From Armatimonadota bacterium (GTDB lineage: Bacteria > Armatimonadota > Fimbriimonadia > Fimbriimonadales > Fimbriimonadaceae), in contig JAIUNY010000022.1 of NCBI GenBank assembly GCA_020161505.1, forward strand, positions 1 through 52,056: a stretch of DNA of 52,056 bases, given 5' to 3'. A program made the translations under genes and the position numbers. How positions within the stretch are numbered: position 1 is the first letter of the stretch; every line of letters begins with the position of its first letter. The notes beneath the pieces were generated by a model. It was not told where the DNA came from, did not search any database, and was given only the letters and a program-made list of their open reading frames with translations. This document shows, one piece after another, positions 1-52,056 of the stretch.

Positions 1-1
1 T

Positions 2-853
2 GGGCAGTTTGTGGGAACCTACCAAGCCTCTGAGATGACCGCGAAGAGCCTGGCGCACCTGATGGTGGGGCGGGAACTCGGCGAGATGTATCCCGAGCCA
101 GGGCCAAGCCAGCAGACCGAACTCCTCTCGGTGAAGGCCTTGATCCCCAGTCTTCCTCTGTTCAAGGGCCGCGCGGCAAGTTTGACAGTGAATGAGGGAG
201 AAATCGTCGGTCTGGCGGGATTGGTAGGATCCGGCCGAACCGAACTGGCGGAGACGATCATGGGGTTCCGCTCACACCTGGGCGGGGCCGTGACGATGGA
301 AGGCAAGGTGATCCGAAATCCCAGTGAAGCGATCCAATCGGGGCTTGTCTATGTGAGCGAGGATCGCAAGACGACCGGGCTGCATGTTGATCTCTCGGTG
401 GAGGAAAACGCGACCCTCAGCACGTGGCGAAAATACGGCACCGTGCTCCGCAAGAAGCGCGAGCAGACGGCGTCAGCCGAGAGTTGGCGTACCAAACTCT
501 CGATCAAAGTGCCGAGCGTCAAGGACAAAACCGTGAGCCTCAGCGGCGGCAATCAGCAGAAGGTGAGCCTGGCGAAGTGGCTGGACTGCGAGCCGAAGGT
601 GATGATCCTGGACGAACCCACGCGGGGCGTTGACGTGGGGAGCAAGTCGGAGATCTATCACATAATCCATGAACAGGCCGCCTCGGGATGCGGGATCTTG
701 ATGATCAGTAGCGAGCTTCCGGAGCTCATTGGCATGTGCCATCGCATCTTGGTGATGCGGGCCGGGGAAATTGTGGGTGAAGTTTCGGGAGAGCAAAAGA
801 CAGAACGAGAGATCATGGAATGGGCAGCGGGAGTTCAGGAGGTAACGGCGTGA
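2..853 (+). CDS. Sugar ABC transporter ATP-binding protein (RbsA-like), 5' truncated
   Basis: C-terminal part of a double-ATPase sugar importer subunit of the RbsA/MglA type; it powers uptake of a monosaccharide from the cytoplasmic face of the membrane. The reading frame is open to the left edge, so the first nucleotide-binding domain lies outside the window. Visible are the degenerate second-domain Walker A (GLVGSGRTE), the signature LSGGNQQK, Walker B followed by DEPTRGVDVG, and the late switch region ISSELPELIG. The downstream permease overlaps its stop codon and the binding protein follows, giving the standard ATPase-permease-binding protein operon order. The substrate cannot be told from sequence. 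Confidence 0.93.
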   Translation, partial: GQFVGTYQASEMTAKSLAHLMVGRELGEMYPEPGPSQQTELLSVKALIPSLPLFKGRAASLTVNEGEIVGLAGLVGSGRTELAETIMGFRSHLGGAVTMEGKVIRNPSEAIQSGLVYVSEDRKTTGLHVDLSVEENATLSTWRKYGTVLRKKREQTASAESWRTKLSIKVPSVKDKTVSLSGGNQQKVSLAKWLDCEPKVMILDEPTRGVDVGSKSEIYHIIHEQAASGCGILMISSELPELIGMCHRILVMRAGEIVGEVSGEQKTEREIMEWAAGVQEVTA

Positions 854-1887
854 GCGGAGAAGAATTGGGGGCAAAGGCACGAAAGTTCAACGCAGGGTGG
901 CTCCAGGAGTGGGGGATCTATGTAGCTTTTGCTGCGTTTGTGGTCTATTGCTTGCTCTTCGGAGGCGCGCTTTTCCACGACCCGACCACTTGGCGCAACT
1001 TGTTCACCCAGAACGCCGATAAGGGTCTGATCGCGCTGGGCATGACCCTCATCATCATCGCCGGTGGCATCGACCTGAGCTTGGGAAGCCTGCTCGCGTT
1101 CGTGGGGGCACTCGGGATGCTGGCGATGAATCATCTCGCGGGAACCGGGATGCCGCCCGACCAGGCGGCGCTCATCGGGATCGGCGGGATGGTCGCTTTG
1201 GGTGGCATCTTCGGGGCAGTGAATGGCCTGATCGTGACTTGGGGAAGAGTCACGCCTTTCATCGCGACTTTGGTCGGTTTGCTGGTCTATCGCTCACTGA
1301 CCCTGTCTGCAGCGAAGGGTGGCACGGTCACAACGACGCCAGAAGCGGGGAATGTCTTGGCCAAATTGGCAACTTCTGGACCGGAACTTCCATTTTTCCA
1401 AAGCCGAAACGGGCAGCCGATTGAGTTTAGCTATTCTGCGATTCTGTTCATTGTCGTTGCCTTGATCCTTGGATATATCCTGAACTACACAGCGTTTGGT
1501 CGCCACATGATCGCGGCGGGGTCGAATGAGCGCGCGGCAACCTACTCCGCTCTTCCGGTGGGTCGGATTCGGTTCTGGACCTATGTGATTGGGGGCCTCT
1601 GCGCGGGGCTTGGGTCGTGGGTGGCGACGTCCCGGCTCACCAGCGTCGGAGCCAACACAACCGGGCAGAACTACGAACTGGAGGCGATTGCGGCTGTCGT
1701 GATTGGCGGAACGCTCCTCAGCGGCGGCAAGGGCAGGATTCTGGGCACGGTGATCGGTGTGCTCTTCCTGGGCCTGATCACCAACGTGATGCTGGCAGCG
1801 GAAATCGACAACTTCTTGCAGGGTGCCCTCAAGGGATTGATCATTCTGATCGCGGTTCTGATCCAGCGTTCGAGCAATCGTCGATAA
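850..1887 (+). CDS. Sugar ABC transporter permease (RbsC-like)
   Basis: Inner-membrane permease of the BPD_transp_2 family, forming the channel for the sugar bound by the downstream lipoprotein. It has about eight to ten hydrophobic segments and the family motif GGIDLSLGS near residue 75. Start choice: an ATG at 820 is in frame, but GTG 850 has a near-ideal Shine-Dalgarno AGGAGGT at 837-843 (6-nt spacing) and gives the usual GTGA 4-bp overlap with the ATPase stop, so 850 is preferred. The later conserved stretch GGTLLSGGKG is also typical. Translational coupling with the ATPase is likely. Confidence 0.93.
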   Translation: MSGEELGAKARKFNAGWLQEWGIYVAFAAFVVYCLLFGGALFHDPTTWRNLFTQNADKGLIALGMTLIIIAGGIDLSLGSLLAFVGALGMLAMNHLAGTGMPPDQAALIGIGGMVALGGIFGAVNGLIVTWGRVTPFIATLVGLLVYRSLTLSAAKGGTVTTTPEAGNVLAKLATSGPELPFFQSRNGQPIEFSYSAILFIVVALILGYILNYTAFGRHMIAAGSNERAATYSALPVGRIRFWTYVIGGLCAGLGSWVATSRLTSVGANTTGQNYELEAIAAVVIGGTLLSGGKGRILGTVIGVLFLGLITNVMLAAEIDNFLQGALKGLIILIAVLIQRSSNRR

Positions 1888-1931
1888 ATCGTGGCGGAGT
1901 TGAGGCTCCGATTCGGCACAATAGAGACGCT

Positions 1932-2948
1932 ATGGTGATTCACAGCAAATGGATGCAGGCGGCGGGGGCTGCGTTCGCATGCCTTTCGATGTTCGCCCTC
2001 ACAGGTTGTTCGGCTCCGGAGAAACCGGCGGAGTCGGGCGAAGCCAAGCCGGATGCCACGGCGACCGCTGGTCCGAAACCCAAGATCGCGGTGAGTATCC
2101 CGACGGCAACCCACGGTTGGACGGCAGGCGTCGTCTACTGGGCGGAGAAAATGGCCAAGGATCTCGCGGGCGACGCCGATATCACGGTGGTGGCAGCGGA
2201 GAGTCCGCAAGACCAAGCCACAAAGCTCGAAACAATGGCGACCCAAGGCTACGATGCACTGGTCGTGCTCAGCTTCGAGCCGGCTCAGGTCACCCCGGTC
2301 ATCAAGGCGAACCGCGACAGCTTCGGCTACATCGTGAGCGTGGATCGTGGTCTGACCGAGCCGATTGCGGACGTGTGGCTTCGCGGTGACAACAAGGAAT
2401 TCGGCAAGCTTGCGGGCGAGTTCATGGCAGAGAAGCTGGGCGGCAAGGGGAATATTCTTGTCTTCCGAGGAATTCCCAGCCCGATCGACAACGACCGAGT
2501 CGAAGGCTTCCAGGGCGTGATGAAGAACTATCCGGACATCAAGATTCTGGATATGCAGCACGGCGATTGGAATCGCGACAAGGCCTTTACAGTGGCGCAA
2601 AACCTCTTGGTGAAGCACCCTCAGGTCGATGCGATCTGGGCGAGCGACGACGACATGGCTCTGGGCATCGAAAAGGCTCTGCAAGGCGCGGGCCGCGACA
2701 AGAACATCTGGATGGTCGGCGGCGCTGGCATGAAGGATGTGGTCAAGCGGATCATGGAAAACGATCCCCTTTACCCGGCCACGGTCACCTATTCGCCGAA
2801 GATGATCGCCGATGCGATCCAGCGATGCGTGGATGATCTGAAGGCGGGCAAGAAGTCAACCGGAAAGCAAGAAGATGTGGTTCTGCCCATCGAAATCGTG
2901 CTCCCGGCCAATGCAGAGAAGCACTACTTCCCAGACGCAGCTTACTAA
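1932..2948 (+). CDS. Sugar-binding lipoprotein (periplasmic binding protein family 4)
   Basis: Extracytoplasmic substrate-binding component of the ABC importer. A lipoprotein signal ends in the lipobox LTGC (Cys about residue 27), followed by an Ala/Pro/Glu-rich linker and a two-lobed Peripla_BP_4 domain (PKIAVSIPTATHGWTAGVVYW at the first strand, DAIWASDDDMALG near the hinge). The start at ATG 1932 gives a positively charged n-region and a hydrophobic core; the longer open frame upstream runs inside the permease gene and is a shadow. There is no convincing ribosome-binding site 5' of 1932. It is the last gene before the terminator at 2967. Family is certain, ligand unknown. Confidence 0.92.
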   Translation: MVIHSKWMQAAGAAFACLSMFALTGCSAPEKPAESGEAKPDATATAGPKPKIAVSIPTATHGWTAGVVYWAEKMAKDLAGDADITVVAAESPQDQATKLETMATQGYDALVVLSFEPAQVTPVIKANRDSFGYIVSVDRGLTEPIADVWLRGDNKEFGKLAGEFMAEKLGGKGNILVFRGIPSPIDNDRVEGFQGVMKNYPDIKILDMQHGDWNRDKAFTVAQNLLVKHPQVDAIWASDDDMALGIEKALQGAGRDKNIWMVGGAGMKDVVKRIMENDPLYPATVTYSPKMIADAIQRCVDDLKAGKKSTGKQEDVVLPIEIVLPANAEKHYFPDAAY

Positions 2949-2966
2949 GGTTCGTTTGGAATCAAG

Positions 2967-2998
2967 AATCGGGGCACCAACCGGTGCCCCGATTTTTT
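2967..2998 (+). terminator. Rho-independent terminator of the sugar ABC operon
   Basis: Perfect 12-bp inverted repeat, AATCGGGGCACC (2967-2978) and GGTGCCCCGATT (2983-2994), with loop AACC and a run of six T (2993-2998). It sits 18 bp after the binding-protein stop. Confidence 0.95.
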
Positions 2999-3024
2999 GT
3001 GCGACTTGTTCCCTGGGACGCAGG

Positions 3025-3030
3025 TAACGT
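3025..3030 (+). promoter_or_regulatory. Candidate -10 box of amidase gene
   Basis: TAACGT ends 7 nt before ATG 3038. It fits the TANNNT-N6-8-start pattern seen at eleven genes here and implies a leaderless or nearly leaderless mRNA. Confidence 0.45.
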
Positions 3031-3037
3031 GATCAGC

Positions 3038-4762
3038 ATGTCAGAGATCAGTCGGAAGCAGTTTCTCGCCGCGTTGGGGGTGGTGGCGCTGGGATCGGCG
3101 GTGCCTGTCGCAAGTTTGGCTGGCGGAGTGCGGCCCGAGCTGTTTACGACATCTCCCAACGATCTTGAAGCCCAAGCGAGTGAGGCAGACAAGCTGACGA
3201 TGGCAGAAGCCCTTGCCGCCATGAAGGTGGCTGGATACGAGATCTCGGAGGAAGATTTGACCAAGATTCTCGGCGATCTGAACGATCAGCGATCGTGGTA
3301 CGCCGAGGTTCGCGCCGAGGCAAATGATGAACGCCTTGCCCCCGGAAGCGTCTGGCGTATGGTGGAGGCCGATGAAGCTGATGCCACGAAGGGTCGAGTG
3401 AGCCTTCGAACCAGGAAGGTAGATGTGAAGCGGCCCTCGCGGGATGAGGATGTGGCGTTTCTGAGCGTGGTCGAATTGGCCCACCTCCTCAAAACTCGCC
3501 AGGTGACCTCTGTTCAGCTCACCGAGATTTTCCTCGACCGACTGAAAACCTATGGCCCCAAGCTCCGATGCGTCGTGAATCTGACCCAAGATCGTGCTAG
3601 AGCAGAAGCCAAGCGAGCCGATGAACGCCTGCAATCGAGAGAGAAAACGCCTTTGCTCTGCGGGATTCCGTACGGAGTGAAGGATCTCTTTGATGCCGTC
3701 GGTGCCCCGACCACCTGGGGCTGCCGGACATTCAAAGATCGCACGACGGACGACGACTCTGATGTTGTTCGATTGCTGAGCGAGCAAGGCGCGGTTCTGG
3801 TGGCCAAGCTCAGCCTGGGGGCTCTGGCGATGGGGGATGTTTGGTTTGAAGGGCGCACCGAATCGCCTTGGGATCCTAAGATCGGTTCTTCTGGGTCAAG
3901 TGCCGGGTCGGCGAGCGCTGTCGCGGCGGGCTTGGTGCTGTTCGCGATCGGGACGGAGACCAGTGGGAGCATCGTGAGCCCCGCTCACAACTGTCGGGTG
4001 ACCGGGCTTCGACCCACCTTTGGGCGAATCAGCCGGTTTGGGGCGATGGCTCTTTGCTGGAGTCTCGACAAAGTTGGCCCGATCTGCCGGGATGCGGAAG
4101 ATTGCGCCGCGGTCTTCTCGGCACTCTTGGAGAATACTGGTCGAGATCGGTCGCAAGTGGGGAAGGGATTTGTGTATGAATCCGCCACGGATCTTTCTAA
4201 GATGAGGCTCGGATTCCTCGTCAACCGAGAGCAAGACTTGGACAAACCTCTCCCGGATTTGCCCTATCTGGCGATGCTCAAAAAGCTAGGAATCAGTCCG
4301 AAACCTATTTATTTGCCACCCGCTCCGAATGGACTCTACGCCATCCTGTTTGCCGAATGCGGAGCGGCGTTTGATCATTTCACCAGATCCGGCGCGGCGG
4401 AGGACTTGGAGAGCTACTCAACTTGGCCTGATACCTTCCGGCAGGCCCGGCTCATCCCCGCCATGGACTTGATCCAGGCGGATCGGGTGCGGGTGAAGCT
4501 CGCCGAGGAATACAGCAAGCGACTGGCCGGGTTTGATGCGATCATCGCCCCCGATCGGCTGTATCCGCGCGTGTATGCGCTCAATGTGACAGGACATCCG
4601 CAGATGTCGATCCCGTGGGGAGTGGATGATCGGGGGCAAGCGCGGTCGTTCTCGCTGATTGGCCCGGCATACTCGGAAGGCTCGCTCTTGCGGGTGGCGT
4701 ACGAAATGCAGATGCGGGGCGGGTATCTGAAGCTCCGCCCCGACATGAAGCAGTGGGCTTAG
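3038..4762 (+). CDS. Amidase signature family protein with Tat-like export signal
   Basis: Hydrolase of the amidase signature family (PF01425), cleaving an amide bond with a Lys-cisSer-Ser triad. The Lys lies in GIPYGVKDLF (about residue 215), the cis-Ser in the Ser/Gly-rich GSSGSSAGSAS (about 285-293) and the nucleophile in GTETSGS (about 309). The N-terminus SRKQFLAALG followed by a hydrophobic stretch resembles a Tat signal with RK in place of RR, so export is plausible. About 110 residues of extra N-terminal sequence precede the catalytic core. The start is set at 3038, because the ATG at 2984 lies inside the terminator stem. No gatB or gatC lies nearby, so it is unlikely to be the Glu-tRNA amidotransferase subunit. 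Its stop overlaps that of convergent galE. Confidence 0.88.
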   Translation: MSEISRKQFLAALGVVALGSAVPVASLAGGVRPELFTTSPNDLEAQASEADKLTMAEALAAMKVAGYEISEEDLTKILGDLNDQRSWYAEVRAEANDERLAPGSVWRMVEADEADATKGRVSLRTRKVDVKRPSRDEDVAFLSVVELAHLLKTRQVTSVQLTEIFLDRLKTYGPKLRCVVNLTQDRARAEAKRADERLQSREKTPLLCGIPYGVKDLFDAVGAPTTWGCRTFKDRTTDDDSDVVRLLSEQGAVLVAKLSLGALAMGDVWFEGRTESPWDPKIGSSGSSAGSASAVAAGLVLFAIGTETSGSIVSPAHNCRVTGLRPTFGRISRFGAMALCWSLDKVGPICRDAEDCAAVFSALLENTGRDRSQVGKGFVYESATDLSKMRLGFLVNREQDLDKPLPDLPYLAMLKKLGISPKPIYLPPAPNGLYAILFAECGAAFDHFTRSGAAEDLESYSTWPDTFRQARLIPAMDLIQADRVRVKLAEEYSKRLAGFDAIIAPDRLYPRVYALNVTGHPQMSIPWGVDDRGQARSFSLIGPAYSEGSLLRVAYEMQMRGGYLKLRPDMKQWA

Positions 4763-5739
4763 GATTTGTAGCCGTTGGGGTGGGAAAGCATCCAATCCCA
4801 GGCATGCTGGACGCAGGTTCGGACATCGGTATAGAGGGGGTTCCAGCCGAGTTCTGTCCGGGCCTTGGTCGAATCTGCGATCAGGCGGGCAGGATCGCCG
4901 GCTCGGCGCGGGGCGGTGCCGATGGGAAAGTCGATCCCCGTCACTTCCTTTGCGGCATCGATGACCTGCCGAACGCTGAACCCGGTTCCGCTCCCGAGGT
5001 TGTACTGATCGGTCGCTCCCCCGCCTTCTAAGTGGCGAATCGCGAGCAGGTGAGCATCGGCAAGATCGCAGACATGCACGTAGTCACGGATGCAAGTGCC
5101 ATCGGGTGTGTTGTAGTCTTCGCCGAAAACCTTTACTTCACCGCGCCCGGCGGCTGCGAGAAGGACGCGGGGGATGAGGTGCGTTTCCGGGTCATGGGCT
5201 TCTCCGAGGATGCCATCGGGATCGCTGCCGCAGGCATTGAAGTAGCGCAGGCAGACGCTGCGCAGGCCATAGGTGTCGGAATAGTCGCCCAGCATGCGCT
5301 CGACGGTGAGCTTGGTGTTGCCATAGGGGCTGGTGGGGTTTTTCGGATGGTCTTCCGGGATCGGCACGCGCTCTGGCTCACCATAGACGGCGGCGGTGGA
5401 GCTGAAAACAAACTGATTCAACCCGTGCCGTCGCATGGCTTCCAGCAGATTCCAGACGGCATGGACGTTGTTTTCCCAGAATCCGGCCGGGTTTTTCGTG
5501 CTCTCGCCGACTTCGATGTAGGCGGCAAAGTGCATGACCGTGGTGAAGGCGTGCTCGGCGAAGATGGATTCGAGCGCGGCGGGATCGCGGAGGTCGGCTC
5601 GGAGGAGGGGGGTGCCCGGGAGGGCTTCTTCGTGGCCTCGTTCCAGGTTGTCGAGGGCGACGTGCGGAATACCTTTCTGTCGCAGGAGTCGGCACATGTG
5701 CGAGCCGATGTACCCGGCCCCGCCACAGACGAGAATCAT
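4759..5739 (-). CDS. galE: UDP-glucose 4-epimerase
   Basis: Extended short-chain dehydrogenase that interconverts UDP-glucose and UDP-galactose with bound NAD, supplying galactosyl donors for surface glycans. The N-terminal dinucleotide motif GGAGYIGS (residues 6-13), HFAAYIEVGES, and the catalytic YxxxK as YGNTK are all present; 326 aa is the normal length. It converges on the amidase with stop codons overlapping by 4 bp. A TAGCCT box on the minus strand ends 6 nt before the ATG and no Shine-Dalgarno is seen. Confidence 0.95.
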   Translation of the reverse strand: MILVCGGAGYIGSHMCRLLRQKGIPHVALDNLERGHEEALPGTPLLRADLRDPAALESIFAEHAFTTVMHFAAYIEVGESTKNPAGFWENNVHAVWNLLEAMRRHGLNQFVFSSTAAVYGEPERVPIPEDHPKNPTSPYGNTKLTVERMLGDYSDTYGLRSVCLRYFNACGSDPDGILGEAHDPETHLIPRVLLAAAGRGEVKVFGEDYNTPDGTCIRDYVHVCDLADAHLLAIRHLEGGGATDQYNLGSGTGFSVRQVIDAAKEVTGIDFPIGTAPRRAGDPARLIADSTKARTELGWNPLYTDVRTCVQHAWDWMLSHPNGYKS

Positions 5740-5745
5740 GGTGAG

Positions 5746-5751
5746 AGGCTA
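5746..5751 (-). promoter_or_regulatory. Candidate -10 box of galE
   Basis: Minus-strand TAGCCT ends 6 nt before the galE ATG (5739). No clear -35 box. Confidence 0.35.
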
Positions 5752-5790
5752 CCGCAAGATCCGGGCCGTTCCGAAAAAACCTGGGCGGGG

Positions 5791-5820
5791 TTGACAGATC
5801 AAAAAAAGTGCAACTAAAAT
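5791..5820 (+). promoter_or_regulatory. Promoter of the SRPBCC/ArsR-type pair
   Basis: TTGACA (5791-5796) and TAAAAT (5815-5820) are separated by 18 nt, a near-consensus sigma-70 promoter. The predicted transcription start falls on or next to the ATG at 5828, so the mRNA should be leaderless. The AT-rich stretch around the -10 could hold the operator of the downstream ArsR-type regulator, but no clean palindrome is seen. Confidence 0.75.
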
Positions 5821-5827
5821 ATTGCAT

Positions 5828-6265
5828 ATGCTCAACGAAATCAAACGTTCGCATGTCCTTCCTGCTCCTCCTGAAGAAGTTTGGCGGAGGTCGTTCGGTA
5901 CACCGGAAGCTCTCGCTTCGTGGTTCTCGGATACTGTAGAAGGTGACTTCGCAGTTGGTGCACCATTCGTCTTGGCTTGGGGTGATCACCGCTGCGAATG
6001 CCTTCTGGTTGCCTGTGAGGCCCCGGCTCTTCTCGAGTACAAGTGGCATCCGGGTGACGCATGCCTCTTATGCGATCATCCAGAAGACGAACTCACGATA
6101 GTTCGCTTTTCGCTCGAAGCGTGCGACAAAGGAACTCTGGTGGTCATCACGGAAACAGGTTTCGAAAAGATCTCAGAGCCTTGGCGATCAAGGGTTTTAG
6201 GGCTCAATCTGACGGGCTGGGACAATGAGCCGGAGAAGCTGGTGGAATGTTACAACTCGAATTAG
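5828..6265 (+). CDS. SRPBCC (AHSA1-type) domain protein
   Basis: About 145 aa, one START-like SRPBCC fold with the AHSA1 hallmarks: an N-terminal strand with AP-P-EEVW, then ALASWFSD, a long central sheet, and a final helix beginning near GWDNEPEKL. Such proteins bind hydrophobic small molecules; none has a predictable ligand. ATG 5828 is preferred over the TTG at 5822 because it lies 7 nt after the -10 box. The next gene overlaps it by 19 bp and encodes an ArsR-type repressor, a common pairing in which the regulator controls its SRPBCC partner. The ligand is unknown. Confidence 0.85.
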   Translation: MLNEIKRSHVLPAPPEEVWRRSFGTPEALASWFSDTVEGDFAVGAPFVLAWGDHRCECLLVACEAPALLEYKWHPGDACLLCDHPEDELTIVRFSLEACDKGTLVVITETGFEKISEPWRSRVLGLNLTGWDNEPEKLVECYNSN

Positions 6266-6588
6266 TTTTTGACGCCCTCGCGGATCGGCATCGCCGCGAA
6301 ATGGTTCATCGCCTGGCGCGGCACGGTCATCTCACGACAAACGAGGTCACGGAAAACTTGGGGATGAGCCGACAGGGCGCACGTCGCCACCTTGAGGTGT
6401 TAGAGTCTGCGGGCGTGGTCGGCAGTGAGCGGAAGGGGCGAGAGGTTGTTCGGTACCTCAACCCCGAGCCCCTCAATGAACTGAGGAACTGGGTCACTCA
6501 AGTAGAAAGCCAGTGGGAATCGGCCTTGCAGAGGCTTGAAGCATCCTATCATGGGCAGCCAGACGAACCTGGTTCTATCGTGCGGTAG
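6247..6588 (+). CDS. ArsR-family winged-helix regulator paired with SRPBCC protein
   Basis: A 113-aa winged-helix DNA-binding protein. FDALADRHRREMVHRLA is the first helix pair, MSRQGARRHLEVLESAGVV is the recognition helix and wing entry, and ERKGREVVRYL is the wing. It has no Cys residues, so it is not a metal-thiolate sensor; it belongs to the subgroup that accompanies AHSA1/SRPBCC proteins. It starts inside the preceding gene (19-bp overlap), so it is cotranscribed and probably autoregulates the promoter at 5791-5820. The effector is unknown. Confidence 0.88.
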   Translation: MLQLELVFDALADRHRREMVHRLARHGHLTTNEVTENLGMSRQGARRHLEVLESAGVVGSERKGREVVRYLNPEPLNELRNWVTQVESQWESALQRLEASYHGQPDEPGSIVR

Positions 6589-6606
6589 ACTCGAATCGGC
6601 TCTCGT

Positions 6607-6691
6607 GGGCGAGTGGCGGAATTGGTAGACGCACTGGATTTAGGTTCCAGCGTAGCGATACGTGAGGGTTCGAGTCCCTCCTTGCCCACCA
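6607..6691 (+). tRNA. tRNA-Leu (anticodon UAG), CCA encoded
   Basis: Class II tRNA of 85 nt. Acceptor strands GGGCGAG (6607-6613) and CTTGCCC (6681-6687) pair with one G-U and are followed by A73 and an encoded CCA. The anticodon stem CTGGA/TCCAG encloses the loop TTTAGGT, giving anticodon UAG. A long variable arm and the T arm GAGGG-TTCGAGT-CCCTC are present. Confidence 0.96.
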
Positions 6692-6800
6692 GGGTTTTCT
6701 CTGCTTTAGGGGAGGGTAGAGAGTGGCGGTTCGCACCGGAGTTGAGGGTTCCCGGCCTGCGAGGGATCGGTGCACGCGAGGGGAAACCGGAAGGAGTTCC

Positions 6801-6835
6801 ATAATTCGATAAATATAGAATTATTGTGGTATAGT
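6801..6835 (+). promoter_or_regulatory. arsR operator and extended -10 promoter
   Basis: Perfect inverted repeat ATAATTC (6801-6807) and GAATTAT (6818-6824) with a 10-nt spacer, typical in size for an ArsR dimer site. It lies over the -35/spacer region of an extended -10 (TGG-TATAGT, 6827-6835). The -10 ends 6 nt before ATG 6842, so repression should be by steric block and the transcript should be leaderless. Confidence 0.8.
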
Positions 6836-6841
6836 CCATCT

Positions 6842-7240
6842 ATGGACGAATCGAGGCTGGTGGCGATGTTCCGAGCCCTGGGCGATCCGACGCGGTTGAG
6901 CATTCTGAGCTTCTTGTGCTCACGTTCCGGCGAAGTCGCGTTGGGAGAAGACGGCGATGTCCACCCGGTGGTGGGAGCTACCGTCGGCGAAGTCTGCTGC
7001 TATGTCACGGGTATGGAGGGAACGAGTTCGACGATTTCGTTTCATCTCAAGGAGCTCAAGAACGCGGGGCTCGTTACCTCGATCAAGCAAGGCAAGTATC
7101 TGATCTGCCGTGCGAACCCTGAGGCGATTGAAGCCCTGGGGCAACAAATTGATGCCTGGCAAGGGATGCTCGGCTCCAGCGACACCGCTTGCTCTCCGTT
7201 GACCTCTCAACTGATCCAACTGGGACAAAAACGACCATGA
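6842..7240 (+). CDS. arsR: Arsenic-responsive repressor ArsR
   Basis: ArsR/SmtB-family repressor of 132 aa. It releases DNA when arsenite or antimonite binds Cys thiols. Visible: the N-terminal helix FRALGDPTRLSILSFL, then an insertion before GEVCCYVTG, whose vicinal Cys pair is the likely metalloid ligand, the recognition helix SSTISFHLKELKNAGLV and the wing KQGKYLICR. A further Cys occurs in the wing. ATG 6842 is chosen because the longer frame runs through the operator. Its TGA overlaps the arsD ATG by 4 bp, so it is cotranscribed with arsD and arsA. Confidence 0.93.
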   Translation: MDESRLVAMFRALGDPTRLSILSFLCSRSGEVALGEDGDVHPVVGATVGEVCCYVTGMEGTSSTISFHLKELKNAGLVTSIKQGKYLICRANPEAIEALGQQIDAWQGMLGSSDTACSPLTSQLIQLGQKRP

Positions 7241-7620
7241 AAACTCTGAAAATCTTTGATCCTGCAATGTGCTGCTCGACCGGAGTCTGCGGGCCCGATG
7301 TCGACATCAAACTGGTTCGTCTGGCGGCAGACGTGGCCTTTCTCAAGAGTCAGGGCATCGAGGTGGCAAGGTTCAACCTGGGGCAACAAACCGATGCCTT
7401 TTTGCAGGAGCCCAAGATCATCGAAGAGATGGGCCCGGCGGCGCAGAACCTGCCGATCTTTTTGGTCGAGGGCGAGATCAAGGCGTCCGGCCGCTACCCC
7501 GATCGGGCGGAGCTGGCATCGTGGTTTGGTTTGGAGGCTGCTGTCTCCGGGGATAAGCCGAAGATCACCCTGAAGATGGCGGGTGGGTGCTGCGGCGGCA
7601 ACGACGAAGGATGCTGCTGA
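7237..7620 (+). CDS. arsD: Arsenite metallochaperone ArsD
   Basis: Small cytosolic chaperone (127 aa) that carries As(III)/Sb(III) to the ArsA ATPase. Its thioredoxin-like N-terminus keeps the functional triad Cys12-Cys13-Cys18 at the same positions as the E. coli protein (MCCSTGVCGPDVD). The C-terminal vicinal pairs are also present at about 118-119 and 126-127 (GGCCGGNDEGCC). It overlaps arsR (ATGA) and ends 7 bp before arsA, in canonical R-D-A order. Confidence 0.95.
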   Translation: MKTLKIFDPAMCCSTGVCGPDVDIKLVRLAADVAFLKSQGIEVARFNLGQQTDAFLQEPKIIEEMGPAAQNLPIFLVEGEIKASGRYPDRAELASWFGLEAAVSGDKPKITLKMAGGCCGGNDEGCC

Positions 7621-7627
7621 GGCCACG

Positions 7628-9328
7628 ATGAGCGACACGCGCTACTTGTTCTTTACGGGCAAGGGAGGGGTTGGGAAAACGTCGCTGGCAGCGGCAAAGG
7701 CTTTGGAGCTTGCCGAAGCAGGGAAGAGCACCCTCATCATCAGCACGGATCCCGCGAGCAATTTGGATGAGGTTTTTGGCGTCAGCCTTGGGTCGGAGCC
7801 GACGTCGATTCCTGGTGCTCCGGGATTGTCTGGGGCCAATCTTGATCCTGAGGCAGCGGCAGCGGCCTACCGCGAAAGAATGGTCGCGCCGTATCGCGGG
7901 AAGCTCCCGGAGCTGGTGATCCGCTCGATGGAGGAGCAATTCTCGGGCGCTTGCACCACCGAGATTGCCGCATTCGATGAATTTGTTGCCCTGATGGCCG
8001 ATCCGGGGCTTACGGAGCAGTTCGACCATGTGGTGTTCGATACGGCGCCGACGGGGCACACGCTGCGCTTGCTCAGCCTGCCTGGCGCGTGGGCGGATTA
8101 TCTGGAGACCACCACGAGCGAGAGCAGCTGTCTGGGGCCGCTGGCTGGGCTCAAAGAGAAGCAAGGCTTGTACGCCGCCGCCTTGTCGGCTCTGAGCGAT
8201 GGTGATCAAACAACGCTGATCCTCGTCGCGCGCCCAGACGATTCGTCGCTCCGCGAGGCTTCCCGGACGGCAAGCGAACTGGGGGATCTCGGGATCAAGA
8301 ATGTGCAACTCATCGTGAACGCGGTGCTCGGGGAACTGGAGACGAACGACGCCACGGCGGTTTCGATGAAGTCAAGTCAGGCGGCTTCGTTGGGTCGCCT
8401 GCCGGAGAATCTTCAAGGCGCGCCACGTCGAGAGGTTCCGCTCTTAGGTGGCAACATGGTGGGGTTGGACGCCTTGCGCGCTCTCCGGGGCAAAGCTCTG
8501 AGTGGAGTTGCCTCTGCGGTGGAGATTCCCGTTGGCCTGAGTTTCTCGGAGTTTGTGGACCATCTGTCTCGTTCCGGCCATGGGGTGATCATGACCTTGG
8601 GCAAAGGGGGCGTCGGCAAGACCACGGTCGCAGCGAAGATTGCCGAGGAACTGGCGAGTCGGGGGCACCGGGTTCAACTGACGACCACCGATCCAGCGGG
8701 AGACATTCAGTCACTGGTGGAGGGTCAGGAGAACCTGAGTGTCCATCGGATTGATCCAGCGGCGGAGGTGGCGGCGTACTCGGAGGCGGCGCTGGCCAAG
8801 GCACGCGAGACGATGGAGCCAGATGCGGTGGCCTTGCTCGAAGAAGACATGCGCTCTCCGTGCACGGAGGAGATTGCCGTTTTCCGGGCATTTGCGGAGG
8901 CGGTGGCGGGGGGAGGCGACCACTTCGTCGTCATCGACACCGCGCCCACGGGACACACGATTTTGCTGATGGATGCCACCGAGGCTTATCACCGGGAGAT
9001 CGCGCGGACGCAAAGTGATGCGCCGGAATCGGTGCGTCAGCTGTTGCCGAGGCTGCGTGATCCAGAGTTTACGAAGATGGTTCTCGTCGCCCTGCCGGAG
9101 CCGACCCCGGTTCATGAGGCCATGCGTCTGCAGGCGGATTTGGCCCGAGCAGGAATCTCTCCGGCGGGTTGGGTGATCAATCGTTCGCTGGCTCTGACCG
9201 GAACCACCGAGCCGGTTCTGCGGGCCAAGGCGGCTGCGGAATCAGGGCCGGTGGACGAGGTGAGGTCTTTGTCGCTTCCCACAACCGTCCTCCCCTGGCA
9301 TGCTGCTGGAGACCTGATTCCTGGTTGA
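7628..9328 (+). CDS. arsA: Arsenical pump-driving ATPase ArsA
   Basis: Soluble ATPase of 566 aa made of two homologous halves, each with a deviant Walker A (GKGGVGKT at residues 11-18 and again near 324) and the DTAPTGHT motif. All three metalloid-binding Cys known from the E. coli enzyme appear to be kept: SGACTTEIAAF in half 1, SSCLGPLAGL, and SPCTEEIAVF in half 2. It normally docks on ArsB (or Acr3) and energises arsenite efflux. No pump gene follows: the next gene is a convergent peroxidase. A partner pump must therefore be elsewhere, or the protein works differently. Confidence 0.95.
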   Translation: MSDTRYLFFTGKGGVGKTSLAAAKALELAEAGKSTLIISTDPASNLDEVFGVSLGSEPTSIPGAPGLSGANLDPEAAAAAYRERMVAPYRGKLPELVIRSMEEQFSGACTTEIAAFDEFVALMADPGLTEQFDHVVFDTAPTGHTLRLLSLPGAWADYLETTTSESSCLGPLAGLKEKQGLYAAALSALSDGDQTTLILVARPDDSSLREASRTASELGDLGIKNVQLIVNAVLGELETNDATAVSMKSSQAASLGRLPENLQGAPRREVPLLGGNMVGLDALRALRGKALSGVASAVEIPVGLSFSEFVDHLSRSGHGVIMTLGKGGVGKTTVAAKIAEELASRGHRVQLTTTDPAGDIQSLVEGQENLSVHRIDPAAEVAAYSEAALAKARETMEPDAVALLEEDMRSPCTEEIAVFRAFAEAVAGGGDHFVVIDTAPTGHTILLMDATEAYHREIARTQSDAPESVRQLLPRLRDPEFTKMVLVALPEPTPVHEAMRLQADLARAGISPAGWVINRSLALTGTTEPVLRAKAAAESGPVDEVRSLSLPTTVLPWHAAGDLIPG

Positions 9329-9373
9329 AATCAGGGGCTTTTTCAGGGAGGACGCGAGGGCCGCATTCTAGTC

Positions 9374-9422
9374 AGGACGAGCCCCGGGGGGGCGACCTCA
9401 TCCAAGCAATGGGGCTCGTCCT
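9374..9422. terminator. Inverted repeat between arsA and gpx, possible terminator
   Basis: AGGACGAGCCCC (9374-9385) and GGGGCTCGTCCT (9411-9422) form a perfect 12-bp stem around a 25-nt loop between convergent genes. Neither side has a good T run. It touches the peroxidase stop codon. Confidence 0.5.
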
Positions 9423-9994
9423 TACTTCAATGCTGACTCAATGGTCTCGACGAGCTTTTTGTCTTCGGGGAGAGTCTGGGGCTTGAAGCGGGCGATGACC
9501 TGACCGTCCTTGCCGACGACGAACTTGGCAAAGTTCCATTCAATGTCTTGCTTCTGCTCGGTGGCGTTGACGAGGAACCGATAGAGAGGCGCAGCATTGT
9601 CCCCCTTGACATCGACCTTGCTGAACATGGGGAAGCTCACTCCATAGTTGAGCTTACAGAACTCGGCGATTTCTTCGTTCGTGCCTGGCTCTTGGTTCAT
9701 GAACTGATTGGCAGGGAAACCGAGCACCACGAGACCGTCATCTTTGTGTGCCTTGTAGAGCTTTTCGAGGCCATCGTATTGTCCGGTGAGGCCGCACTTG
9801 CTGGCGGTGTTCACAATCAGGAGCACCTTGCCTTTGAACTCAGAGAGCTTCTTTTCCTTGCCGTCAATGGTCGTCACGGTGAAGTCGTGCACGGACTTGG
9901 CTTCGACGGTCGGAGTGGTCTGCTTGGGGAGCAGAGCAAACGCCAGGGCGCCGACGGCGGCGGCGCCGAGAACAGCAAGAAGGGCAAGTTTCAT
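9422..9994 (-). CDS. Exported glutathione peroxidase-family protein (Cys type)
   Basis: Thiol peroxidase of the glutathione peroxidase fold (190 aa), reducing hydroperoxides. The peroxidatic Cys lies in NTASKCGLTGQY and is encoded by TGC, not a selenocysteine TGA. The partner residues are visible as GFPANQF (Gln) and EWNFAKFVV (Trp, Asn). A hydrophobic N-terminus (MKLALLAVLGAAAVGALAF) indicates a signal peptide or anchor, unlike cytosolic BtuE. Like most bacterial members it probably uses thioredoxin. A TATGAT box on the minus strand ends 6 nt before the ATG. Confidence 0.93.
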   Translation of the reverse strand: MKLALLAVLGAAAVGALAFALLPKQTTPTVEAKSVHDFTVTTIDGKEKKLSEFKGKVLLIVNTASKCGLTGQYDGLEKLYKAHKDDGLVVLGFPANQFMNQEPGTNEEIAEFCKLNYGVSFPMFSKVDVKGDNAAPLYRFLVNATEQKQDIEWNFAKFVVGKDGQVIARFKPQTLPEDKKLVETIESALK

Positions 9995-10000
9995 ATTCCA

Positions 10001-10006
10001 ATCATA
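10001..10006 (-). promoter_or_regulatory. Candidate -10 box of the peroxidase gene
   Basis: Minus-strand TATGAT (5 of 6 bases match TATAAT) ends 6 nt before ATG 9994; no Shine-Dalgarno is present. Confidence 0.45.
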
Positions 10007-10058
10007 CGAAATTCAACTCGTTTAAGCGGCGTTCCTACCGTAGAATAGGGATAGTTGT

Positions 10059-12506
10059 ATGCCTAGACGCGGTGAGGGTGTGATTCGGCGAGGAATCTCG
10101 TTCGGGCGATGGGTCGGCGTGGCTGGCGCGCTTGGATTTTTGGGGGTGAGCGCGGTGGTTCGGCCGTCTCCTGTGGTGGCTAGTCCGGCCCCCGCCCCTC
10201 AGGCGCAAAAACTCGACGAGGAGTTCAGCAAGAAGATCTTTCCGATGCTGGACGAGTTCTGTCTACCGTGCCACAGCGGGGAAGAGCCGAGCGCGGGTCT
10301 CAGCCTGGAGAAGTTCAAATCCTCCAAGGATGTCGCGGCGGATCAAAAGCTGTGGGACAAGGTGGTGATGAACATCCGCAGTCAGGTCATGCCGCCTCCG
10401 GGAATGCCGGCCCCGAGCATGGCGCAGCGAGGCGAAATCGTCGGGTGGATTCAACGCACACTGTCGGTGAACTGCTCGCTCGATGGTCCAGGCAAGGTGA
10501 CGATCCGGCGGCTCAATCGCAGCGAATATGACAACACGGTCCGCGATCTCCTGTACGTCTCTCTGCCGCTGAGTGCCGATTTCCCCTCGGACGACGTGGG
10601 GTATGGGTTCGACAATATCGGCGACGTTTTGACGCTGACGCCGCTCCACATGGAGAAGTATCTTGCGGCGGCCAAGCAAGCGACGGATGCCGCGATTCGG
10701 AATCCGAAGCCTAAGAGCCTGGTGATGCCTATGGAGAAGGTTGGCGATGGGGAAGGCCGACGACTGGGGAATGACGGGGAGAGCGTCATGTACACCAACA
10801 GCCAGATCGTCTGGGAGATCAACTTGACGGAGGCGGGCGACTACACTCTGACGGTGGAGGCTGCCGCAAGTAAGGCTGGGCCGGACGAAGCGAAGATGCT
10901 GATCTCGGTCGGCAACATTGGGCTCCAGACCGTGGAAGTCAAGGCTCGTCCTGGATCGCCGACGGCTTACAAATTTCCTCTGACCCTGCAGAAAGGCTCC
11001 CACCGAATCGGCATTGCCTTCATCAACGATTACTACAACGCCAATCATCCTGTCGTCGCGGAGCGCGATCGGAACATGGCGATCTACGGTGCCGAACTCG
11101 CAGGGCCAGCCGGAGGATCGACCGTCACCGAGGCGCAGAGAAAGCTGCTGTTCGCGATGCCCTCGCAGACCAAAACTCATTTGGCGGCAGCGCGCGAAGT
11201 GCTTACTCGGTTCATGACTCGGGCGTATCGCCGACCGGCGACGGATGACGAGATGAATCGCTTGATGGAGATCTATCTCAAGTTCCGGCAACTGGGCGAC
11301 AGCTACGAGGATTCGGTCAAGGTCTGCATGCAAGCGGTTCTCGTCAACCCTAACTTCCTGTTCCGAGTGGAGCTTGATTCGGCGACCACCACCGCGAAAG
11401 CGCGCGATCTTGGCGGCTATGAATTGGCCTCGCGGCTCTCGTATTTCCTGTGGAACACGATGCCGGATGATCGCTTGTTCCAACTCGCGGCGAGCGGAGA
11501 GCTGCTGAAGGAGCCGATTATGCGCACAGAGGTTTTGCGCATGATTGGCGATCCTAAAGCCGAGACATTCTTCCAGAACTTTTCAACCCAGTGGCTCCAA
11601 ACCGGTCGGCTGGAGGAGTTCTCACCTGACCCCGCGATGTTCCCCGGATTTGACAGCCCGCTCAGGCACGATCTGGAACAGGAAGTGACTTGGTTCTTCG
11701 CCGATATGATCCGCGAGAATCGCCCGGCGATGGAGTTCTTCACCAGCGACTACACGTTCTTGAACCGTCGATTGGCGTCGCACTATCGGATTCCTGGCGC
11801 TTTCGATGATTCCTTCCGTCGCGTGGATGTCTCGGCGCAGAATCGGGGAGGGGTGCTCGGAATGGGGGCGATTTTGAGCGTGACGAGCAATCCGACACGG
11901 ACTTCTCCGGTGAAGCGGGGCAAATTTGTGATGGAGCAGGTTCTCGGAACGCCTCCGCCACCTCCTCCGCCAAACGTGGGAGTTCTGGAAGAAGACAAGG
12001 CGGCGATCACCGCGAAGACGGTGCGCGAGCGCCTGGAGCAGCACCGGGCTGATCCGAGTTGTGCAAGCTGCCACAAGCCGCTCGACGCTTACGGTTTCAG
12101 TCTGGAGAACTATGATGCCGTGGGTCGATGGCGCACTCAGGATGGCCCGTTCCCGGTGGACACCAAAGGCGACTTGCCTGATGGTCGAGTCATTGCAAGT
12201 CCCAGGGATTTGAAGAGTTACATCGTGACTCGACAGGACGATGTGCTCCGCTCACTCACCGAGAAGATTCTCACCTACGCGGTGGGCCGTGGTCTGACGG
12301 CGACAGACTACTGCGAAATCACCGACCTCATCGCTCGGGTGAAGAAGCGTGGCGGGCGCATGCAGCCCTTGATCGAGGAGATCGTGGTAAGCAATGCTTT
12401 TCGTCGTCGCACCGTGGTGACCCCGACCTCCACGAGTCATTTCCGCAACTTTGACGCCCATGCCCGCACCTTTCGGGCGGTGAATCCGTTTGAACTCATC
12501 AAGTAG
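10059..12506 (+). CDS. Planctomycete-type DUF1592 protein with two CxxCH motifs
   Basis: An 815-aa exported protein of the DUF1587-DUF1595-DUF1592-DUF1588-DUF1585 architecture seen in Planctomycetes, Verrucomicrobia, Acidobacteria and Armatimonadota. A signal peptide spans about residues 15-45. A heme-type CLPCHSG occurs near residue 70; RLNRSEYDNTVRDLL begins DUF1587, and AVLVNPNFLFRVE marks DUF1592. A second CxxCH (CASCHKPLDAYGF, about residue 670) lies in DUF1588, and TYAVGRGLTATD in DUF1585. The function of the family is not established; c-type heme binding is inferred. It is followed 7 bp later by its usual DUF1552 partner. TAGAAT at 10041-10046 may be the -10. Confidence 0.9.
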   Translation: MPRRGEGVIRRGISFGRWVGVAGALGFLGVSAVVRPSPVVASPAPAPQAQKLDEEFSKKIFPMLDEFCLPCHSGEEPSAGLSLEKFKSSKDVAADQKLWDKVVMNIRSQVMPPPGMPAPSMAQRGEIVGWIQRTLSVNCSLDGPGKVTIRRLNRSEYDNTVRDLLYVSLPLSADFPSDDVGYGFDNIGDVLTLTPLHMEKYLAAAKQATDAAIRNPKPKSLVMPMEKVGDGEGRRLGNDGESVMYTNSQIVWEINLTEAGDYTLTVEAAASKAGPDEAKMLISVGNIGLQTVEVKARPGSPTAYKFPLTLQKGSHRIGIAFINDYYNANHPVVAERDRNMAIYGAELAGPAGGSTVTEAQRKLLFAMPSQTKTHLAAAREVLTRFMTRAYRRPATDDEMNRLMEIYLKFRQLGDSYEDSVKVCMQAVLVNPNFLFRVELDSATTTAKARDLGGYELASRLSYFLWNTMPDDRLFQLAASGELLKEPIMRTEVLRMIGDPKAETFFQNFSTQWLQTGRLEEFSPDPAMFPGFDSPLRHDLEQEVTWFFADMIRENRPAMEFFTSDYTFLNRRLASHYRIPGAFDDSFRRVDVSAQNRGGVLGMGAILSVTSNPTRTSPVKRGKFVMEQVLGTPPPPPPPNVGVLEEDKAAITAKTVRERLEQHRADPSCASCHKPLDAYGFSLENYDAVGRWRTQDGPFPVDTKGDLPDGRVIASPRDLKSYIVTRQDDVLRSLTEKILTYAVGRGLTATDYCEITDLIARVKKRGGRMQPLIEEIVVSNAFRRRTVVTPTSTSHFRNFDAHARTFRAVNPFELIK

Positions 12507-12513
12507 CAAGCCT

Positions 12514-13848
12514 ATGGAACTCTCACGAAGGACACTTTTGCGCGGTCTCGGCACGATGGTCGCACTGCCGTATCTGGATGCGATGGCCCCCAAGGTGGCG
12601 GTCGCTCAGACCATCAAGACCCGCCCGATTCGCATGGCTTACATGTTTGTTCCAAACGGGATCCACATGGATTATTGGCGTCCGAAACGAACCGGCAAAA
12701 AGTACGATCTGCCGGAGATTCTCTCGCCGTTTGCCGAGGTGCAGGATTCGGTGAGCGTGCTCTCCGGTTTGGCTCAGATGAAGGCCTTTGCCAATGGCGA
12801 CGGCCCGGGAGATCATGCGCGAAGTTCCGCGACCTGGTTGACCGGAGTGCAAGCGCGCAAGACGGCGGGGTCGGATATCCATGCCGGGATGAGCGCGGAT
12901 CAGTTCGCCGCGATGGAGATCGGCAAGCTCACCAAGTTTGCGTCTCTTGAGCTGGGATGCGAGCGGGGAGCGATGGCCGGGAACTGCGACAGTGGCTACA
13001 GCTGCGCGTATTCCAGTGCGATCTCGTGGCGTGGCCCCTCCACGCCCAACGCGAAGGAAGTGAATCCGCGTTCCGTTTTCGAGAGGCTTTTCGGCAACGG
13101 AGACGGGCTTGAAACCGCCGAAAGCGCAGCGAAGCGACGGCAGGCGGAGCTTTCGATTCTGGACTTTGTGCGCGAAGATGCGGAGCGGCTTCAGGCTCGG
13201 CTGGGAGCGCGTGACCTTCAGAAAATGGAGGAGTACTTCGAGGCGGTTCGAGATATCGAGGTGCGGCTGGCGAAGTACGAGCGGGAGAATCGTGACCTGA
13301 TGGTGAGCGGGGTTGAAGCTCCCAAGGGAACGCCGAGGGATCGTGGTGAGCATATCCGGCTCCTGGGGGACATGATGGTGCTTGCGTTTCAGGCGGATCT
13401 CACTCGCGTGTGTACGTTCATGTTCGCCAACGAGGGCAGCAACCGGCCATATCAGGAGATCGGCGTCACGGATGGTCACCATGACATCAGCCACCACGGC
13501 AAGGATCCGAGCAAGCTCCAAAAGAAGCGCGACATCGACCTCTACCACGCCCAGGCGGCGGCTTACATCCTCAAGAAGATGCAGGCCACGCCGGATGTCG
13601 ATGGCACTCTGCTGGACAACTCGATGGTGCTTTTCGGCGGAGGAATCAGCGATGGCGACCGCCACAACCATGATGATCTCCCGCTGATTCTGGCGGGCAA
13701 GGCGGGGGGCAAGATCCCGACGGGTCAGCACTTTGTTTTCCCGAATCCGACGCCGATGTCGAATCTGTTTTTGACGATGCTCGACCGGGTGGGAGTTCGA
13801 GTCGATCGTCTGGGAGACAGCACGGGCAAGCTTCAGGGTCTTTGGTAA
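12514..13848 (+). CDS. DUF1552 protein with Tat signal
   Basis: A 444-aa protein whose N-terminus ELSRRTLLRGLG is a textbook twin-arginine signal, so it is exported folded. The rest matches DUF1552, which almost always accompanies DUF1592 proteins; YMFVPNGIHMDYW near residue 45 and LFGGGISDGDRHNHDDLP near the C-terminus are characteristic, and the His/Asp-rich end suggests a sulfatase-like metal site. The start at ATG 12514 fits the Tat signal better than the upstream frame overlapping the previous gene. The role is unknown; co-occurrence suggests a periplasmic complex with the upstream protein. Confidence 0.9.
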   Translation: MELSRRTLLRGLGTMVALPYLDAMAPKVAVAQTIKTRPIRMAYMFVPNGIHMDYWRPKRTGKKYDLPEILSPFAEVQDSVSVLSGLAQMKAFANGDGPGDHARSSATWLTGVQARKTAGSDIHAGMSADQFAAMEIGKLTKFASLELGCERGAMAGNCDSGYSCAYSSAISWRGPSTPNAKEVNPRSVFERLFGNGDGLETAESAAKRRQAELSILDFVREDAERLQARLGARDLQKMEEYFEAVRDIEVRLAKYERENRDLMVSGVEAPKGTPRDRGEHIRLLGDMMVLAFQADLTRVCTFMFANEGSNRPYQEIGVTDGHHDISHHGKDPSKLQKKRDIDLYHAQAAAYILKKMQATPDVDGTLLDNSMVLFGGGISDGDRHNHDDLPLILAGKAGGKIPTGQHFVFPNPTPMSNLFLTMLDRVGVRVDRLGDSTGKLQGLW

Positions 13849-13883
13849 GCCCGGTCAGTCAGCGAATTCCATAACGTTTCGGA

Positions 13884-13889
13884 TAAGCT
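13884..13889 (+). promoter_or_regulatory. Candidate -10 box of folC
   Basis: TAAGCT ends 7 nt before ATG 13897, with no Shine-Dalgarno between them. Confidence 0.4.
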
Positions 13890-13896
13890 CGGCGAG

Positions 13897-15189
13897 ATGC
13901 TCAGCTACGACGACGCGGTCTTGGCCTTGCGCGGTTTGCAAGGCCGGAAATGGCGTGGCGGATTGGATCGCATGGAGGCTCTGTGCGAGCGTCTGGGGGT
14001 TCCCAATGGGGGCGGCGCGAAGTTCATCCACGTGGCGGGGACGAACGGGAAGGGAAGCACGACCTCGCTCATCCAGTCGATTCTCGTCGGATTGGGCTAT
14101 CGCACGGGAGGCTACTTCAGCCCGTATGTGTTTGATCTCAGGGAAAGGATTCAGATCGATGGCAAGCCGATTCCAAAAGAGCAATTTGCTCGCCTCTTGA
14201 GCCGGGTTCTGGAAGTCGGCGAAGAGCTCGAATCAACGGAATTCGGGCAGATCTCGGAGTTTGAGGCGAAGACTGCACTTGGTTTTTTGGCTTGGCAAGA
14301 GGCGGGGTGCGAGTATGTTGCCCTGGAGACCGGGCTCGGTGGGCGGCTCGATTCGACCAATGTCGTCAGCCCTGTGGTGAGCGTCATCACGAGCATCGGT
14401 TATGACCACATGGACGTGTTGGGGGACACGCTTACCGAGATCGCAGGCGAGAAGGCGGGGATCATCAAGCCGGGAATTCCCGTGGTCGTGGGAGACCTTC
14501 CGGAGGAAGCCATGGCGGTGATGGAAAGACGCGCGGAGGATCTGAACTGCGATCTGGTCCACGCAGCGCAGTATTGGCATCAGGAGGAGGCGCAAAAGGA
14601 TGAGGACACCATGTACTTCCACACGCTCGAAGGAGCGGTGGAGGTGAACATCCCAGCGTTTTTGCCTGGCCCGATTCAGCGTCAGAACCTGGCGACTGCC
14701 CTGTGTGCCCTCCAGGCGGTCCTCGGTCGCGACTTTCTCGAAGACGAGCGGACGCACGAGGCGATCACTTGGACGAGGGTGCCGGGCCGATTCCAGGTGG
14801 AAGAGCACGAGGGGCGACTGTGGATTTTGGATGGCGCGCACAACGGAGAAGCAGTGGGGCACCTGGTGAAAGCCTATGTGGAGTCCGGATTTGAGCCGCC
14901 GCTCATCGTGCTCGGCATGTTGGGGAGCCACCATCCGGGGCCGGTGCTGGAGGCGTTGGCGGAACTCCCGTCCTTGGGGATCCGCACCGTGCCGGTGAAC
15001 TGGACGAAGACCGCCAATCCGGATGAGCTTGCCGATCTGGCTCGGCCTTTGTTTGCGACGTGCAAGAGTTTCTGGTCGGTCGAGGAGGCTCTGCAGGATC
15101 TGCCCGGGGTTCCGATTTTGGTGACGGGGAGCTTCTATCTTCTGAACGAAGTGGCCCGGGCCGCGGGTCTGCCGGTTTTTGACGAATGA
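13897..15189 (+). CDS. folC: Folylpolyglutamate / dihydrofolate synthase
   Basis: Cytosolic Mur-ligase-type ATPase adding glutamate to folates (and, in bifunctional members, to dihydropteroate). The P-loop HVAGTNGKGST lies near residues 45-55, the omega-loop region is FSPYVFDLRERI, the Mg-binding motif is SIGYDHMDVLGDT-IAGEKAGI, and the C-terminal domain carries ILDGAHN. Length 430 aa is normal. It follows the DUF1552 gene by 48 bp but has its own -10 box, so it is probably a separate unit. Confidence 0.95.
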   Translation: MLSYDDAVLALRGLQGRKWRGGLDRMEALCERLGVPNGGGAKFIHVAGTNGKGSTTSLIQSILVGLGYRTGGYFSPYVFDLRERIQIDGKPIPKEQFARLLSRVLEVGEELESTEFGQISEFEAKTALGFLAWQEAGCEYVALETGLGGRLDSTNVVSPVVSVITSIGYDHMDVLGDTLTEIAGEKAGIIKPGIPVVVGDLPEEAMAVMERRAEDLNCDLVHAAQYWHQEEAQKDEDTMYFHTLEGAVEVNIPAFLPGPIQRQNLATALCALQAVLGRDFLEDERTHEAITWTRVPGRFQVEEHEGRLWILDGAHNGEAVGHLVKAYVESGFEPPLIVLGMLGSHHPGPVLEALAELPSLGIRTVPVNWTKTANPDELADLARPLFATCKSFWSVEEALQDLPGVPILVTGSFYLLNEVARAAGLPVFDE

Positions 15190-15318
15190 TGGAGAAAAGT
15201 CCCGGAATTCCTGCCGGCGGCAACTGAACACGGAACTTCGGAGGGCCTTCTCCCATTATCATGCAGTGTCGCGTCCTGGAGATTCTCGAGGGCGAGCACT
15301 TCGCAGAAGGAAGATTTT

Positions 15319-15867
15319 ATGAAGAAGATCGCATTCGCATCGTTCGCAGTGGCTGCCTTTGCCCTGCCGGTTCTGGCTCTTGCTCCGCAAAGCGGACTCA
15401 ATGTTGGCGAAAAGGTGAGCGCTTATCACCCGCAACACGTGAGCGGCCCGGACGCAGGAACCGACACCTGCCCGCCGTGCAAGTATGGCAATCGCCCGGC
15501 TGTCCAAGCGTGGCTGAACGGTGAGTCCGAAGAGAACATCATGGCGATGGCGAAGGCTCTGGACAGCAAGGTTGCTGGTTCCAAGAAGGAATTCAAGGCC
15601 TTCATGATCAACCTGACCCACTGCGATGCTTGCGTCGATGGCACCAAGGCTGTGGCAAAGAAGTCTGGCCTGAAGAATGTGGCCATGGCCTATCTGCCGA
15701 AGACCGACGAAGCGGTGAAGGCTTACAAGGTCAACACCTCGGCTGATGTCAAGAACACGGTGTTCGTTTACAAGAATCGCGAAGTCGTGGCGAAGTTCGT
15801 CAACCTGAAGGCAGATGCCGAGGGCCTGAAGGCTCTGAGCGCTGCCGTCGCGAAGATCGACAACTAA
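15319..15867 (+). CDS. Exported thioredoxin-fold protein with two CxxC motifs
   Basis: 182 aa with a clear Sec signal (KKIAFASFAVAAFALPVLALA). A short thioredoxin-like domain follows, with a redox-type CPPC in DTCPPCKYGNRP near residue 53 and a second CxxC in THCDACVDG near residue 103. The later strands NTVFVYKNREVVAKF resemble the closing sheet of the fold. It could be a periplasmic thiol oxidoreductase or a metal-binding relative. The Shine-Dalgarno GAAGGAAG ends about 6 nt before ATG 15319. It is monocistronic, ending in the terminator at 15890. No partner cytochrome biogenesis gene is adjacent. Confidence 0.75.
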   Translation: MKKIAFASFAVAAFALPVLALAPQSGLNVGEKVSAYHPQHVSGPDAGTDTCPPCKYGNRPAVQAWLNGESEENIMAMAKALDSKVAGSKKEFKAFMINLTHCDACVDGTKAVAKKSGLKNVAMAYLPKTDEAVKAYKVNTSADVKNTVFVYKNREVVAKFVNLKADAEGLKALSAAVAKIDN

Positions 15868-15889
15868 TTTCTTTCCCACCCAACCCCTC

Positions 15890-15925
15890 AAGGAGCCCTC
15901 GTGAATTCGGGGGCTTCTTCTCTTT
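15890..15925 (+). terminator. Rho-independent terminator after thioredoxin-fold gene
   Basis: AAGGAGCCCTCG (15890-15901) pairs with CGGGGGCTTCTT (15908-15919) through 12 bp including two G-U pairs, with a 6-nt loop and a following T-rich CTCTTTG. Confidence 0.85.
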
Positions 15926-15991
15926 GCGCGACTCGTTTTTGATGGCCCGGTATGACGGGCATCATCTGCGCTTTTTACGTTGATGTGCCAA

Positions 15992-15997
15992 TATTTT
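15992..15997 (+). promoter_or_regulatory. Candidate -10 box of icd
   Basis: TATTTT ends 8 nt before ATG 16006 in an AT-rich patch; no Shine-Dalgarno. Confidence 0.45.
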
Positions 15998-16005
15998 TAC
16001 TAGTT

Positions 16006-17028
16006 ATGGCAAAGCAACGCATTGGAATCATCGCCGGTGATGGAATCGGTCCGGAAATCATGGACGCGACCCTCCAAATCCTGACGGAAACGGGATTGGA
16101 CGCCGAGTTTGTTCCACTGGTTGCGGGCCTCGCAGCGGTTGAGCAAGGTCTTCCGGCGATGCCTCCGGCGACGGTGGACGCGATTCGAGAGATCGGCGTG
16201 GCCTTGAAGGGGCCGACCACGACGCCGAGTGGCGGCGGTCACGTGAGCGCGAATGTGGCCTTGCGCAAGGGTCTTGACCTGTTTGCCAACGTCCGCCCGA
16301 TCAAGACTTTGCCTGGCGTGAAAGGGCCGTTTGCGGACAAGAATCTCGACCTCATCATTGTCCGGGAGAACACGGAAGACCTCTACGCGGGGATTGAGTA
16401 TCAGCCGCACCCCGATGTCGCCCAGTCGATCAAGGTGATTACCCGGCAGGGCAGTGCCCGACTTTTCGAATACACCTTCGACATGGCTCGCAAGCAAGGT
16501 CGTAAGCGGGTGACGGTGGTTCACAAGGCGAACATCATGAAGCTGAGTGATGGTTTGTTCTTGGAAGAGTTCTACAAAGCCGCGGCGTTGAACCCGGACA
16601 TCAAGGCAGATGACATTATTGTCGACAACTGCTGCATGCAACTCGTCACCAAGCCGGAGCAGTTTGATGTGATCGTCACAGAGAACCTCTATGGCGACAT
16701 TATCAGCGACCTTTGCGCGGGGCTCGTTGGAGGTTTGGGCTTGGCTCCTGGGGCGAATATTGGCAAGAATTGTGCGGTTTTTGAAGCGGTTCATGGTTCA
16801 GCGCCGGATATCGCGGGCAAGGGAATCGCGAACCCCACGGCGCTCCTGATGAGCGCGGTGATGATGCTCCATCACCTGGGGCATCATGAGCAAGCGGAGC
16901 GTATTCGCAATTCGGTTCTGAGGGTTTGCCGCGATGGTCAGTGCCTCACCTTGGATCTCGGTGGCAAGGCGAGCACCGGCGAGTACGCCCGGGAGCTGAT
17001 CCATGTGAGCCATGAGGCGGCAGTTTGA
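16006..17028 (+). CDS. icd: Isocitrate dehydrogenase (NAD-type, IDH/IMDH family)
   Basis: 340-aa beta-decarboxylating dehydrogenase. RIGIIAGDGIGPEIMDA is the conserved N-terminus. IVRENTEDLYAGIEY is the isocitrate-type substrate loop, as opposed to isopropylmalate enzymes. VVHKANIMKLSDGLF carries the catalytic Lys, ENLYGDIISD the Mg-binding Asp, and AVFEAVHGSAPDIAGKGIAN the cofactor region. Length and motif match the short NAD-dependent isocitrate dehydrogenases of the TCA cycle; a homoisocitrate dehydrogenase is the main alternative. Start at ATG 16006, since the upstream extension encodes nothing conserved and a -10 box lies there. Confidence 0.88.
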   Translation: MAKQRIGIIAGDGIGPEIMDATLQILTETGLDAEFVPLVAGLAAVEQGLPAMPPATVDAIREIGVALKGPTTTPSGGGHVSANVALRKGLDLFANVRPIKTLPGVKGPFADKNLDLIIVRENTEDLYAGIEYQPHPDVAQSIKVITRQGSARLFEYTFDMARKQGRKRVTVVHKANIMKLSDGLFLEEFYKAAALNPDIKADDIIVDNCCMQLVTKPEQFDVIVTENLYGDIISDLCAGLVGGLGLAPGANIGKNCAVFEAVHGSAPDIAGKGIANPTALLMSAVMMLHHLGHHEQAERIRNSVLRVCRDGQCLTLDLGGKASTGEYARELIHVSHEAAV

Positions 17029-17076
17029 AGATTTCCCCTTTGGAAAACTGTTCGGTCTGGCAATAATTGTATCGGC

Positions 17077-17574
17077 ATGGAAAACATTGATGCGTCCCAT
17101 CTTCTGCACCCCTTCACGGTGCGAATTTGGATTCAAGCCAACCCACGCGACGTGCAATTGGGCTGGACGCAATCGGCTTTGATCACTCGATGGTTTGTGA
17201 ACAAGGCCCAGTACTTGGATTCAAACGGTTTTGAAATTCCGGAGGCGGCTCCTGGCTGCACCCTTCTGTGGACTTGGCTCGACGGTGCTATCGAGAAGAG
17301 TCGTGTCCATGAGAACTCAGAAGGAGTGTTTCGGTTCGGTTGGTATCAAGACATGGGGGAAGTTGAAGTGAAGTTCACGCTCGTGAATAGCGGCACCCTC
17401 GTGGAGCTCCGGCAGTCGATGAGTGACCGTGTGGAACCCCAGCCGCGGCTCGGCGCGCAGATTGGGTCTCGCATGGGCTGGACATTCTTCTTGTGCAACT
17501 TGAAGTCGGTGATCGAGGGCGGACACGATCTCCGGGAAACCGACCCCACCCGTCAGGGTGTCCTGAACGTCTAA
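17077..17574 (+). CDS. SRPBCC-fold protein
   Basis: 165 aa, a single START/SRPBCC domain: HPFTVRIWIQANPRDVQLGW is the first strand and helix, ALITRWFVNKAQYLDSNG the second, then a sheet ending in GTLVELRQSMS and a long C-terminal helix. This family binds hydrophobic ligands; no ligand can be named. It is distinct from the SRPBCC protein at 5828 and has no regulator beside it. An AATAAT sequence about 9 nt before the ATG may be the -10. rmlD follows 50 bp later on the same strand. Confidence 0.75.
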   Translation: MENIDASHLLHPFTVRIWIQANPRDVQLGWTQSALITRWFVNKAQYLDSNGFEIPEAAPGCTLLWTWLDGAIEKSRVHENSEGVFRFGWYQDMGEVEVKFTLVNSGTLVELRQSMSDRVEPQPRLGAQIGSRMGWTFFLCNLKSVIEGGHDLRETDPTRQGVLNV

Positions 17575-17624
17575 GATTCAGGAATGAATCGTCAGAGAAA
17601 CCTCCCGGGATCGAGGGTCTATCC

Positions 17625-18506
17625 GTGAGAGTTCTTGTCACGGGCGGCTCGGGGTTGTTGGGGAGCGATCTGGTTGCCGAACTGCGAAGTCGCGGGCATG
17701 AAGTCTTGGCTCCCGGGCATCGGGAGCTGGATGTAACCTCGGGCTACCACCTGGAGCAGCTCCGCAAGGATCAGTTTCAGCGGCTCGACTGGATCATCAA
17801 CTGCGCGGCCTACACGGCGGTCGACAAGGCCGAATCCGAGCGGATGGCGGCGATGAAGCTGAACGCGGTGGCCCCAGGGGCGTTGGGGGCCGTCGCGCAG
17901 GTGATCGGAGCCCGGCTGATTACGATCAGCACAGATTTTGTCTTTGATGGCGAGGCGCAGACGCCTTACACCGAGTCCTCTCCGACCCATCCGATTGGGG
18001 TCTACGGGCAGAGCAAGCAAATGGGGGAAGTGAACGCGCTCCGCGAGAATTTGGGTGCGATTGTCGTGAGGACAAGCTGGCTCTATGGCGCGCATGGTCA
18101 TTGTTTCCCCAAAACGATGATCCGGGCTTTCGAAGCGGGGAAGTCTTTGCGCGTGGTGAGCGACCAGGTTGGCAAGCCGACCTGCACGGTCGATCTCGCG
18201 CGGGTGCTTGTCGATATCGCAGCGTTAAAGCCGAATCCTGGCATTTATCACGCCGCCGGGCCAGAATCAATGTCTTGGCATGATTTCGCCAGGTTCACGC
18301 TGGAAACTTACATCACAACCCACGCTTTGAACCAGGAGATCGACCTGACTCCTGTGGCGACGAGCGAATATCCCACTCCCGCCAAGCGACCAGCCTACAG
18401 CGTCCTCAGCACGACGAAAATTGAGCGGCTTGGCATCGCGCCGATGCGCCCGGTGAGCGAGAGTTTGATCGAGTTCTGCGCGAGAGTGGGCCGGCTTACG
18501 AGCTAG
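17625..18506 (+). CDS. rfbD: dTDP-4-dehydrorhamnose reductase
   Basis: Last enzyme of dTDP-L-rhamnose synthesis, reducing dTDP-4-keto-rhamnose with NADPH for surface polysaccharides. The 293-aa SDR has the N-terminal GGSGLLGSD nucleotide motif, INCAAYTAVDKAE, STDFVFDG, YGQSKQMGE (catalytic Tyr/Lys) and RTSWLYGA, all typical of RmlD. GTG 17625 has GAGGG 7 nt upstream and gives the standard VRVLVTGG N-terminus; the longer upstream frame overlaps the SRPBCC gene and is not conserved. The other rml genes are absent from the window. It converges on the SpoU methyltransferase, overlapping by 11 bp. Confidence 0.92.
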   Translation: MRVLVTGGSGLLGSDLVAELRSRGHEVLAPGHRELDVTSGYHLEQLRKDQFQRLDWIINCAAYTAVDKAESERMAAMKLNAVAPGALGAVAQVIGARLITISTDFVFDGEAQTPYTESSPTHPIGVYGQSKQMGEVNALRENLGAIVVRTSWLYGAHGHCFPKTMIRAFEAGKSLRVVSDQVGKPTCTVDLARVLVDIAALKPNPGIYHAAGPESMSWHDFARFTLETYITTHALNQEIDLTPVATSEYPTPAKRPAYSVLSTTKIERLGIAPMRPVSESLIEFCARVGRLTS

Positions 18507-19152
18507 TATCCTCGCCGATTCCACCCTCGAATCCCATCAGCTTTCGGCTCACAGCTCGGGCGGGGGCGAAGTCGGGGTTGGCGGCGAGAAACTGGGTCAT
18601 CGCGCAGTGGAGCGAGATCGTGACGGCCTGGGTCACGTTCATCGAGGTGGTCACGCCATACATGGGAATCGCGATCATCTCATCGCATAGAGGGAGGATT
18701 TCCTTGCGAACGCCATACTTTTCCTCGCCAAAGACGATGACGGCGGGAAATTGCCACTCGACTTGCTGAACCGGGCGAGCGGTCGCGTCGAGGTGGAGTG
18801 CATAGATCCGCTTGCCCTCGGCCTTCGCTTTCTCGATGGCCGGAGCGACATCGCCGTAGCTGTGGGGTTGCCAATATCCGGCGCCTCGGGCTCCCGCGAG
18901 GTCGGCCTTTTCGCCTTCTTCTGGCTCAAAGTGGACGTGATTGATGCGGAAGGCATCGGCGACGCGGAGGATTCCGCCCTGATTGGCGAAGTGGTCGAGA
19001 CGGAGTCCGATGAGATCCACGGGCACCCGAGGCAACGAGGCGAACTGTTCGCGAATCCCTGGGTCGGTGGTGATGTTGCGCATACTGCGCCAGGTGTCTT
19101 CGAGCTCCTGGCGGATGTTCTTCAGGCGTTTGGGATATCGGACTCGGCGCAT
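18496..19152 (-). CDS. SpoU/TrmH-family RNA 2'-O-methyltransferase
   Basis: 218-aa SPOUT methyltransferase, using S-adenosylmethionine to 2'-O-methylate a tRNA or rRNA ribose. Motif 1 is DHFANQGGILRVADAF (with the N and R of the family), motif 2 VIVFGEEKYGV, and motif 3 IPMYGVTTSMNVTQAVTISL, which forms the trefoil knot. The N-terminal 45 residues are basic and probably bind RNA, as in TrmH. The target nucleotide cannot be assigned. A minus-strand TAGGTT ends 6 nt before the ATG. Confidence 0.9.
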   Translation of the reverse strand: MRRVRYPKRLKNIRQELEDTWRSMRNITTDPGIREQFASLPRVPVDLIGLRLDHFANQGGILRVADAFRINHVHFEPEEGEKADLAGARGAGYWQPHSYGDVAPAIEKAKAEGKRIYALHLDATARPVQQVEWQFPAVIVFGEEKYGVRKEILPLCDEMIAIPMYGVTTSMNVTQAVTISLHCAMTQFLAANPDFAPARAVSRKLMGFEGGIGEDTSS

Positions 19153-19158
19153 TCGGGA

Positions 19159-19164
19159 AACCTA
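19159..19164 (-). promoter_or_regulatory. Candidate -10 box of SpoU methyltransferase gene
   Basis: Minus-strand TAGGTT ends 6 nt before ATG 19152. Confidence 0.35.
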
Positions 19165-19240
19165 GTATTTGTTCAGGGACGGGGGGTGAACCGGCCTCCG
19201 ATAAGTTAGACATACCCACGGATTGGGTGGTGGTGCAGGG

Positions 19241-19447
19241 ATGGCACGGCGCAACTTAAAGGTAGTCCGACTTATCGAACCAGAATTATGCCTGGAATGT
19301 CGATTCGCCCAGACGGCAGATGTCGAGCTGGCGGATGGGTCATTCCAGAGGATGGTTCATTGCCGTCGTTTGGATTGCGACAACTGGGACACCACCTCAG
19401 CCGAGCCAGCCAAGTCGATCCGAGACGACGAAGAGCGCGCAGCCTGA
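19241..19447 (+). CDS. Small Cys-rich protein, putative zinc finger
   Basis: 68 aa. Four Cys occur in two pairs, LCLECRF and VHCRRLDCDNW, separated by about 25 residues, which looks like a zinc-ribbon-type site. The basic start MARRNLKVV suggests nucleic-acid contact. ATG 19241 is preceded by GGTGGTGGTGCAGGG, which can pair with 16S rRNA. Codon use looks like that of its neighbours and the Cys spacing is deliberate, so it is likely a real gene. It lies in a divergent gap after the methyltransferase and is followed 60 bp later by the phosphoesterase. No function is assigned. Confidence 0.65.
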   Translation: MARRNLKVVRLIEPELCLECRFAQTADVELADGSFQRMVHCRRLDCDNWDTTSAEPAKSIRDDEERAA

Positions 19448-19507
19448 GTCCTACCGGATTCTGGTCGTGAGGAACTCCCCACGCGGCCCAGTCGTTTGCC
19501 GGGATAG

Positions 19508-20383
19508 ATGCCGACGCCTCAGCCCCGCAAGCTCGATAAGCGTTTGATCACCCGTCGCGCCGTTTTGGGCGGGATGGCGGCGGGATTTACCGGCGCCTTC
19601 AGCTATGCCCGATTCATCGAGCCGACCTGGCTGGAAATCCGTGAGCTGACGATTCCGGTTCGCGGGCTTGCACCTTCATTCGATGGCTACAAGGTCGGGC
19701 TCGTCAGCGATATTCACTGGCCGATTAACCTCAGCGAGGAGCGGATGCGCGGTCTGGGCGAGGAGTTTTCTCGGCGTGAGGTGGACGTTTTGTGCATCCC
19801 TGGCGACCTGATGGATGGTCATGATCCAGCGAATTTGCCCAGTTTTCGGGATGTGTTCGAAGGGTGGGAGACAAAGGATGGGATCTACGCCACTCTGGGC
19901 AATCACGACCATGCGATTGGTCGGGCCCACGTGGTGCGGGAAGTCAGTCGGCACACGCCGCTCGAACTCATCGACAATTCTCGCGTTCTGATTGAGCGGG
20001 GTTCCGATGCCCTCGTGATCGCGGGCGTGGGGGATCTGTGGGAGGACACCGTGGATGCTCAGGCCGCTCTGGGGCGACTCCCGGACGAGATTCCCCGCAT
20101 CCTGCTGTCCCACAACCCCGATGTTGCCGAGGAACTGGTAGGGGACTATCGCGTCGATCTGCAGCTCTCCGGACACACCCACGGCGGCATGCTGGGGATC
20201 GGGAATTGGTATCCGGGAACGCCGAGCCGGTACGGGAACAAGTTCCGAGAGGGGTTGTGTCAGGGGGCGCATCACCAGGTCTTTGTGAGCAAAGGGATCA
20301 GCCCGATGCGGCGGCATCTCCGGTTTGGGGCGCGGCCCGATATTGCGATCATCACCCTCCGTGCGGCCCAGGATTCGGTGTGA
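19508..20383 (+). CDS. Metallophosphoesterase with Tat signal (YkuE-like)
   Basis: 291-aa calcineurin-like phosphoesterase. LITRRAVLGGMAAG is a twin-arginine signal, so it is exported. The five metal motifs are in order: LVSDIHW (D-x-H), PGDLMDG, LGNHDHA, LLSHNPD and LSGHTHGGM. This arrangement matches the YkuE/LpxH-like single-domain group. A lipid or nucleotide phosphate is the likely substrate, but this cannot be decided. The next gene, an SDR, is 41 bp downstream with its own -10 box. Confidence 0.88.
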   Translation: MPTPQPRKLDKRLITRRAVLGGMAAGFTGAFSYARFIEPTWLEIRELTIPVRGLAPSFDGYKVGLVSDIHWPINLSEERMRGLGEEFSRREVDVLCIPGDLMDGHDPANLPSFRDVFEGWETKDGIYATLGNHDHAIGRAHVVREVSRHTPLELIDNSRVLIERGSDALVIAGVGDLWEDTVDAQAALGRLPDEIPRILLSHNPDVAEELVGDYRVDLQLSGHTHGGMLGIGNWYPGTPSRYGNKFREGLCQGAHHQVFVSKGISPMRRHLRFGARPDIAIITLRAAQDSV

Positions 20384-20412
20384 ATCCGGAACTCGTGTCC
20401 CCGGAATCCCGG

Positions 20413-20418
20413 TAGGAT
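20413..20418 (+). promoter_or_regulatory. Candidate -10 box of SDR gene
   Basis: TAGGAT ends 6 nt before ATG 20425. Confidence 0.4.
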
Positions 20419-20424
20419 GCGGCA

Positions 20425-21399
20425 ATGAATCTCCTCGTCATCGGCGGAACCCAGTTTGTCGGAAAGCATCTCACGGAGGCTCTGCTCGCGGGCGGGCACT
20501 CGGTGACTCACTTCAATCGCGGGCAAACGAATCCTGAAGCGTTCCCGGGGGTGGAAACCATTCAGGGCGACCGGAATACGGATGCCGACCGACTCGCCGG
20601 ACGCCAATGGGATGCGGTTTTTGATGTCTGCGGCTATCTCCCCAAGTCGATGACGCCGGCGCTGGAGGTTCTGAAGGACTCGGTGGATCGGTACCTCTTC
20701 GTCTCCACGATCTCAGTGTACGCGGCGGACCAAGGCGATGACCTACCAGAAGACTCGGCCCTGGCCGAACTCGAGGAGGACACCGGAGTCGTGGATGGCA
20801 GCACCTACGGTGCCTACAAAGTGATCTGCGAGAACATGGTCCGCGAGGCGATGGGAGATCGGGCAACGATCGTGCGTCCGGGCCTCATTGTTGGACCGGG
20901 AGACCACACCCAGCGGTTTACCTACTGGCCGGTGGCTTTTTCGGAAGGAGGCCCGGTGATGGTGCCGAATGGGTTGGATCGTCGCCTGACTTCGTTGGAT
21001 GTTCGCGATTTTGCCGCGTTCATGCGGCATCTGGTTGAGCAGGGAACCTCGGGCACGTTCAACGTCGATCGGGCGGGCAAGACGTTCGGGGATCTGATTG
21101 CTGCCTGTGAGGAAGTCACCGGGGCCAGCAAAGTAGTGGTGGATGAGGAGTGGCTGGTCGCTCAAGAAGTGAAACCGTGGGCAGAACTTCCGTGCTGGGC
21201 ACCGCAGCCGCTGGGAGTTCCGAACGTTGAGCGGGCAGTGGCAGCCGGCCTGACCGAGCGTCCATTGGCATCGACTGTGCAGGATGTGATTGCAGATGCG
21301 AAGGCTTGCGGTCTGGCTCGACCCTTAAAGGCTGGTCTCGCGTCTGACAAAGAGAAGGAATTGCTTGCACGATGGGACGCCACTCACTCTTCGCCCTGA
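20425..21399 (+). CDS. NAD-dependent epimerase/dehydratase (atypical extended SDR)
   Basis: 324 aa. The Rossmann start NLLVIGGTQFVGKHLTEALL has the atypical GGTxFxG glycine motif, followed by the NRGQTN signature of the CSP41/isoflavone-reductase-like SDR group. SVYAAD and YGAYK supply the active-site Ser and Tyr/Lys. The C-terminal half is poorly conserved and sets the substrate, which is unknown. The following M61 peptidase gene starts inside it (28-bp overlap), so the two are cotranscribed. Confidence 0.85.
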   Translation: MNLLVIGGTQFVGKHLTEALLAGGHSVTHFNRGQTNPEAFPGVETIQGDRNTDADRLAGRQWDAVFDVCGYLPKSMTPALEVLKDSVDRYLFVSTISVYAADQGDDLPEDSALAELEEDTGVVDGSTYGAYKVICENMVREAMGDRATIVRPGLIVGPGDHTQRFTYWPVAFSEGGPVMVPNGLDRRLTSLDVRDFAAFMRHLVEQGTSGTFNVDRAGKTFGDLIAACEEVTGASKVVVDEEWLVAQEVKPWAELPCWAPQPLGVPNVERAVAAGLTERPLASTVQDVIADAKACGLARPLKAGLASDKEKELLARWDATHSSP

Positions 21400-22877
21400 T
21401 TGCGCTCTGCGCGACAACGGTTAGTCAAGCCGCGACCTACGAATTTCGGCGAGATCCCGAATCTGGGAAGGGTCTGGTGACGGTTTCCTTGAAAACCGGC
21501 GAAAAGTCGACGCGTTTCGAGATGCCGGCTTGGGCTCCCGGCGACTACCAGTTGTTTGATTTTGGGGGCTTGCTGGAAGGTGTCCAGTTCACCCTTAAAG
21601 GGAAGCCCGTAAAGTCGGAGTTCGTCTCCCCCAATAGCTGGGTGATTCCGGAAGGGGCCGATCGGGTCACCGCGCTGGTGAACCAGAGTCGAGGGAACTT
21701 CAGCCCGATGTTCCTGATGCAAGATGACCTGACCTATGTCAATGGTTCCGGGGTCTTCGGCTGGTTTGTTGGGTTCGACGATGAGCAGCACCGTCTGATC
21801 GTTGTCCGGGGAGGGGACGCGGAGAAGTATCTGGGAGCGAAGCAGAGTTCAATCTGGGAATCGGGCGAGGAATCGGGTTGGCAGAGCGAGTTCAAGAGCT
21901 ACGAGGAGTTGATCGATTCGCCGTTCGTGATTTCTCCGAAACTCAGGGTTCAGGAGTTTCGAGTGGCGAAGGTGCCGCATGTTGTCGCGGCGTTCGGGAA
22001 AGCAGAAGCAGTTGATATGAAAGTCTTCGCCGAAGTGGCGCAGAAGTCGGTGGAGGAAGGCCTGAAGACGTTCGGGGATTTTCCATACGACCGGTACGTG
22101 TTCTTCGGGCATTTTGGGGGGATTGGCGGCGGGTTGGAGCATCGGAACAGTACGCGGCTCGGGCTCTGGAGCACGGATCCCAAGGATGCGGCCGGGCTCA
22201 TTTTTCATGAGTTTGCTCATGCTTACAACGTGAAGCAGATCCGCCCCGTGGGGTTAGGGCCGTTCGATCACACGCGGGCGGTTCCCGTTCCGACGCTTTG
22301 GTGGCTGGAAGGAGCAACAGACTATCTGGCGAGTGTCTGGCAGGTGCGTGCTGGGCTGATGTCGAAGGCGGACCTGATGCGCGAGATGGGGGGAACTCAT
22401 CAGAGCGTGCTCGCGATGCCCAGTCGGTTTCAGGTGAGTTTGGAGGAGTCTGGACGCCGAGTGTTTGAGTCCCGGGGAAGCACGGGTTTCGGCGGGGTGA
22501 ACTACTACACCAAGGGCAAAATGGCGGCGTTTCTACTCGATCTTTCGATCCGAACGGGGAGCGATGGGACGAAGTGTTTGGATGACGTTTTCCGTGCCCT
22601 TTACGACGAAGCTCGTAAAAGCGGCCCGTACAAGGACGGTCGGATTCGGGAGTTGATCGTGGAGTTCGGCGGTGAGACGGCAGGGGAGCTCTATGACCAA
22701 TGCGTGACCAAACCGGTGGAGATGCCGATCGGGCCGGTGCTCGGGCAGGCCGGCATCAGGATGGTCGGACGCACTTTTGCCGCGGAACCTCAGCCGACTC
22801 CGCTTGGGAAGAAGGTGTTCGAGGCCTATCCTTCGGACTTATCGCCTCGGTCGGAAACGGCACCGGTTTCTGAGTAA
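21372..22877 (+). CDS. Exported M61-family metallopeptidase without PDZ domain
   Basis: 501 aa with a signal peptide (residues 1-20). The M61 catalytic core is clear: GGIGGGLEHRNS before the site, then HEFAHAYNVKQIRP (zinc ligands His279 and His283, catalytic Glu280) and WLEGATDYLA, whose Glu313 is the third ligand. M61 enzymes (glycyl aminopeptidase type) are usually about 600 aa with a C-terminal PDZ domain; here the protein ends soon after the catalytic region, without a frameshift or repeat that would explain it. The last 52 bp overlap the convergent glycosyltransferase gene. Confidence 0.88.
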   Translation: MGRHSLFALIALCATTVSQAATYEFRRDPESGKGLVTVSLKTGEKSTRFEMPAWAPGDYQLFDFGGLLEGVQFTLKGKPVKSEFVSPNSWVIPEGADRVTALVNQSRGNFSPMFLMQDDLTYVNGSGVFGWFVGFDDEQHRLIVVRGGDAEKYLGAKQSSIWESGEESGWQSEFKSYEELIDSPFVISPKLRVQEFRVAKVPHVVAAFGKAEAVDMKVFAEVAQKSVEEGLKTFGDFPYDRYVFFGHFGGIGGGLEHRNSTRLGLWSTDPKDAAGLIFHEFAHAYNVKQIRPVGLGPFDHTRAVPVPTLWWLEGATDYLASVWQVRAGLMSKADLMREMGGTHQSVLAMPSRFQVSLEESGRRVFESRGSTGFGGVNYYTKGKMAAFLLDLSIRTGSDGTKCLDDVFRALYDEARKSGPYKDGRIRELIVEFGGETAGELYDQCVTKPVEMPIGPVLGQAGIRMVGRTFAAEPQPTPLGKKVFEAYPSDLSPRSETAPVSE

Positions 22878-23944
22878 GTGCGTCCCTTCCATGTCACGCC
22901 GGTTGTTCGGACTTTGCGCAGGGCGTGGAACTGAGTGACGGCGGCGGCGAGGATCGAGATCGGGAGGAAAGGGATGATCCACAGAGGCATGCCGGCGAGG
23001 ATCGTGGTGAGGGCGGAGGTGAAGAGGATCATCCCGACCATGAGCGCGAGATAGGGCATCGGGAAGGCGAGCCAGATGAGCGCACCGACGGCGAGAAAGG
23101 CGCCGAGGAGAATTGCCCCGAGAGTTGAGCCTGTGATCCAGTAGGAGTTCTTCGTCATGCCCGACCAGGCTTCACCGAGGGTGCGGTACATCGCCACGCT
23201 GACGCAGTGGGTGAACCGGGCGACGGTGGTCGGCACCTTTTGGCGGGCAAGAAGTCGGCCGATTTGCACATCTTCGAGCACGTCTGACTTGCATGTTTCG
23301 TGGGGATTGATTTCCCAGTAACGGGAGGCTTCCCAGATGACGATTTGCCCATTGGTGAAGCGCGAGTGCCCAGTGCGGCTGCGCTGGATGAGACCGAAGG
23401 GAATCGAACAAAGGAGCATCCAGGGCACCCAGAGCATGTAGAGCGGCTCAAGCCCGGCTCCCGGGATGAGCTTGGGAAATCCGGTGGAAACGGGGGTTCG
23501 AGATCCGACTTGGCGAATCAGGGAGCGGAGGGCTCCGCCAAACGTGGGTTGGACGCGCAGATCAGCATCGAGAAACACCCACCATTTGCTTGGACTGACC
23601 TCGCTCGCAACCTTGGCCAGTTGCCAGCACGCGTGGTTTTTGCCTGTCCATCCACTGGGGAGACTCGTGCCTTGGATCACCATCGCTCCGTGCTTTTTGG
23701 CGACGGCAGCAGTGGCGTCATCGCTGGAATCGTCGTAGATGATGACTTGGTCGAACTGGGGCACGAGCGCGGGGAGAAGGAGTTCGAGGTTGGCCTCCTC
23801 GTTTCGTGCGGGGATGAGGGCGGTGAGCAGGGCCTTGTCATCGTCCGGCTGGGCCATGGGCTTGGGCATGAGGAGGAGATTCGTGAGAGCCACGAGGCAG
23901 AGCAGTCCCCAAAGGCCGCAGAAGACGAGGGCAAGGATCGTCAT
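22826..23944 (-). CDS. cruG: Membrane glycosyltransferase family 2, probable carotenoid glycosyltransferase
   Basis: 372 aa. An N-terminal membrane helix is followed by a GT2 domain: LIPARNEEANLELLLPAL, VIIYDDSSDD, the metal-binding FLDADLR, and VLEDVQIGRLLARQ, resembling the ED-QxxRW end motif. Two C-terminal membrane helices follow. This architecture matches CruG/CrtQ-type enzymes that attach a sugar to hydroxylated carotenoids. It diverges from the carotenoid operon beginning with cruF 72 bp away, which supports the assignment. Sugar donor and specificity are inferred. A minus-strand TAGTCT lies 16 nt before the ATG. Confidence 0.8.
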   Translation of the reverse strand: MTILALVFCGLWGLLCLVALTNLLLMPKPMAQPDDDKALLTALIPARNEEANLELLLPALVPQFDQVIIYDDSSDDATAAVAKKHGAMVIQGTSLPSGWTGKNHACWQLAKVASEVSPSKWWVFLDADLRVQPTFGGALRSLIRQVGSRTPVSTGFPKLIPGAGLEPLYMLWVPWMLLCSIPFGLIQRSRTGHSRFTNGQIVIWEASRYWEINPHETCKSDVLEDVQIGRLLARQKVPTTVARFTHCVSVAMYRTLGEAWSGMTKNSYWITGSTLGAILLGAFLAVGALIWLAFPMPYLALMVGMILFTSALTTILAGMPLWIIPFLPISILAAAVTQFHALRKVRTTGVTWKGRTYSETGAVSDRGDKSEG

Positions 23945-24016
23945 GAAGATTCCGTGTGAAGACTAGCACGGTTGGCAAACTTGGGCGGGGGTCAGTGCGT
24001 AGAGGGGAAGCGTATA

Positions 24017-24880
24017 GTGTCCGGTACACCTTTCGTTCTCAGACTTTATCTCGGCATGATCGCGTTTTCGTGCCTGGGAACATTGCTTTCCAGCCTCACC
24101 GGCCTTGATCCCGGCCCGATCCGCCCGGTGGCTTCGATCCTGACTTTGGTGCTCGGGAACCTCGCGGTGTATGAGGTGGGGAAGCAGGTTTTCCATCCAA
24201 AGCCGCTCGCATGGGGCCTCGCGGCGCTGATGCTGATCGGAGCCGGGTTCGAGATTCTTGGACTCCATACAGGTTTTCCCTTTGGAAATTACGAATACAC
24301 GGGAAACTGGGTGCCATCCGTGCTACTCTGGAGTGGGAAAACATTTCCCATATTACTGCCGTTTGCTTGGGCGATGATCGTTGGGTCGGCGGTGGTGTAT
24401 GCGCGATCTTTTTGCCGGGGTTGGATGGCTCTCGTGGTGGGGGCGGCTCTGGCAACCCTGGTGGATTTGGTCATGGAGCCGGTGATGGTAGGGCCGCTGG
24501 GTTACTGGAAATGGATCGGGGAGCCGACATTCTTCGAGGCTCCGTGGATCAACAGTTTCGGCTGGATGTTGACGGGGTTGCTCGGCGGAGCGGCCTTGCA
24601 CTTTGGCCTGAAACCGCAGGAATCCGAAGACCGAACCGTGCCGATGAGAGACGCGGCTTGGGTTTTTATTGGGCACTTGGTGTTGATGTGTGTGATCTCC
24701 GTCGGGGCGGCGTTGGATGGCGCGAACTTGCATCGGTCCTTCCCGGTGTTGGTTCTGGTGACGATTGCGCTGGCCAGCGCGGTGATGGTGCAAAAGTTTC
24801 GATCGGGTGGCGCGGTTGCAAGAGCGGGGAGTCCCTCTCGTTTTGCCGATGATGCGAGTGATGAAGGAGTAGACCAGTGA
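24017..24880 (+). CDS. cruF: Carotenoid 1',2'-hydratase CruF (DUF422)
   Basis: 287-aa integral membrane protein with about seven hydrophobic segments. The diagnostic stretch is LGLHTGFPFGNYEYTGNW, the FPFGxYxYT signature of CruF/CrtF-like DUF422 hydratases, which add water across the psi end of lycopene-type carotenoids and create the hydroxyl used for glycosylation. GTG 24017 has AGGGG at 24003-24007 (9-nt spacing); an ATG at 24056 is a possible alternative. Its stop overlaps the next gene (GTGA), so it heads a five-gene operon. Confidence 0.85.
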   Translation: MSGTPFVLRLYLGMIAFSCLGTLLSSLTGLDPGPIRPVASILTLVLGNLAVYEVGKQVFHPKPLAWGLAALMLIGAGFEILGLHTGFPFGNYEYTGNWVPSVLLWSGKTFPILLPFAWAMIVGSAVVYARSFCRGWMALVVGAALATLVDLVMEPVMVGPLGYWKWIGEPTFFEAPWINSFGWMLTGLLGGAALHFGLKPQESEDRTVPMRDAAWVFIGHLVLMCVISVGAALDGANLHRSFPVLVLVTIALASAVMVQKFRSGGAVARAGSPSRFADDASDEGVDQ

Positions 24881-26394
24881 GGATGCGAAAGCGATTTGTG
24901 ATTGTCGGGGCCGGAGTCGGGGGATTGGCAACCGCTTTGCGGCTCGCCCACCGTGGGCACGAGGTGATCGTGCTCGAAAAGACGGGCGAGGTCGGGGGGC
25001 GTAATCGATCACAAACGGTGAATCAGTGCGAGTTTGATGGCGGTCCGAGCCTGATGATGATGCTCGACCCCTTCCGCAAGCTCTTTGAAGATGTGGGCGA
25101 GCGGATGGAGGATCACCTACAGATCTCGCTGTGTGACCCGAGTTACCGTGTGTTTTTCCGCGATGGCAGTCAGATTGAAGGAACGCCGAACATTGCGCGG
25201 ATGGTGGATCAGATCACCAAGCTCTGCGGAGCGCATGAGGCGGAAAAGTATCCGAAGCTGATCGGGGATCTGGGCGAGCTTTATCGGGAATCGATCCCGA
25301 ATTTCGTGCGAACAAACTATCTGAAGGCGCGCGAGATTGTCGCCCCGGGTCAGTTGTGGCGAGTGATCAAGCACGGAATGCTCTCGAACCTCTACAAGAA
25401 GATTGAGAAGCGATTTGACGATCCTCGGCTGAGGATGCTCTTTACGTTCCAGACGATGTATCTGGGTTTGAGCCCGTTCCGCGCGCCGTTCGTGTACGGA
25501 ACTCTGACTTACATGGAGTACGGCGAGGGGATTTGGTATCCCCAAGGCGGTCTGCCTGCAATCAGCGGCGCCATTGCCCAGCTGGCGATGGATCGAGGCG
25601 CGGAAATTCGGTTGAACTGCCCGGTTGCTCGAATCAGCGGGAAAGAAGCTGAGCTGGAGAGTGGGGAAGTGATCACGGCGGATGCGGTGATCAGCAACGC
25701 TGATCTGCCCTATACGCAGCGTCGTTTGGAGAAGCAGCCCACGCCTCCAAAGTATCGGAATTCGTGCAGCGCGTTTGTGTTGTATCTCGACTACGAGGGC
25801 TCGCTGCCGAAGCTTCTGCACCACAACGTGTTCTTCGGGCGCGATTATCGCGACAATCTGGAAGCGCTTTTCGGCGAACCCCGGATGCCGGACGATCCTG
25901 CGTTCTATGCCTGCATCAGCAAGCGATCTGAGCCGGGTCGAGCGCCGACCGGGCATGAAAATCTGTTCCTGCTGATCCCGTGCCCGAATCTGGAGTGTCC
26001 GTGGACGGAGACGGCTCAGGAGTCATTGAAATCGCAGGTGTTCCAACGGCTTGCGGATGAGGTGGGCTTTGATCCCTCGCGCATTCGAGGCATGGAGATG
26101 CGGACGCCCGAGGATTGGTCGCGTGAGTTGAATCTGCACCAGGGCGCGGCTTTTGGGATCAGTGCTGATCTGTTTCAGAGTGCCTTCTTCCGGCCAAAGA
26201 ATCGGTCTCTGTTTGACAAGAATCTGTACTATGTGGGAGCGTCCACCGCACCGGGCAATGGTCTGCCGATGGTGCTGATTTCGGCAGAGCTTTTGGAGAA
26301 GCGGCTGATCCATGACAAAGTGATGACGGACGGCTACGTGATGCCGGACTTCAGTGAGAATCTCCCCGAGGAGGCAAGTTGGACTCGGGAGTGA
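24877..26394 (+). CDS. crtI: Phytoene desaturase-family protein (CrtI-like), copy 1
   Basis: 505 aa. The FAD-binding N-terminus VIVGAGVGGLATALRLAHRG with the following EKTGEVGGRN and FDGGPSLMMM are characteristic of CrtI desaturases. The C-terminal FAD motif appears as NLYYVGASTAPGNGLPMVLIS. GTG 24877 is preferred (AAGGAG 7 nt upstream and a 4-bp overlap with cruF); ATG 24883 is the alternative. One of the two CrtI-like enzymes in this operon should desaturate phytoene and the other probably acts later (C-3',4' desaturation); which is which cannot be settled from sequence. The gene symbol is tentative. Confidence 0.85.
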   Translation: MRMRKRFVIVGAGVGGLATALRLAHRGHEVIVLEKTGEVGGRNRSQTVNQCEFDGGPSLMMMLDPFRKLFEDVGERMEDHLQISLCDPSYRVFFRDGSQIEGTPNIARMVDQITKLCGAHEAEKYPKLIGDLGELYRESIPNFVRTNYLKAREIVAPGQLWRVIKHGMLSNLYKKIEKRFDDPRLRMLFTFQTMYLGLSPFRAPFVYGTLTYMEYGEGIWYPQGGLPAISGAIAQLAMDRGAEIRLNCPVARISGKEAELESGEVITADAVISNADLPYTQRRLEKQPTPPKYRNSCSAFVLYLDYEGSLPKLLHHNVFFGRDYRDNLEALFGEPRMPDDPAFYACISKRSEPGRAPTGHENLFLLIPCPNLECPWTETAQESLKSQVFQRLADEVGFDPSRIRGMEMRTPEDWSRELNLHQGAAFGISADLFQSAFFRPKNRSLFDKNLYYVGASTAPGNGLPMVLISAELLEKRLIHDKVMTDGYVMPDFSENLPEEASWTRE

Positions 26395-27113
26395 GCGCCA
26401 CCGAACCGTTGACTTCGGTCGCCCAGGCGAGTTCCGGGCAAGAAGAAGGGCTGATTGGTCGATTGGTCGGAGGGATGATCCGTCGCTCGGTGAAGAAGCA
26501 GTTTCGCTGGGTGTATTGGTCACCACCTGCCCGGATGCCTGAGGGGCCTGTGGTTTTTGTCTGCACGCATCACGGCTGGTTTGACGGCTATCTGATGTTC
26601 CATGTTGTCTCCCGGCTTGGGAAGCGGTCGCTGGATTGGATCCAAGAGTTTGGCGCGTTCCCGCTGTTTCGATATGTGGGAGGAATGCCTTTCCCGCTCG
26701 GAGATGCGGCGGGTCGGGCGAAGACCTTGCGCCAGACGGTGAAATTGATGAAGGGGGAAGGACGGTCGCTCGTGCTGTTTGCCGAGGGAGTTCTGCACCA
26801 GGCTCCGGAAATTTGGGAGATCGGGGATTCCTTGAGGTTCATCGCGAAGCAGGTTCCGAATGCGACGCTGATTCCGACGGCGATCCACTACCAGCTCGGG
26901 ATTCATCAGCGACCGGAGGCATTTATTGCGTTTGGTGAACCGCTGGCTCGGGGCGAGAATTTACTCGTGGAGGCGCGGGAGAAGCTTCAGGCTCTGCTTG
27001 ACCAAACGAGCGAGCGGGCCAGGCAAAGTGAAGGTTTTGAGATTCTGGTGCAGGGCACCTTGGATGTGAACGAACGAATGGATATGCGCCAGATTCCGGG
27101 AGCCAAGCGATGA
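26379..27113 (+). CDS. PlsC-like acyltransferase, probable carotenoid glycoside acyltransferase
   Basis: About 244 aa. The acyltransferase motif H-x4-D is present as HHGWFD, and the second block as LFAEGV, a variant of the usual FPEG; IPTAIHYQLG corresponds to block IV. Its position between crtI and crtB points to acylation of the sugar on a glycosylated carotenoid rather than phospholipid synthesis. Start uncertain: TTG 26379 has GAGGAGG only 4 nt upstream, while GTG 26391 gives a GTGA overlap but 16-nt spacing. It overlaps crtB by ATGA. Confidence 0.82.
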   Translation: MDSGVSATEPLTSVAQASSGQEEGLIGRLVGGMIRRSVKKQFRWVYWSPPARMPEGPVVFVCTHHGWFDGYLMFHVVSRLGKRSLDWIQEFGAFPLFRYVGGMPFPLGDAAGRAKTLRQTVKLMKGEGRSLVLFAEGVLHQAPEIWEIGDSLRFIAKQVPNATLIPTAIHYQLGIHQRPEAFIAFGEPLARGENLLVEAREKLQALLDQTSERARQSEGFEILVQGTLDVNERMDMRQIPGAKR

Positions 27114-28030
27114 GCCGCGTCCTTGCCAGCCACGCCGACTACGCCGAGTGCGAGGCTTTGCATCGTCGGTTCGGCACGACGTACTACTTTGCGACCAAGC
27201 AGTTTCCGAAACTTGTTCAGCAGGATGTCCATGCAGTGTATGGATTCGTGCGGGTTCCGGATGAATGGGTGGACAATCCCGGCTCGTTGACTCTGGATGA
27301 GCGTCAGGCCCTACTGTGCGACTGGCGAACGCAGTTGATGGATGGTCTTACCGGCGTGACCCCGGAGTCGGGGGTGATGCGGGCGTTTGTTCAGACTTTG
27401 CAGAGCCGGAAGATCCCTCTTGAGGAGCCGCTGGTGTTCCTGGATGCGATGGAAATGGATCTGACGGTGGGGTGCTACGACACCTACGCTGATCTGCAAA
27501 CCTACATGCGCGGGAGCGCGAGCGCGGTCGGGGTGATGATGCTCAGCGTGCTCGAAGACGAACCGACATCCGCCAAGCGCGAGGCGGCGATGCTTCTGGG
27601 AGAAGCCATGCAGATGACGAACTTCCTGCGGGATATCGCCGAGGACCTGACTCGGGATCGCATCTACATGCCGTTGGAGGACATGGATCGGTTCGGGGTG
27701 AGCGTGGATCAGCTGCGGGCAGGGGTCTTTGATGCGCGGCTGGAGCGGCTGATGCGATATGAAATCGACCGGACTCGGGCGCTCTATGCGGCCTCCGATG
27801 AAGGGATTCGGCAGTTGAGTCGCAGCACGCAGAGGGCGGTTTTGTTGGCTCGTGTGCTGTATTCCCAGATCCTGGATCGGATTGAGGCGCAGGGGTGCAA
27901 TCCGTTTGCGGGTCGGGCTCGCACCAGTTCGGCGGACAAGATTTTCTCGGCGGCCCGCGTGGTTTTGGCTCCTGGTCGGACTTTGGATGCCCTGGCTTCT
28001 CGGCAAGATCGAAGGATCACGGTTCTGTAG
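27110..28030 (+). CDS. crtB: Phytoene synthase
   Basis: 306-aa head-to-head prenyl synthase condensing two GGPP to phytoene. TTYYFATKQFP lies at the start of the fold. The first Asp-rich motif is PDEWVD, slightly altered from DDxxD; the second is GEAMQMTNFLRDIAEDLTRD, which carries the signature DIxED. YMPLEDMDRFGV follows as in CrtB. A squalene synthase (HpnC/D) is the main alternative, but the carotenoid neighbours decide for CrtB. It starts within the acyltransferase stop and ends 2 bp before the next gene. Confidence 0.92.
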   Translation: MSRVLASHADYAECEALHRRFGTTYYFATKQFPKLVQQDVHAVYGFVRVPDEWVDNPGSLTLDERQALLCDWRTQLMDGLTGVTPESGVMRAFVQTLQSRKIPLEEPLVFLDAMEMDLTVGCYDTYADLQTYMRGSASAVGVMMLSVLEDEPTSAKREAAMLLGEAMQMTNFLRDIAEDLTRDRIYMPLEDMDRFGVSVDQLRAGVFDARLERLMRYEIDRTRALYAASDEGIRQLSRSTQRAVLLARVLYSQILDRIEAQGCNPFAGRARTSSADKIFSAARVVLAPGRTLDALASRQDRRITVL

Positions 28031-28032
28031 GC

Positions 28033-29478
28033 ATGGCGCGATCCACGGTGGTGATTGGCGCGGGGATGGGCGGCCTCAGCGCGGCGATCCATGCTCGGTT
28101 GGAAGGCTGGGATGTTTTGGTGGTGGAGGCGGGGGCCGCTCCCGGAGGAAAAGCTGCGGGGATCAGCGAGAGCGGTTTCATGCTCGATCCTGGGCCAAGC
28201 ATCATCATCTTGCCTCGGCTGTATGAGGCGGTCTTCGCCCGCGCCGGGCGGCGGATGTCGGACGAGCTGGTGTTCGATCGTTTGCCGACGCTGAGCCGCG
28301 TCTACTTTGAGGGAGAAGGAATGGTCGATCTCCCGGCGGACTACGAGGCTTGCCTTGATTTGCTCAGGCAGGTTGCTCCCAAGGACTTAGCTGGGTTCGA
28401 GAAGCTTATGGCATCGCTGGATCAGGTGGCACCGTATGTGGATCAGAGCGTGTTCAGTAAGCCGTTTGACAAGCCGTCGGATATGATGAATCCGGCTCTG
28501 CTCAAATTTGGGATCAAGTTCAATCCTCTGCGCGATTACAAGATGCTCGTGGATGGGTACTTTGAGTCGCCTTTGCTGAGAAGTTTCTTTTATGGGTTCC
28601 CGAGTTACGGCGGGCAGACGTACCGGAGCAAGGCCCCGGGAGCGTTTATGATTCCTTATTACATGCTTCGGGAAGGAGTGTTCTTCCCACGGGGCGGCGT
28701 TCGGGCGATTCCTCAGGCTTTTTATCGGCTAGCTCGGTCGCTGGGGGTGGAGTTTCAATTCAATACAAAGGTATCGAAATTTGTCGTAGGTGATCGCCCG
28801 GTGGCGATTGAAACGACCGAAGGCGAGAGAATTGAAGCGGAGCAATTCATCAGCAATGTTGATCCCTGGACCCTGCCCGCAGATGGTCAGCCGAAGTCGG
28901 GTGAGCCGAGCTTTAGTTACTTTACATGCCACTGGGGAATCAGGAAGAAATTGGCGGGTTTTGACCACCATACATTATTTGTCCCCTCTACTTTTGAATC
29001 TGGTTTTGCGTCTCTCTATGAGAAGCGCCGATTCCCGGATCGGCCGATTGTCTATGTGAATGACGTCAGCGGGCTTGATCCTGAGGCGGCACCGGAAGGG
29101 CACTCCTTGGTCTTTGCGGTTGTGACTTCTCCGGCAGCGGTGGAGGGGATTGACTGGGTGGCCGAGTCTCCAGTTTATCGGGACCGCGTGCGAGGGGAAA
29201 TCGCTCGCGCGGGGATTGAGTGGAGTGATGAAGATGTCGTGTTTGAGCGCATCCAGAATCCTCTCTACTTTGCCGAGAAGCATGGGAATTACAAGGGGTC
29301 GCTCTATGGGCCAGATGAGGAGCATCGGTTGTGGGGGATCTTCCCGTTGGCAAACCGCGATCCTCGGTATGGGAATGTGGCGTACTGTGGCGGAGCCGTA
29401 CAGCCTGGCGCAGGGTTGCCAATGGCGACTTTGAGTGGTCAATTTGCTGTTCAGGTGTTAGGGAAGAGTCGTCGGTAG
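28033..29478 (+). CDS. CrtI/CrtD-family carotenoid desaturase, copy 2
   Basis: 481 aa. The FAD motif VVIGAGMGGLSAAIHARLEG is followed by EAGAAPGGKA and LDPGPSIIILP (the DPGPS variant is common in CrtI/CrtD). The C-terminus YCGGAVQPGAGLPMATLSG is the second FAD motif. Start at ATG 28033, 2 bp after crtB; the longer upstream frame runs inside crtB. It is probably the second oxidoreductase of the pathway, such as a 3,4-desaturase acting on the hydroxylated product, but phytoene desaturation cannot be excluded. Base composition and codon use match its neighbours. Confidence 0.85.
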   Translation: MARSTVVIGAGMGGLSAAIHARLEGWDVLVVEAGAAPGGKAAGISESGFMLDPGPSIIILPRLYEAVFARAGRRMSDELVFDRLPTLSRVYFEGEGMVDLPADYEACLDLLRQVAPKDLAGFEKLMASLDQVAPYVDQSVFSKPFDKPSDMMNPALLKFGIKFNPLRDYKMLVDGYFESPLLRSFFYGFPSYGGQTYRSKAPGAFMIPYYMLREGVFFPRGGVRAIPQAFYRLARSLGVEFQFNTKVSKFVVGDRPVAIETTEGERIEAEQFISNVDPWTLPADGQPKSGEPSFSYFTCHWGIRKKLAGFDHHTLFVPSTFESGFASLYEKRRFPDRPIVYVNDVSGLDPEAAPEGHSLVFAVVTSPAAVEGIDWVAESPVYRDRVRGEIARAGIEWSDEDVVFERIQNPLYFAEKHGNYKGSLYGPDEEHRLWGIFPLANRDPRYGNVAYCGGAVQPGAGLPMATLSGQFAVQVLGKSRR

Positions 29479-29560
29479 CAGACAACACCCGCGCTGGAAG
29501 AATCGGAAAAAGCCAATAACGGTCGGCGGTACGGCCCCTCCCGGCCTTTGGCCACCTTCC

Positions 29561-29574
29561 CCGAGCGAGCTCGG
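29561..29574. other. Short hairpin in gene-free region
   Basis: CCGAGC (29561-29566) and GCTCGG (29569-29574) are 2 nt apart, flanked by partly pairing CCTTCC and AGAGGG. The 29479-29805 gap holds no gene; the rest upstream of the repeats shows nothing recognisable. Confidence 0.5.
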
Positions 29575-29677
29575 AGAGGGCGAGTGTCGAGGCACAGTTG
29601 CCTATTCAATAAGAGGAGTGTCCAAGAACGCATACCTTCTGACTTGCAAGGTGTCGGTAAACTTACAACAAGTTAAG

Positions 29678-29810
29678 GAAAACCCGACCCTAAAGGGATC
29701 GGGGCACCCTCATTGCGACTTACCGAAAACCCGACCCTGAAGGGATCGGGGCACCCTCATGACGACATACCGAGAACCCGACCCCTAAGAGGCTCTGGGC
29801 ACCCGCTAAG
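29678..29810. repeat. Three 47-bp tandem repeats with internal inverted repeat
   Basis: Units start at 29678, 29725 and 29772. Units 1 and 2 are nearly identical and unit 3 has diverged. Each contains CCCGACCCT, two bases, then AGGGATCGGG, which folds into a hairpin with one bulged A, followed by GCACCC. They lie between convergent crtI copy 2 and etfA and reach the end of etfA. They might act as bidirectional transcription barriers or be REP-like elements; no T run follows. Confidence 0.85.
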
Positions 29811-30702
29811 CCTTCGGCATCTTTTCCATCAGCTGAGGAATCGCTTCGTAGAGATCCATCACGAGTCCAAGGTCGGCGATTTCGAAGATGGGAGCATCCC
29901 CATCGGTGTTGATGGCGACGATGACCTTGCTATCTTTGATCCCGGCCATGTGCTGGGTGGATCCGCTGATGCCGCACGCCAAGTAGAGATTTGGAGCCAC
30001 GACCTTGCCGGTTTGCCCGACTTGGAGCTCGTTACTCGCAATGCCGCTATCGACGGCAGCGCGGGTGGCTCCGGCGGCTCCGCCGAGGTGGTCGGCTAGA
30101 CCGCCAATCAGTCGTTCGAAGGTGTCGGCATCCTTCAAGGGTCTGCCTCCACTGACGACAACTCCGGCTTGGCTCAGATCAGGGCGTCCGCCTTGCTTGG
30201 CCGAGGCACTGACTCGCCGCGTGGTACCGGCGAATTGGGGCTTGGTATGGACGACTTCCGATGAGCCCGATCGCACAGCTTCCGGGAAACCGGCCGGGCG
30301 AACAGTCATGAGGATGGGAGAGCCGCTGACTTGGACGGTCGCGAGCACGGAACCTGCGAGCATCGGCCGGACAAAGGTGTCCTTGCTGACAATCTTCAGA
30401 ACGTCGGTGACCATGGGCGCATCGAGCAGACCGGCAAGCCGGGGAAGGACATCCTTGCTCCGCATCGCGCTGACGGCGGCGATGTGGGTGCTTTCATTCA
30501 CCAAATCCTTCAGGGCGTGGGCGAGAAAGTCGGCGGGGGGCAGGCTGGGGAGGCCGAACGTGAGCACGCGACGTGCGCCGAGATCGGTGACCGCTTCGCC
30601 GGTGAGTTGGATGATGTCGAATGGCAGGTCGAGGGCCTGGGCGAACCTGGCACCTTGGATCGCGTCTGCTCCATCGAAGGCGATCAGCAGCAGATGGCTC
30701 AC
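29806..30702 (-). CDS. etfA: Electron transfer flavoprotein alpha subunit
   Basis: 298 aa. It holds the FAD of the ETF heterodimer, which passes electrons from acyl-CoA dehydrogenases to the quinone pool. The C-terminal FAD domain is diagnostic: VVVSGGRPLKDAD, then QVGQTGKVVAPNLYLACGIS and AGIKDSKVIVAINTD. It overlaps etfB by 4 bp. The 3' end adjoins the 47-bp repeats. It belongs to the housekeeping (type I) ETF rather than bifurcating forms, judged by length and partners; this is inference. Confidence 0.95.
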   Translation of the reverse strand: MSHLLLIAFDGADAIQGARFAQALDLPFDIIQLTGEAVTDLGARRVLTFGLPSLPPADFLAHALKDLVNESTHIAAVSAMRSKDVLPRLAGLLDAPMVTDVLKIVSKDTFVRPMLAGSVLATVQVSGSPILMTVRPAGFPEAVRSGSSEVVHTKPQFAGTTRRVSASAKQGGRPDLSQAGVVVSGGRPLKDADTFERLIGGLADHLGGAAGATRAAVDSGIASNELQVGQTGKVVAPNLYLACGISGSTQHMAGIKDSKVIVAINTDGDAPIFEIADLGLVMDLYEAIPQLMEKMPKA

Positions 30703-31439
30703 GCGATCACCCCCATTTCTTTCAGGGCATCCACGAGCTCATCCACCGACCCGACCTTGCGACCGCCTGCGCGGGCTGGCGGGGCTTCGAGATTCAAGGT
30801 TTTGACTTGGGGTTCGAGCGATGTGGCCCTCTCCCGCTTCGAAAGAGGCTTACTCCGAGCTTTGATGATGCCGGGCAGAGCGATGTAGCGAGGCTCGTTG
30901 AGACGCAAATCGGTGGTGATGAGGCACGGCGTTTTGAGGAGAAGAGTCTCCCCGCCATCGTCGGTTTCTCTTTCAACGGTGACGTTGCCTTCGGCTGGGC
31001 TGACCTTGCTGGCAAACGTAGCCTGGGGCCAGCCAAGCTTCGCGGCGAGCCTCTGGCCGACTTGGTTGTTGTCTTCGTCGGTGGCTTGCTTGCCCATCAG
31101 CACCACGTCGGGCTGAAGATCGTTCACCAAGGCGGCAAGCTCGGCCGCGATCGCGCGCGGGTCGAGGGCGTCGGTGGTTTCGATGAGGATCGCCTCGTCG
31201 GCACCCATGGCGAGGGCTTTGCGGAGTTGCTCTTCGGTCTCGGCACCTCCGATACTCACGGCGACAATGCTGACGCTGGCATCCCGCTCCTTCATACGGA
31301 CGGCTTCTTCAACAGCGATCTCATCGAATGGATTGATGTCGAATTTGATGCCAGAAAGATCGAGGCCGGAACCGTCGGCCAAGGGTTTCACCTTGGCGTA
31401 AGGGTCGGGCACGCGCTTGATGGGAACGAGAACTTTCAT
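30699..31439 (-). CDS. etfB: Electron transfer flavoprotein beta subunit
   Basis: 246 aa, the AMP-binding subunit of ETF. KVLVPIKRVPDPYAKVKP at the N-terminus, NPFDEIAVEEAVRMKE, and the nucleotide loop MGKQATDEDNNQVGQ near residue 120 are conserved. It is the second gene of fadN-like/etfB/etfA, with 22 bp to the upstream gene and overlap with etfA, so one transcript is likely, linking beta-oxidation to electron transfer. Confidence 0.95.
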   Translation of the reverse strand: MKVLVPIKRVPDPYAKVKPLADGSGLDLSGIKFDINPFDEIAVEEAVRMKERDASVSIVAVSIGGAETEEQLRKALAMGADEAILIETTDALDPRAIAAELAALVNDLQPDVVLMGKQATDEDNNQVGQRLAAKLGWPQATFASKVSPAEGNVTVERETDDGGETLLLKTPCLITTDLRLNEPRYIALPGIIKARSKPLSKRERATSLEPQVKTLNLEAPPARAGGRKVGSVDELVDALKEMGVIA

Positions 31440-31461
31440 AGGGTCTGCAGAGATGGAAAAT

Positions 31462-33621
31462 CTAGTTGCGAAGAGGCTTGCCCGAGTCGAGCATGTGCTT
31501 GATTCGGGCTACGGAGAGTCCTTCCTTGCACAGAGCGATGAAGGCTTCGCGCTCCATTTGGATCGCTTCTTCGAGGCTGCTGGCGCGAGAGAAGATGCCT
31601 TTGGATTTGTCGCTAATGGTTTGATCCCACTGCGTGAGGGCACCTTTCGAGACGAGATCCTGCTGCATGGAGTCGATCATTCCTTTGAGAGGCCCGGCGA
31701 CGGCTTGCCAGGTCGGGAGTGGCTTCGGCGTGGCCTTCTGGGCGAGGGCTTTGGCGTCCATGAGCAAGCGATCCGGATGGTAGACGGTCACATCGTCGCG
31801 GACGAGATAGCCATACCGTCGGGCGTCGTCGGCATTGAGCGAGAGCTGGCCGAGAGCAAGAGTCTTGATCGCCTCTGTCAGTCCCTTTGCCCCTTGATCT
31901 TGAGTGCGAAGTCGGAGGAATGCATTGCCCGCTCCTCCCGGAATCAGTCCAACTTTGGACTCGGGGAGGCCGATTTGGGTCTCGGGCGAGGCGGCGATTT
32001 GACTGCATCCGAGGGCCAGTTCGAGGCCGCCGCCGAGACAGTATCCCCAGATCGCTGCGACTCCAGGAACCTCGCGGAGCCGGAGGTTGAGTCGCTGGAA
32101 CTCAGCAATGGCATGATCGATCGCCTCGAAGTCGCCCTCATCGATCTTGCTGGCGAAGAACTTGAGGTCAAATCCGACGCTGAAGACCTTGGCTTCGCTC
32201 GTGAGGACAAATCGGGTGACGGAGCCTTCGTCCAGAATTTGGTGCAGGCTTGCAACAGCGGTCGGAGTCACCGTGCCCATCTTGGTGGTGAGAGCAATCG
32301 CCGTGACGCCATCGCCGAGGTCGCGCAGATTGATGTCCGGATAGTGGGCGATGATGGGGAACTCTTGGATGGTTGCGTACTGCGGCTCCGGTGCGGGGCT
32401 GAAGAAGGTTCCGTCGTGGCTCTTCACTTGGCCCGAGTTGTAGTACTGGCCAGCCGCAAGACCGAGGTGATCGGCACCGATGGCATCGATCATCTCGAAT
32501 GGGCCCATCTCCCAGCCGAACCCCCAGCGCATCACGCGGTCGAAGTCTTGAACGTTGTGCGAGACTTCCTCGGCGATCTGCACGGCGTAGTGGAGCGCGG
32601 GGATCAGGTATTCGCGGAGGTATTCGCCGACTTCATCCTTGCCTTGCAGAGCTTCGCGGAGGCGTTCTCCCAGCGGTTTTCGACCAAGCGCGGAGAGCGC
32701 GGGGAGGTCAACTTCTCGAGTCTCGCGATAAGCGAAGGTGCCGAGGTCGAGAGCGAGAAACTGCTTGCCTTCCTTGCGGTAGTAGCCCTGACCGGACTTG
32801 CCGCCGAGCCATCCCTTTTCCATCAGAAAGTCAATGCTCTTGGGGTTGGCAAGCTTGCTGGTCATCGGGTCGTGGGGGCAACGATCAATGAGGTTCTGGG
32901 CGATGTCGACCATGATGTCGATGCCGACAAGGTCGTTGAGCCGGAAGCTGCCGCTTTTGGGGCGTCCAAGGAAGGGGCCGGTGATGGCATCGACCATTTC
33001 GATGCTGAATCCGAGTTTCTCCGCTACGTGCGTGGCCCAGAACATGCTCCACATGCCGTACCGGTTGGCAATGAACCCGGGGGTGTCCTTGACGGTGACC
33101 ACCCGGCGGGCGCAGGCATCCTCAAGGAACGCGCTCATTCTGCGGACGATTTCCGGGTCGGTGTCGTCGGTGGGAATGAGTTCGAGCAGTTTGAGATAGC
33201 GCGGGGGATTGAAGAAGTGGGTGCCGAGGAATTTGCCCTTGAAGGCATCCCTACGGCCTTCGGTGAGGAGGGCAATTTGGAGTCCGCTGGTGTTGGTGGA
33301 GACGAACGCATCTTCTCGGATCAGAGGTTCGATCTGAGCGAAGAGGGCTCGTTTGGCATCGAGCTTTTCGATGATGGCCTCGCACACCCAGTCGGCCTCG
33401 CGCACCCAGTCGAGGTTCTCAGCGACGCTTCCGGCGCGGATGGAATCGACGGTTGCATCGAGGTAAAAGTGGGGAGGTCGGGCCGCTTTGGCCGCTTCGA
33501 GTCGTTGGCGGATGGCGTCCGCATCTTGATCGAGGAGGGTGACGTTGAAGCCGATGTTTGCCAAATGGGCGGCAATTCCTGACCCCATCGTCCCGGCACC
33601 TATGACGCAGACGTTTCGCAT
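31462..33621 (-). CDS. 3-hydroxyacyl-CoA dehydrogenase / enoyl-CoA hydratase fusion (FadN-like)
   Basis: 719 aa. The order is reversed relative to E. coli FadB: the NAD-binding dehydrogenase is N-terminal (VCVIGAGTMGSGIAAHLA, then STNTSGL and THFFNPPRYLKLLEL) with a second dehydrogenase domain after residue 200. The crotonase/hydratase domain is C-terminal (GYCLGGGLELALGCSQIA and GLPESKVGLIPGGAG, both catalytic Glu present). This is the FadN/YusL arrangement, hydrating and oxidising acyl-CoA intermediates. ATG 33621 is the start; the frame is open further upstream but crosses the divergent gene. GGTGG lies 5 nt before the ATG. No acyl-CoA dehydrogenase or thiolase is adjacent. Confidence 0.93.
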   Translation of the reverse strand: MRNVCVIGAGTMGSGIAAHLANIGFNVTLLDQDADAIRQRLEAAKAARPPHFYLDATVDSIRAGSVAENLDWVREADWVCEAIIEKLDAKRALFAQIEPLIREDAFVSTNTSGLQIALLTEGRRDAFKGKFLGTHFFNPPRYLKLLELIPTDDTDPEIVRRMSAFLEDACARRVVTVKDTPGFIANRYGMWSMFWATHVAEKLGFSIEMVDAITGPFLGRPKSGSFRLNDLVGIDIMVDIAQNLIDRCPHDPMTSKLANPKSIDFLMEKGWLGGKSGQGYYRKEGKQFLALDLGTFAYRETREVDLPALSALGRKPLGERLREALQGKDEVGEYLREYLIPALHYAVQIAEEVSHNVQDFDRVMRWGFGWEMGPFEMIDAIGADHLGLAAGQYYNSGQVKSHDGTFFSPAPEPQYATIQEFPIIAHYPDINLRDLGDGVTAIALTTKMGTVTPTAVASLHQILDEGSVTRFVLTSEAKVFSVGFDLKFFASKIDEGDFEAIDHAIAEFQRLNLRLREVPGVAAIWGYCLGGGLELALGCSQIAASPETQIGLPESKVGLIPGGAGNAFLRLRTQDQGAKGLTEAIKTLALGQLSLNADDARRYGYLVRDDVTVYHPDRLLMDAKALAQKATPKPLPTWQAVAGPLKGMIDSMQQDLVSKGALTQWDQTISDKSKGIFSRASSLEEAIQMEREAFIALCKEGLSVARIKHMLDSGKPLRN

Positions 33622-33718
33622 GTATCCACCAGTGGAGCGTTCTAGCATACCAAGCCTGGGTCGGGTTTCCCAGTCGGAGAGACCAGTGGGGGCTCGGAGA
33701 ACATAGAGGTTCATACGG

Positions 33719-33724
33719 TAAATT
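33719..33724 (+). promoter_or_regulatory. Candidate -10 box of metH C-terminal gene
   Basis: TAAATT ends 8 nt before ATG 33733, with no Shine-Dalgarno. Confidence 0.45.
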
Positions 33725-33732
33725 GGCACCCG

Positions 33733-35397
33733 ATGTCCGAAAGCCGCGAAGTGACTTACGATCCGCTGATTGAACTGATGCGGCGGTTCGAGAATGTCAA
33801 GGCGACGGATACGTCGGTGGATCCGTTTGAGTCGCTCGGGCGCGAGGATCGGCTGAAGAAGCACATCGTCGACGGGATCAAAAAGAGCCTGGAGGCGCAC
33901 CTGGAAGACGCGCTCGAAAGCTACACGCCGCTTCAGATCATCAACGATATTCTGCTTGATGGAATGAAGACGGTGGGCGAGCTCTTTGGTGCGGGCAAGA
34001 TGCAGCTGCCGTTTGTCCTTCAGTCGGCCGAGGTGATGAAGGCAGCGGTTCGATACCTCGAGCCGAAGATGGAGAAGACCGAAGGTTCGGAAAAGGGGTC
34101 CATCCTGCTGGCAACGGTAGCCGGCGATGTTCACGATATTGGTAAGAACTTGGTAGACATCATTCTTACCAACAATGGCTATCGAGTAGTGAATATCGGA
34201 ATCAAGCAGCCCATTAACAACATCATTGCCGAGGCAGAAGCGAACAAGTGCCAGGTGATTGGCCTGAGCGGATTGCTTGTGAAATCAACCGTGATCATGC
34301 GAGATAACCTGGTCGAGCTGAATCAACGAGGTCTCAGCCACTATCCAGTGATTCTTGGCGGTGCCGCGCTGACTCGTGCCTATGTGGAGGAGGATATGCG
34401 GGCGATCTACGAAGGCAAGGTTTACTACGCCCAAGACGCTTTTGAGGGTCTGCGGCTGATGGGGGACATCGTCAGCGGAGAGGCGGACGCGCCGGAGGCA
34501 GAGACTCGGCCAAGGGTGCGCGTCCAGAGCCACCGCCTCCCAGATCGTGATCCGGCGCTCTATGTTTTTGATGGAGTGAAGAGCCCCGTGGCTACCGACG
34601 TTCCTGTCCCGGAACTGCCGTTCTATGGAGTGCGTAGCCAGACCAAGTTCGACATATTTGAACTGTATAGGTTTATCAATCCTGTTGCGCTTTGGCGGGG
34701 TCAGTGGCAGTTCAAAAAGCCAGAGAATCTCAGTAATCCTGAATTTAACGAGTGGCTAGAGGAGAATGTTCGACCGATTTTCGAGCGAAAGCAACGGGAG
34801 CTCGCAAACATCCTGAAACCTCGGGTGAAGTGGGGGTATTTCTGGTGTCAGTCGGAAGGGAATGACCTTTTGATTTACGAAGAAGATCAAGCAACTGTCC
34901 GTTGCAAGTTTACGTTCCCTCGCCAGAGAGATTTGAAGAGGCTTTGTCTCGCAGACTTCTTCAAATCAACCGACTCCGGTCAAATGGATGTGGTGGGATT
35001 CAGCATTGTCACCGTTGGTGAAGACGTGAGTGAGTACGAGCGTCAACAGTTTGCCGATGGCGACTATCAGGAATACCTGTACACGCACGGCATGGGAGTC
35101 GAGACGGCTGAGGCTTTGGCGGAGTATTGGCACAAGATGATGCGCCACGAGATGGGGTTTGGGCATCAGGATCCTGACGATCTCAGGCTGCTTTTTGCCG
35201 CTCGGTATCAGGGCTCTCGGTATAGTTTTGGTTACCCCGCATGCCCCAATCTGGAAGATCAGGCCCAGCTTATGGAGTTGCTTCAGCCCGAAGATATCGG
35301 GATTTCTCTGAGCGAAGAATACATGCTTGTGCCAGAGCAGTCAACTTCGGCAATTGTGATTCATCATCCAGAAGCAAAGTATTTCAATATCCGCTAA
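33733..35397 (+). CDS. metH: Methionine synthase C-terminal half: cobalamin-binding plus activation domains
   Basis: 554 aa covering only the back half of cobalamin-dependent methionine synthase. A helical B12 cap (about 40-115) precedes the Rossmann B12 domain with the base-off motif GDVHDIGKN (His134) and the later GLSGLLVKS Ser. The C-terminal activation domain carries RYSFGYPACP near residue 500, matching the AdoMet-binding R-x3-GYPACP used for reductive reactivation. The homocysteine and methyl-THF domains are missing and no adjacent gene encodes them, so a separate polypeptide is expected elsewhere. Gene edges are intact, so this is a natural split and not a truncation at this locus. 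Confidence 0.9.
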   Translation: MSESREVTYDPLIELMRRFENVKATDTSVDPFESLGREDRLKKHIVDGIKKSLEAHLEDALESYTPLQIINDILLDGMKTVGELFGAGKMQLPFVLQSAEVMKAAVRYLEPKMEKTEGSEKGSILLATVAGDVHDIGKNLVDIILTNNGYRVVNIGIKQPINNIIAEAEANKCQVIGLSGLLVKSTVIMRDNLVELNQRGLSHYPVILGGAALTRAYVEEDMRAIYEGKVYYAQDAFEGLRLMGDIVSGEADAPEAETRPRVRVQSHRLPDRDPALYVFDGVKSPVATDVPVPELPFYGVRSQTKFDIFELYRFINPVALWRGQWQFKKPENLSNPEFNEWLEENVRPIFERKQRELANILKPRVKWGYFWCQSEGNDLLIYEEDQATVRCKFTFPRQRDLKRLCLADFFKSTDSGQMDVVGFSIVTVGEDVSEYERQQFADGDYQEYLYTHGMGVETAEALAEYWHKMMRHEMGFGHQDPDDLRLLFAARYQGSRYSFGYPACPNLEDQAQLMELLQPEDIGISLSEEYMLVPEQSTSAIVIHHPEAKYFNIR

Positions 35398-35404
35398 GCA
35401 AGAC

Positions 35405-35440
35405 AAAAAACTCCCCACGACGCGAGGTGCCGAGGGGAGT
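35405..35440 (-). terminator. Rho-independent terminator of the beta-barrel gene
   Basis: Read on the minus strand, ACTCCCC (35434-35440) and GGGGAGT (35410-35416) pair 7 bp around a GC-rich loop and are followed by a T6 run (A6 at 35405-35410 on plus). It lies 24 bp after the stop of the 35464 gene. Confidence 0.85.
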
Positions 35441-35463
35441 ATTGAGTTGATCGTGCGAGGACG

Positions 35464-36207
35464 TTAGAACTTCGCGCCAAATCCGAAGCCGAAGACAAAG
35501 TTGCTTCGGTTCGGGGCACCCGCTCGGTGACCGTCGTCCATCAGACCCGTGTAGGCGAGATGCAGCGTGCCGTAGGTCATCTCGGTGAAGTTGTAGCTCA
35601 GCTTCGCGTCAAAACCGTAGTCGGCGAGAGCGGACTCATTGTTGCCGTACCAGAAGTTGTTGAAGTCTTCGCTACCGTAGCCCAGCCATGCGCCGAGATT
35701 CCAGTTGGCACCCTTCACCAGGGCGCAAGGCATGGAATAGTTGCCACCGACCTTGGCGTAGAAGCCGTCGGTTTCGTCGACATCATAGGCCACGTAAAGA
35801 TACGGGCTAAAGGCTTGCTTCAGCGCGAAGTTGGCCCAGAACTCGGTGGTCGAAGCAGTACCGGTGTTCGGGAAATCGTAGTGCGTCACACCGAAGGTTC
35901 CGGTGCCGCTTTCGAAATCAAAGTTTCGGCTCAGGGTCGAATCCCACTCGGTGATTCGGTTCTTACCCGTGGAGGTGCCGTAATACGTGTTGACGTCGGT
36001 CGTGTCGTAGTTCCCCCAGAAGTTGACGGTCCATCCGTTCCAGCTTCCGGTAAGGCTCGGTTGCAGCACGCCTTCGTTCACGAAGTTAATACCGCGCCAG
36101 ACGTACTTGTTGTAGTAAGAGGTCTCGAAAGACCAATCAATCTTGGTCGCGGCCGCGCTCAGTCCAGCGAGACCCACGCAGATGAGTGAGGCAAGAGATC
36201 GTTGCAT
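35464..36207 (-). CDS. Outer-membrane beta-barrel protein, TorF/Gcw_chp-like
   Basis: 247 aa with a signal peptide (to about residue 20, AAATK). Alternating hydrophobic/aromatic strands run to the C-terminus, which ends in Phe, as outer-membrane barrels do. WSFETSYYNKYVWRGINF followed by QPSLTGSW and FWGNYDTTD resembles the family TIGR02001/TorF. It implies an outer membrane in this organism. A transport function is plausible but unknown. Its long 5' region and own terminator indicate a single-gene unit. Confidence 0.75.
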   Translation of the reverse strand: MQRSLASLICVGLAGLSAAATKIDWSFETSYYNKYVWRGINFVNEGVLQPSLTGSWNGWTVNFWGNYDTTDVNTYYGTSTGKNRITEWDSTLSRNFDFESGTGTFGVTHYDFPNTGTASTTEFWANFALKQAFSPYLYVAYDVDETDGFYAKVGGNYSMPCALVKGANWNLGAWLGYGSEDFNNFWYGNNESALADYGFDAKLSYNFTEMTYGTLHLAYTGLMDDGHRAGAPNRSNFVFGFGFGAKF

Positions 36208-36218
36208 AGTTCACCAAC

Positions 36219-36251
36219 CCGATAACATCACCGGGACGGTACTTTTATCGG
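36219..36251 (-). promoter_or_regulatory. Leader hairpin upstream of the beta-barrel gene
   Basis: Minus-strand CCGATAA (36245-36251) and TTATCGG (36219-36225) form a 7-bp stem 11 nt before the ATG, next to GGTTGGTGA, the likely ribosome-binding site. The remaining 36252-36597 has no gene I can support and matches no riboswitch I recognise. Confidence 0.4.
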
Positions 36252-36597
36252 TGCATCATCAGGAATCCTTAGGTTGCTGGCGCAACTTGCGGACGGTTGG
36301 CCGAGGGGACGACTGCGCAGAGGACAACACGCCTGACTCACGGATTCCCGGGAGAGAAGTGGAGACGAAAGACTCTTTTGCAAGGTTTTCCGGAGAGAGG
36401 GGAACCATGGTTCGGCGTCAATGCGTAAGTCTAAGGAGCGCGAACGATCATCGGAGGATGGGAGTCTCGAACCGAATAACGAGTAAGGCTGTCTCCAACA
36501 TAAACCTTAACTCTCATTCCTCCGATGAACGAACGCGCTTTCGTATTGATCATACACGTTTTTGCGTGAAACCTCAACGATACAAGAGGCGCAATCG

Positions 36598-36633
36598 GAA
36601 AAAGGAAGAGCTGTCCAACGTGGACAGCTCTTC
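36598..36633 (-). terminator. Rho-independent terminator of the MutL-type gene
   Basis: A perfect 13-bp stem, GAAGAGCTGTCCA (36605-36617) and TGGACAGCTCTTC (36621-36633), has a 3-nt loop; on the minus strand it is followed by CTTTTTCC. It lies 24 bp after the stop at 36658. Confidence 0.9.
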
Positions 36634-36657
36634 TCTTTGGATCGGATCCGACTTTGA

Positions 36658-38499
36658 TTACTTCGGCAGAGGAAGCCCCATCGCCTCAAGCCATTCGCGC
36701 AGCTTACGGATGCGAGTAGCGTTGTCTTCGGGCAGAATCAGCGGGCGTCCTCGACCATCAATGACGATCCCAACGGTGCCTCCCTCCAATTTTGCTTCGA
36801 TCGGCTTGCCCTTGCCCGCGCCCACATCGAAGTTCTTGGTTGGGGTGATCGTGACGTTCTTGAATTGATAGCGCTCCAGCGGGATGACCTTGATCTCACC
36901 GACCTTGATATTCTCGTTGATATCGCCGGTGATCGTGACCATATCCTCGCCCTCTTTGCCGGTGCCGATCGGCGAGATGCAGTGGCCGCATTTGACGATG
37001 CAGTCGTAGTCGAACACCTGCTTGGCGGCTTCGTAGAAATGCTCGCTGAGCACACCGAGGTGGGGCATCATGAAGATGCTGTCCACCGTGAGCATGGTCA
37101 CGCCTTCCGGCTGATAGGCATCCATCATCATGAGGGCGCTTTGGGCACGCATCGGAGCGTGGCTGAGAACCCCGCCGGAGCCGATGATCATATCGAGCTT
37201 AAGCATCTTGATGAGCGTCGCGCCGGTTTCGGTTTGGCTGAACACCTGACCGATGTCGCGGTTTTGTTGAACACCCTTGAGCGAGCGAGCGAGCGACTTG
37301 TGGTGATCAAACGCGAGACGAAGCGCCTCACGGCTCACCGCTTGCTCGATCAGAAGGTCTTCGTAAGCCTGGGGAATCGTGGTCGGGCGGATCATCTTGT
37401 TCCGCATTCGGTTGCGCACTTCGTAGGGGTCGATCTCGAACGGGAGCCAGCGGGCGATGTTCGCGGTTCCGGCTTCCTTGAGCACGTTGCAAATCGAGTA
37501 GCTCATCCCGAGGTTCGCCGAGACGGTTCGGTTATAGATGCCGTCGAAGACGGAGAAGACGTCGGTCGTTGCGCCTCCGATGTCGACGCCGAGGATGTTG
37601 AGGCCTTCTTGGTCAGCGTAGCTCTTGAGGAGCTTGCCGACGGCGTTCGGGGTCGCCATCACGTCGTAGCTCGCCCATTCCAGCAGCTTGTTGTAGCCCG
37701 GGGCCTGCTGCATCACGTGTTGGAGGAAGAGCTCGTGGATTTCGTCGCGGGCGGGGCCGAGGTTCTCTTCGTCCAGAGTCGGTCGAAGGTTGTCAACAAT
37801 GTTGAGTTCAATCGTGGCACCCAGCACGTCGCCGACCTGCGGGCGCACATCCTTGTTTCCGGCGAAGATGACGGGGAGCTTCATGTCGCCAAAGCGCGGC
37901 TTCGGGTCGGCGCGGCGGATGACTTCGGCCATGTCGATGAGGTGGCTGACCGTTCCGCCGTCGGTTCCGCCGGACATCAGAATGATGTCTGGGCGAAGCT
38001 TGCGGAGTCGTTCGACTCGCTCATAGTCCTTGCGTCCGTCGTTCACGGCAAGGGTATCCATAAGGATCGCGCCCGCACCGAGAGCAGCGCGCTCGGCGGA
38101 TTCTGCCGACATTTCCTTGACCACGCCAGCGACCATCATCTGGAGGCCGCCACCTGCCGAGGAGGTAGAGACGTAGAGGTCTGCGCCGTCGAATTCGCCC
38201 TTGCGTTCCTCGTTGCGAACGCCTTCTTTGATCATCCGCCAGACTTGGCCATCTTTGATGAGGTTGCGGCGAGCAGCGGTGAAGCCCTCGGGAACCTTGG
38301 CCTCGCTGACTTCTTCGAGTTCGGTCATGGCGTTGGTCACGCCGATCGTCACGTCCTCGAAGGGGCGTTCCACCGTGGTCGGGGCTTCGCCACGCGCGAC
38401 GAGTCGGTACTCGCCAGCGGGGTTTCGCTCAATCATGATCGACTTGGTGGTGGTCGATCCGCAGTCGGTGGCAACAATGCGCAGGATGTCCTGAGACAT
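36658..38499 (-). CDS. MutL-type (glutamate mutase L family, PF13941) ASKHA ATPase
   Basis: 613 aa. ATDCGSTTTKSIMIE at the N-terminus is the phosphate-1 loop of the actin/Hsp70 ATPase fold, GVDIGGATTDVFSV near residue 295 the second phosphate loop, and GSGGVLSHAP the adenosine-binding region. The family (GlmL/MutL) is found beside B12-dependent aminomutases and glutamate mutase and is thought to reactivate or load them. No mutase subunits are in this window; the only cobalamin protein nearby is the metH half at 33733. It is a single-gene unit with CATAAT 6 nt before the ATG (minus strand). Confidence 0.9.
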   Translation of the reverse strand: MSQDILRIVATDCGSTTTKSIMIERNPAGEYRLVARGEAPTTVERPFEDVTIGVTNAMTELEEVSEAKVPEGFTAARRNLIKDGQVWRMIKEGVRNEERKGEFDGADLYVSTSSAGGGLQMMVAGVVKEMSAESAERAALGAGAILMDTLAVNDGRKDYERVERLRKLRPDIILMSGGTDGGTVSHLIDMAEVIRRADPKPRFGDMKLPVIFAGNKDVRPQVGDVLGATIELNIVDNLRPTLDEENLGPARDEIHELFLQHVMQQAPGYNKLLEWASYDVMATPNAVGKLLKSYADQEGLNILGVDIGGATTDVFSVFDGIYNRTVSANLGMSYSICNVLKEAGTANIARWLPFEIDPYEVRNRMRNKMIRPTTIPQAYEDLLIEQAVSREALRLAFDHHKSLARSLKGVQQNRDIGQVFSQTETGATLIKMLKLDMIIGSGGVLSHAPMRAQSALMMMDAYQPEGVTMLTVDSIFMMPHLGVLSEHFYEAAKQVFDYDCIVKCGHCISPIGTGKEGEDMVTITGDINENIKVGEIKVIPLERYQFKNVTITPTKNFDVGAGKGKPIEAKLEGGTVGIVIDGRGRPLILPEDNATRIRKLREWLEAMGLPLPK

Positions 38500-38505
38500 G
38501 CGGAC

Positions 38506-38511
38506 ATTATG
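38506..38511 (-). promoter_or_regulatory. Candidate -10 box of the MutL-type gene
   Basis: Minus-strand CATAAT (5 of 6 bases match TATAAT) ends 6 nt before ATG 38499. Confidence 0.45.
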
Positions 38512-38571
38512 ACCTGATCGGTGGGCTGTTGGCGCGTGAATCGCGGGAGGGTGAGTCCCGAAAAACCGGAG

Positions 38572-39198
38572 TTAGGCCAGGAACGTCAGACGAGCTTCGA
38601 GATGCTCGCAGGCGCGCAGGACTTCCCGCATGTTTTCCAGGCGATTTCCATCACCGCCAAGCCGGAGATCGGCAATCTCTCGCGAGGGGAGAACGTGGTT
38701 GTGGTAGGCGGGTTCCACGTGCTCGCGCCACTGTTTGTGGACGCTTTCCGGGGATCGTCCGCGCAGAACCGCATCGCGCAGGGTGCGTCGCTGGAGGGCT
38801 TCGTTCGGGTCAAGGTCCACGTAGACGCGCAGAGTCGCGGCATCGAGTGCGGGCGCGTGGCAGAGTACAAATTGACCCTCCACCACCACGGCGTTGCTTC
38901 CGGCGAGTCGCCGCGAGCCCGTTCGACGGCTTACTGTGAAATCATAGATCGGGACATCAACCGCTTTTCCGTGCGAGAGTTGCCAGAGGTGATCCGTCCA
39001 CTCATCCAGGCAAAACATCTCGAGGCGATCCCAGTTGAACTCGGCGACCTGCTGGGGCGAGAAGCCCTCGGCGATGTCGCGGTAGTAGTCGTCCATCTGA
39101 AGCAGCGGGGCATCGAGGGCCTCGGCAACGTCTTGAGCGAGAGTGGTCTTTCCGCTCGCGCTCAACCCACCAATTGCAATGATCAGAGGACGTTTCAT
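38572..39198 (-). CDS. Uridine kinase-like P-loop kinase
   Basis: 208 aa. IIAIGGLSASGKTTLAQD is a Walker A typical of the uridine kinase/phosphoribulokinase group; LLQMDDYYRD carries the catalytic Asp and substrate-binding tyrosines, PIYDF the conserved substrate motif, and VVVEGQFVLC the Walker B strand. It likely phosphorylates a nucleoside or ribosyl nicotinamide; the substrate is not decidable. ATG 39198 is chosen because the longer frame adds a non-conserved, Pro/Ser-rich segment. It diverges from the riboswitch-htpX unit. Confidence 0.85.
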   Translation of the reverse strand: MKRPLIIAIGGLSASGKTTLAQDVAEALDAPLLQMDDYYRDIAEGFSPQQVAEFNWDRLEMFCLDEWTDHLWQLSHGKAVDVPIYDFTVSRRTGSRRLAGSNAVVVEGQFVLCHAPALDAATLRVYVDLDPNEALQRRTLRDAVLRGRSPESVHKQWREHVEPAYHNHVLPSREIADLRLGGDGNRLENMREVLRACEHLEARLTFLA

Positions 39199-39348
39199 CA
39201 GGGCCGATGCAACTGTAGCAGACGCAGAGCGGGAGGGGAAGGGGTTGCGGGGACTTTCGCAACACTTGATTGTGGTTTTCCCCACGATTTGCCAGGGTTC
39301 GGTTCAAAACTCTGGGCTCGGCTTGTCCAATGGCCCCATCCAGAAACC

Positions 39349-39377
39349 TTGCCGTGAGGGATGGCGTTCTAACTATT
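39349..39377 (+). promoter_or_regulatory. Possible promoter of the htpX leader
   Basis: TTGCCG (39349-39354) and ACTATT (39372-39377) with 17-nt spacing would start transcription just before the aptamer. The 39199-39348 stretch upstream shows nothing recognisable. Confidence 0.4.
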
Positions 39378-39388
39378 CGTATCCCTTT

Positions 39389-39479
39389 GCGAGAGGGGAG
39401 TAGCCGCCCGAACGGGTGGGGATGATCGTCAAGACGCTGAGGTTGCTCAGCCGGTCACCCCGAACGGCGAGACCTCCGC
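39389..39479 (+). promoter_or_regulatory. yybP-ykoY (Mn2+-sensing) riboswitch aptamer
   Basis: The two most conserved elements of this class are present: GGGGAGTAGC (39395-39404) next to the first P1 strand, and GCGAGACC (39467-39474) before the second. P1 pairs GCG(A)GAGG (39389-39396) with CCTCCGC (39473-39479). Between them are a CCCG-AA-CGGG hairpin and a strong GCTGAG-GTTG-CTCAGC hairpin (39436-39451). It sits 80 bp upstream of htpX. Confidence 0.88.
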
Positions 39480-39527
39480 GTGGTTTGCTCCGGGTTCTTC
39501 CAGGGAGCAGCGACGCGGAGGTTTTTT
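39473..39527 (+). terminator. Riboswitch expression platform: alternative terminator
   Basis: CCTCCGCGT (39473-39481), which contains the 3' strand of P1, pairs with ACGCGGAGG (39513-39521) and is followed by T6 (39522-39527). An inner TGCTCC/GGAGCA pair (39486/39509) adds stability. P1 and this terminator are mutually exclusive, predicting that ligand binding turns expression ON. Confidence 0.9.
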
Positions 39528-39558
39528 GTTGCCTCTCGCCGGGATGCAAAGACGGTCT

Positions 39559-40410
39559 ATGAACACAGTCAAAGTAGCGGTTTTGATGGCGGCCCTCACG
39601 GGATTGTTTGTCCTGATGGGGCAGGCGGTTGGTGGGAACGGAGGCATGATCATTGCCTTCGTGCTCGCCGTCGTGATGAACTTCGGTGCCTATTGGTTCA
39701 GCGACAAGCTGGCCCTCAAGGCGACTCGGGCGCGGGCGGTCTCGGAAGCGGAAGCTCCGGAGCTCCATCAGATGGTGGAGATCCTCGCGAAGCGCGCGAG
39801 CATCCCAAAGCCGGGCGTTTATGTGGTCGATGATCCGAGCCCGAATGCCGTTGCCACCGGTCGAAACCCGGCGAATGCAGCGGTTGCTGTGAATACAGGT
39901 CTGCTGAACATCTTGGATCGGCAAGAGGTTTATGGGGTTTTGGCTCACGAAGTTGCGCACATCAAGAATCGGGACACGCTCACGATGACGGTTGTCGCCA
40001 CGATCGCCGGTGCGATCACGATGATCGCTCAGTTCGCCCAGTTCGCTGCGATGTTCGGCGGACTCGGTCGCAATGAGGATGGCGAGGGGATGAACCCGAT
40101 TGGGCTCCTGGTCATGGCCTTGGTCGCTCCGTTCGCCGCGATGATCATGCAGCTTGCGGTTTCTCGGGCCAGGGAGTTCGAGGCGGATAAGCTGGGGGCG
40201 CAGCTCGCCGGGGACACCCATGGCCTGAGCAATGCTCTGCTGAAACTGGAGCGGGGAACCATGGCGATCCCGACGCACACGACGCCGAATCGGGCGCCGC
40301 TGTATATCGTCAATCCTCTGAAGGGGATGGACGGGCTCTCTCGGCTCTTCATGACCCACCCTCCGATCCAGGAGCGGGTGTCCAAGCTGAGCCAGCTCAA
40401 GGTTTCGTAA
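39559..40410 (+). CDS. htpX: Membrane zinc metalloprotease HtpX
   Basis: 283-aa M48B protease that degrades misfolded inner-membrane proteins with its active site facing the cytoplasm. Two N-terminal membrane helices (about 4-20 and 28-46) precede HEVAH at residues 130-134, the zinc/catalytic motif; two more hydrophobic segments follow, then EFEAD supplies the third ligand. ATG 39559 gives the standard MNTVKVAVLM start; ATG 39526 lies in the terminator run. Expression should depend on the riboswitch upstream. It is monocistronic, ending in the terminator at 40428. Confidence 0.96.
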   Translation: MNTVKVAVLMAALTGLFVLMGQAVGGNGGMIIAFVLAVVMNFGAYWFSDKLALKATRARAVSEAEAPELHQMVEILAKRASIPKPGVYVVDDPSPNAVATGRNPANAAVAVNTGLLNILDRQEVYGVLAHEVAHIKNRDTLTMTVVATIAGAITMIAQFAQFAAMFGGLGRNEDGEGMNPIGLLVMALVAPFAAMIMQLAVSRAREFEADKLGAQLAGDTHGLSNALLKLERGTMAIPTHTTPNRAPLYIVNPLKGMDGLSRLFMTHPPIQERVSKLSQLKVS

Positions 40411-40427
40411 GCGTTGCTCCTCACGCG

Positions 40428-40468
40428 AGTGCGGCAGGAATCTCGGGATTCCTGTCGCACTTTGGCTT
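40428..40468 (+). terminator. Rho-independent terminator of htpX
   Basis: AGTGCGGCAGGAATC (40428-40442) pairs with GATTCCTGTCGCACT (40447-40461), 15 bp with one G-U, loop TCGG, followed by TTTGGCTTT. Confidence 0.9.
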
Positions 40469-40495
40469 TGTCCGGCGTGGATTCTGGCGTAGATT
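40467..40495 (+). promoter_or_regulatory. Promoter of 40504 gene
   Basis: TTTGTC (40467-40472) and TAGATT (40490-40495) have 17-nt spacing; the -10 ends 8 nt before ATG 40504. The -35 box abuts the htpX terminator. Confidence 0.5.
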
Positions 40496-40503
40496 AGGGT
40501 GGG

Positions 40504-40929
40504 ATGGAAGCTGACGGCTCAGAGATTCAGGAACTCACGAGAAGGGCTGCTGTCGCAGCGACTCGGAACGCCCTGATCTTTTGGTTCGCTCTCTCGCTGT
40601 ATCCGTTCTCGCTTTTGGTCGGCTACATAGCTTGGAATGGGGCCGTTGGTGACCAACACAAAGCCAAGATTAGGGAGGCTTACCGTCTGAACACAGACGT
40701 CATCTTCGCCGCCTCACCGAACCGCGATACTGGCGTGCCCCCGAAGGTTTTGGGAATCCGGTGCGGGACAGACCTGTTCGGCGATTCAAGATGTGAAGCA
40801 GTGGTGATGCGCACGGATCAAGCGAGCCGGGAGACTTGGCTTGTCACAGATGGTGATCCCCGCCTCATTCTGGGCGGCGACTTTGGTAAAGGGGAGGAAA
40901 GTCGCGTTGTGTTCCTGAAGCCGAAGTGA
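40504..40929 (+). CDS. Small membrane protein of unknown function
   Basis: 141 aa. One membrane helix (about residues 24-46, ALIFWFALSLYPFSLLVGYI) follows a charged cytoplasmic start; the rest is a soluble domain with two Cys and beta-rich segments (PPKVLGIRCGTDLFGD, DGDPRLILGGDFG), possibly periplasmic. No family is recognised. It has its own promoter and converges on the PEP-CTERM gene. Confidence 0.65.
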   Translation: MEADGSEIQELTRRAAVAATRNALIFWFALSLYPFSLLVGYIAWNGAVGDQHKAKIREAYRLNTDVIFAASPNRDTGVPPKVLGIRCGTDLFGDSRCEAVVMRTDQASRETWLVTDGDPRLILGGDFGKGEESRVVFLKPK

Positions 40930-40975
40930 GTAGGGAATTGCCGGTACGCGCTCTGGCGGGAACTGCGAAGAGTGG

Positions 40976-41005
40976 CGTGCCGCCCCGATACGGCGAGGCG
41001 GCACG
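40976..41005. terminator. GC-rich inverted repeat between convergent genes
   Basis: CGTGCCGCC (40976-40984) and GGCGGCACG (40997-41005) form a 9-bp stem with a 12-nt loop between convergent genes; no T run. Confidence 0.5.
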
Positions 41006-41026
41006 ATTGAGTATGTGAGAGAGAGG

Positions 41027-41725
41027 TTACGACTTCTTCGCTTTGCGTCGGCGAGCGAGGGCTGCCAGAGCAAGAACGGTCACCGTGGCGGGTTCAGGGA
41101 CCGCTTCGCCGTAGACATGGAGGTCGTCGATCTGCCAGTCCGGACCAGAGTTCGTGACGAGCGAATCGGAAGTTGCGCGCCAGCGGAGAGCAAACGCCTC
41201 ACCTTCCATCACATTCGAGAGAGTAGCCACCGTCTGCACGTAGTTCGAGCGGAGCCCTGTGTAGGCGCGCTTCCCGCCGATCGGGCTGCCCCACGTTGTG
41301 TTGATGGTGGAGAGTGCGTACTGCTCGCCCGTGATGTCCGTGAGAGCGACGTCGAAATACGTCACGCCATCCTTCGTGTACTGCAGCATGCCGCCATCGT
41401 AACCATTCTCGAAGTTGTATTTGTGCCAGAACTCGACCTTGACCGTTCCGGAGACAATTCCCGTCGCGCTGAGGGCGGGTGTGTCGAGGTAGGAGTCGTG
41501 GGTCGTGGCCGCACCTTCCCATCGCATGTGCTGCGACCCGGTGCGCGCCTGTCCGGAAAGCGTGCTGAGCGTCCACTGCACGCTGCCCGTTCCCAGGGTC
41601 TTGCTGAAACCGGTGTCGTTGATGGGCGATTCAAAGCTCGTCTGCAACAAGGTGACCGAGGCCGCCATCGCCGACGAGGCGACAAAAAACGTAGCGCTCA
41701 GAAGCGCAAGCTTGGTGATCTTCAT
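41027..41725 (-). CDS. PEP-CTERM sorting-domain exported protein
   Basis: 232 aa. A signal peptide (MKITKLALLSATFFVASSAMA) is followed by a beta-rich domain resembling PEP-CTERM surface proteins (TSFESPINDTGF, QHMRWEGAATTHDSYLD, IDDLHVYGEA). The C-terminus has VPEPAT, a short hydrophobic stretch and ARRRKAKK, the tripartite PEP-CTERM signal recognised by exosortase. The protein should be processed at the membrane and released or anchored with exopolysaccharide. A Shine-Dalgarno GAGGAG lies 5 nt before the ATG, immediately after a CTCGAA/TTCGAG hairpin (41736-41751). No exosortase is in the window. Confidence 0.9.
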   Translation of the reverse strand: MKITKLALLSATFFVASSAMAASVTLLQTSFESPINDTGFSKTLGTGSVQWTLSTLSGQARTGSQHMRWEGAATTHDSYLDTPALSATGIVSGTVKVEFWHKYNFENGYDGGMLQYTKDGVTYFDVALTDITGEQYALSTINTTWGSPIGGKRAYTGLRSNYVQTVATLSNVMEGEAFALRWRATSDSLVTNSGPDWQIDDLHVYGEAVPEPATVTVLALAALARRRKAKKS

Positions 41726-41873
41726 TTATGCTCCTCTCGAATAATTTCGAGTTTTTGAAAGTGCGGTGACCTAATCGGTCACACGACACAGCTATTAAAT
41801 CACATCGTCACGGCGTTCCGCGAGGCATCCCGCGAAACCTGGCAATTTTGACAAGCCGTTCGGCGGGGAAGGA

Positions 41874-44306
41874 TCACGAACGACTCAAGGCGAGCAGCGG
41901 GGACTTGTCCTTGACCCGTTCGTAGGCTGCTTCGCTGCGCCTGTCGCCCTTCTCGATGGCCCTGAGATACCACTTGGCTGCTTCCTTGAGATCCTTTTGC
42001 ACGTACCAGCCTTGCTCATAGTAGTAGCCGACATTGAAGATTCCATCAACATCGCCCATCTCGGCGGCCTTGCTCATCAGTTCGAACGCGGTCTTGAGGC
42101 TGGCCTCTCCGCCAAGCCCTTGTTGATAGAGCAGAGCCTGGGAGACGTGTGCCGGGGCACTGCCCGCCTTCATGGCTTTCTCATACCACTCCCGAGCCAG
42201 GATGTAGTTTTGGGAGACTCCCCAACCTTGCTCGTAGTAAAAACCGATTGAGTACATCGCATAGTGGCTTCCCAACTCGGCTGACTTCTGGAACCACCGC
42301 AGAGCTTGGTCAACGTTCTTTTCGACACCCTTGCCTTTCTGCAGGCAGAGCGCGAGGTAGTTCATCGCTCGCATGTTGCCGCGCTCGGCTCCCATTTCAT
42401 ACATCCGCACGGCCTGGACGAGATCGATCTCGCCGCCGAGACCGTTCTCGTAGAGCCAACCGAGGCTGGCCATGGCGGCGGGTTCTCCGGCGTCTGCCCC
42501 TCTCAGATGCCAGGCCCGCGCGAGGGCGAGATCTTTCGTGGTTCCGATCCCGTTTTCACACGAGAATCCCACGAGGTACATGGCGAATCCATCCCCGAAC
42601 TTGGCGGCTTCCAGATACCATTGAAGCCCGGTCGCAGGGTTCTTCTCGACGCCCTGACCGTTCACATAGAGGTGTCCGACGTTCACCATGCCCCGAGTGT
42701 TATTACTCTTGGCAGCCTCGAGGAAGTAGGTCATCGCCTTGGCGTAGTCTTGCTTGATGAGCGTGCCGTCGCGGAAGAGCAAGCCGATTTGGTTGTAGCA
42801 CTCCGATGATCCACCCTCGGCTCCCTTGACATACCAGTCAATCGCCTTCTGAGGATCTTTCAGCACGCCGAGCCCGAGTTCGTACATCAATCCCACGTTG
42901 AGGCAGGCGTCAAAGTGACCCATTTCGACTGCCTTGACGTACCACTTCATGGCTTCCTCGTAGTTCCGAGGAACGCCGTATCCCATCTCGTGAACCCAGC
43001 CCATGTTGCTGGTGGCGTGAACGCTGCCGAGGTCTGCGGCCTTGCGGAGCCACTTGACGGCTTCCTCCCGGTTGATCGGCCGACCGAGTCCGTCCATGTA
43101 AAGGATCGCGATCCGGTTCATGGCCCGCGAGTTCCCGAGAGCGGCAGACTTCTCGAACCACTCCATCGCGGCGGTGTAGTTGCGCTCGACACCGGTGCCG
43201 TTCATGAACATGAATCCGAGGCCATTCATGGCTTCGGCGTTGCCTTGTCGAGCCGCGAGATCGAAGAGAGTGATCGCGCGGCGGAAGTCGCTGTTTTTGT
43301 AGGCGGCGTAGGCATCTTCTACCCACGTTTGCACTTCGCGGTCACTGATTCCGGCTCGGGTAGCGCTGGAGGTTCCGAAAGCAAGCGGGAGCATCGAGAC
43401 AACTTGACTCGTGATGATCGGAGTCATCGGCTTGTCGGGGAAGCGCTGGTTCCATTGCGCGATCTGCTCGCCGAGGGACTCGTTGACCAAGGAGGGCACG
43501 ATGGAGCCATCGCCGCGGGCAGAATTGGCATTGCCGAGAGCTTTGATGAAGGCTTGGGTGTAGACGCCACCGCCATTGCCTGTGCCGTAAGCGTTTGGGT
43601 CTTCGTAGCTCTTTTCGCCGTCGCTACAACTGTACATGGCGGTCCAGGAGACCTGACCGAACTTGCTGGCTCGGACGACGCGACCGAGCTTTTCGAGGGC
43701 ATCTCCGCCGCCTGGCGTCGTGCCGCTCTTTTCAACTTTGGGCTCGTCGCGGCACGCATCGACAATGATGATTCGCTTCCGGGCGGCCTGGTTTCCAAAG
43801 GCTTTCGCGAGGTCATCGAAGGCGAGGAGGGTGCCGGGATCAAGTTCCCAGCCATTGGCAGTTTGTCGGAACTCGGTGCTCGCCGGGGCAAGATAGTGCA
43901 CCCCGTTGATCTGCGCCCCGTGGCCGGAGAAATAGAAAAGGATCGAATCCACAGATTCGGTTTGGAGCCCGGCGATGGTCGCGAGGATTCCGTCTCGGGT
44001 GGCCTCGGTCATGGTCGCGCCAGGTGGGCTGACGATGCGCTTCACATCCCATCCCATCTGATACAGAGATTGCTCCACCCGCTCCGCATCTTTGTGGGCG
44101 AATCTGAGGGAGCCCATTCCCGCTCGATCTGCCTTCGAGGGAGTGAGGTATCCGCTGACGCCCACGACGATGGCGATCTTCTTTGCGGGTCGCTCCAGTT
44201 CGGGCTTCTCGTTATTGGGCGCCTGGGCGAAAGAGGCCACGGCGGTCACCGCCAGGAGAAGTGGCATCGCGGCGCGATTGAAAAGGGCAGATGAGAGGCG
44301 CGACAT
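41874..44306 (-). CDS. Secreted caspase-like (C14) protein with 12 Sel1 repeats
   Basis: 810 aa. A signal peptide (PLLLAVTAVASFAQA) is followed by a caspase-fold domain at residues 42-300 with the dyad His129 (FYFSGHGAQ) and Cys185 (IIIVDACRDEP). From about residue 356, twelve 36-residue Sel1-like repeats run almost to the end (for example AMNGLGFMFMNGTGVERNY and AMYSIGFYYEQGWGVSQNY). Sel1 repeats form alpha-alpha solenoids for protein binding, so this looks like a protease or pseudo-protease with a large recognition arm in the periplasm or outside. Substrates are unknown. The start at 44306 gives the best signal; ATG 44267 is an alternative. Confidence 0.92.
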   Translation of the reverse strand: MSRLSSALFNRAAMPLLLAVTAVASFAQAPNNEKPELERPAKKIAIVVGVSGYLTPSKADRAGMGSLRFAHKDAERVEQSLYQMGWDVKRIVSPPGATMTEATRDGILATIAGLQTESVDSILFYFSGHGAQINGVHYLAPASTEFRQTANGWELDPGTLLAFDDLAKAFGNQAARKRIIIVDACRDEPKVEKSGTTPGGGDALEKLGRVVRASKFGQVSWTAMYSCSDGEKSYEDPNAYGTGNGGGVYTQAFIKALGNANSARGDGSIVPSLVNESLGEQIAQWNQRFPDKPMTPIITSQVVSMLPLAFGTSSATRAGISDREVQTWVEDAYAAYKNSDFRRAITLFDLAARQGNAEAMNGLGFMFMNGTGVERNYTAAMEWFEKSAALGNSRAMNRIAILYMDGLGRPINREEAVKWLRKAADLGSVHATSNMGWVHEMGYGVPRNYEEAMKWYVKAVEMGHFDACLNVGLMYELGLGVLKDPQKAIDWYVKGAEGGSSECYNQIGLLFRDGTLIKQDYAKAMTYFLEAAKSNNTRGMVNVGHLYVNGQGVEKNPATGLQWYLEAAKFGDGFAMYLVGFSCENGIGTTKDLALARAWHLRGADAGEPAAMASLGWLYENGLGGEIDLVQAVRMYEMGAERGNMRAMNYLALCLQKGKGVEKNVDQALRWFQKSAELGSHYAMYSIGFYYEQGWGVSQNYILAREWYEKAMKAGSAPAHVSQALLYQQGLGGEASLKTAFELMSKAAEMGDVDGIFNVGYYYEQGWYVQKDLKEAAKWYLRAIEKGDRRSEAAYERVKDKSPLLALSRS

Positions 44307-44512
44307 AACGATCTAGCTTTCGGAATACAAAACGCTTAGGTGTCTTCCCAAGATACAGGACGCCCTGGGACTGTTTTCCGTTGCTCTGAGCGAACGGGTT
44401 GACGGATTTCCTATGTACGAAGGCGTATGGATTCCATAAAAATTCTCGGCTCCTTGACTCAAACCCGGTATGGCTACCTGCGTCGGCAGCTGAAGGAAAT
44501 GGAAAGGCCCTC

Positions 44513-44531
44513 CCGATACTCACTGTATCGG
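44513..44531. promoter_or_regulatory. Inverted repeat in the leader of the first pilin gene
   Basis: CCGATAC (44513-44519) and GTATCGG (44525-44531) flank TCACT; an outer CTCCC (44510-44514) and GGGAG (44541-44545) can also pair. It may be an operator or mRNA structure. A TTGACG (44399-44404) could be part of the promoter. The rest of 44307-44569 shows nothing clear. Confidence 0.45.
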
Positions 44532-44569
44532 CTCTCGTTTGGGAGTCACCAAAGGAAGAACTCAGGAAC

Positions 44570-44959
44570 ATGGGCAAGAACAACAAGAATCGAGGCTTTA
44601 CCCTCGTCGAAATCATGATCGTCGTCCTGATCATCGGCATCCTGCTGGCGATCGCGGTCCCCAACTTCGTGAAGGCACGGCAAAACAGCCGCGTCCAAAC
44701 GGTTGTTGGCAACCTCAAGCAAATTGAATCGGCCAAGGAGCAGTGGGCGATGGATACTGGCGCCGCAAGTTCGGCGACCCCGACTTCCGCTGATCTCGTT
44801 CCGAACTATATCAAGAAGTGGCCCGTCGGCCCGGTGGGAGCCGCCACCGACTACGTGGCTAACAACATGTCCACTCTGCCGACCTTTAAGGCACAGAATG
44901 CGGATGCCTTCCAAGGCGCGGCAACCAAGGCTGCTGCCATCACGGCCGCTGGTCTGTAA
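44570..44959 (+). CDS. Type IV pilin-like protein (pilin 1)
   Basis: 129 aa. The prepilin leader MGKNNKNRG ends in G before FTLVEIMIVV, with Glu at +5 and a classic hydrophobic N-terminal helix; a compact C-terminal domain lacks Cys pairs. ATG 44570 has AGGA 4 nt upstream; the longer upstream frame adds a leader far too long for prepilin peptidase. It is followed by a very strong terminator, so it is transcribed alone, as a major pilin would be. It is clearly paralogous to the next two genes (AKEQWAM and VPNYIKKWPVGPVG blocks). Confidence 0.9.
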   Translation: MGKNNKNRGFTLVEIMIVVLIIGILLAIAVPNFVKARQNSRVQTVVGNLKQIESAKEQWAMDTGAASSATPTSADLVPNYIKKWPVGPVGAATDYVANNMSTLPTFKAQNADAFQGAATKAAAITAAGL

Positions 44960-44981
44960 GGATCGTCCACACGACCGAATC

Positions 44982-45019
44982 ACGGGGCGTCACCAGGAGG
45001 TGACGCCCCGTCTTCTTTT
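44982..45019 (+). terminator. Strong Rho-independent terminator after pilin 1
   Basis: ACGGGGCGTCACC (44982-44994) and GGTGACGCCCCGT (44999-45011) pair perfectly over 13 bp with loop AGGA, then CTTCTTTT. Confidence 0.95.
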
Positions 45020-45188
45020 GCCAGAGGATATCGACGGACGCCGAGTTCTTTGAGCATAAATCGGACAAGCCTGGTCGCCGTGTCCCCGTTCAGCCATTCG
45101 CCCAAGAATCCGTCCTTGTGAAGCCCCCGGGGCCATCCGACACCATGCATACCGTTCCTCAGCCGGAGCGGGAGAATGGTGATTGAGG

Positions 45189-45593
45189 ATGAAAAGATTC
45201 CCCCGGTGCGCGACGTACCCGACGAGAGCTTTCACGCTTGTCGAGATCATGATTGTTGTTCTGATCATCGGCAGCCTGCTGGCGATCGCGGTTCCCAACT
45301 TTGTGAAGGCTCGGCAGAGCAGCCGTGTCCAGACGGTGGTCGCGAACCTCAAACAGCTTGCGGCAGCCAAAGAACAGTGGGCCATGGAGATGCGAGCGAG
45401 TAGCACCGCGACTCCGACTCAAGCGCAGCTCGTGCCGAACTTTCTGAAGAAGTGGCCCGAGGGCCCGGTTGGCGTGCCCACGGACTACGTGGCTCGGCGG
45501 ATGGATCTCCCTCCAACCTTCAAGGGCCGGACTGCGGATCAGTTTCAGAATCCCGCCACGCGAGCGGCTTCGATCACCGCCGCCGGACTCTAG
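45189..45593 (+). CDS. Type IV pilin-like protein (pilin 2)
   Basis: 134 aa. The prepilin signal is PTRA before FTLVEIMIVV; Ala rather than Gly precedes the cleavage site, which occurs in RAFTL-type pilins. The mature part is close to pilin 1 (NFVKARQSSRVQTVV, AKEQWAM, KKWPEGPVG, AASITAAGL end), a recent tandem duplication. Start at ATG 45189; a ribosome-binding site is weak (GAGG directly before). The preceding 45020-45188 gap shows nothing clear apart from this. Confidence 0.88.
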   Translation: MKRFPRCATYPTRAFTLVEIMIVVLIIGSLLAIAVPNFVKARQSSRVQTVVANLKQLAAAKEQWAMEMRASSTATPTQAQLVPNFLKKWPEGPVGVPTDYVARRMDLPPTFKGRTADQFQNPATRAASITAAGL

Positions 45594-45690
45594 CCAGGCC
45601 CAGACTTTCAACGACCCCCAAGCAACACCTCAAGGGGAGAGAGCACCCTCTGAGATCGAGCGAAGTCATCCGAAGATAAGAGGTGGATCC

Positions 45691-46059
45691 ATGCGGCGCG
45701 GCTACACCTTGCTCGAAGTGATGATGGTGGTTCTGATGATGGGCCTCCTGATGAGCATCATTGCGCCGAATCTGGTGAAGCGGCGATCCGACTCGCGACT
45801 AACCACGGTTCGCGCCAATCTGGAGACACTCCAAGACGCCAAGGTGCGTTGGGCGGTGGAGACGAATGCGAGCCCAACCGCCGTGCCTACAAGCGCAAAT
45901 CTGGTGCCGGACTACTTAAGGGAGTGGCCCGCCGGGCCGATTCCTGGCACCTATTCGGCAGGGGCGGTCAACGCTTTGCCGTCATTCGAAAACATCACGC
46001 TGGACCGCTGGAAGGATCGAAGCCAGCGCGCGACGATTCTCGGTCAGCTGCCCTTCTAG
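45691..46059 (+). CDS. Type IV pilin-like protein (pilin 3, divergent)
   Basis: 122 aa. The leader MRRG is followed by YTLLEVMMVVLMMG, with Tyr at +1 and Glu at +5. Residues 40-85 keep the pilin 1/2 pattern (AKVRWAVETNASPTAVPTSA, then EWPAGPI), so it is a third, older paralog. GAGGTGG lies 4 nt before ATG 45691. Compared with pilins 1 and 2 it has lost the ITAAGL end. It may be a minor subunit. Confidence 0.85.
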   Translation: MRRGYTLLEVMMVVLMMGLLMSIIAPNLVKRRSDSRLTTVRANLETLQDAKVRWAVETNASPTAVPTSANLVPDYLREWPAGPIPGTYSAGAVNALPSFENITLDRWKDRSQRATILGQLPF

Positions 46060-46163
46060 TTAAGGTTTCCGACCGAAACCTGGCAATTCACTGGATCAGG
46101 CGCCTCTTCCCGAAGTGGAAGACGCATTTAGTGGCGCGACCTTGCCTGCGCCATGTGAATGAT

Positions 46164-46649
46164 ATGATGCAGCGTCGAAGGAGTCAGAAGGGGCACACAC
46201 TGCTGGAAGCCATGATGTCGGCTTTCCTGGCCCTGATCTGCGCGCTCATCTTCACCGCCACAATCCCGGTGGCGAATCTCACGCGGGGCAAGGCGGAAAA
46301 CACCAACTCTGCCGTGAGCTTGGCCCAAAAGACGATTGAGACTCTGCGGGGTCAAGGGTATCCCAACACGACGCCGACGCAGCTTCTCTCGAACGGATTG
46401 ATTCAGAGTACGACTCCGGTGAACTTGCACAGCATTGGTGCCGGAACGGCCGGCGAAACGGGGTTCGAGTTTACAGAGACCGATACGGGTGTGGTCGATA
46501 GCCCGAGAACCGTGCTGCCCAACGGGCGCGGGTTCATCCGCACCGAGTCCCTTCAGATGGGGCTCCGCCGGGTCACGGTGATCGTGATTTGGCAAGAGCG
46601 CAGCGAAACCAAGCTCGTCCGACTTTCCACCCTGGTGGCCAATCTTTAG
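46164..46649 (+). CDS. Minor pseudopilin, PilV-like (module A)
   Basis: 161 aa. The prepilin signal MMQRRRSQKG is followed by HTLLEAMMSAFLALICALIF; Glu +5 is kept but His at +1 is unusual, since +1 is normally Phe. The globular part resembles PilV-type minor pilins and is a paralog of the gene at 49756 (ATIPVAN, RGKAENTN, TPVN, and LSTLVANL end). The start at ATG 46164 is chosen for leader length; no Shine-Dalgarno is obvious. It is the first gene of a run continuing to 49738. Confidence 0.83.
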   Translation: MMQRRRSQKGHTLLEAMMSAFLALICALIFTATIPVANLTRGKAENTNSAVSLAQKTIETLRGQGYPNTTPTQLLSNGLIQSTTPVNLHSIGAGTAGETGFEFTETDTGVVDSPRTVLPNGRGFIRTESLQMGLRRVTVIVIWQERSETKLVRLSTLVANL

Positions 46650-46658
46650 CGAGGATTC

Positions 46659-47279
46659 ATGACGATTCGTCGATCAAAACGATCCGGATTTACCCTCGCC
46701 GAGGTGATTGTCAGCTCGGTGATTTCCAGCTTGGTTCTGAGCCTGGCCGTGAGCGTGTTCCTGATGTGCATTGGCAGTTGGGCGCGTGGAGAGAGCCAGA
46801 TGGATGGGGATGGAGACACCCGCAAGGCCATGCGTTCGGTCGCTCACGAGCTTCGCGAAGCGATGTGGGTGAGTGTCGATGCCGACGGGATGGGAATCAC
46901 TTTCCGTCATCCGCGCAAAGACGTAACCGGCGCGTTTCAGACCCCCGTCGTGTGGGATGGCATCGACCGTCGGATTTTCCTCGACAACTCGGAGCTGGTC
47001 ATGACGGCAGGCGCGGGGACGCGTCGTCGGATCGCCACGAATGTCAGCGAATTTGATCCTTTCATAGGCCGGAGCCACGCGATGGATGCCCGGCGCGAAG
47101 TGGGTGCGGTCGCCACCTATCCTCGCTACCGAATCTTCACGCCGAATGCTGGGGCGTTGACCACGGAAGTGATTGTTCAGATTGTCACAGGGGCCAAGGG
47201 GGGCCAAGTCGATGAAGTGATCCGAGCGCGCAAGCGCGAGCGGATCGTGTTACGGAACGTACCGGAGTTGATCAAGTGA
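46659..47279 (+). CDS. Minor pseudopilin, PilW-like (module A)
   Basis: 206 aa. The leader ends in RSG before FTLAEVIVSSVISSLVLSLA, with Glu +5. The body has the blocks TRKAMRSVAHELREAM, DGIDRRIFLDNSEL and RKRERIVLRN, which recur in the genes at 50285 and 51291, so the three are paralogs. It has no proline-rich tail. GAGG lies 4 nt before the ATG. It overlaps the next gene by 4 bp (GTGA). Confidence 0.85.
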   Translation: MTIRRSKRSGFTLAEVIVSSVISSLVLSLAVSVFLMCIGSWARGESQMDGDGDTRKAMRSVAHELREAMWVSVDADGMGITFRHPRKDVTGAFQTPVVWDGIDRRIFLDNSELVMTAGAGTRRRIATNVSEFDPFIGRSHAMDARREVGAVATYPRYRIFTPNAGALTTEVIVQIVTGAKGGQVDEVIRARKRERIVLRNVPELIK

Positions 47280-49243
47280 AAAAGCCTTCTGCCTCTTTGC
47301 GAAAGAAGAACAAACGGGAGCGCGGCGTGGCCTTGCTCGTGACGTTTGGTTTGATGGCGGTGATCACGATTGCCGCCACGACCTACATTGATCGCGCGAC
47401 GGCTCAGATTCGCGTGGCGAATCACAACATGCGCGAGGTGCAGACGACGAATCTCTGCGACGCCGGGGTGCAAGCCGTGATGCTCTCGATCTGGACGCCG
47501 TTCAAGCAGAGCCAGATTTTCACCGACATGGACTCGAATCTCTCGGGAGCCACCGAGACGAACCCTCGCGCCGCGATGACCAACGAGCTCCCAGGGGTCG
47601 GCCGATATGCAGCCGGAGTCATCAAGATGTGGCGTCCTAGTGGCGATGCCTTTTCTCGCATGGTGGTGATCAGGAGCGTCGGCTGGATTGATCGCAACTT
47701 CAACGGCGTGGCGGACAGCGGAGAACCGCGCAAGACCGTGGATGTCACAGCAGAGTTTCGGCTCGCTCGAAGCCGGGTCTTTGACTACACCTACTTCATC
47801 AACAACTACGGTTGGATGAGTGGCTTTTCTCCGACCAACCTCATCATCAACGGAGACATGAGATCGAATGCGAACTTCGACTTCATCAATGGCTCCGGGA
47901 CGGTGAATGGCTCGGTGGTGGCTTCGATCAATGAGAAGCTGACACCGGCTGCGGCAGGTCTGATCAACGCGCCGCCGGTGAAGCAGACCGATACCTCCTA
48001 CTCCGCGACTTACAACAGTACGGGAACCCCTCACCGTCAGCGCATGCGCCAACCGTACAACCCGGCGATCCACGGCTCCATCGGCTCGCCCGAGTTCGAG
48101 AAGTGGCGCGACCTGGTCTACTTTAGTGAGGGCACGGTCTCCGGGAATCGCATCTTTGGCGCGGCGCTCGAGGATTCTCGCGGGTCTCGATCCTGGGTGA
48201 ACACTGGCGGTGCCGTGACCCAAAACATGCTCGACCCCCGGCCGACCGACGAAGTGATCATGCCGGATCTCCGAGACTTTGGTAGCCCCACCGATGCCGC
48301 CGACCTGGGAGGGAAGCGATTTGCCCGGAGCAAGGCTTACGAGGATGACAAAGCCACGTTCGGCGACGGCACTCCCAACCCGAATCACAAGGACAATCCT
48401 GGTGCCCAGAATGAGTTTCTCCCGAACGGACATCCGAACCCCGACTTCAAGGGTGCGTACGTGGATGTCTGGGATACCTCGCTGGGTCGGTATCGACGCG
48501 TGAGTTCAAATGGCGTGGTCGACGGGTCAGCCCTGCTTGTCGGCACAGATACGAATCCGATCCGCATCCACGGCCCGGTGGCGGTGAATGGGGATGTCGC
48601 GATCACGGGCCACATCCAAGGTCAGGGAACGCTCTACACCAAGCGCAACGTCCACATCATCGGTTCGATTCGGTACAAGAATCCGCCCGACTTCCGTGGT
48701 TCCAACATGCAAGCGGTGGAGAACGCTGCCGAGAAGGCCGACTTCCTTGGTCTGGCGGCAAGCGAGTCGATCATCATGGGGAACACCACGACGTTTGGCG
48801 CTTACCCGCTGAACTACATGACTCCCCCGTTCACCAAGCCCCGGTTGGATGACAACGGGAACACGATTCCGGCTTACGATGCTCGGCAGACCGATAGCTA
48901 CGGGATCATGCGCTATCAATCGCTCCTGGAAACAAACCCAGCGACGCGCGATGCCTATCGCAACCTCGCGGCAGGCGGCGTGAACCAGATCGACGCGATT
49001 CTGTACACGAACTTCGTCGGTGGAGGAAACGTGGGAACGGCGGGTGGCGGCATGACGCTCAACGGCACGATCATCAGCCGAGACGAGGCCATCGTGACGT
49101 GGTCCTTGCCGATTCGGATGAACTACGACAACCGCATTCGCGAGAGGGAAGTCACCCGTCAGCCTCTCATCGACCTGGACCTGCCGCGTAGTCCGACGAT
49201 TCTGCGCAGCACTTGGCAAGACAAAGGATTCCGTGTGGACTAA
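47276..49243 (+). CDS. PilX-like pilus assembly protein
   Basis: 655 aa. The N-terminus RERGVALLVTFGLMAVITIAATTY has the PilX/GspK-like pattern (RGxALL) without the usual Phe+1/Glu+5, then a long extracellular domain rich in Asn, Gly and Thr with beta-helix-like GDV and HGPVAVNGDVAITGH repeats near residue 430. It starts at GTG 47276, overlapping the previous stop. Such proteins commonly cap or initiate type IV-like pili and may act as adhesins. No close family name can be given. Confidence 0.78.
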   Translation: MKKPSASLRKKNKRERGVALLVTFGLMAVITIAATTYIDRATAQIRVANHNMREVQTTNLCDAGVQAVMLSIWTPFKQSQIFTDMDSNLSGATETNPRAAMTNELPGVGRYAAGVIKMWRPSGDAFSRMVVIRSVGWIDRNFNGVADSGEPRKTVDVTAEFRLARSRVFDYTYFINNYGWMSGFSPTNLIINGDMRSNANFDFINGSGTVNGSVVASINEKLTPAAAGLINAPPVKQTDTSYSATYNSTGTPHRQRMRQPYNPAIHGSIGSPEFEKWRDLVYFSEGTVSGNRIFGAALEDSRGSRSWVNTGGAVTQNMLDPRPTDEVIMPDLRDFGSPTDAADLGGKRFARSKAYEDDKATFGDGTPNPNHKDNPGAQNEFLPNGHPNPDFKGAYVDVWDTSLGRYRRVSSNGVVDGSALLVGTDTNPIRIHGPVAVNGDVAITGHIQGQGTLYTKRNVHIIGSIRYKNPPDFRGSNMQAVENAAEKADFLGLAASESIIMGNTTTFGAYPLNYMTPPFTKPRLDDNGNTIPAYDARQTDSYGIMRYQSLLETNPATRDAYRNLAAGGVNQIDAILYTNFVGGGNVGTAGGGMTLNGTIISRDEAIVTWSLPIRMNYDNRIREREVTRQPLIDLDLPRSPTILRSTWQDKGFRVD

Positions 49244-49246
49244 CCG

Positions 49247-49738
49247 ATGAACAAGATGATGACTCGATTTGCGACTGTTTTGGCCTCTGTTGCCATGGTA
49301 GGGGCATGTTGGGCTCCCATTGGAGAGAAGCCCGCCGATGCCCAGTTCCATGAGGAGCTGAGTCAAAAGGAGATCGCTCGGTATCAGGGCAGCGGAACGG
49401 TTCAGTCGACGCCCACGCCGGTCAAGGAAGCCGAAGCGGCTCCGAAGGTCAACGGGAGCAACAATACCAATGCTGCTCAAGTGTTGGCCGGGGCATCGAG
49501 CCAAGCGGCTCAAGCCACATTGAAAAAGGCAGCAAAGGAGCAAGCTCCAGAAGAGCCAAAGACCTCTCAGTTTCTTCTGCTCGCTGGGCTCTTCTTGCTG
49601 ATCGGTTTTGCGAGCGCGATCGGGGTGAAGCACTACTTGAATCGAGTCGTGCCGGATGCTCCGAAGCGCAAGGGAAAAGGAAGTTCCAAACCTGGTACGA
49701 CCATCGGGAAGAAATCGGCTTTTCGGCACGATAATTGA
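49247..49738 (+). CDS. Small two-helix envelope protein in pilin cluster
   Basis: 163 aa. A hydrophobic N-terminus with MVGACWAP could be a lipobox (Cys21), or a Sec signal cleaved later near ADAQ. A low-complexity Ala/Pro/Thr segment follows, then a membrane helix (about residues 110-132) and a basic tail. It starts 3 bp after the PilX-like gene, so it is cotranscribed. No family is recognised; a link between pilus base and envelope is a guess from position. Confidence 0.7.
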   Translation: MNKMMTRFATVLASVAMVGACWAPIGEKPADAQFHEELSQKEIARYQGSGTVQSTPTPVKEAEAAPKVNGSNNTNAAQVLAGASSQAAQATLKKAAKEQAPEEPKTSQFLLLAGLFLLIGFASAIGVKHYLNRVVPDAPKRKGKGSSKPGTTIGKKSAFRHDN

Positions 49739-49755
49739 TTGCTAGGACTATGGGA

Positions 49756-50259
49756 ATGGCTCGACAAAACGTGTCTCCGAAACTGCATCGCAATCGTGGC
49801 TTTACCATCTTGGAAGCTACGGTGGCGATGTTCACACTGCTGGTCTGCGCGCTCATTTTCGCCGGAACCATTCCGATTGCGAACAAGAGCCGCGGTAAGG
49901 CTCAGAACGCCAATGTGGCTCTGAGTCTTGCGAAAAAGCAGTTGGAGACTTTGAAGCATCTGGGATATGCCAACAACATCCCCAGCCAGCTCAAGGCCTC
50001 CGCCCTGATTGATAGCGTCACTCCGGTGAACATGAACACGGCAATCTACTATGGCCCTCCGGGAACCATGGGATACGAGTTCAGCAACGCCGACGACGGG
50101 GTCAACGACAGTGCCAAGAAACTTCTGCCTAACGGACGATCGTTTGTGCGCATCACCAATGTGAACATTGATCTGAAGCAGGTCGAAGTGGTGGTTTTCT
50201 GGACGGAAGGGTCGAATAATCGTTTTGTCAAGCTCAGCACCCGCATTGCCAACCTCTGA
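49756..50259 (+). CDS. Minor pseudopilin, PilV-like (module B)
   Basis: 167 aa. The leader ends in RNRG before FTILEATVAMFTLLVCALIF, with Glu +5. A strong paralog of 46164 (TIPIANKSRGKAQNAN, LETLKHLGY, STRIANL end). ATG 49756 has AGGA at 8-nt spacing; ATG 49750 and an upstream TTG are alternatives. It follows the small envelope protein by 17 bp and precedes the tailed pseudopilins, suggesting that module B arose by duplication of module A. Confidence 0.85.
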   Translation: MARQNVSPKLHRNRGFTILEATVAMFTLLVCALIFAGTIPIANKSRGKAQNANVALSLAKKQLETLKHLGYANNIPSQLKASALIDSVTPVNMNTAIYYGPPGTMGYEFSNADDGVNDSAKKLLPNGRSFVRITNVNIDLKQVEVVVFWTEGSNNRFVKLSTRIANL

Positions 50260-50284
50260 AGGTGGGTAGTGGGAGCAAAGTAGC

Positions 50285-51139
50285 ATGAGGAATTGTCAAA
50301 AAACCTTGCGACGCACCGCAGGTCTCTCCCTATTGGAAGCCTTGGTCGCTTCGGGTCTCACGGCGGGCGTTTTAGGCGCCGGCGTGACGATGCTGGCGGG
50401 CACGGGCGGATCTTGGGGACGAGGCGCATCGGCGATCAACACTGAAGAGTCATCTCGCATGGCGGTGACGGTGATGACGCGGACGCTGCGCGAAGCGGTT
50501 GAGGTTCAAATCGACCCTGACGGACTGGGGATTTCCTACCGTCTGCCCCAAAAGAACGCGGACGGATCCATCAAAGTCCCGACGGCCTCGGACGGCATCC
50601 AGCGGCGCTTTTATGTCAGCAATGGCGATCTCCACAAGATGGTGGATGGCAAGACTTGGGTGCTCGCCGAAAACGTGCTGAATGTTGATCCCTATCGAGG
50701 CGCCGACGGCCCAGAACGGATCGTGTGGGACGATACGATCGACGGAGTAAAGGCGGCTTCGACGCCTTACAAGATGTTCTCGAGCCTCACGCCGAGCAAT
50801 CCGCGTGACATCTCCGTGACGGTGGTCAGTGCATCCCGAGGAGCTCGATCCGAGGTCGTGGTGAGCCGCAAGAAGGAGAACGTCATTCTGCGCAACTTCA
50901 AGCGCGTGGTCGATGGTAAGGATCCAGTTCCTGGTGGAACGGGTTGGGAACAAGATCCCGGCAACCCTCCTCCACCGAAGCCTCCCGAGCCGCCGAAGCC
51001 ACCCCAGCCTCCCAAACCGCCGCAGCCGCCGCAACCTCCGAAGCCGCAGCCGCCGAAACCACCTCAACCGCCGAAGCCGCCCGAGCCTCCCAAGCCGCCC
51101 GAGCCGCCGAAGCCAAAGAAGCCGATCGCGGCGTTCTGA
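50285..51139 (+). CDS. PilW-like pseudopilin with polyproline C-terminal tail (module B)
   Basis: 284 aa. The prepilin signal TAG is followed by LSLLEALVASGLTAGVLGAG, with Leu at +1 and Glu +5. The middle matches 46659 (TRTLREAVEVQ, DGIQRRFYVSNGDL, KKENVILRN). The last ~60 residues, from about 225, are a tail of PPKPP, PPEPP and PPQPP units ending in KKPIAAF, preceded by GWEQDPGNP. Such a tail is extended and stiff, similar in composition to the periplasm-spanning part of TonB. GGGAG lies about 9 nt before the ATG. Confidence 0.85.
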   Translation: MRNCQKTLRRTAGLSLLEALVASGLTAGVLGAGVTMLAGTGGSWGRGASAINTEESSRMAVTVMTRTLREAVEVQIDPDGLGISYRLPQKNADGSIKVPTASDGIQRRFYVSNGDLHKMVDGKTWVLAENVLNVDPYRGADGPERIVWDDTIDGVKAASTPYKMFSSLTPSNPRDISVTVVSASRGARSEVVVSRKKENVILRNFKRVVDGKDPVPGGTGWEQDPGNPPPPKPPEPPKPPQPPKPPQPPQPPKPQPPKPPQPPKPPEPPKPPEPPKPKKPIAAF

Positions 51140-51187
51140 AAAACCCCGCACCAATGCGGAGAAGAGGAATCGGCAACCAGCCAATGA

Positions 51188-51219
51188 TGAAAGTGTGAGA
51201 GTTCGCTCTCACACTTTCA
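51188..51219. terminator. 14-bp hairpin with TTCG loop between tailed pseudopilin genes
   Basis: TGAAAGTGTGAGAG (51188-51201) and CTCTCACACTTTCA (51206-51219) pair perfectly around TTCG. Only a weak T content follows. It may attenuate or separate the two genes, or stabilise mRNA. Confidence 0.7.
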
Positions 51220-51290
51220 CTGCTTTGCGGCTGAAGGTTTCTGAACCTCAACCAGGTTCAGAAGCTGAAGGGCCGAAGCGGGGTCAAACT

Positions 51291-52056
51291 TTGAAGAAGA
51301 AACACCCAAAGAAGAAGCAGCAGGGCGTGACCTTCGTTGAGATGATGTCGGCAACCGCGATCACCACCATGGTGGTTGGTTCCGGCGCGATGCTCGCGAT
51401 TGGATCGGCCTCCAGCTATAAGCGGGGAACCAACTGGATCCAGTCGGATGACGGGAGTCGCCTTGCCCTTAGCAAGGTCTCTCGCGAACTCCGGCAGGCG
51501 ATGTCGGTCAAGGTCGAGAACAAAGGCAAGACGGTGACCTACAAGTTGCCTGGCCTCAACGCCGACGGATCCCTCAAGCAGCCGCTCGTCTGGGACGGCG
51601 TGCACCGACAGTTCCGGATTGAGGATGGCAAGCTAGTTCAGAACGTGTCTGGCCAGAAGCGCACAGTTCTCACCGGAATCTGGGAGAGCGATCCGTACAA
51701 GGCTAACATTGTCACTCACAACCGGGGATCGGGCATGTACATGGAGCAGATGCAGTCTGCTGGTGCGGCCTATCCGGTTTTTGAGGCCTCCGGTACCGGC
51801 TTCACTCGTGAACTCACGATGACGTTGGTTCTCGGGAAAAACGGGGCGCGCGACGAGACCGTTGTCGCGAGAAAGCGCGAGCGCATCTTCCTCCGCAACA
51901 CCGCCACATCCTATACCGGCACTCCCGCGGCACCTGGCACGCCTGGCGCAGAGGTGGATGTGAACGATGGCGGAGACTGGAAGGAAGATCCAGGCAACCC
52001 TCCGCCACCAAAGCCGCCGCCACCGCCGCCGCCGCCGCCGCCACCAAAGCCGCCGA
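51291..52056 (+). CDS. PilW-like pseudopilin with polyproline tail, 3' truncated by window
   Basis: At least 255 aa, open at the right edge. The leader KKKHPKKKQQG is followed by VTFVEMMSATAITTMVVG, with Val at +1 and Glu +5. Blocks SRELRQAM, DGVHRQFRIEDGKL and RKRERIFLRN show paralogy with 50285 and 46659. The visible C-terminus is DWKEDPGNP followed by PPPPKPP and a run of prolines, the same tail type as the previous gene. The start codon is TTG 51291 with GGGG 7 nt upstream; a GTG at 51195 lies inside the hairpin and is less likely. It is cut by the window end, so the tail length is unknown. Confidence 0.82.
   Translation, partial: MKKKHPKKKQQGVTFVEMMSATAITTMVVGSGAMLAIGSASSYKRGTNWIQSDDGSRLALSKVSRELRQAMSVKVENKGKTVTYKLPGLNADGSLKQPLVWDGVHRQFRIEDGKLVQNVSGQKRTVLTGIWESDPYKANIVTHNRGSGMYMEQMQSAGAAYPVFEASGTGFTRELTMTLVLGKNGARDETVVARKRERIFLRNTATSYTGTPAAPGTPGAEVDVNDGGDWKEDPGNPPPPKPPPPPPPPPPPKPP

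Follow-up and report, generated by a model that had tools for sequence, protein, structure and literature searches.

Known targets of Mn2+ riboswitches are mostly transporters, and crystal structures of the yybP-ykoY class show a four-way junction of the helices P1-P4. In the L. lactis/X. oryzae type, a terminator competes for the 3' strand of P1. Binding of Mn2+ stabilises P1 and read-through rises; in X. oryzae, for example, Mn2+ stabilises P1.1 and the terminator is thereby prevented (PMC6754395; PMC11087558). A three-way form is reported for S. pneumoniae mgtA (PMC9495176). Membrane proteolysis matters in Mn2+ stress in B. subtilis, where YqgP acts with FtsH under Mn2+ excess. In the same organism, HtpX and FtsH co-purified with the TerC proteins MeeF and MeeY, and loss of MeeF/MeeY made FtsH essential (PMC10550928). 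HtpX, a protease of the membrane, is connected with envelope stress. E. coli htpX and B. subtilis ykrL belong to one orthologous family of membrane stress proteases; the former is controlled by the CpxRA two-component system, the latter is not under CssRS, and no riboswitch was described (PMC3514339).

The locus compared here lies in an Armatimonadota genome. The window, which is the whole stretch of DNA analysed (52,056 nucleotides), holds a yybP-ykoY (Mn2+) aptamer at 39389-39479, directly 5' of htpX. Reading of the sequence places GGGGAGTAGC at 39395-39404 and GCGAGACC at 39467-39474, within the following features:

39385..39484, plus strand: whole aptamer, match of covariance model R1 (47.1 bits, E 1.3e-11)
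39389..39396, plus strand: P1 (switch helix) 5' strand, GCG-A-GAGG with A39392 bulged (fold of 39388-39480; pairing kept in relatives with compensatory changes)
39395..39404, plus strand: L1 5' motif GGGGAGUAGC, invariant in 24 relatives and identical in htpX- and TerC-linked copies
39406..39417, plus strand: P2 hairpin GCCC-GAAC-GGGU (fold)
39418..39461, plus strand: P3 arm with CCGG and the L3 metal-site motif UCGUCAAGACG at 39426-39436 (fold; relatives and E. coli alx share the L3 motif)
39467..39474, plus strand: L1 3' motif GCGAGACC, conserved in relatives
39473..39479, plus strand: P1 3' strand CCUCCGC, which doubles as the terminator 5' arm (folds)
39473..39527, plus strand: intrinsic terminator, stem 39473-39521 and U6 39522-39527 (-33.6 kcal/mol, z -5.7; equivalent overlap in 46 of 53 htpX-linked loci)
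39559..40410, plus strand: htpX, a zinc metalloprotease of the membrane (family M48) with HEVAH motif (PRK01345 and PF01435 matches)
40427..40462, plus strand: strong hairpin 3' of htpX followed by a weak U-tract, perhaps the end of the transcript (fold; 40405-40475 has z -3.5)

The window thus resembles L. lactis yoaB, X. oryzae yebN and E. coli mntP/alx (RF00080) in its L1 (GGGGAGUAGC with GCRAGACC), its L3 (UCGUCA..ACG, with CCGG), the use of P1 as switch helix and, as in the L. lactis/X. oryzae type, a terminator that vies with P1 for its 3' strand. The L1 and L3 elements stand in the right order and spacing. In the energy-only fold of 39388-39480, 39389-39391 and 39393-39396 paired with 39473-39479, leaving A39392 bulged, and P1 was joined by the P2 hairpin and a P3 arm bearing UCGUCAAGACG and CCGG. 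Unlike the known members with their four-way junction, the fold of the window has P2 and P3 without P4, a predicted three-way junction. The absence of P4 is no bar to class membership because of the three-way form described for S. pneumoniae mgtA. By folding, P2 without P4 appeared in 72 of 75 aptamers of Armatimonadota (set L035-L129), and P4 without P2 in 18 of 19 htpX-linked aptamers outside the phylum (set L130-L163). Two three-way forms of an RNA described as a four-way junction would, if the folds hold, be a new point.

The initial annotation had read conserved elements, a P1 stem and a T6 terminator whose 5' arm is the 3' strand of P1, and had proposed an ON-type switch; sequence and folds agreed with this reading. 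Since 39473-39479 is common to both, P1 and the terminator are mutually exclusive. In folds of the full leader, the terminator form (-80.2 kcal/mol) was favoured by about 18 kcal/mol over the forced-P1 form (-61.7 kcal/mol), a predicted gap that fits a switch relying on P1 while the RNA is being made, not at equilibrium. P1 and terminator were counted as overlapping when the CC of the P1 3' strand began a stem that had 6 or more pairs and ran into a T-tract. Such an overlap was found in 46 of 53 htpX-linked loci versus 4.8% in shuffled downstream sequence, which supports the proposed ON-type terminator logic. By the same simple rule, 6 of 32 Armatimonadota htpX loci (31 fetched and the window) had no overlapping terminator. 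Furthermore, P1 changed on both sides among the loci (GAAGG/CCTTC, AAAGG/CCTTT, CAAGG/CCTTG, AGAGG/CCTCT, GGAGG/CCTCC) while the overlap was kept; therefore one strand has kept its fit to two partners, as a P1/terminator switch predicts. A simple promoter scan recognised no sigma-70-like promoter. On this evidence, the htpX leader is very probably a yybP-ykoY riboswitch that responds to Mn2+ and acts as an ON switch at the level of transcription. L1 and L3 would dock around Mn2+ during transcription and stabilise P1, which would hold 39473-39479, block the terminator at 39473-39527 and let RNA polymerase read into htpX. With little Mn2+, the terminator 3' arm would invade P1 and transcription would end before htpX. 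As free cytosolic Mn2+ rises, more HtpX would thus be made.

Class membership was examined with two covariance models. The Rfam RF00080 search that had been proposed gave 11.3 bits (E 0.74) on the window against a gathering cutoff of 45, and the same search of the whole genome found nothing. However, RF00080 (Rfam 15) also gave the validated mntP of E. coli 41.6 bits, short of its cutoff, did not list the validated E. coli alx even at E up to 1, and lifted not one of 20 related loci bearing the complete motif over the threshold. Because these positive controls (L239:3462-3558 and L240:4370-4506 for E. coli) were under-scored or missed, the low score was not read as exclusion, and RF00080 was dropped as the deciding test. 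We therefore searched 291 Armatimonadota genomes with the pattern GGGGAGTAG-N46-76-GCRAGACC, which matched in 73 of them while the reversed pattern matched in few, and built our own model, R1, from 24 of the motif matches with the window left out. The R1 structure was given by hand because RNAalifold on a MAFFT alignment misaligned the variable arms and returned only 11 pairs. R1 scored the window at 47.1 bits (E 8e-10 over the whole genome), its sole copy there, the next best place reaching 15 bits; within 17 kb of E. coli sequence it also picked up alx at E 0.0004 and mntP at E 0.006. This blind match, together with the recurrent linkage to htpX, supports the Mn2+ (yybP-ykoY) class that had been assigned from the sequence. 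RF00080 seems too insensitive for surveys: the current model misses most members in these phyla, and surveys of the regulon based on it are therefore incomplete.

The downstream gene had been called htpX, and the HtpX and PF01435 profiles confirmed this for 39559-40410. The HtpX profiles gave 342 bits (NCBIfam PRK01345, own cutoff 422) and 337 bits, both below curated subgroup cutoffs, and Pfam PF01435 gave 133 bits. With the HEXXH zinc site read as HEVAH in the translation, the predicted product is HtpX, of peptidase family M48B. No second htpX was found in the genome at E 1e-25. The terminator of its own that had been ascribed to the gene stood in part: a strong hairpin lies at 40427-40462, but its U-tract is poor and the terminator scan did not pick it up, so that it can be called terminator-like only. 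Further along the window, 41874-44306 (minus strand) encodes an 810-aa protein that, read from sequence, looks like a caspase-type peptidase with many Sel1-like repeats. In translations of 44399-46649 (plus strand), four adjoining genes have type IV pilin-like leaders (GFTLVEIMIVVLIIG and variants).

Whether related htpX orthologs share the element had been posed as a check on the reading. R1 matched in 92 of the 291 Armatimonadota genomes, and in 95 riboswitch loci fetched from the phylum the first genes were classed by tblastn against representatives. htpX came first in 31, spread over several families, whereas about 3,000 genes per genome leave a chance expectation far below one. TerC, or a zinc-ribbon gene plus TerC, came first in 46, a CaCA exchanger in 5, a TolC-like gene in 3 and a P-type ATPase in 2 (with 1 more after a zinc-ribbon gene); other classes were few. 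In 7 loci, htpX was followed by the zinc-ribbon gene that elsewhere stands 5' of TerC, and in 3 by a P-type ATPase. Seven genomes had two riboswitches, one at TerC and one at htpX. The TerC-linked (MeeY/YkoY-type) riboswitches of the phylum, sometimes in the same genome, have the aptamer, loops and expression platform of the window; unlike it, they precede TerC, often after a zinc-ribbon gene. Within the genus of the window, the riboswitch is 5' of htpX in G151, G152, G157 and the window itself, and 5' of zinc-ribbon and TerC genes in G153 and G154. In some relatives, among them G154 and G155 of this very genus, htpX is present but lacks the riboswitch, so riboswitch control is not essential to HtpX function. 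No hidden riboswitch was found 5' of 40 unlinked htpX genes of the phylum, even at E 1. Other genes also lie 3' of the same riboswitch, namely a ribosome hibernation factor (S30AE) in L116 and L117, and TolC-like gene pairs, possibly with an ABC-type partner, in L077, L079 and L082.

Linkage to htpX was also found beyond the phylum. We scanned 84,980 species genomes for the aptamer motifs plus a HEXXH codon pattern at the right spacing; the counts are lower bounds because this spacing was fixed. All 34 loci obtained had R1 matches and an HtpX reading frame just downstream, 46-73% identical to HtpX of the window. Twenty-one were outside Armatimonadota: many in Nitrospirota or Thermodesulfovibrionia, several in Bacillota (the isolate Propionispora sp. 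2/2-37 among them), and the rest in single genome assemblies bearing the labels Sumerlaeota and Actinomycetota. Such titles are not always reliable; L137, titled Methanoregulaceae archaeon, probably has a wrong title or binning. The pairing of riboswitch and htpX thus recurs in at least two other phyla and, rather than being a one-off as it had first appeared, is found in many genera. This recurrence supports htpX as a target of the putative switch. Among 92 HtpX proteins placed in a tree, 15 Nitrospirota-type ones formed one group with full support. The linked proteins of the whole tree fell into several separate groups mixed with unlinked ones, which gives no support to a single origin of the linkage.

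What HtpX would do under such control is less direct. We infer that the window copy binds Mn2+, that htpX rises with it and that the purpose is clean-up: most likely, HtpX clears membrane or translocating proteins that have gone wrong at high Mn2+. It would remove damaged or wrongly metalated proteins of this kind beside or instead of TerC-type Mn2+ export. The initial annotation had suggested that membrane-protein quality control is induced under Mn2+ overload, and the htpX operons with P-type ATPase or zinc-ribbon genes, together with the co-purification of HtpX with TerC proteins, make this more plausible. The genome has one htpX, two TerC genes without riboswitch and one cation-diffusion protein, and no MntP exporter or Nramp importer was found in it. 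The idea that the htpX switch makes up for missing Mn2+ efflux meets the absence of MntP and Nramp but also the presence of two TerC and one cation-diffusion protein. A narrower task is possible, though we consider it rather unlikely: the switch would be read correctly, but HtpX would destroy particular cation transporters, such as Mn2+-permeable Mg2+ importers or Mn2+ importers, at high Mn2+. There is a precedent in B. subtilis, where the rhomboid YqgP with FtsH removes MgtE, and the cleavage, at high Mn2+ and low Mg2+, protects the cells (PMC7231995). With neither Nramp nor MntP found, control of entry through other channels could matter as well. However, no HtpX substrate is known here, and HtpX is usually described as a general quality-control protease of membranes (PMC3514339).

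The identity of the ligand bears on the same question. Sherlock and Breaker (PMC7266159) expect yybP variants of altered specificity behind genes that do not fit Mn2+. The aptamer could accordingly be a variant for another divalent metal (e.g., Zn2+, Fe2+ or Cd2+), with htpX answering that metal, and zinc enzymes (HtpX, beta-carbonic anhydrase) as well as zinc-ribbon proteins are indeed among the riboswitch targets. An altered L3 does occur in some copies: the CaCA-linked L119, L120, L121, L124 and L126 lack the usual UCGUCA..ACG motif and are candidates for changed metal specificity, and a changed L3 also occurs in L146 and L153 of Bacillota. The window, however, has the usual L3, its L1 and L3 letters fit the class consensus, and htpX-linked and TerC-linked copies of the phylum have the same letters in L1, in L3 and in the 3' motif. 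Since the loops match, there is no sign of a changed ligand, and we consider another metal improbable. The case for Mn2+ as the presumed ligand comes from the class itself and from binding loops that have not changed.

Slightly less probable still is that extra HtpX under Mn2+ merely offsets its own poisoning, with Mn2+ displacing Zn2+ and the cell making more of its zinc-dependent proteins (HtpX, beta-carbonic anhydrase, zinc-ribbon) in response. The same riboswitch does stand 5' of many zinc-ribbon genes and of beta-carbonic anhydrase, in L040 of the genus of the window and in L130:5541-5655 on a Nitrospirota-like contig, where the next genes are a zinc-ribbon gene and a P-type ATPase. Against this, none of the TerC, P-type ATPase and CaCA targets is a zinc enzyme, and by the Irving-Williams order Zn2+ is seldom displaced by Mn2+. 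That the element is a decayed or non-switching remnant of a TerC riboswitch, by chance 5' of htpX, is very unlikely: the window scores 47 bits under R1, lower than most relatives (up to 84), and P1 has a bulged A, but no key motif is damaged, compensatory changes preserve the P1/terminator overlap and the linkage to htpX extends over several phyla.

The RNA class is known, while the protease as a recurrent target and, by folding, the aptamers with only P2 (Armatimonadota) or only P4 (others) appear to be new. The known yybP-ykoY members control a transporter, unlike the window, and the Rfam model is blind to the latter. The rhomboid YqgP senses metal through a domain of the protein, without riboswitch, whereas HtpX is an M48 metalloprotease. 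In full-text searches of 5.39 million open-access papers, a coverage without the two 2015 founding papers, we found no paper tying htpX to a yybP-ykoY riboswitch. Whether there is a cross-phylum stress regulon of the Mn2+ riboswitch, with HtpX membrane proteolysis as a core output beside TerC/P-type ATPase export, we judge evenly balanced. If there is, one RNA sensor would turn on metal export or protein metalation together with clearance of failed membrane or translocating proteins, which would be directly testable with leaders from many bacteria. The linkage to htpX would be the gene-regulation counterpart to the published physical link of TerC with HtpX and FtsH. Our results suggest that Mn2+ excess and the clean-up of damaged membrane proteins are linked; tied repeatedly to a membrane protease, the manganese response would come to include protein quality control.
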